From Thermocrinis sp. (GTDB taxonomy: Bacteria; Aquificota; Aquificia; Aquificales; Aquificaceae), in contig JAJHRQ010000014.1 in assembly GCA_020833645.1 (NCBI GenBank), positions 1-36,812 on the forward strand: a DNA stretch of 36,812 nucleotides, written 5' to 3'. The position numbers and the translations under genes were made by a program. A model generated the notes under the pieces. The model saw only the letters and a program-made list of their open reading frames with translations, was not told the origin of the DNA and did no database searches. Positions 1 to 36,812 of the stretch are shown here, one piece after another; the stretch's first letter is position 1, and each line of letters opens with the position of its first letter.

Positions 1-527
1 GCAAAGAGGCGAACTTTTTGGGTGTGCTTGAGAACTTTTCTTGGGAGGAGCTCACTCCCATAGAGAGCCTAATAAGGCATGTGGAGGAGGGCAGGGTAAG
101 AAACCTTCTGATCTTTGGAGAGGACCTATTTGACCTTTATGGCTCGGAAAGGATTTCCAAGCTTAGGGAAAGAGTAGAGCACTTTGTGGTCTTTTCTCCC
201 TTCTTAGATGGGCTATCTTCCCTGTCCTACTTTAGGGTGCCCATGTTTTTGATGGGAGAGGAGGAAGGAACCTATTCAACCCTCATGGGTAAGAGGAAAA
301 CAAAAGGCTTTCTGCCTGAGGGTGGTAGCCTTCAGGAATTTTTAAAGGGCCTCTTGGATAGCCTTCCAAAGGGTGGGAGTATAAGCAGGCTCTCTGAGGA
401 ACTGTTCCCTCAGGAAGGTCTGGTGGAGGTGCATCTATACAGGAGCAATTGGCTAACAAAAAGGAGCGCGAACCTTTCAAAGCTTTATGAAAAGAATAGC
501 CTTTATGAGGGAGTAAAAAATGTATAA
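1..527 (+). CDS. nuoG: C-terminal part of a probable NADH-quinone oxidoreductase subunit G (partial)
   Basis: The reading frame is open from the left edge of the window (frame begins at base 3), so this is the 3' end of a longer gene and any internal start is artificial. The visible 174 or so residues resemble the end of the molybdopterin-oxidoreductase-like domain of complex I subunit G: a hydrophobic strand (LLIFGEDLFDL), a second strand followed by a loop, then GEEEGTYSTLMGKRK, which matches the usual acidic-E-G-T segment near the end of that domain. In the family this subunit carries Fe-S clusters and passes electrons from NADH or ferredoxin toward quinone, but the cluster-binding part lies outside the window. 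A distant molybdopterin oxidoreductase is the alternative. An ATG at 520 overlaps its end and opens only a 14-codon frame. Confidence 0.45.
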   Translation, partial: KEANFLGVLENFSWEELTPIESLIRHVEEGRVRNLLIFGEDLFDLYGSERISKLRERVEHFVVFSPFLDGLSSLSYFRVPMFLMGEEEGTYSTLMGKRKTKGFLPEGGSLQEFLKGLLDSLPKGGSISRLSEELFPQEGLVEVHLYRSNWLTKRSANLSKLYEKNSLYEGVKNV

Positions 528-560
528 GCTTTTTAAACTTATTCTGCTTTCTGAGGAAGA

Positions 561-1589
561 TTGAGGGTCTTTTGGGTTAACGGCAATCCAAACCCAAACT
601 TTGGAGGCAAGGAACTCCACACCATAAGCATGTTAAAACACCTGAAGGATTTCTTTGACATAACCCTAATATGTGCCAGGGGCAGTTTTGTGGATAAAAA
701 TACAGACTTTGCAAGAAAGCTTTACATACCCTTTCCCCACAGCATAACACTGCCAAGCATGATAAAGCTGTATAGGGCAATAAGCTCAGAAAAGCCGGAT
801 ATTGTGGTAGCCAACAACGGAAAGGAGTATCCAGATGTTCTTTACTGTGGAAAGTTGGCGGGTAGCAAGGTTTTTTTCTTCAGGCACATGTCCCGTATGA
901 GAGAGTGGACAGTCCGGAAGTTTGTCTTTCCCTTCGTGGATAAATTTTTGGCGGTAAGCCAACATGTTAGGCAGAACTTAATAAGGGAAGGCGTGCCACC
1001 GCAAAAGGTGGAGGTGGTTTACAACGTCATAGAAGAGGGCAGGTTCAAGGCTACTCAAAAGCCAAAGAACGGCAAGCTAAAGGTTCTTTTTGTGGGCAAG
1101 CTGGATGAAGGAAAGGGTGTCTTTGACTTGGCAAAGGCTTGTTTGGAACTTTTAAAAAAGGGCTATCCTATTGAATGCATCTTTGTGGGCAACGGAAGGG
1201 CGGAGGCGGATTTGAAGGCTATGGTCCAAGGCTACCTGGAAAACTTTCTCTTTGTGGGCTACACCCCCGAGGTGGAAAAATACTACGCCCAAGCCCATGT
1301 ATGTGTTATTCCATCAAAGGGAGAGGAAGCCTTCCCAAGGGTTGCCCTTGAGGCGCTAATAAGTGGCTGTGCCCTGGTAGTTTCTGACTCGGGAGGGCAA
1401 AAGGAGGCGGTAATAGAAGGTTTCAACGGCTACACCTTTGAAAGAGGAAACCCAGAGGCACTTAAGGAAAAGCTCTCCTTAGCTTTGGAAAACTGGGAAA
1501 CCTTCTCCCAAAACTCCCAAAAGCTATACTGGGAAAAGTTTTCCGCCCAAAGGACAATAAACAAAATCCTTGAGATTTTCACACATTGA
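561..1589 (+). CDS. GT4-family glycosyltransferase
   Basis: 342-residue GT-B fold glycosyltransferase of the GT4 (RfaB/WaaG-like) type. It should transfer a sugar from a nucleotide-sugar donor to a lipid or polysaccharide acceptor on the cytoplasmic side of the membrane; acceptor and sugar cannot be read from sequence. The N-terminal domain opens with a VNGNPNPNFGGKELHT loop typical of acceptor-side glycine loops. The C-terminal donor domain begins at KVLFVGKLDEGKG (about residue 173) and contains the EX7E signature in GEEAFPRVALEALISG, followed by a GG-E-V-I segment. The start is a TTG at 561, chosen because GAGGAAG lies just upstream and the strand beta-1 motif follows directly. Its stop overlaps the stop of ychF by 11 bp, tail to tail, so no terminator separates them. 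Confidence 0.85.
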   Translation: MRVFWVNGNPNPNFGGKELHTISMLKHLKDFFDITLICARGSFVDKNTDFARKLYIPFPHSITLPSMIKLYRAISSEKPDIVVANNGKEYPDVLYCGKLAGSKVFFFRHMSRMREWTVRKFVFPFVDKFLAVSQHVRQNLIREGVPPQKVEVVYNVIEEGRFKATQKPKNGKLKVLFVGKLDEGKGVFDLAKACLELLKKGYPIECIFVGNGRAEADLKAMVQGYLENFLFVGYTPEVEKYYAQAHVCVIPSKGEEAFPRVALEALISGCALVVSDSGGQKEAVIEGFNGYTFERGNPEALKEKLSLALENWETFSQNSQKLYWEKFSAQRTINKILEIFTH

Positions 1590-2685
1590 ACCTAAAGTAC
1601 ATTATGTCTCCGTCTTGAACCACGTAATCCTTGCCTTCTAACCTTACCAGACCAAGCTCCTTTGCCTTGCTGAGGGATGGGAGGTTTTTGTATTCTTCGT
1701 AGTTGATGACCTCCGCCGCTATGAAGCCCCTTTCCATGTCCGAGTGGATCTTGCCCGCCGCTTGTGGTGCCTTTGTGCCCTTTTTGATGGTCCAAGCCCT
1801 GGTTTCCTTCTCGCCGGTAGTAAAGAAGGTTATAAGTCCAAGCAGACGGTAGCCCTCTCTTATTAGCTTATTTAATCCCGGTTCTTCAAGCCCGTAAGCC
1901 TTCAAAAGCTCAAGCTTTTCTTGACCTTCTAATCCGATCAAATCCGCCTCAAGCTTGGCGCACATAACCACCACCGGCGCAGACTCTTGCTCTGCGTAAG
2001 CCTTTACCTTTTCGGACAACTCATTGCCCTCTGGCAAATCTTTCTCTCCCACATTGGCAACGTACATGGTGGGCTTGATAGAAAGCAAAAATAGAGTTTT
2101 CTTTGCATACTCTATGGTTTCCTCTCCAAGTTCTTCTTTGTGCCTCCTCAGAGGCTCCATTCTGTCAAGGACCGCCTTTATCTTTTCCAAATGTTCAAGC
2201 TCCTCTTTTACCTTTTTGTCTCCGAGCCTTGCCATCTTTTGAACCTTTTCTAATCTCCTTTCCACCGTCTCCAAGTCTTTGGCTATAAGCTCTATGTCTA
2301 TAATCTGGGCGTCCCTTATTGGGTCAACCTCTCCTTCCACGTGCACCACATCCGGGTCCTCAAAGCATCTCAGAACCTGAACTATGGCATCCACCTCTCG
2401 GATGTTTGCCAAGAACTGATTGCCCAGCCCCTCCCCTTTGCTGGCGTTTCTTACCAAGCCCGCAATGTCCCAAAACTCTATGAAGGTGGGTGTGATCTTT
2501 TTTGACCTCTCCTTTTGGGCTATGTGATAGAGCCTTTGGTCTGGCACTTCTACCACGCCCACGTTGGGTTCAATAGTGCAGAAGGGATAGTTGGCAGACT
2601 GCGCCCTTACCGACTGCAGAAGGGCATTAAAAAGGGTTGATTTTCCCACATTGGGAAGCCCCACTATTCCACAGCTGAACCCCAT
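1579..2685 (-). CDS. ychF: Ribosome-binding ATPase YchF (Obg/TRAFAC family)
   Basis: 368-residue protein with the full YchF layout: a P-loop at the extreme N-terminus (GLPNVGKST, residues 8-16), the switch II region (FWDIAGLVRNASKGEGLGN), a central coiled-coil insertion (about residues 130-200), and a C-terminal TGS domain ending in the typical DGDIMYFRFNV. The family hydrolyses ATP rather than GTP and binds the 70S ribosome; it is linked to translation start and oxidative stress. The length equals the family norm and the start ATG gives the conserved MGFSCGIVG beginning. It lies 1 bp after the stop of the upstream membrane-protein gene and is probably cotranscribed with it. Confidence 0.97.
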   Translation of the reverse strand: MGFSCGIVGLPNVGKSTLFNALLQSVRAQSANYPFCTIEPNVGVVEVPDQRLYHIAQKERSKKITPTFIEFWDIAGLVRNASKGEGLGNQFLANIREVDAIVQVLRCFEDPDVVHVEGEVDPIRDAQIIDIELIAKDLETVERRLEKVQKMARLGDKKVKEELEHLEKIKAVLDRMEPLRRHKEELGEETIEYAKKTLFLLSIKPTMYVANVGEKDLPEGNELSEKVKAYAEQESAPVVVMCAKLEADLIGLEGQEKLELLKAYGLEEPGLNKLIREGYRLLGLITFFTTGEKETRAWTIKKGTKAPQAAGKIHSDMERGFIAAEVINYEEYKNLPSLSKAKELGLVRLEGKDYVVQDGDIMYFRFNV

Positions 2686-2686
2686 G

Positions 2687-4454
2687 TCAAAGGGAATTTA
2701 TTTTATCAGAAATTCTTTTCAGAACTTCCTCCTCCTGCGGGTATGGAATGCCAAGCTCCTTTATTCTCTTTATCAGTGCTAAGGCGTCCTCAAAAAGACC
2801 CTTTCGCTCGTAAAGATAAACCAAAACCTCAAAGGAATTGATCTGTGGCAACTTCCCACCGTTTCTTTCCTTTAGCTCTTCCGCATACTCTGGAAATAGC
2901 TCCACATCTCTTTTTGCAACCTCCTCCATCTTCTCAAGGTCTTTGAGTTTTTGATAGAGCAAAAGAAGGTCGTTGAGGATCAGATGTTCCTCGTAGGGTG
3001 CGCCTTCCTGTTTTAGGGCTTCCCAATAGAGCCAGTGGGCGGTTTCAAAGTCCTTCTCCAAAAGGGCGGTTTGGGCTAAGCTCCCCAGAAAAGTTCTCTT
3101 TGTGTAGGCAGTTTGAACATCTCCGCTGCCAAAGTGCTTAGCCTTGTAAGGAAAGTTCAAGTTCTTTATGGTTTTTAAAGAAAAGTAATACTTTACCTTC
3201 TTTTGCCACTTGGGTTCCAAAGATTCATACCAATCCCAAAGGTCCAACGCTTTAAGTATTCCGCCCTTCTCTCTGAAGATCCTAAAGACCCTGCTTAACA
3301 TATTTAAATATATTCCGATACCACCGAGCACGTTAAATAGTAAAACCGAAGCGGTAAAAAGATGCAGTATTATGGAGACTATCAGAAGATCCGTGCTTGT
3401 AAGGGCGAAGGGTATGGAAAGGCAAAGGATAAAAAAGCTGTAGAAGGTTATTGCCTGTCGGCGCGGTGGAATTATTTCAAACATCAAAGGTGCATCCTTT
3501 AGACCAAAACCGCTCAGATGGAACCATACCAAAAAGGGAACGATCCTTTGTATCATGCCAAGTATTATTGAACTAAAGAACAATACAAAGGAAACCAAGA
3601 AAGCTAAGAACTCGCCAAAAACAAAGAAAATGCACGCCAACAAGAGAAGTCCCATACCCAAAAGCCAAAACTTTGGAGTGTATTCCAAAACCCTTCTTTT
3701 GCTTTTTAACAGTAGATATACAGTAGTTAGGGCGTAGATTATGTAAAGGATAGATAATGGTAGCCTGTATGGGAAGGATGCTCCCAAAAGGGAGAAAAGG
3801 AGGAAGAGAGATACCAAAATGTGAAAGTGCCATGTGAAAAATTTAGGATAGGGTGGTGTGGTGTAAAAGAGCTCTATTACCTGGAAGGAAACGCTTGCTA
3901 TAAGCCCTCCAATCCAACCCCAAAGCATAAAGGAGTAGTGGATTTTGAAAAATAGAGGTTCCTTTAAGGTCAAAAAAAGGTAGCCGGAGATGGTAGCGAT
4001 GAGCGAAAAATGAGGCTAAATTTAAACCCCCTAACTGCCGGCACAAAACTCTTTTTAGGAAGAAGATAATAGAGCATGAGAGAGACTGCGGAGATTATGC
4101 TGAGCATCAACAAAGTTGCACCAAGAAGCAAAAATCTTTCCTTCTTCAATAAAAAACCACCAAGGAAGAGAAGGGAAGATAAAAGCAGAGCTAAGTATAT
4201 AGGTATTGCCTTTTTGAGAGGTTCCGGTATAACCGCGCCAGCAACCACTGGAAGCATCTGAAAGAGGGCACCAAGCATAGTCATCAAGGCAAAGCCCACC
4301 ACATAGCTATGGACCAGTAAGGGAAGGTTTAACTCTCTTTTAAAGAAGAGAAAAAGCTCCAACAGAGAGGATAAAAACCAAAATACGCAGGCGGTTGAAA
4401 AGTAAAGGGCTATAATCTGAAAGGGCGGTGCCTATGGATGGAAAGCCCCCTCAT
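2687..4454 (-). pseudogene. Polytopic membrane protein, possibly NnrS/heme-copper-oxidase-like, with two frameshifts
   Basis: Two adjacent reading frames are pieces of one gene. The upstream piece (from 4362) ends in a meaningless tail, but switching frame at the A5 run at 4006-4010 (T5 on the coding strand) continues sensibly as LIATISGYLFLTLKEP into the downstream 428-residue frame, so one base appears missing there. Upstream of 4362 the frame continues as PPFQIIALYFSTACVFW, and a second missing base at about 4430 would connect it to an ATG at 4454, three bases after the hemerythrin relic. Restoring both bases gives 589 residues. About the first 400 are hydrophobic with many helices and histidines (LLVHSYVVGFALMTMLG, HFHILVSLF), as in NnrS or oxidase subunit-I-like proteins; the rest is a soluble TPR-like helical tail. 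The family name is tentative. Confidence 0.6.
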
Positions 4455-4457
4455 AGG

Positions 4458-4776
4458 CTATAGATTTTCCATCTTTTGAATTATTTCAGAAGGGTCTAAA
4501 TAATGCCTTTTCCATTCTCTCTATAAGCTCCCTCGCTTGGGCATGCTCCATCCTCATTACCTGAGTAGGACCCATAACTATGCCTGTTCTACCCTCAAAT
4601 TCAGGAAAGAGTACATCTTCTTCCCTTTGAAAGTGTTTAAGGGTTTCAGCCTTAAACTCCTCAAAGGCTCTCTTTGCATCTTCCCATTGCCCCTCTTTTA
4701 AAAGCTCCTCCACCCTTGCGTAGAGCTCGTCGCACTCTCTGTGCTCATGGGTCAAATACTCGGTTATACTGAGCAT
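4458..4776 (-). pseudogene. Hemerythrin HHE-domain protein, C-terminally disrupted
   Basis: The open frame (4776 to 4486, 96 residues) begins as a classic HHE cation-binding domain: TEYLTHEHRECDELY at the N-terminus, HFQREEDVLFPEFE in the middle and MRMEHAQARELIERM in the third helix. These supply most ligands for a diiron site that binds O2 or NO or buffers iron. The frame then stops after EKALFRPF. In another frame the next bases read PSEIIQKMENL and stop at 4458, which looks like the native C-terminus of such a protein. The fourth helix, with its usual H-x3-E ligands, is absent, so an out-of-frame internal deletion of roughly 40 codons is inferred near 4490-4497. AGGAGGT sits just before the ATG. 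Confidence 0.7.
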
Positions 4777-4809
4777 CTGGCACCTCCTAAAAAGTAATTA
4801 ATCACTTAC

Positions 4810-5691
4810 TTATATTTTATCACCCTTCTTTATCCTGTTTATGATCCTGCTCACCTCTTTGAAGTTCTTCACTCCGTACAGCTTCATTACTACGCGCCTT
4901 TGGAGGGCTGGCTCCAACTTTAAAAAGCCTTCCCTTCCTTCCTCTTTTACCTTCAAAAGGGCAGTCTGGACTAACTTTTCAAGAAGCTCATTCTCTTCCT
5001 TTAAAATCTCCCTCATCCTAAGCACGCTTTCCTCCAGGTTTGGGTTTATAGCCTTTAGCTCGGGCACCACCCTGTGCCTTATTCTGTTCCTTGCCAAAGA
5101 AAGGTCATAGTTGGTGGAATCTTCCACCCACTCAATGGCTTGCTTCTTGGCAAAATCCTCTATCTCCTGCCGGGTGGCAAGGTAAAAAGGTCTTACAATG
5201 TTGCCTTCCACTGGTTCAAAGCCCAAAAGTCCCTCAAGCCCCGTGCCCCGTGTGAGCCAAAGAATTATAGTCTCCACCAAGTCCCCCAGGTGATGGGCAG
5301 TAGCCACCAGGTCAAAGCCTTCCCTTTTTCTCACCTCTTCAAAGAGTCTGTATCTTTCCTCCCTTGCGACAGCCTCTATGTTGCCTCCCCTTTTTTTGGC
5401 TAAGCTCGGCACATCCACCCTCTCCACAAAGAGCTCTAAGGAGTATTTTTGGGCGAAACTTCTTGCAAAGTTCTCATCCCTGTAAGATTCTTCTCCCCTC
5501 AAGAGATGGTTTATGTGTAAAAGAGCTAAGCGTTTGATCTTTAAGGGCTCTTTTAACCTTTGCAGGGCTACCGCTAAAGAAGATGAATCTATACCCCCAG
5601 AGAAAGCCACAAGAATAGCACTGTTGGGAGGGATCAGCTTTGTCTTTCTTTGTAGGGTTATAACCTTCCTCAGAAGGCTATGATATGCCAT
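4810..5691 (-). CDS. tilS: tRNA(Ile)-lysidine synthase TilS
   Basis: 293 residues with the N-type ATP pyrophosphatase P-loop SGGIDSS at residues 31-37 and the following LLHINHLLRG and ATAHHLGD segments of TilS. The enzyme uses ATP and lysine to convert C34 of tRNA-Ile(CAU) to lysidine, which changes both charging and decoding from Met to Ile and is essential in bacteria. The protein is short, lacking the larger C-terminal tRNA-binding domains of E. coli TilS, a form seen in other thermophiles. The start ATG shares one base with the stop of gcvT (TAATG), indicating translational coupling. Confidence 0.93.
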   Translation of the reverse strand: MAYHSLLRKVITLQRKTKLIPPNSAILVAFSGGIDSSSLAVALQRLKEPLKIKRLALLHINHLLRGEESYRDENFARSFAQKYSLELFVERVDVPSLAKKRGGNIEAVAREERYRLFEEVRKREGFDLVATAHHLGDLVETIILWLTRGTGLEGLLGFEPVEGNIVRPFYLATRQEIEDFAKKQAIEWVEDSTNYDLSLARNRIRHRVVPELKAINPNLEESVLRMREILKEENELLEKLVQTALLKVKEEGREGFLKLEPALQRRVVMKLYGVKNFKEVSRIINRIKKGDKI

Positions 5692-6713
5692 TACCTTATG
5701 AAGGGATACCTTCTTAGAACTGCCCTTACGGGCTTTTCCCTAATCACAAGCTCAACCTCTGTGCCCTCCTTTAAATATTCCCTATCCACAAAGCAAAGGG
5801 CTATGCCCTTTTTTAAGGTGGGCGAAAAGGTTCCGCTTGAGACCACACCTATTTCTTTGCGGTTCATCTCTATCCGGTAGCCTTCCCTGGGTACACCCTT
5901 TTCTTGCAACTCAAGACCAAAGAGTTTTCTCTGTGGCTCCTTTGAAAACATCTCATCCTTCCCTAAAAAGTTCTTTTCCCTGCTTACAAACCTGTCTAAG
6001 CTTGCCATTAAAGGAGAGATATCTTCCGAAAGCTCGTGTCCATACAGAGGCATACCAGCTTCTATCCTCAAAACATCCCTTGCACCAAGCCCACAGGTTT
6101 GCACCTCCTTTGAAAGGGCCTCAAAAATTTCTATGCCCTCTTTGATGGGTGCGTAAATTTCAAAGCCATCCTCTCCCGTGTAGCCTGTGCGGGAAATTAT
6201 CACATTCCCAAAGGTCAAAAAGTTGTATCTTTTCAAACCACTAACGTCAAAGTACTTACTTAACTTTTCCTCTGCGGATTTGCCCTGAAGGGCTATTTGC
6301 ACACTCTGAAAGGTCCAATCTTCCACAGTTAGACCCCAAGAGGTAAGCCAGTTTAAAACCTTCTCCCTGTTTATGCTGTTTACACGCAAAAAGTATTCCT
6401 CCTCCCCCATCATATAAACAGTTATATCGTCCTTTACGCCTCCCCTTTCGTTGACCAATAAGTTATACTGCACTTTGCCATATTTGAGTTTGTTCAAGGA
6501 GTTGGTAGTCAAAAAGTCCAGCTTTTGTTTTGCATCTTTTCCCCTAATCCAAAGCCTTCCCATGTGGGATATATCAAAAAGTCCCGCAGAACTCCTGACA
6601 GCCATAACCTCTTCTACTATGGAGGAATACTGCAAGGGCATTTGGTATCCCGCAAACTCTGTAAATTTTGCCTTTAATTGGATGTGTAAGGGATGCAAAG
6701 GTGTGGTTTTCAT
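5691..6713 (-). CDS. gcvT: Aminomethyltransferase, glycine cleavage system T protein
   Basis: GcvT transfers the aminomethyl carbon from the lipoyl-H protein to tetrahydrofolate, releasing ammonia. The sequence has the N-terminal FTEFAGYQMPLQY, the folate-site FDISHMGR segment, RTGYTGEDGFEIY and LRIEAGMPLYGHEL, all family signatures. The open frame reaches 6731, but I choose the ATG at 6713 because the protein then begins MKTTPLHP like its relatives. A perfect TATAAT (6720-6725 on the plus strand as ATTATA) sits only 6 nt before that ATG with no Shine-Dalgarno, suggesting a leaderless mRNA. No other gcv gene is in the window. 340 residues. Confidence 0.93.
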   Translation of the reverse strand: MKTTPLHPLHIQLKAKFTEFAGYQMPLQYSSIVEEVMAVRSSAGLFDISHMGRLWIRGKDAKQKLDFLTTNSLNKLKYGKVQYNLLVNERGGVKDDITVYMMGEEEYFLRVNSINREKVLNWLTSWGLTVEDWTFQSVQIALQGKSAEEKLSKYFDVSGLKRYNFLTFGNVIISRTGYTGEDGFEIYAPIKEGIEIFEALSKEVQTCGLGARDVLRIEAGMPLYGHELSEDISPLMASLDRFVSREKNFLGKDEMFSKEPQRKLFGLELQEKGVPREGYRIEMNRKEIGVVSSGTFSPTLKKGIALCFVDREYLKEGTEVELVIREKPVRAVLRRYPFIR

Positions 6714-6719
6714 AGAAAA

Positions 6720-6725
6720 ATTATA
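6720..6725 (-). promoter_or_regulatory. TATAAT -10 box before gcvT (leaderless type)
   Basis: A perfect TATAAT hexamer on the minus strand ends 6 nt before the chosen gcvT ATG. Transcription would begin at or beside the start codon. I see no convincing -35 hexamer at 16-18 bp. Confidence 0.45.
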
Positions 6726-6727
6726 CT

Positions 6728-6913
6728 TCAAAGCTTTGATTCAACTCTATGTATGAGCCAAAATACTACTCCCAAAGCCAAAATCACAAGAGAGAATGTT
6801 ATCAACTCCTGAACCTTCTCGGGAGACAAAGAGATTATTAATACCTTACCACCAAACTCCACTGAGGTTCGCGAAAGCAAAGAACAAAAGGGTATAAGGA
6901 GGCAATTTAACAT
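6728..6913 (-). CDS. Small single-pass membrane protein of unknown function
   Basis: The open frame is longer upstream, but that part overlaps rpmB and its promoter on the other strand, so I take the ATG at 6913, giving 61 residues. The C-terminal half is a strong transmembrane helix (LITFSLVILALGVVFWLIH) followed by a short charged tail, RVESKL; the N-terminal half is mildly hydrophobic and could be a second membrane-associated stretch. I do not recognise a family. It is divergent from rpmB, about 30 bp away, and reads toward gcvT. Confidence 0.45.
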   Translation of the reverse strand: MLNCLLIPFCSLLSRTSVEFGGKVLIISLSPEKVQELITFSLVILALGVVFWLIHRVESKL

Positions 6914-6927
6914 CCGTTGTATAGTGT

Positions 6928-6933
6928 TATAAT
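6928..6933 (+). promoter_or_regulatory. TATAAT -10 box of rpmB
   Basis: A perfect TATAAT lies 10 nt before the rpmB ATG, with a weak TTTAAC (6906-6911) 16 bp upstream as a possible -35. No Shine-Dalgarno fits in the gap, so the transcript is probably leaderless or nearly so. Confidence 0.5.
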
Positions 6934-6943
6934 CTATAAAACT

Positions 6944-7144
6944 ATGGCGAAGTGTTATGTTTGCGGGAAGACTACCAAAGTAGGAAGAAGTGTGACCTTT
7001 TCCGGAGAGAGAAACCCAAGACTTTTTAAGGCTAACCTTCATAGGGTTAAAGCGGTGCTCAAGGATGGCACCGTAAAAAGGATATACGTTTGCACCAAGT
7101 GTCTAAAGGCGGGTAAGGTAGTTAAGGCAGTAAAGTTCTCTTAG
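6944..7144 (+). CDS. rpmB: 50S ribosomal protein L28
   Basis: 66 residues starting [19 protein letters not shown]. The protein is the zinc-ribbon form of L28, with CYVC near the N-terminus and CTKC near the C-terminus able to hold a Zn ion. The core [14 protein letters not shown] is the family signature. L28 sits in the large subunit near the E-site region. An in-frame upstream TTG at 6917 exists, but it lies before the -10 box and would add a non-homologous leader, so the ATG at 6944 is preferred. aroC follows 4 bp later. Confidence 0.96.
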
Positions 7145-7148
7145 TCTG

Positions 7149-8312
7149 ATGCCTATAAGATTTCTTACTGCTGGTGAGTCTCACGGCAGGGGTTTAGTCT
7201 GCATAATAGAGGGTATACCCGCCAACTTGGAGCTCTCCTCCGAGTATATAAACAGGGAGTTAGAGAGAAGACAGAGGGGCTACGGTAGAGGGGGCAGAAT
7301 GAAGATAGAAAAGGACAGGGTCCAAATCCTTTCAGGTGTAAGGTTTGGCAAAACTCTCGGCGGTCCCATAGCTCTCTTCATTGAAAACAAGGATTGGGAG
7401 AACTGGAAAGAGAAAATGGCAATAGAGGGGGAAAGACCGGAAACAGCAGTTCCCTTCACAAGACCAAGACCGGGGCACGCAGACCTTGCGGGTGGTATAA
7501 AGTACAACCAGCGGGACCTTAGGAATATACTTGAGAGGGCCTCTGCCCGGGAGACTGCCTGTAGGGTTGCCTTGGGAGCGGTATGCAAGAGATTTTTGGA
7601 AGAGCTTGGCGTCTTTGTGGGAAGCTATGTAGTTAGCATAGGTCCCTTGTGTCCTCCTATAGAAGAGCAGGACTTAATAAAGAGACATCAATTGGCAGAA
7701 CAGTCGGAGGTTAGGTTTCCAGACCCAAGCAAAGATAAGGAGTTTATGGAGTTGATAGATAGGGCAAAGGAGATGGGCGAAAGCTTGGGGGGTGTTTTTG
7801 AAGTTTTTGCGGTTGGTGTGCCCCCTGGGCTTGGCAGTCATGTGCATTGGGACAGAAAGCTGGACGGAAGGATCGCCCAAGCTATGATGAGCATTCAGGC
7901 TATAAAGGGGGTGGAAATAGGGCTTGGCTTTGAGGCAGCTAAAAGGTTTGGCTCCGAGGTCCATGATGAGATCGGTTACAAAGAGGGCGAAGGATACTTT
8001 AGGTATTCCAACAACTTGGGAGGTTTGGAGGGAGGTATAACCAACGGTATGCCTATAATTGTGCGATGTGCCATGAAGCCCATACCCACCCTAACCAAGC
8101 CTCTTAGGAGCGTGGATGTTTTAACAAAAGAGGAGGTGAGGGCAGGAAAGGAGAGAACAGATGTGGTGGCAGTGCCCGCTGCGTCGGTGGTGGGTGAATC
8201 CGCCCTAGCTATAGTCTTAGCAGATGCCTTTCTTGAAAAGTTGGGCGGAGACTTTATGGAAGAGATAAAGGAAAGGTATAGAATTTACTTAGAACATGTT
8301 AAAAGTTTTTGA
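7149..8312 (+). CDS. aroC: Chorismate synthase
   Basis: 387 residues, the family length. The enzyme makes chorismate from EPSP in the last shikimate step, using reduced FMN as cofactor although the reaction is redox-neutral. Signatures visible are GESHGRG at the N-terminus, [13 protein letters not shown] and [14 protein letters not shown] in the middle, and [13 protein letters not shown] near residue 295, which contribute to FMN and phosphate binding. The gene is downstream of rpmB and overlaps the next gene by 17 bp, so rpmB-aroC-mlaE probably form one transcript. Confidence 0.97.
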
Positions 8313-9033
8313 AGAAATAGGCAAGGCTACCCTTCTAACCCTCTGGGCTATATTTTTTCTGTTTAAAAATCCTCCAAGATTAAAACACTTTATAAAACAG
8401 CTCACCTACTTGGGGGCAGAAACCACCCCAGTGGTGCTAATAACTTCCCTGTTTAGCGGTGGAGTTATAGCTTTGCAAACCTACAGCACCTTTCACAGGT
8501 TCAACGCAGAATTTCTAATAGGGGCAGTGGTAGCCCTCTCTATGGGTAGAGAGCTTGCTCCAGTGCTTACCGCCCTTATGGTGATTGCCCGTGTTGGCTC
8601 TGCTATGACCGCTCAGATAGGAACTATGCGCATAACAGAACAGATAGACGCCTTAGAGGTAATGGGTATGGACCCTCGGAGCTATCTTATCACACCCAGA
8701 ATAGTGGCTGGGACGCTTGGCGTTCCGATGCTAACCGTTTTGTCCAACATAGCGGGTATCTTTGGTGGATGGTTTGTTGCAGTAAAGCTCTTTGGAGTTA
8801 ACGAATATCTATTCTGGGAAAAGATGAAGGACCTTACTGAACTGCATGACTTTTTAGGCGGAATATACAAGGCTACCTTCTTTGGTTTTATAATCACCGC
8901 GGTTAGTTGCTACTTTGGATTTTACACAAAAGGTGGTACAGAAGGTGTTGGAAGGGCTACCACCAACAGCGTGGTTACATCTTCTATGTTGGTGCTAATA
9001 TCCGACTACTTCTTGACAGCGATAATCTTTTGA
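8296..9033 (+). CDS. mlaE: MlaE-family ABC transporter permease
   Basis: 245-residue integral membrane protein of the MlaE/DUF140 family, the permease of ABC systems that move phospholipids between inner and outer membranes. The family core is evident: [22 protein letters not shown], the [22 protein letters not shown] segment and the [10 protein letters not shown] loop that contacts the ATPase. Five to six hydrophobic segments are visible. The ATPase (MlaF) and the MCE protein (MlaD) are not in the window. The start codon lies inside the end of aroC, suggesting translational coupling. Confidence 0.92.
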
Positions 9034-9039
9034 TATAAT
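9013..9039 (+). promoter_or_regulatory. Candidate promoter for tRNA-Ala
   Basis: TTGACA (9013-9018, inside the end of mlaE) is followed after 15 bp by TATAAT (9034-9039). Both hexamers are perfect but the spacer is short. A start near 9046 would leave about 16 nt of 5' leader before the tRNA. Confidence 0.45.
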
Positions 9040-9061
9040 TATTATCTCTGCTCTATATAAA

Positions 9062-9136
9062 GGGGCGGTAGCTCAGTGGGAGAGCGCCTACTTGGCGTGT
9101 AGGAGGTCGGGGGTTCAAATCCCCTCCGCTCCACCA
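9062..9136 (+). tRNA. tRNA-Ala (anticodon GGC)
   Basis: The cloverleaf can be drawn by hand. Acceptor arm GGGGCGG pairs with CCGCTCC with one G-T pair; the D arm is GCTC-AGTGGGA-GAGC; the anticodon stem CCTAC/GTAGG encloses the 7-nt loop TTGGCGT, giving anticodon GGC for alanine codons GCC/GCU; the T arm is GGGGG-TTCAAAT-CCCCT with a terminal G-T pair; the 3' CCA is encoded. The converging infC stop codon is only 6 nt past the CCA. Confidence 0.95.
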
Positions 9137-9142
9137 AAAAAA

Positions 9143-9655
9143 CTACTTCTTTTTCGGCAAAAGGGCAAAGGTCAAAAAGTTTCCTTCCCTTTTGGGTGGT
9201 CCCTCAAGTTGCCCACAGTCTGAGAGCTCCTCCACGATCCTATTGACCAATCTATCTCCCAGTTCTGGATGGGCGTTTTCCCTACCCTTGAACCTTATTC
9301 TAACCCTCACCTTGTCCCCATCTTCCAAGAATTCTCTCATGTGCTTTAGTTTTACCTTAAGGTCGTGCTCATCGATACGCAAGGAAAGGTTAATATCCTT
9401 TACGTCCATAGAGTGTTCCCTTTGTTTCTTCCTTGCCTCCTTTTCTTTCTTTTTTAGTTCATACAAAAACTTTCCGTAATCTAATAGCTTACAAACAGGA
9501 GGGTTGGCGTTTGGGGCTACTTCCACCAGGTCCAACCCCCTTTCCTCTGCAATTCTTAAAGCCTCCTGAAGCGGCACTATGCCTATCTGCTTTCCATCTT
9601 GGTCAATAAGCCTAACCTCTTTTGCCCTTATTTGTCTGTTTACCCTATACTCCAT
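9143..9655 (-). CDS. infC: Translation initiation factor IF-3
   Basis: 170 residues with the two-domain IF-3 layout. The N-domain begins YRVNRQIRAKEVRLID and holds DLVEVAPNANPPVCKLLDYGK; a lysine-rich linker follows (about residues 75-90); the C-domain carries DKVRVRIRFKGRENAH and ends in LTFALLPKKK. IF-3 keeps ribosomal subunits apart and checks the start codon. The frame is open to a TTG at 9667, but GGAGGT lies 4 nt before the ATG at 9655, and the conserved MEYRVNRQIRA starts there. The start overlaps the end of the upstream membrane-protein gene by 11 bp. Confidence 0.96.
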   Translation of the reverse strand: MEYRVNRQIRAKEVRLIDQDGKQIGIVPLQEALRIAEERGLDLVEVAPNANPPVCKLLDYGKFLYELKKKEKEARKKQREHSMDVKDINLSLRIDEHDLKVKLKHMREFLEDGDKVRVRIRFKGRENAHPELGDRLVNRIVEELSDCGQLEGPPKREGNFLTFALLPKKK

Positions 9656-10067
9656 GCGCACCTCCAAAAGTTTTTATTAGAATTAAAGTTGAAAGCAAAA
9701 AGTTTATAAACAGAAGGGCTGTGGATAACAAAGAAAACCTTCTGAACTTAATTCTCTTTGGATGATTGTAATCAATCTTGTCTATATCCCCCAACTCCCT
9801 CTTGAGATTTTTTAGGTAGAAAGACAGCCCTACGTTCAACGCCAGACCAACCATAAGCAGGAACGCATATACTTTTTCATCAGCTATTAAAAGATAAAAC
9901 AAAAGCATAAAAAATGCAAGTTTGTAAAACCTCCAGAGAATCCTTCCATAAAATCTACCCGCAAGATTTTTGTCCTTTTCGGTCCGCAAGAGAACAGGTG
10001 CTACCAAAAAGACTATGGAAAACAGCGTACCTGTGTAAAGGGAAAGGATAAGCCTTTCAAACATCAA
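9645..10067 (-). CDS. DUF4149-like membrane protein
   Basis: 140 residues with about four transmembrane helices. The N-terminal segment LYTGTLFSIVFLVAPVLLRT, followed by AGRFYGRILWRFYK, resembles DUF4149/TMEM205-like proteins, whose function is unknown. The first helix pair is followed by a hydrophilic loop (GDIDKIDYNHPKRIKFRR) and a final hydrophobic helix. Its start overlaps the thioesterase stop by 11 bp and its stop overlaps the infC start, so it sits inside a tightly coupled leftward operon. Two consecutive ATG codons make the exact start ambiguous by one residue. Confidence 0.65.
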   Translation of the reverse strand: MMFERLILSLYTGTLFSIVFLVAPVLLRTEKDKNLAGRFYGRILWRFYKLAFFMLLFYLLIADEKVYAFLLMVGLALNVGLSFYLKNLKRELGDIDKIDYNHPKRIKFRRFSLLSTALLFINFLLSTLILIKTFGGAHGV

Positions 10068-10437
10068 AAAGTTCCCTTACCTTTTTGGGAATAGATATTA
10101 GTCTGCCCCCTTTAACAAAGCAGTGCTTAGTTCTTCCCTCCGCCCTCAGGCTGTCCTCTACAGACACCCGGTAGCTAAAGCTGAAAAAATATCTGTCCAT
10201 AATATCCAATTTTATTTCCACGCACACCTCTTCATCGTAAAGGATGGGCTTTTTAAACCTACACTCTGCCTCCAAAAGGACAACTTCATAGCCCTCTTCC
10301 CTCAACTTGGAGTAGGGAATCCCCAGACTTCTGAGTAGCTCGCCCCTTGCCTCTTCAAAGAGCCTGAAGTAGTTTGAATGATGCATAACACCCTGCGCAT
10401 CCGTTTCGTAAAATTGCACCCTCCTTCTGTAGATCAC
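10057..10437 (-). CDS. ybgC: YbgC/4HBT-family acyl-CoA thioesterase
   Basis: 126-residue hot-dog fold protein. The signature YETDAQGVMHHSNYFRLFEE near the N-terminus contains the catalytic aspartate (YETDAQG) of the YbgC/4-hydroxybenzoyl-CoA thioesterase group and the following long helix. Members hydrolyse short or aromatic acyl-CoA or acyl-ACP thioesters; the substrate here cannot be deduced. The ATG overlaps the pilB stop by 4 nt (ATGA), so it is coupled to the secretion ATPase. It lies next to lipid-independent genes rather than tol-pal, where E. coli ybgC sits. Confidence 0.85.
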   Translation of the reverse strand: MIYRRRVQFYETDAQGVMHHSNYFRLFEEARGELLRSLGIPYSKLREEGYEVVLLEAECRFKKPILYDEEVCVEIKLDIMDRYFFSFSYRVSVEDSLRAEGRTKHCFVKGGRLISIPKKVRELFDV

Positions 10438-12134
10438 TTTGCGAGAACCCTCTCCACCTCAGCTATATCTGTTATTCCTCTACGCACCTTTAATATTCCC
10501 GCCTCATAGAGGGTGCGCATACCCTTCCTTTTAGCAAGCTCTCTTATGTCTTCTGCGGTGGCACCTTTAACGATAAGCCTTCTTATTTCCTCGTCCACCT
10601 CTAAAATCTCATGAACTGCGGTTCTTCCTTTGTAGCCAGTTCCCTTACATTCATCACACCCCTTTGGGTTAGCCTTGTATATGGTTATATTCTCGTCTAA
10701 GCTTTTCAACACTCCCAATCTAACCAAAGCTTCCTTCGGAGTATCATCTACAAGCTTACACTTGGGACACAGTTTTCTTACTAACCTCTGTGCTACCACA
10801 AGTATTAGAGATGAACCCACTAAGAAGGGCTCTATACCCATATCAACAAGCCTTGTTATAGAAGAGGGAGCATCGTTGGTGTGCAAGGTAGAAAAAACCA
10901 AATGACCCGTAAGGGCTGCTCTTATGCCTATCTCTGCAGTTTCCGTATCTCTTATCTCACCTATGAGGATTATATCCGGGTCCTGTCTTAAGAAGGCTCT
11001 TAGAACTGTAGCAAAGGTAAGTCCTATTCTTTCGTTAACCTGTACCTGATTTAATCCGGGGATAGAAACCTCCACCGGGTCCTCTGCAGTCATTATGTTA
11101 ACATCGGGCGTGTTGCGTTCCATCAATGCAGCATACAAAGTAGTCGTTTTTCCCGAACCCGTCGGACCAGTTACCAAGATCATACCCCAAGGTTTCCAAA
11201 TTGCCTTTCTAAACTTTTCAAGGTCATCGGGTTCAAACCCAAGGTCCTCCAATCTCACACTTAAATACTTCTCTGCTTCCTGTATTCTCATAACTATCTT
11301 TTCACCATACACTAAGGGAACAGTAGAAACCCTTAGGTCTACCTTTTTATTACCTATCTTTGCCCTTATCCTACCATCCTGGGGCTTACGTCTCTCAGAA
11401 ATATCCAGATCTGCCATTATCTTAAACCTTGTAGTAAGTGCATCTTTGATATTTATGGGAAGTTCATGAAATATCCTTAGCACACCATCGACCCTATACC
11501 TAACTACTAGCTTTTTTTCCTGAGGCTCTATGTGTATATCGGATGCACCCAAATTTACTGCCTCCATAATAAGAAAGTTTGCAAGCCTGACTATGGGTGC
11601 TTCTCCAGTTTCTTTACTTATAGCATCCAAAAATAGTTCTGATTCTGATGTTTCTATCTCTATTTCGCTAACCTCGCTAATTTCCTCAAGTATGTCCTGT
11701 GTTTGTGGATATAGCCTGTTTAGTATACCTTCTATTGTTTTTTTAGGCGCTGCGTAGGACACTATGTTGTCAATCTTGCTGGCAAATCTCAGCTCATTTA
11801 TGGCGGATTGATTGAAAGGATTGACCATGACTACGGTTAGCTTGCCATCTTGATAGGAAACTGGCGCAATTAAATGCTTTTTTAGGATATCTTGAGGTAT
11901 TTTGTTGAGGATCCCGGCGGGTATGTTTATGCTTTTTAAGTCACCTTTCCACAACTTTTGTGGTGTATATTTTGTGTAAAAATCTAAAAGTTTTTCGTCA
12001 TTCATAAAACCAAGTCTTAGAAGGGTTGTTATAATGTCTTCGTTCTTTTCCTTGGAAGAGATTGCTTTTTGGGCTTGGTCTTTTGTTATGTATCCGACCC
12101 TACTAAGAAATTCTAGAAGCCTTGCCTCATCCAT
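10434..12134 (-). CDS. pilB: Type IV pilus / type II secretion assembly ATPase (PilB/GspE family)
   Basis: 566 residues. An N-terminal GspE_N-type domain (about residues 1-150) is followed by the ATPase: Walker A GPTGSGKTTTLYAAL, Asp box TAEDPVE, Walker B RQDPDIILIGEIRD and His box TGHLVFSTLHTNDA. A tetracysteine zinc motif (CPKC then CDEC) lies in the C-terminal part. Such hexameric ATPases drive pilin or pseudopilin polymerisation at the inner membrane. Whether this is PilB or GspE cannot be settled without the missing neighbours. The frame extends to 12164, but the ATG at 12134 has GAGGAAG about 7 nt upstream and reduces the overlap with panB to 8 nt. Confidence 0.88.
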   Translation of the reverse strand: MDEARLLEFLSRVGYITKDQAQKAISSKEKNEDIITTLLRLGFMNDEKLLDFYTKYTPQKLWKGDLKSINIPAGILNKIPQDILKKHLIAPVSYQDGKLTVVMVNPFNQSAINELRFASKIDNIVSYAAPKKTIEGILNRLYPQTQDILEEISEVSEIEIETSESELFLDAISKETGEAPIVRLANFLIMEAVNLGASDIHIEPQEKKLVVRYRVDGVLRIFHELPINIKDALTTRFKIMADLDISERRKPQDGRIRAKIGNKKVDLRVSTVPLVYGEKIVMRIQEAEKYLSVRLEDLGFEPDDLEKFRKAIWKPWGMILVTGPTGSGKTTTLYAALMERNTPDVNIMTAEDPVEVSIPGLNQVQVNERIGLTFATVLRAFLRQDPDIILIGEIRDTETAEIGIRAALTGHLVFSTLHTNDAPSSITRLVDMGIEPFLVGSSLILVVAQRLVRKLCPKCKLVDDTPKEALVRLGVLKSLDENITIYKANPKGCDECKGTGYKGRTAVHEILEVDEEIRRLIVKGATAEDIRELAKRKGMRTLYEAGILKVRRGITDIAEVERVLAK

Positions 12135-12921
12135 AGCTTTCTTCCTCAGAAGGAAAGCTTCCACTCTCTACATCCCTTTTGAACTCTTCCAAAGCCTTTC
12201 TAAAGAGCTCTGCAGAGTTCAGGTATCTCCTGACAAACTTTGGCTTTATATCTTCCACTAACCCCACAAGGTCGTAAAAAACGAGAACTTGCCCGTGGCA
12301 ATAGGGCCCCGCCCCTATGCCTATCGTTATAGACCTAGCAGATTGTGTGAGCTCCTTGGCAAGCTCTGTGGGCATTGCTTCGAGCACTATCATAAATGCA
12401 CCCGCTTCTTCTAATATTTTAAAATCCTTCTTAACTCTTTCTGCCTCCTCCTCCCTACCAACCACCCTGTAGCCTCCTATTGTATTTATCTTCTGAGGAG
12501 TAAAACCCAGATGCCCAACCACTGGAATGCCTATACGTACAAGCTTATAAACCAAATCCGCTATCTCTTCTCCTCCTTCCAACTTAACCGCGTTGGCTCC
12601 ACCTTCCTTTATTAGCCTACCACAATTTTCGATGGCTTTTTCCACGCTAACTTGATAGCTCATAAAGGGCATATCTGCTATAACAAAGCTTTCCTTGGCT
12701 CCCCTTCTGACTGCCTTTGTGTGATAGATCATTTCCTCTACGGTGACCTCCAAGGTGGAGTCTTTCCCCTGAAAAACCATACCCAAAGAATCACCTACCA
12801 GTATGCAATCTATACCAACCTGTTCACACAGTTTGGCAGATAGATAATCATAAGTGGAGATCATGGTGATCTTTTGTCCCTTTTCCTTTTTATTGAAAAG
12901 GGTCCGAATGGTGGTTTTCAT
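12127..12921 (-). CDS. panB: 3-methyl-2-oxobutanoate hydroxymethyltransferase
   Basis: 264 residues, the family length. PanB adds a one-carbon unit from methylene-tetrahydrofolate to alpha-ketoisovalerate to form ketopantoate, the first committed step of pantothenate and CoA synthesis. Signatures include TMISTYDYLSAKLCEQVG at the N-terminus, the metal-binding ILVGDSLGMVFQG, DMPFMSYQ, VKLEGG and the VVGHLGFTPQ segment. Its ATG shares one base with the stop of the preceding gene (TAATG), and its end overlaps pilB by 8 nt. Confidence 0.97.
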   Translation of the reverse strand: MKTTIRTLFNKKEKGQKITMISTYDYLSAKLCEQVGIDCILVGDSLGMVFQGKDSTLEVTVEEMIYHTKAVRRGAKESFVIADMPFMSYQVSVEKAIENCGRLIKEGGANAVKLEGGEEIADLVYKLVRIGIPVVGHLGFTPQKINTIGGYRVVGREEEAERVKKDFKILEEAGAFMIVLEAMPTELAKELTQSARSITIGIGAGPYCHGQVLVFYDLVGLVEDIKPKFVRRYLNSAELFRKALEEFKRDVESGSFPSEEESYG

Positions 12922-13238
12922 TAACTGCTACCCTCTTGCGTAGCCACCTCTGCTTCTATGGCGTTCAAGGCATTGACCAGCTCACCAGCCAAAGTTCTGA
13001 TGGATTCAAGGTTTTGCATATCCCTAAGTTCTCTTATCAAAGGAAAGAGAACCTCCAAAAGCTTGTCCTTCTGAGGTCCCTCTCCTACCTTTATCTGATA
13101 AGCCCCTGCCACTAGAGGGTTCATAATAGCCTGCATTATCTCTTTTACTTGGCGTTTATCTTCCGCTGTGCTCAAAGCTTGCAGTTCAGTGTATATTTTC
13201 TTCAAAAGCCCTATGCCAAGCTCAAATTCCTTTGACAT
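12921..13238 (-). CDS. Conserved-looking helical hypothetical protein
   Basis: 105 residues, soluble, almost entirely predicted helical (FELGIGLLKKIYTELQAL, DMQNLESIRTLAGELVNAL), with an acidic C-terminus. I do not recognise the family. It has a good AGGAGG-type ribosome binding site upstream of the ATG and is translationally coupled to panB by a TAATG overlap, so it is very likely a real gene and the first of the leftward panB-pilB-ybgC-infC run. It has no cysteines, no signal peptide and no membrane segment. Confidence 0.7.
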   Translation of the reverse strand: MSKEFELGIGLLKKIYTELQALSTAEDKRQVKEIMQAIMNPLVAGAYQIKVGEGPQKDKLLEVLFPLIRELRDMQNLESIRTLAGELVNALNAIEAEVATQEGSS

Positions 13239-13350
13239 TATACTCCTCCTCTAGGTTTCCTCTTATTGATAACCGCAATCTTTTTTATTATACAAGATAT
13301 ATAGGGAGGCTGTTTTAGAATTTCCACTGTGACACCTTTTAAACGTCATT

Positions 13351-13690
13351 TTAAAACTCAACCCTGACTGCTACGCCACGAAGCTTTCCATGAGGAAATC
13401 TGTAATACTCCACAAAGTTTGGTGTAACACGCTTTAGAAGACTAAAAAGTTTCCAGATTAACTTATCTGTGTATATGTATTCAACTCCGTAGAATATGGC
13501 TCTTTCGTGGATCCCTACCGATTTTAACTCTTTATCAATGTCTAATACTTCCATATATCCGTATCTAATCTCCACAAGCCTAAGTCCCGGTGTGATACTT
13601 CCTTTTAAGAAAGTACTTACACCAAAAGGTTCCTCTTTCTTTACCAAAGATAGAAAGACATTGTTCTCGTATAGTATCTTTCTTTCAACT
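13351..13690 (-). pseudogene. kup: C-terminal remnant of a KUP-type potassium transporter
   Basis: The open frame runs to 13722, but only residues after about position 13 look native. They match the cytosolic C-terminal domain of Kup proteins: LYENNVFLSLVKKEEPFGV, RLVEIRYGYMEVLDID, AIFYGVEYIYTDKLIW and FVEYYRFPHGKLRGVAVRVEF at the end. A Kup transporter is normally over 600 residues with 12 transmembrane helices; everything upstream is missing here and replaced by a CRISPR-type repeat and leader-like repeat at 13682 onward. The first codons of the frame (MKGVPSCVLCGVE) are translated repeat sequence. I infer a dead fragment. The kup assignment is from memory of the family motif. Confidence 0.6.
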
Positions 13691-13710
13691 CCACACAGTA
13701 CACAAGAGGG
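13682..13710 (-). CRISPR. Degenerate solo CRISPR-type repeat (copy A)
   Basis: On the minus strand this ends in GTGTGGAGTTGAAAG, and it matches the copy at 36558-36586 at about 22 of 29 positions, with the 3' 15 identical. There is no second repeat or spacer; the Kup fragment begins directly after it. It is listed as CRISPR because the copy-B sequence looks like the 29-30 bp repeats I recall from Aquificales. Confidence 0.4.
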
Positions 13711-13822
13711 TACCCCTTTCAAATGAAGTTAATTTTCCGAAATCCGAGATCATGCAAAGTTGAGTATGTTATTGTCAAATTTAAATCCTTGTTTCCCAAT
13801 GTTTTCCACCACTGACCATAAT

Positions 13823-13870
13823 TACGGCATTATGGCATTACATAATTACAGCTTTACGGTTTTACGGCGA
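13823..13870 (+). promoter_or_regulatory. Six tandem octamers, candidate operator for the RHH gene
   Basis: Six direct 8-bp units with consensus TACGGCAT run without gaps: 13823, 13831, 13839, 13847, 13855 and 13863. The array ends 5 bp before the -10 box TATAAT (13876-13881) and covers the -35 position, so binding there would block transcription of the gene that starts at 13890. Tandem short direct repeats are the usual targets of ribbon-helix-helix repressors. Confidence 0.6.
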
Positions 13871-13875
13871 GAGTA

Positions 13876-13881
13876 TATAAT
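13876..13881 (+). promoter_or_regulatory. TATAAT -10 box of the RHH gene
   Basis: A perfect TATAAT 8 nt before the ATG at 13890. TTTACG at 13853-13858 is 17 bp upstream and inside the octamer array. No Shine-Dalgarno is present, again suggesting a leaderless transcript. Confidence 0.5.
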
Positions 13882-13889
13882 TAAAACCT

Positions 13890-14081
13890 ATGGGACGCAA
13901 AAAGAAGAAAATGGTAAAAACCACGATTTTACTACTTTCCGATGTGCATCAAGCCCTCCGCATAGAAGCCATAACCAAGAAAATGTCCATGGGAGAACTC
14001 ATTGTCCAAAAGCTAAAGGAGTTAGAAGAATACAAGCAAAAATACGGTGGAGTCGTGAAGGCTAAGGACTATCTCATTTAG
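13890..14081 (+). CDS. Small ribbon-helix-helix-like DNA-binding protein
   Basis: 63 residues. A basic N-terminus (MGRKKKKMVK) precedes a beta-strand (TTILLLSDVH) and two helices (HQALRIEAITKKMSMGELIV and a charged coiled helix), the pattern of CopG/Arc-type ribbon-helix-helix proteins, which act as dimers and often regulate plasmid, phage or toxin-antitoxin operons. No toxin gene lies next to it. Six tandem octamers directly upstream look like its own operator. It is embedded in the leader-like repeat and is absent from the other copy. The fold is inferred from pattern only. Confidence 0.6.
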   Translation: MGRKKKKMVKTTILLLSDVHQALRIEAITKKMSMGELIVQKLKELEEYKQKYGGVVKAKDYLI

Positions 14082-14112
14082 GAAGACTACACCCTATTCA
14101 GTTGCCAAGTTG

Positions 14113-14134
14113 ACAAGGGTCCTCGTGGGACCCT
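14113..14134. repeat. GGGTCC/GGACCC hairpin within the dispersed repeat, copy A
   Basis: GGGTCC-TCGTG-GGACCC forms a 6-bp perfect stem 30-50 bp after the RHH stop codon. The same element at 36234-36250 has a 7-bp stem with a 3-nt loop. It lacks a clear T-run after it in copy A, so terminator function is uncertain. Confidence 0.5.
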
Positions 14135-14228
14135 CAGTTCCCTAACAGGGCAACAAAATTATAACAAACTTTCAGTCTAAGGTTTCCAAGTAGCCAAAGC
14201 CCTGCCCGGTTCTGACGCCCAAGCCGAA

Positions 14229-14752
14229 GATGTCAACTTTTGGCATTAATAGACTGGGCTGATACGCTTAGAGATATGAAGGCGATACAAGTAATAGAAG
14301 AAATACTAAGCAAAGCTTTTAAGCGACATAGGTTTCCCGTAAGCCTAAAAGCAGAAGCTGTGCTCCTCTACTTTAAGGGACTTTCTCTAAGAACAGTAAG
14401 GGAGTCCCTACTTCACAAGGGTTATTAGGGAAAGCTCTTCAGGCAATATATACGATTGCTATTTGGGTCTATAAGGTTTGCCTGTGTTTGTGCATCTTTC
14501 AGGAAGGAGGGACTCTTGGACAGCTAAATTGGTTCTTTACAACACAAAGGCAAAGGGATGCACCACTGACAAGGGACCTTGGTATGTGAGTGCGGTCAAA
14601 GGGCTTGCAATGGAATGGCTACATGAGACTTTTGGGAAGAGGAATGAGGTTCTACAAGAGGTTTCCTTGGAATGCTAAGTATGAAACCGTCTATAGATGG
14701 TTAGCCTCTTTTATTGTCATTTATACAATCATGAACCTAAAAAGTTGACATC
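14229..14752 (+). mobile_element. Decayed insertion sequence with 13-bp terminal inverted repeats
   Basis: GATGTCAACTTTT at 14229-14241 and its exact complement AAAAGTTGACATC at 14740-14752 bound a 524-bp segment holding pieces of a DDE transposase. The element is shorter than an intact IS of this sort (usually 700 bp or more) and its gene is broken, so it cannot move by itself. I see no clear target-site duplication outside the repeats. Confidence 0.75.
14240..14749 (+). pseudogene. Transposase remnant (IS6-like DDE type)
   Basis: The pieces lie in several frames. The N-terminal part (14240-14428) gives FPVSLKAEAVLLYFKGLSLR, the family helix-turn-helix. A frame change leads to QAIYTIAIWVYK (14448-14483). 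The middle part gives TTDKGPWYVSAVKGLAMEWL and HETFGKRNE, which is the second catalytic-Asp region of IS6/IS240-like transposases. After another shift near 14640 the C-terminus reads RFYKRFPWN and ends ASFIVIYTIMNLKS with the stop inside the right terminal repeat. The first catalytic region is deleted. The family name is from motif memory. Confidence 0.7.
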
Positions 14753-15009
14753 CCCCCAAAAAGTATGGAGCCTGACCTAAAGTTCAGCTATAGTCTTGAC
14801 AGGATAACCAGTTTGAATTTTGGTTTAAGAACACCTACGGATTTTGAATACATCACTAATAAAAATAAGCACATAAACCAATACCTTATCTGGTTAAGCA
14901 TAGAGTTTTGAAGGCCTTCCTTCCTGCAAATACCTATATTGGTTGGTTGCCACAATCCAGTGGTTGCTATCTACTATTAAAGATGGCAGAAGCCTTTCTA
15001 TACCTTCCA
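14753..15009. other. Non-coding stretch between IS remnant and regulator gene
   Basis: I find no convincing gene here. The longest ATG frame (14765-14911, 48 codons) has no ribosome binding site and no recognised motif. It may be residue of an older insertion, since it sits in the same scrap zone as the Kup fragment and the IS. Confidence 0.4.
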
Positions 15010-15582
15010 CTACCTTACCTCCCATACCACTTTTTGTCCTCTTTTCATAAGCTCTTCAACCGCCTGCACCGCAGACTCAAAATCAAAGACCTTTCCTCCA
15101 AAGCCCTTTGCAAACTTCTCTGCGTCCTCTTTATTGCCAAAGGCTATGGCGGAGGGACTACAGCAGGGCACCGCCGAAGAATCTACCACATACCAAGCGG
15201 AAAAGCAGTTAATTGGGTTGCCCAAGATAAAGTCTCGGGTCATGCAAGATTGGACTTCATTGCCCTGAAGTTCCTTAAAAAGAAGAAGCCCACAGTGGGC
15301 ACAGCAGGCACAGACCGTTTTACCCCTAAGCCTATACACAAACTCTAACCGTTTGTCGGATGCCTTCCCACAGTAAGCGCATACATCTATCTCCTGAGCC
15401 TGCTTTTCTTCCTCCTTTTTCAAAAGAAGCTCCCCGTGTCTTCTTATGATCTTTCCTTCCCTCTCCAGCTCTCTAACATCCCTGTATATGGTCATGAGGG
15501 AGACGCCAAAGTGTTCTGCAAGGGTTTTAACATTGTTGTATCCCTTTGCTATGAGTTCAAGTATCTGTTCCTTCCTGTTCAT
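15010..15582 (-). CDS. DeoR-type regulator with Cys-rich NosL/TRASH-like metal-binding domain
   Basis: 190 residues. Residues 1-55 are a winged helix-turn-helix of the DeoR kind (ILELIAKGYNNVKTLAEHFG, MTIYRDVRELEREGKI). The rest carries ten cysteines: C68/C71, a dense CACCAHC cluster at 91-97, C113, C126 and the pair C140-C141 in VPCCSPSAIAF. The second half resembles NosL or TRASH domains that hold copper or other soft metals. A metal- or redox-responsive transcription factor is the natural inference; arsenite is a thiophilic ligand as well, and the gene is near aioX. The start ATG lies 6 bp after the sirtuin stop, so the two genes form an operon. Confidence 0.75.
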   Translation of the reverse strand: MNRKEQILELIAKGYNNVKTLAEHFGVSLMTIYRDVRELEREGKIIRRHGELLLKKEEEKQAQEIDVCAYCGKASDKRLEFVYRLRGKTVCACCAHCGLLLFKELQGNEVQSCMTRDFILGNPINCFSAWYVVDSSAVPCCSPSAIAFGNKEDAEKFAKGFGGKVFDFESAVQAVEELMKRGQKVVWEVR

Positions 15583-15588
15583 TTTGTA

Positions 15589-16272
15589 TTATAAATTTAA
15601 CATGGTCTGTATAAACTTTTCAACTCCCACGCTTGCCTTTTCCCTTATAACTATGTCCGCTATCTCGGATATGGGAGTGCTTTCTGGGTTTATCTCCACC
15701 ACCTTGGCACCATGCTCTTTTGCCACAAAGGGAAGAAGTCCCGCCGGATAGACAACCCCCGAGGTGCCTACAACTAAAAACACCTCACAGGACTTTGCCA
15801 AACGCTCAGCCTCTTCCAGAGCATCCATTGGCAAGCTCTCTCCAAACCAAACTACCGCTGGCCTTAAAAGCCCATTACAAAATTTACACTTTGGAGGTAT
15901 CTCCCTTAAGGGCACCTCGTAATTCTCATACTCCTTTCCACAGCTTGTGCACCGAACCCTCCATATGTTCCCATGAAGCTCTATGACCTTCTTTGTGCCC
16001 GCCCTTTGGTGTAAGCCATCCACATTTTGAGTAATTATTACCGCGTTCAGCTGTGCCAGAAGTTTGTGGGCTTTGTTGGGCTCTGCTTTACTTATAAGCT
16101 GTCTTCTCCAATCATACCACTCCCAAACCAGTTTGGGATTTTTTCTAAAAGCCTCCGGCGTTGCCAACTCTTCGGGCTTGAAGTTCTTCCAGAGCCCTTC
16201 CTTACCCCTAAAGGTGGGAATACCACTCTCCGCAGACACACCCGCCCCTGTTAAAACCACCAAATTCAGCAT
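15589..16272 (-). CDS. cobB: NAD-dependent protein deacylase (sirtuin)
   Basis: 227 residues, the length of short bacterial sirtuins. The Rossmann NAD site [15 protein letters not shown] lies at the N-terminus, followed by the catalytic [12 protein letters not shown] and the H of IELHGNIW, and a four-cysteine zinc site (CTSC, CKFC). The A-A-P-Y-R-W variation seen in desuccinylases is not evident; YDWRRQL is present, where R may bind acidic acyl groups. It removes acyl groups from lysines, for example on acetyl-CoA synthetase. The gene diverges from aioX with only 18 bp between start codons, so promoters of both must overlap or lie in the genes. Confidence 0.93.
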
Positions 16273-16290
16273 AAGATTTAATTTTTAACC

Positions 16291-17118
16291 ATGATTGTCC
16301 TTTTTGCACTCTTGCTGAGTGTTCTTTTAGCCTTTGGTAAGGATATAAAGGTAGGATTTACCGCGGTCATTACGAGGGAGGATGTAAAAACCATAAAGGA
16401 CTTTTTGGACTATCTTTCAAGGAAAACGGGCTTTAGCTTTAGTCCAGTCTTTGCCAGGTCCTACGATGAAATGGATTTTTATCTTTTCAACGGAAAGGTG
16501 GATATAGCTTACATCTGCGGTGCCCCCTACGTGGAAGGGCACAAAAAATAAGGTTATTACCTCGTCGCGGTCCCACTTACCTCCAATGGTCCCTACTACT
16601 ATTCTTATGTTATAACTAAAAAAGACAGACCTTATCGGTCAATCCTTAATTTTGAGGGAAAACCTTACGCCTTTTCAGACCCAAAGTCCAACTCGGGCTC
16701 CGTCGCCCCCACTTACTTTCTTCTGAAAAACGGATACTCTCCCACCGAGTTTTTTAAACCCTTGATATACACCTACTCCCATTACGAGTCTATCATGGCA
16801 GTCTACAAGGGCTTTGTGGAGGGTGCCAGCGTAGATAGTATAGTCTATGAACATACCAGCCTAGTGGCACCGCACATTACCAACGAGCTTAAAGTTATCC
16901 AAAAGTTTGGACCCTTTCCGGCCACGCCTATCGTAGCGAGCAAAAGACTGGACCCAAATATAGTGAAAGCAATAAAGAAAGCCCTTTTAGAGATGCATCA
17001 GGATGAGGAGGGAAGAAAAATCCTAAAGAACATGGGCATATTGGGCTTTACCTACCTTGAGCCAAAACATTACGAAACCATAGCCCAGATGATAAGCTAC
17101 ATAAAGAAAAATAAATGA
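16291..17118 (+). pseudogene. aioX: AioX-like periplasmic arsenite-binding protein, interrupted by in-frame TAA
   Basis: Signal peptide at residues 1-16 (MIVLFALLLSVLLAFG), then a PhnD-type periplasmic binding fold: IKVGFTAVITREDVKTIKDF, VDIAYICGAPYV, later AFSDPKSNSGSVAPTYFLL and SVDSIVYEH. In AioX proteins a single cysteine binds As(III) and signals to the kinase AioS; C76 in ICGAPYV is a good candidate. The frame is continuous to 17118 except for a TAA at 16549-16551, where GHKK is followed by GYYLVAVP. A Tyr codon (TAC or TAT) is the likely original. Restored, the protein is 275 residues. It overlaps aioS by 4 nt (ATGA). No Shine-Dalgarno precedes the ATG. Confidence 0.8.
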
Positions 17119-18778
17119 AGGCTTTTGTTGAAAGGCTCAGAAAAGCCAGCATAGGACTAAAACTCTCCCTCACTTTCGTTTTTGTAATCGCCCTTTGTTC
17201 TCTACCTATGTCTTTGCTAACTATAAACTATCTGAGCAACAAACTAAGACAACATGTGATAAACACCATTGAAGAGTTTGTGCAATCTCAGAAGGATGAG
17301 TTCATAGAGCTTATCCTTATGGAAAACTACTGGAGAGCCTTTAACAAAATTGAAGCCCTCTCTCAAATACCGGGCGTAAAGGAGGTGGTCCTTGTGGATG
17401 CCCACAACCGCATAATTGCCTCTTCAAAGCCAGAGGAGAAGGTGGTGGGAAGATCCTTTTCTAACAACTCAGATTACCTAAAAATTCCCATAGAAAGCTA
17501 TTCATACACTATAGGCTATCTCTACTATCAGATCAACAGGGAATACATAGAGGGGATCGTATCTCCCCTTAGGTTTATTACCTTGGCTTTTACTTTCTTC
17601 TTCACCCTTGTGGTCATACTCTTGGGAGTGTTTGTTTCTCTTAGAATAAATGAAAGGCTTAAGCAAGTGAGGGAGATGATAGAGGAGTTTAAAAGGGGAG
17701 GTATGCCCATCAAGAAGGATTTTTGGGAGAGGGAGGAGCTAACCGAGTTGGCAGACTTTGTGCATAAAAGCTTGAGCGACCTTAAGGGTATCTTTTCCAA
17801 CCTGGAGTTTGCAAGAGACTTTTATGAAAGCCTATTTAACACCCTACAGGAGATCGTTCTAATACTGGACGAGACGGGAACCATATACTTTTGCAACAAG
17901 GCAGTAGAGAACTATGGCTTTTCGGTGGAGAACCTGCTTGGAAGAAAGGTGGGAGTGCTTTTGGAAGGACCGAGGGAAAGAAGAGAGGTAAGGGAGAGCC
18001 TAAGGCAGAAGGGAACCTACACGGGTGTGGTAAAGCTTAGAAACAAGAAAGGAGAGGAGAGCTACGCCTTGGCGGTATTAGTGCCTTGGGTGGATGCTTT
18101 TATCTTTACCTTAAAGGATATAACGGAGCTAAAAAGGTCTGAAGAATTGGTAAAGAGGATGGAGGTCTTTTCCCTGCTTGGGGAAATGAGCGCCTACCTT
18201 GCCCATGAGCTAAAAAATGCTACCCTTCCTCTGAAGCTTTTATCTGTGGAACGAGGATGACGTAGAGGTGGTTAGAGCGTCTATAGAGAGGGTTGATAAA
18301 ATAGTGAGTAGCTTTTTACAGTTTGCCAGACCTGTGGAGGAGGAAAAAAAGGGAGTTTAGCTCTTGGCAGTTGGTGGAGGATGTGTTAAAGATCTACGAG
18401 CCCGCCATAAAGAAGAAGGACATAGACTTGGTTTTGGATGTGATGGACTTTAAACTATACACCAACAAAACCGCCTTGGAGATAATACTCAGCAACCTAC
18501 TCAAAAACGCCATAGAGGCGGTGGATGGAAAAGGTAAGATAGAAATTTCCCTCAGGAAAGAAGGAGAAAAGACAGTCCTTATGGTAAAGGACAATGGGCA
18601 CGGGATACCCAAAAAACACATAAAGAAGGTCTTTGATCCCTTCTTTAGCACAAAGCGGGATAGCACTGGGCTTGGTCTTTCTACAGTAGCCAGGTATGTG
18701 CAAATGCTTGAAGGAAGGCTTAGTGTTTTCTCCGAGGAAGGAAAAGGTTCTACCTTTTTAGTGGAGGTGAAGGCATGA
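17115..18778 (+). pseudogene. aioS: AioS-like sensor histidine kinase, two apparent frameshifts
   Basis: Transmembrane helix (about 16-38), periplasmic sensor region, second helix (about 152-174), HAMP-like linker, PAS domain (about 235-335), then the phosphoacceptor helix SAYLAHELKNATLPLKL with H364. The frame breaks at a T4 run (18238-18241) and again at an A7 run (18344-18350). Removing one base at each gives PLKLYLWNEDDVEVV and VEEEKREFSSW and restores 553 residues with N box NLLKNAIEAV and G boxes DNGHGIP and TGLGLST. Two 1-nt insertions fit the length exactly (1664 minus 2 is divisible by 3). The kinase should take the AioX signal and phosphorylate AioR. A sequencing error in the homopolymers would make it intact. 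Confidence 0.85.
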
Positions 18779-20100
18779 GAGTTATAGTAGTGGATGATGA
18801 TTTTGGGGTTTTACATTCTATAAAAAGGGTCCTCAGTTCAAAGGGCTTTGAGGTGGTTGCCCTACAGTCCCCGGAAGGCTTGGAGGAGTATCTGCCAGAG
18901 AGCAACCTGCTTTTGATGGATATAAGGCTGGAGGGTGAGAGAGGAACGGATGTGGTGGAAAAACTGAGGGCAAAGGGTTTTAACATTCCGGTGATCTTTA
19001 TAACCGCCTATGCAGATGCGGACGCGGTGGTAAGTGCCTCAAGGCTTGGTGCAGTGGATGTGCTAAAAAAGCCTTTTAGTAGCCAAGAGCTTTTGCAGGC
19101 GGTAAAGAACGCCCTGGAGTTTGTTCCAAAGCTTGAGCCCTCTTACAGCAGGGAATTAAAGGTAATTGGCTCCTCAAGGGCTATGTTTGAGGTGTTCAAA
19201 AAGGTGGGCTTAGCCTGTCAAAATGATCTGAATGTTTTGATAACAGGAGAAACGGGGGTAGGAAAGGAAGTTGTAGCCAAACTCATCCACGAGAACTCCC
19301 CGAGGAAAGAGGGACCCTTTGTAATACTGCACTGCCCAGCCATACCCTGGGACCTCTTTGAGGCGGAGCTCTTTGGTTATGTGAAGGGTGCCTTTACGGG
19401 CGCATTGGTGGATAAAAAGGGAAAGGCTAAGTTGGCGGAAGGCGGAACGCTATTTTTAGACGAGATAGGAGATTTGCCCTACAAGCTCCAAGCCAAGCTT
19501 TTGGCTTTTGTGGAAAGGAAGAGCTTTTTCCCCTTGGGTAGCTCAAGGGAGGAGAAGGCGGATGTAAGACTCATCTTTGCCACCAACAGGGACCTAAAAA
19601 AGATGGTGGAAGAAGGAAAGTTTAGAGAGGACCTCTACCACAGAATAAGCCAGTTGGAAATACACGTGCCACCACTCAGGGAAAGAAAAGAGGACATAAA
19701 ACCCTTGGTGGAATACTTTATAGCCCTTGCCAACGCCGAGTTGGGAACGAGCGTGGAGGGAGTGGAAGAACAAGCGCTAAGAAAACTCATGGACTACTCC
19801 TTCCCGGGGAATGTTAGAGAGCTGAAAAACTTAGTCTATAAAGCGGTGCTTGAAACAAGGTTTGGAAAGATAAAGGACTTTGCCATTCAGCAGGGAGAAA
19901 ACATCTCCTCCTTTGAAAAAGCTCTGGAACTTTTGCTTGATGCGGTGCCTGAGGAGGAACTTCCAAACCTCCTTGATAGGGTGGAGCTATACCTTATAAA
20001 AAAGCTCCTTGAAAGATACTCAGGGAACAAATCCAAAGTGGCGAGCCTTTTGGGAATATCCAGGAACACCTTGGAAAGCAGACTAAAGAACCTCAAGTAA
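18775..20100 (+). CDS. aioR: AioR-like NtrC-family sigma-54 activator
   Basis: 441 residues in three domains. The receiver (1-120) has the acidic pocket VVDDD, phosphoacceptor D49 in LLMDIRLEG, T in FITAYAD and K in VLKKPFS. The AAA+ domain carries Walker A GETGVGKE, the sigma-54 contact loop GAFTGA, Walker B GGTLFLDEIGD and arginine finger region REDLYHRI. A Fis-type helix-turn-helix closes the protein (NKSKVASLLGISRNTLESRL). GAFTGA shows it activates sigma-54 RNA polymerase. It overlaps aioS by 4 nt and is followed by two palindromes and a -24/-12 promoter before aioB, which are its probable targets. The gene itself is intact. Confidence 0.93.
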   Translation: MRVIVVDDDFGVLHSIKRVLSSKGFEVVALQSPEGLEEYLPESNLLLMDIRLEGERGTDVVEKLRAKGFNIPVIFITAYADADAVVSASRLGAVDVLKKPFSSQELLQAVKNALEFVPKLEPSYSRELKVIGSSRAMFEVFKKVGLACQNDLNVLITGETGVGKEVVAKLIHENSPRKEGPFVILHCPAIPWDLFEAELFGYVKGAFTGALVDKKGKAKLAEGGTLFLDEIGDLPYKLQAKLLAFVERKSFFPLGSSREEKADVRLIFATNRDLKKMVEEGKFREDLYHRISQLEIHVPPLRERKEDIKPLVEYFIALANAELGTSVEGVEEQALRKLMDYSFPGNVRELKNLVYKAVLETRFGKIKDFAIQQGENISSFEKALELLLDAVPEEELPNLLDRVELYLIKKLLERYSGNKSKVASLLGISRNTLESRLKNLK

Positions 20101-20104
20101 AATT

Positions 20105-20121
20105 TGCTCAATTTTTGAGCA
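20105..20121. promoter_or_regulatory. Upstream activator site 1 (candidate AioR binding palindrome)
   Basis: TGCTCAATTTTTGAGCA is a palindrome with near-perfect 8-bp arms around one base. It begins 4 bp after the aioR stop. Its centre (20113) is 21 bp, two helical turns, from that of site 2, and about 93 bp upstream of the -12 element. Confidence 0.65.
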
Positions 20122-20125
20122 CCCA

Positions 20126-20142
20126 TTGTCAAAATTTGAGCA
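20126..20142. promoter_or_regulatory. Upstream activator site 2 (candidate AioR binding palindrome)
   Basis: TTGTCAAAATTTGAGCA shares the right arm TTTGAGCA with site 1 and has a left arm differing at two positions. Same 17-bp length and symmetry. Paired sites on one DNA face are usual for NtrC-type activators. Confidence 0.6.
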
Positions 20143-20194
20143 TTCTCAGGGATGTTCCCTTTTGAAAAGTCTTGATTTTTCAATGTTTCAAAAT

Positions 20195-20211
20195 TGGCAC
20201 GAAATTTGCAT
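20195..20211 (+). promoter_or_regulatory. Sigma-54 (-24/-12) promoter of aioBA
   Basis: TGGCAC-GAAAT-TTGCAT fits the sigma-54 consensus TGGCAC-N5-TTGCW at every fixed position. Transcription should start near 20220, giving a leader of about 28 nt with GGAGG at 20236-20240 before the aioB ATG. Confidence 0.88.
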
Positions 20212-20247
20212 ACGTAAAAAAGGTGAAACCCGTTAGGAGGTGTGGTG

Positions 20248-20748
20248 ATGTTTATGACAAAAATCTCCAGAAGGACCTTCATAGGGGGGAGCGCAGCAAT
20301 GAGCGCTCTCTTGACCTCGCCAGAGCTGGTGAAGGCTCTTACGAGCCAACCCTACTCAAGGGTAAAGGTGGCAAACATCAAAAACCTGAGGGTAGGCGAG
20401 CCGGTGAGCTTTAACTACCCAGATAAGGACTCTCCCGCATTGCTCATCAAGCTTGGAGAAAGGGCTTATGGCGGTGTGGGACCGGATGGAGATATAGTGG
20501 CATACTCTTCCCTGTGCACCCACATGGGCTGTCCCGTTGTCTATTCCAAGAAGCGGTTTTTGTGTCCGTGCCACTACTCTATGTTTGACCCTGCAAAGAA
20601 CGGACAGACCTATCAAGGGCACGCTTCTGAGTGGCTCCCTCAGATAATCCTACGCCTTGAACCAAGGACAGGAGACATATACGCGGAGGGAGTGGAAGGG
20701 CTCATTTGGGGAAGAGTTAGAAATGTTTTGAAAGTTACCAAAAAATAA
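20248..20748 (+). CDS. aioB: Arsenite oxidase small subunit, Rieske [2Fe-2S] protein
   Basis: 166 residues. A Tat signal lies at the N-terminus (KISRRTFIGGSAAMSAL), so the folded protein goes to the periplasm, probably bringing AioA with it because AioA has no signal. The Rieske site is CTHMGC (C90, H92) and CPCHYS (C106, H109); C95 and C108 could form the stabilising disulfide. The protein passes electrons from the Mo centre of AioA to a cytochrome c or similar acceptor. In-frame GTGs at 20242 and 20245 are too close to the GGAGG (20236-20240); the ATG at 20248 has a 7-nt spacing. The stop and the AAGGAGGT of aioA abut. Confidence 0.93.
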   Translation: MFMTKISRRTFIGGSAAMSALLTSPELVKALTSQPYSRVKVANIKNLRVGEPVSFNYPDKDSPALLIKLGERAYGGVGPDGDIVAYSSLCTHMGCPVVYSKKRFLCPCHYSMFDPAKNGQTYQGHASEWLPQIILRLEPRTGDIYAEGVEGLIWGRVRNVLKVTKK

Positions 20749-20762
20749 AGGAGGTGTGAGCC

Positions 20763-23384
20763 ATGGCATTGTTTGCAAGAAAGGACCGCATACCAATACC
20801 ACCAAAGGATGCCCAAAAATTTATCACCGTCTGCCAATACTGTACTGTAGGCTGCGGCTACTATGTCTACAGGTGGCCAGTGGGCAAGGAGGGTGGTCTA
20901 AAGCCCGAGGAGAACGCCTTAGGCATAGACTTCACCAAGCAGGGAGTAGCCCTTCAAACCCAATCAATAACTGAAACTATGCACAATGTAGTAAAGGGTG
21001 AGGACGGCAAGCTTTACAACATACTCATAGTGCCCGCGAAGGACTCGCCCGTAAACAGAGGAAACTACTCCATAAGGGGTGGAACCAACGCACAAGCAGC
21101 CTATTCACCCACAAAGCCCACCAGAGACAGGCTACTCTACCCTATGGTAAGAGTTGGAGATCAGTTTATGCCCGTCAGCTGGGATGAAGCCATAGACCTT
21201 ATCGCAAGGGTAGTGAAGGGTGTCAAGGACAAATGGGGTCCGGATTCTATAGCGATGAAGGTCTACGACCATGGAGGCTCTGGCGCTGGCTTTGAGGAAA
21301 ACTGGGCGGTAGGAAAGTTCTTCTTTGTAGCGGTGGGTACCAGAATGCTCTCCATTCACAACAGACCCGCCTATAACTCCGAGGTGTGGGGGCAAAGGGA
21401 AAGGGGTGTCCACGAGCTTAACTACACCTACGAGGACGCAAGGCTCGCAGACACCATTGTGCTCTGGGGTTCTAACCCCTTTGAAACTGCATCCGTCTTC
21501 TACACAGAGCAAATGCTACCAAACCTCCAAGGTGCAACCGTAGAGGAAAAGAAGAAAGAGTATATGAAGGGAGAGCCCGCAGAACCCGCAAGGATGATCA
21601 TCATAGACCCCAGAAAAACCTCTAGCGTAACGGTTGCTCAATCAGTTGCACCCGATAGGATCCTCCACCTTAGACCAAACCTTGGAACAGACTACGTGCT
21701 TGCCAACGCCACAGCAAGGGCTGTCTGGGAAAAGGGATGGTGGGACAAAGAGTTTGTGGAAAAGAGGACAGACCTGAAAACCTTTGAAGATTACAAGAAG
21801 AAATCCCTAATGCTTGATGTTCCTTACGACGAGTTTATGAGCAGGGTGGAAAGGCTAACGAGCGTCAAAAGGGAAGACATAGAAAAGGCAGCGGAGTGGA
21901 TCGCCAAGCCCAAAGCGGGAGGCTTTAGAAGGAGAACTCTTATCATATACGAAAAGGGTGTAATATGGGGCTATAAGAACTACGACACCATTGCAGCCAT
22001 TGCCCAACTTGCTGCACTTACTGGAAACTACGGAAAGCCCGGCACGGGCTGTGGAAGACAGGGCGGACACCAAGAGTGCTACTTTAGACCTCACGACAAG
22101 TCCAGGGCAAAGCTTGTGGGCTCCATATACGCAGGAGGACCACCGCCCAACATAGACGAGTATGTGAAGAACGACCCAAGGGCGAAGGTCTATTTTGTGT
22201 CCGGAACAGACCCATATCTATCCACACCCAACTCTCAAGCCTATAAGAAGAGGGTGCACGAAAGGACGCTTGCGCTTACAAGATATCTCTCCGAACAGGC
22301 AAAGCTGGCAGGAGAGCCCGCCGGCTCTGAGGATAGGGCAAAGAGGATCCTTGAAGGTCTTGAAAAGACAAGCGGTTTGTTAATGGTGGTTATAGACATG
22401 TATGAGACTGAAACTGCCAGGGATGCCCACGTCATACTACCCGCAGCGGGCTGGGGAGAAAAACCCACCACCTCCATAAACTGCAACAGCAGGCTTCTCA
22501 GGATCTACGAACAATTTATGGCACCTCCCGGAGACGCTAAGCCCGACTGGTGGATCTTTGGAAGGATAGCCACCAGGATGAAGGAACTATACGAAGCGGA
22601 AGGAAACTACGAAGAAGCCAAATACTGTGCGGGTATGGACTGGAAGAGTGCGGAGGAAGTATTCTTGGACGGTGCAAACGAGTTTCCGGACAACAGGGTC
22701 TCGGAGGAAGACGAGGCAATGCTACCCGCAGAGTGCTACAAGGGTGTGACCTACGAATATCTCAGAAAGGTAGGACAAAAGGGCATACAGACTCCCGTTC
22801 GCATAGACCCCAAGACGGGACAGCTCGTGGGCACAAAGAGAAGGTATGTGCACAAGTTTGGCACACCGGATGGTAAGTTCAAGTGGTACGGCACAGACCC
22901 ATGGGATCCCGACCCCATGAAGTTCTATCCACCTCAGATCACCAAATACTTCCAAGACGGCAACGATAAGAAATTCCCCTTCTGGTTCACCAACGGAAGG
23001 TCGCAGATAATTTGGCAGACGGGCTACAACGACAGGCATCTGCCTGAGAAGGTCTATACCATACCTCTGCCCTACATAGAGATGAACCCAGAGGATGCCA
23101 AAAGGCTCGGAATTAAGAGCGGAGACCTGGTGGAGGTGTATAACTTGGAGGGCAACGCCATAGCCCTTGTGTATGTGAACGACGCACCCCCTCCCGGAAT
23201 GATCTACGGCACAATGTATCACTGGAAAGGCTCCCTCAATCACCTTACCACCGACTACACAGACCCTAAAACCACCATACCTTGGTATAAGGCTTCAAGG
23301 GTGGCAGTAAGGAAGCTAAAGGGCAACCTGGAGGATGTGCTCAAGAACACCTCCCTACTGCCCATAAACGACTTCACTACCTAA
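20763..23384 (+). CDS. aioA: Arsenite oxidase large subunit, molybdopterin and [3Fe-4S]
   Basis: 873 residues, DMSO-reductase-family catalytic subunit that oxidises As(III) to As(V) at a bis-MGD molybdenum centre. The cluster motif CQYCTVGC (C24, C27, C31) has the spacing of the AioA [3Fe-4S] site, with no fourth cysteine. VYRWPVG, the SIRGGTNAQAAYSPT segment and DHGGSGAGFEENWAVGKFFF follow; the region after GCGRQGGHQECY matches the AioA active-site environment, and no Cys or Ser ligates Mo, as expected. Length agrees with AioA rather than the respiratory arsenate reductase ArrA. No signal peptide is present, consistent with export together with AioB. It may also act on thio-arsenic species; that is not readable from sequence. 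Confidence 0.95.
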   Translation: MALFARKDRIPIPPKDAQKFITVCQYCTVGCGYYVYRWPVGKEGGLKPEENALGIDFTKQGVALQTQSITETMHNVVKGEDGKLYNILIVPAKDSPVNRGNYSIRGGTNAQAAYSPTKPTRDRLLYPMVRVGDQFMPVSWDEAIDLIARVVKGVKDKWGPDSIAMKVYDHGGSGAGFEENWAVGKFFFVAVGTRMLSIHNRPAYNSEVWGQRERGVHELNYTYEDARLADTIVLWGSNPFETASVFYTEQMLPNLQGATVEEKKKEYMKGEPAEPARMIIIDPRKTSSVTVAQSVAPDRILHLRPNLGTDYVLANATARAVWEKGWWDKEFVEKRTDLKTFEDYKKKSLMLDVPYDEFMSRVERLTSVKREDIEKAAEWIAKPKAGGFRRRTLIIYEKGVIWGYKNYDTIAAIAQLAALTGNYGKPGTGCGRQGGHQECYFRPHDKSRAKLVGSIYAGGPPPNIDEYVKNDPRAKVYFVSGTDPYLSTPNSQAYKKRVHERTLALTRYLSEQAKLAGEPAGSEDRAKRILEGLEKTSGLLMVVIDMYETETARDAHVILPAAGWGEKPTTSINCNSRLLRIYEQFMAPPGDAKPDWWIFGRIATRMKELYEAEGNYEEAKYCAGMDWKSAEEVFLDGANEFPDNRVSEEDEAMLPAECYKGVTYEYLRKVGQKGIQTPVRIDPKTGQLVGTKRRYVHKFGTPDGKFKWYGTDPWDPDPMKFYPPQITKYFQDGNDKKFPFWFTNGRSQIIWQTGYNDRHLPEKVYTIPLPYIEMNPEDAKRLGIKSGDLVEVYNLEGNAIALVYVNDAPPPGMIYGTMYHWKGSLNHLTTDYTDPKTTIPWYKASRVAVRKLKGNLEDVLKNTSLLPINDFTT

Positions 23385-23391
23385 AACCAAC

Positions 23392-23415
23392 GGGGGCTTA
23401 TGCCCCCTCTCTTGT
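23392..23415 (+). terminator. Terminator after aioA
   Basis: A perfect 6-bp stem GGGGGC-TTAT-GCCCCC (23392-23407) followed by a pyrimidine-rich TCTCTTGTT tract, 8 bp after the aioA stop. It should end the aio transcript before the TPR gene, which has its own promoter. Confidence 0.75.
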
Positions 23416-23556
23416 TAAAACTGCAAAACACCTTACTTTAAGAGTTTTTCACATACACCTGCAGTTCGCCTAAAGGCTTTTGGAAGTGGGAAGGGATCCA
23501 TCTGGTGCAAAGGTGGTAGCTGGACTTTTTTGCTTTGGAGATATTTTAGTTTCCCA

Positions 23557-23585
23557 TTGTCAAATTTTATTAGCCAGATTATATT
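23557..23585 (+). promoter_or_regulatory. Sigma-70 type promoter of the TPR gene
   Basis: TTGTCA and TATATT are separated by exactly 17 bp. The start would be near 23592, just before AAGGAGGAG, 3-8 nt ahead of the ATG. The rest of the 23416-23556 gap shows nothing recognisable. Confidence 0.6.
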
Positions 23586-23607
23586 TAATCCAGAAGGAGG
23601 AGTAAAC

Positions 23608-24087
23608 ATGGAAGACCTGAAGAGGTCTGCAGAAGAACTATTTCAAAAGGCTTATATACTTCACATGGCGGGCGAGCTTGATAAGGCAATAGAACTTTAC
23701 GAAAAGGCTGCGGAACTTTATCCAACCGCTCAAATATACACCTTTATGGGTTGGGCATACAGCATGAAGGGAGATTACGAAACCGCCATAGAATTGTGCT
23801 TGAAGGCTATAGAGCTAGACCCAGATTTTGGCAATCCTTACAACGATATAGGCTCATACCTTATCGCCTTGGGAAGGTATGACGAAGCCATTCCTTGGCT
23901 GAAAAAGGCTATAACCGCCAAAAATTACGAGCCAAGGCACTATCCACACATAAACCTTGCCCGCGTCTATCTGGCAAAGGGTATGTTCAAGGACGCCCTG
24001 CAGGAGCTGGAAACCGCCATCAAGATCGCCCCAGACTATAGACCGGCCCACATTCTAAGACATCAGATATTGACAATGCTGAACTAA
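23608..24087 (+). CDS. TPR-repeat protein
   Basis: 159 residues made of about four tetratricopeptide repeats. The repeats can be read as AYILHMAGELDKAIELYEKA, TFMGWAYSMKGDYETAIEL, NDIGSYLIALGRYDEAIPWL and NLARVYLAKGMFKDALQELE, each with the small-large-Gly/Ala-Tyr pattern. TPR proteins serve as adaptors; no partner can be named. The open frame extends upstream to 23530, but the ATG at 23608 has AGGAGG in front and a promoter fitting that start. No signal peptide, so cytosolic. It ends 1 bp before the stop of the converging MBL gene. Its place between aio and sox may be incidental. Confidence 0.85.
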   Translation: MEDLKRSAEELFQKAYILHMAGELDKAIELYEKAAELYPTAQIYTFMGWAYSMKGDYETAIELCLKAIELDPDFGNPYNDIGSYLIALGRYDEAIPWLKKAITAKNYEPRHYPHINLARVYLAKGMFKDALQELETAIKIAPDYRPAHILRHQILTMLN

Positions 24088-24088
24088 A

Positions 24089-24783
24089 TTATTTGCTTTC
24101 AAAGAGCACTTCCCTCTCTATCTCAAAGTAAAGGTGATAGGCATTAACCGGATTGACGTCAAAGAAAACGGGTAGTTGGGAATAAGCTGGGTCTATCTTT
24201 AGCATCTCTTCGTTGGCTTTTGCACGAACCTCTTCCACGCTTAATCCCTCTTCGTAAAGCTTTCTTACCACGCTCCTTATGTCTTGGATGTATTTTTTAG
24301 TCCACGCTACCTGCCTCTTGATGTTTTCCTTTCCAAAGAGAGGCTCTCCATGACCTATGAGGAGAACTTCCGGCTCCAGCTCAAGGATTTTGTCCAAGCA
24401 TTCCATCCAACTTTTGGAATTACCAGAGCCGAGGAAGGGTACCCTTCCACCAAAGACTATGTCCCCGGATATGAGAACCTTCCTTGAGGGAATCCAAAGC
24501 ACCAGATCTCCATTGGTATGTGCCTTACACCAGTGATGGATTTCAAACCGTTCTCCTCCCAACAGGATCACCAAGCTTTTATCTACCAGAATGTCCGGAG
24601 CCATCTGCACGATGCCCTTCATTAAGTCCTTTCCGAGCACGCCCAACCTTGCGTTGAACATCCTTTGGGCTTCATCACTGCCCAAATATTCAAAGGCGTA
24701 GGGATGGGCTATGATGATGGCTCCCTTTTCTTTAAAGGCTTTTGCTCCGTAAAAGTGATCTGTGTGATAGTGGGATACACATT
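24089..24783 (-). pseudogene. MBL-fold metallohydrolase lacking its N-terminus, joined to soxB
   Basis: The open frame with a start begins at 24685, but homology clearly runs further upstream: VSHYHTDHFYGAKAF supplies the metal motif HxHxDH at about 24745-24775. Downstream are AHTNGD, SGDIVFGG and IGHGEP, so all zinc ligands of the metallo-beta-lactamase fold are present. What is missing is everything before the first motif, including the usual 80-100 residues and a signal peptide. The missing part ends exactly where SoxB breaks off. Such hydrolases accompany sox genes (SoxH-like) but their role is not established. Function after truncation is doubtful. Confidence 0.75.
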
Positions 24784-26191
24784 GTCCGCCACATCCTCCC
24801 AGAGCGCCAAAAGGTCTCTGCCTTTCCTCTTGAGCAAGAATACTTGAGGATAAGTAATTCCGAGCACATTATAAACATCCTCAACCCTTACGGGACTGTT
24901 TGGTAGAACTGCTGGTCCCCACCTGTAGCCGGGGGAGGTTGCCACATCCAAGCTCAATACCGCGTCCACACCGTGGAAGTAGTCCGCCAAGGCTTCGCCT
25001 ATGAGCCTATCCCAAGTGCTGTATAGGGTGTCCCTCTTGTAGAGGAACGTCCTTGTGGTAGCTATAACTTCGTTGAACTCCTTCTCGTAAGGTTTATACC
25101 ATTTTTCCACCAGTTCCTTAGCACCCTTATCTTCGGGTATAACATCCGCAAGAATGGGAATAAGCTTGAACCTATAGCCCACCACCCTTTTGTTTCTCAC
25201 CTCCAGGTCCATCACTCCCACGAACTTTCCGTGGCTTCCGGGAGAAACAATGAGCGTATCTCCCACCTTTACCGGAGTGGGCGTTACATCGTGGGTGTGT
25301 CCAGAAATTACCACATATATACCCTTCACCATCTTCATGAGGGCTATATCCAGGGGTAAGCCGTCGTGGGAAAGTAGCACCACCAGGTCCACCTTGTGCT
25401 TTTCCCTGAGTTCGTTCACATAGTTCCGCAGTTCCTCCAGTCTTACACCAAAACGCCAGCCCTCCGTAAAGACTCTCGGGTTTGCTATGGGAGTAAATGG
25501 GAATGAGCTTCCTATGATGCCCACTTTTACGCCATTAACTTCCCTTACGTCGTAGGGTGGGAATATGAGGTCTCCAAAGATATCGTCGGTTATGTTGTAA
25601 GAGATAAACTTGGCCTTTAAGTGTTTATTGACGATCTCCAAAAACTTTTCCTTTCCTACCGTCACATCCCAGTGGGCAACGATGTAGTCGTAGCCCACAT
25701 AGTTTAGCCAATCCACTATCGCCATTCCGTCGGTTTTTAGGGCTATGCTAGAGGTTACCCAAGTATCTCCACCGTCAAGTATAATGCATCTGTCCCCTTC
25801 CCCTCTGATTGACTAAAGTTTTTATAACCGTTGCCATCTGGGGGGCACCGCCCGTTTTTCCATACTCCTTGGCGAGCCTCAAAAAGCTCATGCAGGTCAT
25901 GGTGTATGCTTCCAATGTGTTGGGCTTTAGGTTGTAATACCTGAGAAAGTCCATACCCGCCAAAAAGCCGGGTGTTCCCCTCAGGTTCTCGGGGGCAATA
26001 AGGTTCATCGGCTCGGGGAAATAAACAGGATTTAGGTGCCCGTGGATGTCTGAAGTAAAGACCAAAGACACATTACCGTAAGGCTTAGTATCCAAAAGCC
26101 TTTCAAAGCTTGGCTTTTTGCCAAAGGACAGCCCACTAAAGCTAAGGGCTATTACCGCTGAGTATCCGAGTAGTTCCCTTCTTGACAGCAT
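24775..26191 (-). pseudogene. soxB: SoxB sulfate thiol hydrolase, frameshifted and C-terminally truncated
   Basis: Starts MLSRRELLGYS (ATG at 26191, AGGAGG 6-12 nt before), a Tat signal. The dimetal 5'-nucleotidase-type motifs are present: FTSDIHGHLNP, DGGDTW, AHWDVTVG, LLSHDGLPLD and SGHTHD. One base is missing in the C4 run at 25794-25797 (G4 on the coding strand); adding it joins NQRGRG to IILDGGDTW. The frame then runs to LLALWEDVADNV and jumps into the MBL gene near 24780, losing the roughly 100 residues that close a SoxB protein (normally about 560-590). SoxB removes sulfate from the SoxY-bound thiosulfate adduct in the periplasm. If the deletion is real, Sox turnover would stall. Confidence 0.85.
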
Positions 26192-26237
26192 TTTCTCCCT
26201 CCTACGAAAAATAAAAGGGGGCAGAGCCCCCAAGCTT

Positions 26238-26911
26238 TTACTTATTAACGGGCGATTTAGGATGTAAAAGGTACGTAGCTATGTTTATAACATCCTCAGG
26301 AGACAGCACTCCATGATAGCCAAACCGGGGCATAGCGGAACAGGGAAAAGCATGCCAAGCGTTATAAATGATCTTATAGACCGTCTTTAGCTTTTCCAAA
26401 CCTTCAGGAGTGTTCATGTTCTCCTTGGTTATTTCATACCTTTTCCCATAACCCGTAAGCTGTGGTCCCAAGGTTCCACCGGGAACTCCCTTCTCTATAA
26501 TATGGCAGGCGTAGCAGTTTCCGCCCTTGTCGGTGGGTTTATCGGAAAAACCATAGCTTGCATACCTTCCACCCCTTGAGCTCTCCACCAGCTTTTTACC
26601 CTCTTGCCAATCTCCCCAAGCGATGCCCCACTGAGGATAGACTATATTCTTGTTCTCAAGCTCTATAACCTTTTGTATTGCCTGGGGGGCATGGCTTCCA
26701 TTGAGGGATACTGGGAGCATATCCTTTGGGATTCGTCCTGCTCTATCTTCCATAAGAACTTTGGGTCCTGTTCAAAGCCGGAAAGTAGCACCCGCCTAAC
26801 CTCTTCTGGCTTCACCCCAGCCTTTTTTTTGGTGGGTTGCTTTTTCTGTTGGGCGGGAGAAATACCAACCAAACCAATGGCTAAAAGTCCCAAAAACAAA
26901 GTTTTTCTCAT
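26238..26911 (-). pseudogene. soxX: SoxX cytochrome c subunit, one apparent frameshift
   Basis: Signal peptide MRKTLFLGLLAIGLVGISPA, a lysine-rich stretch, then the SoxX domain: ICSQYPS, NIVYPQWGIAWGDWQEGKKL, heme motif CYACH and the distal-ligand region CSAMPRFGYHG. The frame breaks at the G6 run 26684-26689 (C6 on the coding strand); one additional C gives AMPPQAIQKVIELE and a 224-residue protein. SoxX pairs with SoxA to couple thiosulfate oxidatively to the SoxY cysteine and passes electrons to cytochromes. It sits 3 bp after the soxA stop. The error type suggests it may be intact in the organism. Confidence 0.88.
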
Positions 26912-26914
26912 CTC

Positions 26915-27748
26915 TCACCTCCCTATGCCCGGAACTTTTATCTCGGTGCCGTTGGCGGTGCCATACAAAAAGGTAGACAGTGCGACCGCCAAGTCTGAGT
27001 GTGGTTCAAAGGTGGGCCATCTCATCTGTCTCATACACTCCGCGTACCTGTAATGCATGGTCATGGGTTGAGCCCACCGCACCAAATACTTTGGGAATAT
27101 GGATACTGCCTGTCCTGCCTCTCCGGGTCTGTCCGCACTCCAGAGCCTTGTCGCCCTTATTCTAGCTTCCTTTTGCCCCGCGTGGCAGGTGGCACAGTTA
27201 AAATCCCAAGGTCCAAGCCTTGCGTAGTAAATCTGCTTACCTATCTCATGCATACGCTTAACTTGTGGGTCCTTGAGATTAACGTTGATTTTATGACCGT
27301 TAGAAGCCATAGACACATACATAACTATGGCGTCGTATTCACCCATGCATTGGCTTTTACCCCAACACTGTGTGGCAAATTTTTTAACTTGCTCTGGCGT
27401 CATGCCCGCATACTGCTGAAGGCACCAACCTATCCTAGTTTCAAGGTCCATCACCCTTTTGGCATCGGGGAAATACCTAGGTAGCTGTGCCAACGCACCC
27501 TCTATCTTACCCGGTCCAAGCCCAAAATCGCACTTATCAAGGTTGTATTTCTTGAAGGCTTCCTTGCCCATCTCCGCCCATATCTCGCCGGGGTTTATTC
27601 CCTCCGCCATCATCCTGTTGAACTCCTGCACAAGCCTTATCTCCTCTTCGGGAGAAAGTTCTTGATCTTGGGCTTTAACGGTTTGGTAGCCCAAAAAGCC
27701 CGCATAAGCGAGCCCAAAAACCGCGGAGGTCAGAAGTATTTTCCTCAT
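26915..27748 (-). CDS. soxA: SoxA cytochrome c, thiosulfate-SoxY ligase subunit
   Basis: 277 residues with a signal peptide (about 1-26, ending VKAQ). Only one heme motif is visible, CATCH, so this is the mono-heme form. The active-site cysteine that becomes a persulfide is in YAECMRQMRWP, and the paired WCLQQYAGMTPEQ / CWGKSQCMGEY cysteines of the vestigial N-terminal heme domain survive as disulfide candidates. SoxAX oxidatively attaches thiosulfate to SoxYZ in the periplasm. A good AAGGAGGG precedes the ATG. It lies 13 bp after soxZ in the leftward sox operon. Confidence 0.95.
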   Translation of the reverse strand: MRKILLTSAVFGLAYAGFLGYQTVKAQDQELSPEEEIRLVQEFNRMMAEGINPGEIWAEMGKEAFKKYNLDKCDFGLGPGKIEGALAQLPRYFPDAKRVMDLETRIGWCLQQYAGMTPEQVKKFATQCWGKSQCMGEYDAIVMYVSMASNGHKINVNLKDPQVKRMHEIGKQIYYARLGPWDFNCATCHAGQKEARIRATRLWSADRPGEAGQAVSIFPKYLVRWAQPMTMHYRYAECMRQMRWPTFEPHSDLAVALSTFLYGTANGTEIKVPGIGR

Positions 27749-27761
27749 GGTTTCTCCCTCC

Positions 27762-28088
27762 TTATTTAACGGTTATCTCCGCGGTCTTTTCCCACTTTCC
27801 ACCCTTGTTGTCTTCGTAAGCGGTCTTTATCACTCCAGAGCTCTCCACCCTTAAAGGCAAAGCTATGAACGGGTTGGCGCTAACACCTCCTCCCATACTC
27901 ATCTCGCTTACAAGCTGGTCGTTGTAGAAGAGCTGGAGCTTGGTTAGATAATGTCCGGGAGTTTCCTGACCGGTCTGTGGGTCCCTCCTTGGGGGTGTCA
28001 TAGGGTGGGTGATGACCATCTGCACCCTAATAACCTGTCCCTTCTGTGCTTCCTTTGGCACACGGACTATAGCTGTTCCTGTAGCCAT
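27762..28088 (-). CDS. soxZ: SoxZ, sulfur-carrier partner subunit
   Basis: 108 residues with an immunoglobulin-like beta fold: VPKEAQKGQVIRVQMVITHP near the start, then FYNDQLVSEMSMGGGVSANP and a beta-rich end. It heterodimerises with SoxY and positions the swinging arm. No signal peptide, so it is exported with SoxY through Tat. GAGGTGT precedes the ATG. Intact. Confidence 0.96.
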   Translation of the reverse strand: MATGTAIVRVPKEAQKGQVIRVQMVITHPMTPPRRDPQTGQETPGHYLTKLQLFYNDQLVSEMSMGGGVSANPFIALPLRVESSGVIKTAYEDNKGGKWEKTAEITVK

Positions 28089-28130
28089 TCGGACACCTCC
28101 TTTATAGGATTTTTAGTTTGTTAGCTTATC

Positions 28131-28574
28131 TTATCCGCAGCCACCAGCGGTTACCTTAACCTCCTCGGTTGCCATTACAAAGGTGCCATCCTTTAGTTGC
28201 AAAATAGCCCTAACATTAGAAGTCTCTCCCATTTTGATCCTTGTGGATAGGAACACCTGTCCATTGTGGGGTGTGAATTTCACGTCCGCTATCCAAGGGG
28301 TAGGGTTTTTATCCACAAAGATCCAGAGCCTTTCCACTTTTTCCACTGGTATGTCCGCCTCCACGGTGATGGGTACGTTGGCACCTGATTCTGCGATGGT
28401 GGGAACGGTTAGCTTGATCTCTGCAGTTTCCTTAATTGCGCTTAGCTCCACTCCAAGCCTCTTTTTGACTTCCTCTTCAAGCTTAGAAACCGCAAAGGCG
28501 GGCTTAATGGCTGGGGCAAAGGTGAGCCCTGCTACCGCCACTGCACCAAGCAGTAAAAACTTCCTCCTGTCTAT
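28131..28574 (-). CDS. soxY: SoxY, sulfur-carrier subunit, with unusual AUA start
   Basis: The mature protein ends VTAGGCG, whose cysteine carries the sulfur intermediate on a flexible arm. A Tat signal IDRRKFLLLGAVAVAGLTFA leads. The frame is open up to a TTG at 28616, but that start lies inside soxW with no ribosome site, while AGGAGGT at 28581-28587 is followed after 7 nt by ATA GAC AGG AGG, coding (start)-D-R-R-K. I therefore take the ATA at 28574 as the start; relatives I recall begin MDRRKF. A non-standard AUA start or an ATG-to-ATA change are the options. SoxY residues NGQVFLSTRIKMGETSNV are typical. Confidence 0.85.
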   Translation of the reverse strand: MDRRKFLLLGAVAVAGLTFAPAIKPAFAVSKLEEEVKKRLGVELSAIKETAEIKLTVPTIAESGANVPITVEADIPVEKVERLWIFVDKNPTPWIADVKFTPHNGQVFLSTRIKMGETSNVRAILQLKDGTFVMATEEVKVTAGGCG

Positions 28575-28585
28575 GTATATACCTC

Positions 28586-28999
28586 CTAACAGGTTTTTAT
28601 GCTGTAAAGTTTGCAAGCCCTGTTTATGACGTTTAGGTATTCTCCTTTGGGTCTGCTACCAAAGATAAGGCTGACCACCTTGTCTTGCTTTGGGTCGTAT
28701 ATGACAAGGGTAGGGGTTCCGGGCACGCCAAACCTTCTTGCCAACTTGCTCCCTTCCTCCGACCTAATGTCCAGTTCTACAAAGAGAAAGTTCCTTAGCT
28801 TTTTTGATACTTCTTCATCAGAGAAGACAAATTCCTCTACCTGAGAACAGTATGGGCAAAACTGAATTTTGAAATAAAAGGCTATTAGCTTATTCTCGGA
28901 TACCGCCCTTTGAATAGCCTGCTCTACTGGGTTTGCAAGGGCAAAGCCCACCCACGCAAAAAGCACCAAGAGAAAACCATTAATGAGATTGTCTATCAT
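28586..28999 (-). CDS. soxW: SoxW-like periplasmic thioredoxin
   Basis: 137 residues: an N-terminal signal or anchor helix (NGFLLVLFAWVGFALA), then a thioredoxin fold with active site CPYC in FKIQFCPYCSQVE, the cis-Pro loop GVPGTPTLVIYD and a C-terminal RACKLYSIKTC. SoxW-type proteins keep SoxY/SoxA cysteines reduced in the periplasm. It is the first gene of the sox cluster; its stop overlaps the ribosome binding site of soxY. The 92-bp gap upstream (29000-29091) contains an inverted repeat CTTAA...TTAAG near 29037-29053 and AT-rich DNA, but no promoter I would defend. Confidence 0.85.
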   Translation of the reverse strand: MIDNLINGFLLVLFAWVGFALANPVEQAIQRAVSENKLIAFYFKIQFCPYCSQVEEFVFSDEEVSKKLRNFLFVELDIRSEEGSKLARRFGVPGTPTLVIYDPKQDKVVSLIFGSRPKGEYLNVINRACKLYSIKTC

Positions 29000-29091
29000 A
29001 GGGAAAAAATATAAGCATTGGTCAGCAGTTTTATCTTAATTTTTTCTTAAGTGTGCATAACAAGGGCTTATATAAGGATTTTTGAATATTC

Positions 29092-29298
29092 TTATAAGGG
29101 CAACCTCTTGTGCTTTATGTAGTAAAGGACCGTAAGGGTAATTAAAGTTAGGGTTATAAAAGCGGAAAGTGGAAATGCTAAGGTTCTGTTTATCCTTAAA
29201 AATGTGTCAAGGAGTAAAAGGAAGAGCAGATAAAAGCCGTAGGCTACCAGCACAAAAGATAGAAATTGAAAAAAGTAATGTTTAACCCTTTTTAGCAT
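29092..29298 (-). CDS. Small two-helix membrane protein
   Basis: 68 residues with a basic N-terminus and two transmembrane helices (FLSFVLVAYGFYLLFLLLL and LSAFITLTLITLTVLYYI) separated by a short polar loop, ending KHKRLPL. No family recognised. The start abuts the stop of the preceding deacetylase-like gene with no gap, which supports it being real and coupled. Confidence 0.6.
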   Translation of the reverse strand: MLKRVKHYFFQFLSFVLVAYGFYLLFLLLLDTFLRINRTLAFPLSAFITLTLITLTVLYYIKHKRLPL

Positions 29299-30228
29299 TC
29301 AAGCCTCCAGCATTTTTTCAATGGTTATTGCAACGCACTCTCCTAAAGCTTTTAGGTTGTAGCCTCCCTCAAGGGCAAAAAGCACCGGCAGGTCCATTCT
29401 CTTGGCGGTCTTTAGAATGCTCTCCACGATCTTTGCCACACCCTGTGTGCTAACGTTCAAAAAGGTTAGCGGGTCATCTTTGTGGATATCGTAGCCCGCG
29501 GAGACCAAAAGAAATTGGGGGGAATACTCGCAAATGAGCTTGGGCACCAAGTTGGTGTATATGTCCTCATACTCTGCGTCCCCCGTTCCCGCACTCAAGG
29601 GCACGTTGTAGGTGTAGCCATAGCCTTTTCCTACACCCCTTTCCTCCGCAGAGCCTGTGCCCGGATAAAAGGGATATTCGTGTGTGGAGAAGTAAAAGAC
29701 CCTGTCCTCTTCGTAGAAGCTCCTTTGGGTGCCGTTGCCGTGATGGGCGTCAAAGTCTATTATGAAAACCCGATCAATGCCCTTTTTTAGCAGGTAGTGG
29801 GCACCGATGGCTATGTTGTTAAAAAGGCAAAAGCCCATAGCCTTTGACCTTTCTGCGTGATGCCCCGGTGGTCTTATGGCACAAAATACCGCAGAGACCT
29901 CACCAGACAGAAGCCGGTCAATGCCCTCAAGCACTCCTCCCACCGCATAAAGGGCAGTTTCATAAGACATACTGTTAGCGTAGGTGTCTGGGTCCAGATA
30001 TCCTCCTCCTGAGGCGCAAAAATCGTGGATCTCTTGGATGTAATTTATGTCGTGGTTTAAGCTCACTTCCTCCACTGTCGCCCTTCTTGGCTTGATCTTC
30101 TGTAGATGCTTAAAAAGCCCCCTGTTTTCTATCTCTTGCACTATGCTTATAAGCCTGTCTTTGCTTTCGGGATGCCCTTTTTCGTTGTGCTCCAGATATA
30201 TGTTGTCGTAGACTATGCCTGTTTTCAT
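29299..30228 (-). CDS. Histone deacetylase-family (AcuC/HdaH-type) amidohydrolase
   Basis: 309 residues. Zinc amidohydrolase motifs in order: RPPGHHAE (charge-relay histidines), DFDAHHGNG (metal ligands D and H), the tyrosine loop segment LVSAGYDIHKDDP with the third ligand D, and EGGYNL near the C-terminus. Bacterial members remove acetyl groups from lysines or polyamines. The ATG overlaps the metK stop by 4 nt (ATGA), so it is coupled to S-adenosylmethionine synthesis; a polyamine deacetylase role would fit SAM-derived polyamines made by thermophiles, but this is speculation. Confidence 0.92.
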   Translation of the reverse strand: MKTGIVYDNIYLEHNEKGHPESKDRLISIVQEIENRGLFKHLQKIKPRRATVEEVSLNHDINYIQEIHDFCASGGGYLDPDTYANSMSYETALYAVGGVLEGIDRLLSGEVSAVFCAIRPPGHHAERSKAMGFCLFNNIAIGAHYLLKKGIDRVFIIDFDAHHGNGTQRSFYEEDRVFYFSTHEYPFYPGTGSAEERGVGKGYGYTYNVPLSAGTGDAEYEDIYTNLVPKLICEYSPQFLLVSAGYDIHKDDPLTFLNVSTQGVAKIVESILKTAKRMDLPVLFALEGGYNLKALGECVAITIEKMLEA

Positions 30229-31364
30229 TGAATACCTCCTCCAAGCCTTTCCTTTAGTTCCTCCAGCTTAGTTAGCTTTTCCCAGGGGAGTTCCTCTTTG
30301 CCAAAGTGTCCATAGCAGGCGGTCTTTTTGTAGATGGGCTTTCTCAGGTCCAAAAACTCTATCATCCTTCGTGGGTTCAGTGGGAAAATTTCCCGCAGGG
30401 CTTCCTTTATTCTCTCCTTTTCCACCTTTTCGGTGCCGTAAGTTTCTATATCAAAGGCAATGGGCTCGCTGACGCCAAAGGCATAAGCCAACTGAACAAG
30501 ACAACGCTCCGCAAAGCCACCAGCCACCACATGCTTTGCCATCATCCTTGCCAAGTAGGATGCGCTCCTGTCGGTCTTTGTAGGGTCTTTGCCCGAAAAG
30601 GCACTTCCCCCCGAGTAGGCGGTGTCTCCGTATGCGTCGGAGACGATCTTCCTCCCTGTCTGCCCCACGTCAGCCATAGGACCGCCAAGCACAAACCTGC
30701 CGGAGGGATTGACAAGAATTCTGGTTTCCTTGCTTATATACCTGCTGGGCACCACCTTCTTTACCACTTCTTCTACCAGGTATTCCTTTAACTTTTCCAA
30801 AGACACATCCGGGTCATGCTGGGCAAAGAGTATGATATCTTTCACAAAGAGTGGCTTTGTGCCTTCATAGGCAACTGTAACAAGGGCTTTTCCGTCCGGT
30901 CTTAAAAAGGGTGCCCTTCCCGTTTTCCGAAGGTCTGCCAACTTTTTAGAAAGAGAGTGGGCCAGGGTTATTGGAAGTGGCATGTAGCTTTCCGTTTCGT
31001 TGCAAGCATAACCCACCACCACCGCAGTGTCTCCCGCACCCTCTTGGGAGAGCCCAAGCGCTATTTCTGGGCTTTGCTCCTCTATGGATATGATCACAGC
31101 GGACGCATCCGCATCAAAACCAAGCTCCGGTCTGTTGTAGCCTACCTCCTTTATAGTGCTTCTAACGATTCCCGGAATATCCACGTAGCCCTCGGTGGAT
31201 ACATGCCCAGCCACAAAGGTCATGCCCGATATTACCATTACCTCCAAGGAGACCCTGCTGTAGGGGTCCTTTCTTAAAAACTCATCCAAAAGGGCATCCG
31301 CTATGAGGTCTGCCACCTTGTCCGGATGTCCCTCCGTGGGAGATTCCGCCATCCTTATGTGCAT
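30225..31364 (-). CDS. metK: S-adenosylmethionine synthetase
   Basis: 379 residues from the ATG at 31364 (MHIRMAESPTEGHPDKVAD), the family beginning and length. The frame is open 30 codons further upstream, but that stretch overlaps the promoter. MetK joins ATP and methionine to make SAM. Signatures include SPTEGHPDKVAD, GAGDTAVVVGYAC and GGSAFSGKDPTKTDRSASY (ATP and K+/Mg sites). A perfect TATAAT lies 9 nt upstream with no Shine-Dalgarno. Confidence 0.96.
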   Translation of the reverse strand: MHIRMAESPTEGHPDKVADLIADALLDEFLRKDPYSRVSLEVMVISGMTFVAGHVSTEGYVDIPGIVRSTIKEVGYNRPELGFDADASAVIISIEEQSPEIALGLSQEGAGDTAVVVGYACNETESYMPLPITLAHSLSKKLADLRKTGRAPFLRPDGKALVTVAYEGTKPLFVKDIILFAQHDPDVSLEKLKEYLVEEVVKKVVPSRYISKETRILVNPSGRFVLGGPMADVGQTGRKIVSDAYGDTAYSGGSAFSGKDPTKTDRSASYLARMMAKHVVAGGFAERCLVQLAYAFGVSEPIAFDIETYGTEKVEKERIKEALREIFPLNPRRMIEFLDLRKPIYKKTACYGHFGKEELPWEKLTKLEELKERLGGGIQ

Positions 31365-31373
31365 GGTTTTAAA

Positions 31374-31379
31374 ATTATA
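31374..31379 (-). promoter_or_regulatory. TATAAT -10 box of metK (leaderless type)
   Basis: A perfect TATAAT on the minus strand, 9 nt before the metK ATG. A TTGAAT is found too far upstream (24 bp) to be a convincing -35. Confidence 0.5.
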
Positions 31380-31479
31380 AACCGCACCTAAACAATTTTT
31401 ATTATTCAAGCCAAGGCGAGATTCTATGCCAAACTGATGGGAACCATACCTCATGTGCTCATGTTCAATCTTTCAACTT

Positions 31480-31485
31480 TATAAT
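31480..31485 (+). promoter_or_regulatory. TATAAT -10 box of the 31493 gene
   Basis: A perfect TATAAT 7 nt before the GTG start at 31493. It is about 100 bp from, and divergent to, the metK promoter. No Shine-Dalgarno. Confidence 0.5.
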
Positions 31486-31492
31486 TAAAGCC

Positions 31493-31987
31493 GTGGCTAG
31501 TGTTTGGGAAGAAGCCTTAGTGGAAGAAGCTATCTATTTAATAGCCCACCTTGCCCAATCAGAACAGCATCTTATGGAGATAGAGGGAGAGACAAAGTTG
31601 GAAGACCTAATGCCCATAATAGACGGGCTGAGGAACAGAAGGAAGATGGTGGGGGATGTGCTATTTTCAGTCCTGAGGATAGAAGGAGAAAAGGAAAAGG
31701 AAGAATTCCGCACAAAGCTTGAGAGCCTTTGGTGTTCCCTAAAGCATCTTGCCATGGCGTTGGTGCATTGTGATGAGACGGTGGAAAAGCTTATAAGGAG
31801 GCTTGAGTGCCACCTGCAAAGCGGAGATATGGAAAAGGCAAAGGAGTTGTCCGAAAAGGTAAAGGAGCTATACGAGGTTAGGCAATCCATCAGAAATTTT
31901 ATAAAGATGCTTTTGTTTGATATTTCCAAAAAGCCGAGCTCCGCACCGCAGGTTAGGTGTAGAGAAGACCTATGTACCTTGGAGTAA
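31493..31987 (+). CDS. Helical hypothetical protein preceding ubiD
   Basis: 164 residues, soluble, nearly all helical, with heptad-like charged helices (SGDMEKAKELSEKVKELYEV). Cysteines lie at WCSLKH, VHCDETV, LECHLQ and in the tail RCREDLC, enough for a metal or redox site, though no known motif. I do not recognise the family. The GTG start is supported by the TATAAT 7 nt upstream, and the 3-bp gap to ubiD indicates one transcript. Confidence 0.65.
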   Translation: MASVWEEALVEEAIYLIAHLAQSEQHLMEIEGETKLEDLMPIIDGLRNRRKMVGDVLFSVLRIEGEKEKEEFRTKLESLWCSLKHLAMALVHCDETVEKLIRRLECHLQSGDMEKAKELSEKVKELYEVRQSIRNFIKMLLFDISKKPSSAPQVRCREDLCTLE

Positions 31988-31990
31988 AAC

Positions 31991-33442
31991 ATGCCCTACA
32001 AAGACCTAAGGGAATTTTTAAGAAGGATTGAGAAGGAAGGAGAGCTGGCAAGGATCAGGGAGGAGGTTTCTCCCATCCTTGAAATCACCGAGATCACAGA
32101 CCGAGTTTCCAAGATGCCCAAGGGCGGAAAGGCTCTGCTCTTTGAAAAGGTAAAGGGCTATTCTACCCCAGTTTTAACCAACATGCTGGGCTCCGAAAAA
32201 AGGGTAAAGTTAGCCCTTGGTTATGAAAACCTTGAGGACATAGGCTGGAAGTTATACAAGCTTTTAAGACCGGAGATTCCGCACACCTTTTTGGATAAGC
32301 TAAAGAAATTGCCCGAGCTAAAAAAGCTAAACGATGCCCTCCCAAAGGTGGTAAAGGATGGTCCCATCCGGGAGGTGGTAAGGAGGGAAAAGATAGATGT
32401 CCTCGAGTTTCCCATATTGCAATGCTGGCCTGAAGACGGCGGAAGGTACATAACCTTTGGGCAGGTGATCACCAAGGACCCAGAGAGCGGAATAAGAAAC
32501 GTGGGGCTTTACAGGGTTCAGGTGCTCTCTCCCACCGAGCTTGCCTTGCATTGGCAGATCCACAAGGACGGAAACCATCATTACTGGAAGGCAAAGAGGC
32601 TAAAAAAGAGGCTGGAGGTGGCCATAGCCATCGGTGGAGACCCGGTGCTCTCTTACGTGGCTTCTGCACCACTTCCACCGGAGGTGGATGAATACCTATT
32701 TGCGGGTCTAATAAGGGAAGAGGGCGTGGAGCTCATAAAGGGCATAACGGTGGACTTGGAGTATCCAGCCCATGCAGAGGTCGTTATAGAAGGCTACGTG
32801 GACCCAGAGGAGCCATTGGTGGATGAGGGACCTTTTGGAGACCACACGGGCTTTTACACCCCCGTGGATAAATACCCCAAGATGCACATCACCGCCATAC
32901 TCCACCGGAGGGACCCCATATACGTGGCTACCATAGTGGGAAAGCCACCCCAAGAGGACAAATACATCGGCTGGGCAACGGAGAGGATATTTTTGCCCCT
33001 TATCAAGTTCAACCTGCCCGAGGTGGTGGATTATCACCTGCCAGCGGAAGGATGTTTTCACAACTTCTGCTTTGTGTCCATAAAGAAAAGATATCCGGGG
33101 CATGCCTTTAAGGTAGCCTATGCTTTGCTAGGGCTTGGTCTCATGTCCTTAACAAAGCATGTGGTGGTCTTTGATGAGGATATAAACGTCCATGACTTTG
33201 GAGAGGTGCTTTGGGCTTGGGGCAACAATGTGGACCCATCAAGGGACGTGCTAATTCTGAAGGGTCCCATAGATGTTTTGGACCACAGCACCAACGAGGT
33301 GGGCTTTGGTGGAAAGATGATAATAGACGCAACAACTAAGTGGAAGCAGGAAGGCTACACAAGGCAGTGGCCTAAGGTTATTGAGATGTCGGAGGAAGTG
33401 AAAAAACGCATAGATGCCATTTGGGATAAACTAAACCTTTGA
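31991..33442 (+). CDS. ubiD: UbiD-family decarboxylase
   Basis: 483 residues, the family length. UbiD enzymes decarboxylate aromatic or unsaturated acids with prenylated FMN made by UbiX. Signatures: the N-terminal YKDLREFLRRIEKEGEL, central IHKDGNHHYWKAKR and the E-P-L-V-D-E-G-P-F-G-D-H-T-G-F-Y motif with catalytic Glu/Asp residues. In Aquificota, which use menaquinone-type quinones, such a protein could act in quinone synthesis (ubiD/mqnL-like); this is inferred. It sits 13 bp before purF. Confidence 0.88.
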   Translation: MPYKDLREFLRRIEKEGELARIREEVSPILEITEITDRVSKMPKGGKALLFEKVKGYSTPVLTNMLGSEKRVKLALGYENLEDIGWKLYKLLRPEIPHTFLDKLKKLPELKKLNDALPKVVKDGPIREVVRREKIDVLEFPILQCWPEDGGRYITFGQVITKDPESGIRNVGLYRVQVLSPTELALHWQIHKDGNHHYWKAKRLKKRLEVAIAIGGDPVLSYVASAPLPPEVDEYLFAGLIREEGVELIKGITVDLEYPAHAEVVIEGYVDPEEPLVDEGPFGDHTGFYTPVDKYPKMHITAILHRRDPIYVATIVGKPPQEDKYIGWATERIFLPLIKFNLPEVVDYHLPAEGCFHNFCFVSIKKRYPGHAFKVAYALLGLGLMSLTKHVVVFDEDINVHDFGEVLWAWGNNVDPSRDVLILKGPIDVLDHSTNEVGFGGKMIIDATTKWKQEGYTRQWPKVIEMSEEVKKRIDAIWDKLNL

Positions 33443-33457
33443 GTTAAATTAATCCCT

Positions 33458-35621
<2,164 letters not shown>

Positions 35622-35629
35622 TTATAAGC

Positions 35630-35645
35630 CCCCGCGGACGCGGGG
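35630..35645 (-). terminator. Terminator of hsp20
   Basis: CCCCGCG-GA-CGCGGGG, a perfect 7-bp stem, 8 bp past the hsp20 stop on the minus strand and followed by CTTATAATTTTCC. It lies in the short gap before kdsA, so hsp20 is its own unit. Confidence 0.65.
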
Positions 35646-35653
35646 AGTGGAGC

Positions 35654-36088
35654 TTATTGAATTTCTATCTTTACCTCTTTGGAGGTCTTTTCCTTGGGAA
35701 GCCTTATCTCCAGAATGCCGTCTTTGAACTCCGCCTTAACACCCTCAAGCTTGACCTCCGCCGGCAGTGCCACCACCCTCTCAAACTTTCCATAGACCCT
35801 TTCTACCCTATGGTAGGTTTCTGTCTTTTCTTCCTTTTCCTCCTTCTTTTCTCCTTTGATGATTAGGCTGTTGTCCCTTACCAGCACTTCCACATCTTCC
35901 TTTTTCACACCGGGCAGTTCTGCCTTTACCACCACCTCACTGTCCGTTTCATACACATCCAACGCAGGAGCAAAAACCCTTTCCGCAGGCTCTTCCTTGG
36001 CAAAGAACTCTTCCATTAGTCTGTCAAACTCCCTCCTTATCCTTTCAAGCTCCTCAAAAGGACGCCACACTGAAAGTCCTCTCCTCAT
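35654..36088 (-). CDS. Small heat shock protein (Hsp20/alpha-crystallin)
   Basis: 144 residues from the ATG at 36088 (MRRGLSVWRPFEELERIRRE). The alpha-crystallin domain covers about 45-140: PALDVYETDSEVVVKAELPG, the loop LIIKGEKKEEKEEKTETYHR and the C-terminal LEIRLPK, with the I-x-I motif KIEI close to the end. It holds unfolding proteins as an ATP-independent chaperone. The upstream AGGAGGTGAT is one of the strongest ribosome sites in the window. The open frame to 36181 is ignored because that region is the promoter. Confidence 0.93.
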   Translation of the reverse strand: MRRGLSVWRPFEELERIRREFDRLMEEFFAKEEPAERVFAPALDVYETDSEVVVKAELPGVKKEDVEVLVRDNSLIIKGEKKEEKEEKTETYHRVERVYGKFERVVALPAEVKLEGVKAEFKDGILEIRLPKEKTSKEVKIEIQ

Positions 36089-36123
36089 GGCTATCACCTC
36101 CTTTATAGGTTTTCTATGAGAAA

Positions 36124-36151
36124 AATTTAGTATGCTTTTATCAAATGTCAA
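36124..36151 (-). promoter_or_regulatory. Promoter of hsp20
   Basis: Minus strand: a perfect TTGACA (36146-36151) and TAAATT (36124-36129) with a 16-bp spacer. Start about 36115, giving a leader of some 27 nt with AGGAGGTGAT. Confidence 0.6.
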
Positions 36152-36188
36152 GGGGTAAAAACCTTCCAGCGCCCATGCCAAAAGTTGA

Positions 36189-36557
36189 TCTCTTTGCCAA
36201 AAACTGGTTTATAATAAAAACAAGGTTTTTGAGGGTCCCACTGGGACCCTTGTCAACTTGGCAACTGAATATGGGTCAGTGTGTCCTCCCGGTGGATTGT
36301 TTCAATTTTGAGGGGGTCGGGCTTTGTTTTTTAAGATTTTCGGGAGACAGTCTCACCGTAAAGCCGTAATTATGTAATGCCGTGATGCCGTAATTATGGT
36401 CACTGGTGGAAAGTATTGAGAGACAAGGACTTAAATTTGACAATAACAGACTCAGCTTTGCATGATCTCGGATCTCGGAAAATTAACTTCATTTGAAAGG
36501 GGTGCCCCTTGACAAAATGATTAATATGTCTTATCTTAGTTAATGTGGTCGTTTGGG
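36189..36557. repeat. Leader-like dispersed repeat, copy B (inverted relative to copy A)
   Basis: From 36232 to 36280 it matches the 14090-14136 block of copy A with the hairpin GGGTCCC-ACT-GGGACCC. From 36353 to 36515 it matches 13711-13870, with five of the octamers (36353-36392) on the minus strand. The 36285-36350 part is unlike copy A, which holds the RHH gene there. A further 50-bp segment (about 36505-36557) leads into the CRISPR-type repeat and is missing in copy A. No gene is seen here. Confidence 0.75.
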
Positions 36558-36586
36558 GTTCCTAATGTACCGTGTGGAGTTGAAAG
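36558..36586 (+). CRISPR. Solo CRISPR-type repeat (copy B)
   Basis: 29 bp starting GTTCCTAATG and ending GGAGTTGAAAG. It has the look of a type I/III repeat (GTT start, TTGAAA(C/G) end) and of Aquificales repeats as I recall them. It follows an AT-rich leader-like region as the first repeat of an array would, but no second repeat appears within 226 bp. No cas genes are in the window. Confidence 0.5.
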
Positions 36587-36812
36587 TAGCTTGCAAAAGT
36601 GTAAAGCTTTTTTTAGGAGCAACTTACTTTTTCGCGCTAAATCTAAGATTATCTCTCTCCCACCTCTAAGGCATTATTTTTAGAGCGGCCTCATACCATG
36701 AACAACAAAAGAGACAAGAAGGTCTAACACCCCCAAGGGATATAAGAATACACGTTTTCAAATTTTTTACTAATTTATACCCTACTTCAGCAGCTGGACC
36801 TTATCGGCACTA
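36587..36812. other. AT-rich end of window, nothing recognised
   Basis: I find no gene, repeat or RNA in this stretch. Short open frames, such as one starting MYRVELK, are made partly of the repeat and lack ribosome sites. Confidence 0.5.

Follow-up and report, generated by a model that had tools for sequence, protein, structure and literature searches.

The arsenite oxidase operon aioBA of a Thermocrinis species from the phylum Aquificota is very probably driven by an arsenite-responsive sigma-54 promoter under the control of AioXSR, in which paired sites of the form TGNTCAA-N3-TTGANCA would be bound by the response regulator AioR. The core of this reading, namely the sigma-54 promoter, the AioR-type sites and AioXSR control in Aquificota, is well supported by the conservation of the putative control region and by coupled changes in its half-sites. 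The stretch of DNA analysed here ("the window", 36,812 nucleotides) is contig C30 of the draft genome G000 (1.26 Mb, 87.6% complete), and the complete genome of a congener, G002, served as the reference for gene comparison.

The aio genes lie on the forward strand of the window in the order aioX, aioS, aioR, aioB, aioA, which is also their order in G002, where all of them are intact. The product of aioX (16291..17116) is a PhnD-like periplasmic arsenite-binding sensor; the gene is interrupted and 95% identical to its intact G002 counterpart. The sensor histidine kinase gene aioS (17115..18778) has a broken frame when aligned to the intact 557-aa aioS of G002, the product of which contains HisKA and HATPase_c domains. 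All seven residues that form the arsenite pocket of AioX in NT-26 (Tyr88, Cys106, Tyr131, Ser161, Ser163, His192 and Asp210; PMC5908839) are kept in the window's frame as well as in nine Aquificota AioX proteins. The aioR gene (18775..20100) is intact and encodes a sigma-54 activator-type response regulator with, according to Pfam, a receiver domain (PF00072), an AAA+ domain (PF00158) and a Fis-type helix-turn-helix (HTH_8, PF02954), which is 97% identical to AioR of G002 and carries the GAFTGA motif already reported in the preliminary description at residues 205-210 (19387-19404). It is followed by aioB (20248..20748) for the Rieske small subunit (TIGR02694, 199 bits with a cut-off of 95.65) and aioA (20763..23384) for the molybdopterin large subunit (TIGR02693, 1100 bits with a cut-off of 359). 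A CRISPR array suspected at the window end from repeated G002 matches was not borne out, as no repeats were found in 36100-36812.

Between the aioR stop codon, which ends at 20100, and aioB there is a gap of 141 bp that was read directly. The aioB ATG at 20248 is preceded by in-frame GTG codons at 20242 and 20245 and by the Shine-Dalgarno sequence AGGAGGT on the forward strand (20235-20241). Two 17-bp palindromes had been described in this gap with a spacing of 21 bp; the start-to-start spacing is indeed 21 bp and the first of them, UAS1 (TGCTCAATTTTTGAGCA, 20105-20121), is perfect with 7/7 arm pairs, but the second, UAS2 (TTGTCAAAATTTGAGCA, 20126-20142), is imperfect with 5/7. Both are predicted AioR dimer sites. 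Downstream, the -24/-12 promoter was found at consensus as claimed: TGGCACGAAATTTGCA (20195-20210, forward strand) has the -24 GG at 20196-20197 and the -12 GC at 20208-20209, 10 bp apart within TGGCAY-N5-TTGCW, and predicts a transcription start for aioB near 20220. The palindrome centres lie about 95 bp (UAS1) and 74 bp (UAS2) from the -12 element, within 2 bp of the 93 and 72 bp given before. No sigma-70 promoter was found between aioR and aioB, and the region 16000-23700 gave five matches versus 7.6 expected. A further element, CTTGATTTTTCAA (20171..20183, forward strand), lies between the UAS pair and the promoter; its CTTGAT is found again in several related Aquificota sigma-54 promoters, either 23 or 34 bp before the -24 box, two positions that differ by one helical turn. 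The element is perhaps the site of a DNA-bending protein.

When the 141-bp gap was shuffled by dinucleotides, 4.4% of the shuffles contained a perfect palindrome with 7-bp arms, so that a lone palindrome of this kind is nothing unusual in DNA this rich in AT. The pair of palindromes with 7 and 5 arm pairs at 21 bp was seen in 0.24% of these shuffles, and TGGCAC-N5-TTGCA in 0 of 5000. In its own assembly TGCTCAANNNTTGAGCA occurs once without mismatch, at the aioR-aioB gap, and with up to two mismatches at one further place besides UAS2. The main weight of the case for a functional control region rests on the comparison across species.

AioB scored above the cut-off in 14 of 136 Aquificota genomes, and 13 aioB loci had readable upstream DNA; the main aioB of G087 was left out as it lies at a contig end, and the second, AioB-like gene of that genome was counted separately. 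Lack of the palindrome pair in close relatives had been named beforehand as grounds for giving up the idea of an AioR operator, and the scan of relatives found a pair 20-22 bp apart together with a sigma-54 promoter at all 13 loci. Both sites of the pair agree with at least 9 of the 12 consensus positions in 12 of the 13 upstream regions and with 8 of 12 in all 13. By comparison, shuffling produced a pair in 3 of 2600 regions, and 298 kb of other Aquificota DNA contained none. These figures are favourable, because the 12-position consensus was derived in part from the tested loci and the counts are raised by close relatives; spacing and symmetric change between species are less biased by the choice of consensus than the pair counts. 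A chance palindrome is ruled out by this conservation upstream of Aquificota aioB genes.

The distances of UAS1 and UAS2 to the start of the -24 box are 90/69 bp for the window and G002, 90/68 for G059 and G022, 91/69 for G111, 99/77 for G016, 100/80 for G079 and 115/94 for G011, G065, G069 and G064. In G014 a perfect site follows a second dyad at a distance of 21 bp, and the pair of G060 is looser. Each of the 13 loci has a sigma-54 box, the weakest being those of G014 (CGGCAC...CTGCA) and G060 (TGGCAT...TTGAG). Across species the half-sites change in pairs, as TGCTC/GAGCA, TGTTC/GAACA and TGGTC/GACCA, and position 3 with its partner 15 is found as G-C, C-G, T-A or A-T. Arm pairs are kept at 80.7% in register, as against 15-45% with the arms slid by 1-3 columns, and the covariation score was reached by 7 of 500 shuffles, a contrast that is inflated by related rows. 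The pair of palindromes predicted as the AioR motif is thus conserved, but the motif itself must be widened to TGNTCAA-N3-TTGANCA.

The sites are found in several gene orders. The gene immediately before aioB is aioR in the window, G002, G059, G022 and G111. In G011, G014, G060, G064, G065 and G069, aioX and aioB are transcribed divergently with the sites in between. The aioXSR genes are apart from aioBA in G016 and G087; in G016, aioR and aioX are located at 1.554-1.558 Mb, about 0.4 Mb from aioB at 1.142 Mb, which has kept its sites. This bears on the idea that the palindromes act in the RNA, as a terminator or processing hairpin at the 3' end of aioR. UAS1 does begin 5 bp past the aioR stop codon, and the RNA of this region has a folding energy of -14.3 kcal/mol (z -3.0), but on the forward strand no T-run comes after it, the terminator scan flags the minus strand only, no Rfam family matches, and the sites stand between divergent aioX and aioB in six genomes and far from aioR in G016. 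An element of the aioR transcript is extremely improbable, since the sites are kept independently of gene order; a terminator or other RNA element was rejected on this genomic context and the missing T-run.

The same comparison can be used to weigh whether a regulator other than AioR occupies the palindromes while AioR acts elsewhere. Candidates exist: short palindromes are targets of ArsR/SmtB-type repressors or activators, and the DNA upstream of aioB is bound in Thiomonas by one such protein, AioF (review: PMC7533571). In G079, moreover, the sites are kept without a close AioR or any AioX. On the other hand, two sites with a two-turn spacing at 69-115 bp upstream of a sigma-54 box are the textbook layout for an activator, the geometry is seen again in G002 before another gene with a sigma-54 promoter and in G016 close to the promoter of aioXSR and the porin, and an unsystematic look beside the loci revealed no common ArsR gene. 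A different binding protein is therefore very unlikely, and AioR remains the favoured candidate.

The preliminary description had spoken of a complete circuit, and this part does not hold for the window as it stands. There is a TAA at 16549-16551 of aioX where G002 has TAC, aioS, compared with that of G002, lacks 11 bp near 18246 and has gained 1 bp near 18342, and rpoN falls into a contig gap; an intact aioX-aioS-aioR set beside aioBA is present in G002 and absent from the letters of the window. These breaks could mean that the sensing arm has truly decayed, with aioX and aioS as pseudogenes and aioBA under AioR alone or under another kinase, a reading that concerns the sensing arm only and is compatible with the promoter explanation preferred here. 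Its support comes from the lesions themselves and from G022 and G059, which keep AioR and the sites without AioX and seem to be controlled in this way. Against it, AioX and AioS still match the congener at 94-96% identity away from the breaks, and 4 of the 21 comparable window genes (aioX, aioS and two unrelated neighbours, soxB and the gene at 26241-26911) are broken relative to G002, which suggests a draft with many faults. For these reasons decay of the sensing arm is unlikely. Given that no part is missing from the complete congener and that so many comparable genes are broken, the breaks, like the absence of rpoN, are most likely faults of assembly or sequence. Both soxB (24775-26191), which lacks roughly the last 100 residues, and the 26241-26911 gene are frame-broken, and G002 carries about 1.5 kb of extra DNA in this region.

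rpoN was not found in the G000 assembly and is present in the congeners G001-G004. Contig C47 ends inside a stretch homologous to the rpoN neighbourhood of G002 (10.6-kb search), and a true loss of rpoN from G000 is countered by this contig end just short of the gene. A sigma-54 promoter, TGGCACACTTTTTGCA, before the P-II (glnB) gene on another contig of the assembly (L007, C39, 47802-47817, minus strand) is an independent sign of sigma-54 use in the same genome.

In some relatives, the input to AioR may be of another kind. G022 and G059 have aioR and the sites with no AioX match and no aioS beside aioR, which implies that the signal there must differ. The loci of G022 (L045), G059 (L043) and G111 (L071) all have aioR upstream of aioB and conserved sites with no adjacent aioX or aioS, and the sole AioX match of G111 is a distant PhnD-like protein.

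Taken as a working model, periplasmic AioX would bind arsenite through its conserved Cys106-type pocket and signal through AioS, which would phosphorylate AioR. AioR would then sit as two dimers on the 17-bp palindromes, two helical turns apart, and assemble into an AAA+ oligomer whose GAFTGA loop would open the complex of RNA polymerase and sigma-54 at TGGCAC-N5-TTGCA.

Control by AioR and RpoN with tandem UAS is documented in Proteobacteria (PMC2848651, PMC3834237, PMC5335332), with tandem palindromes and -24/-12 boxes reported upstream of aioB in 12 proteobacterial aioXSR operons by Li 2013 (PMC3834237). The same paper stated that aioXSR occurs in Proteobacteria only, a later one (2018, PMC5908839) that it is limited to Alpha- and Betaproteobacteria, and one of the two inferred that regulation is different outside Proteobacteria. 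The alphaproteobacterial systems of Rhizobium NT-26, Agrobacterium GW4/5A and Sinorhizobium M14 share with the window the one-strand order aioX-S-R-B-A (PMC3834237, PMC6011840, PMC5335332), TGGCAC-N5-TTGCA before aioB, two palindromic UAS, a GAFTGA activator and the Cys pocket of AioX. Betaproteobacteria with divergent aioXSR and aioBA (Herminiimonas, Thiomonas, Paraburkholderia; PMC2848651) have the same module and promoter type, and their layout is that of the six Aquificota genomes with divergent aioX, whereas the window and G002 are collinear.

The operator is where the two groups part. The NT-26 and pSinA sites are 16-bp GTTC-N8-GAAC palindromes 33 bp apart, in agreement with the footprinted GTTCGGATTTCCGAAC (PMC5335332), whereas those of the window are 17-bp TGNTCAA-N3-TTGANCA palindromes 21 bp apart; the proteobacterial form GTT-N10-AAC was tried on the window and rejected. 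In two betaproteobacterial regions that were read, neither GTTC-N8-GAAC nor the Aquificota motif stands out. The recognition helix reads SRNTL in the window AioR as opposed to SRTTLWEKM in alphaproteobacterial AioR, and the window AioR is 34-37% identical to proteobacterial AioR, which is below its identity to some other sigma-54 regulators. In a tree with a weak backbone, Aquificota and proteobacterial AioR form separate clades, and forcing them into one costs 20 log-likelihood units with a borderline AU p of 0.0545. That Aquificota AioR works like its proteobacterial namesake is well supported; that it belongs by common descent to the AioR family proper is less certain. As judged against open-licence papers, the phylum, the operator (17-bp sites spaced 21 bp instead of 16-bp sites spaced 33 bp) and the divergent AioR are new.

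The NtrC-type enhancer, TGCACC-N5-GGTGCA, is also 17 bp long and is read by a recognition helix with RNTL. The window sites resemble it as 17-bp dyads with TGC/GCA ends, RNTL is present in the recognition helix of the window AioR, and the best NCBIfam match of this AioR is TIGR01818 (ntrC), below the cut-off; the inner half-site TCAA/TTGA and the context of arsenite oxidase rather than nitrogen are the differences. Among the loci compared, a plasmid of Azonexus (L133, 4148-9696) carries genes annotated as "arsenate reductase (azurin)" subunits, which are preceded by two cytochrome c peroxidases. Since two such peroxidases also precede iodate reductase (Idr) loci, the enzyme encoded there is probably not an arsenite oxidase.

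Similar arrays are found at other genes of the relatives. In G002 a second predicted AioR array (L042, 10904-11009), consisting of TGCTTAATTTTTGAACA and TGCTCAGTCCTTGAGCG 21 bp apart and 90/69 bp from TGGCACGCTTTTTGCA, precedes the gene for a 411-aa FAD disulphide oxidoreductase (11037-12272); the assembly to which the window belongs yielded no such second array. An ORF directly after aioR in G016 likewise has sites and a sigma-54 box in front of it; it is "porin-like" from a reading of its sequence and matched no family. Behind the aioXSR genes of G087 come a sigma-54 box and a TtrB/NrfD/TtrA-like operon, and a second AioBA-like pair of this genome (L069, 3083-5934; 29% identity to AioA and 43% to AioB) has a sigma-54 box and weak sites at exactly 90/69 bp. 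The arsenite pocket of AioX is kept in the modules of both G087 and G016. AioXSR-like modules adjoin a tetrathionate-reductase-like molybdoenzyme (TtrABC-like) in G087 (L121, 551-9913) and the porin-like ORF together with a tetrathionate-reductase-like enzyme in G016 (L120, 24-9779). In G079 aioB shares its sites with a divergently oriented ORF; this ORF has a separate sigma-54 box and resembles the V4R-domain protein beside aioXSR in G016. ORFs with a V4R domain or similar lie by the aio genes at 3771-4256 of L120 (G016) and 3622-4011 of L073 (G079), and a remnant-like stretch lies at about 10744-10885 of L042 in G002.

A pattern combining the right half of a UAS with a sigma-54 box gave 16 matches in the 136 Aquificota genomes versus none for the reversed control. 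Eight are at aioB on its own strand, one is the divergent promoter of G079 and one the second target of G002, and these ten fall in G000, G002, G022, G059, G079 and G111. Other matches are in G020, G027, G046 and G054, all of which lack AioB over the cut-off, and in G023; those of G020 and G027 appear to be shared coding sequence, matched probably by chance. Taken jointly, the FAD disulphide oxidoreductase of G002, the porin-like ORF of G016, the tetrathionate-reductase-like operon and second AioBA-like enzyme of G087 and the V4R-like ORF of G079 hint, tentatively, that Aquificota might run an arsenic-responsive sigma-54 regulon of their own beyond aioBA, with its own operator and an activator whose recruitment may have been independent of that of proteobacterial AioR; as a whole this is a possibility that we hold with some doubt.

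These findings suggest that the arsenic-triggered switch of Proteobacteria also works in Aquificota with a binding code of its own. The presence across Aquificota of AioS, AioR, AioX with its full arsenite pocket and a conserved array of operator and promoter would extend the module to a thermophilic phylum, and a concrete operator sequence and geometry can now be tested, along with named candidate targets beyond aioBA.
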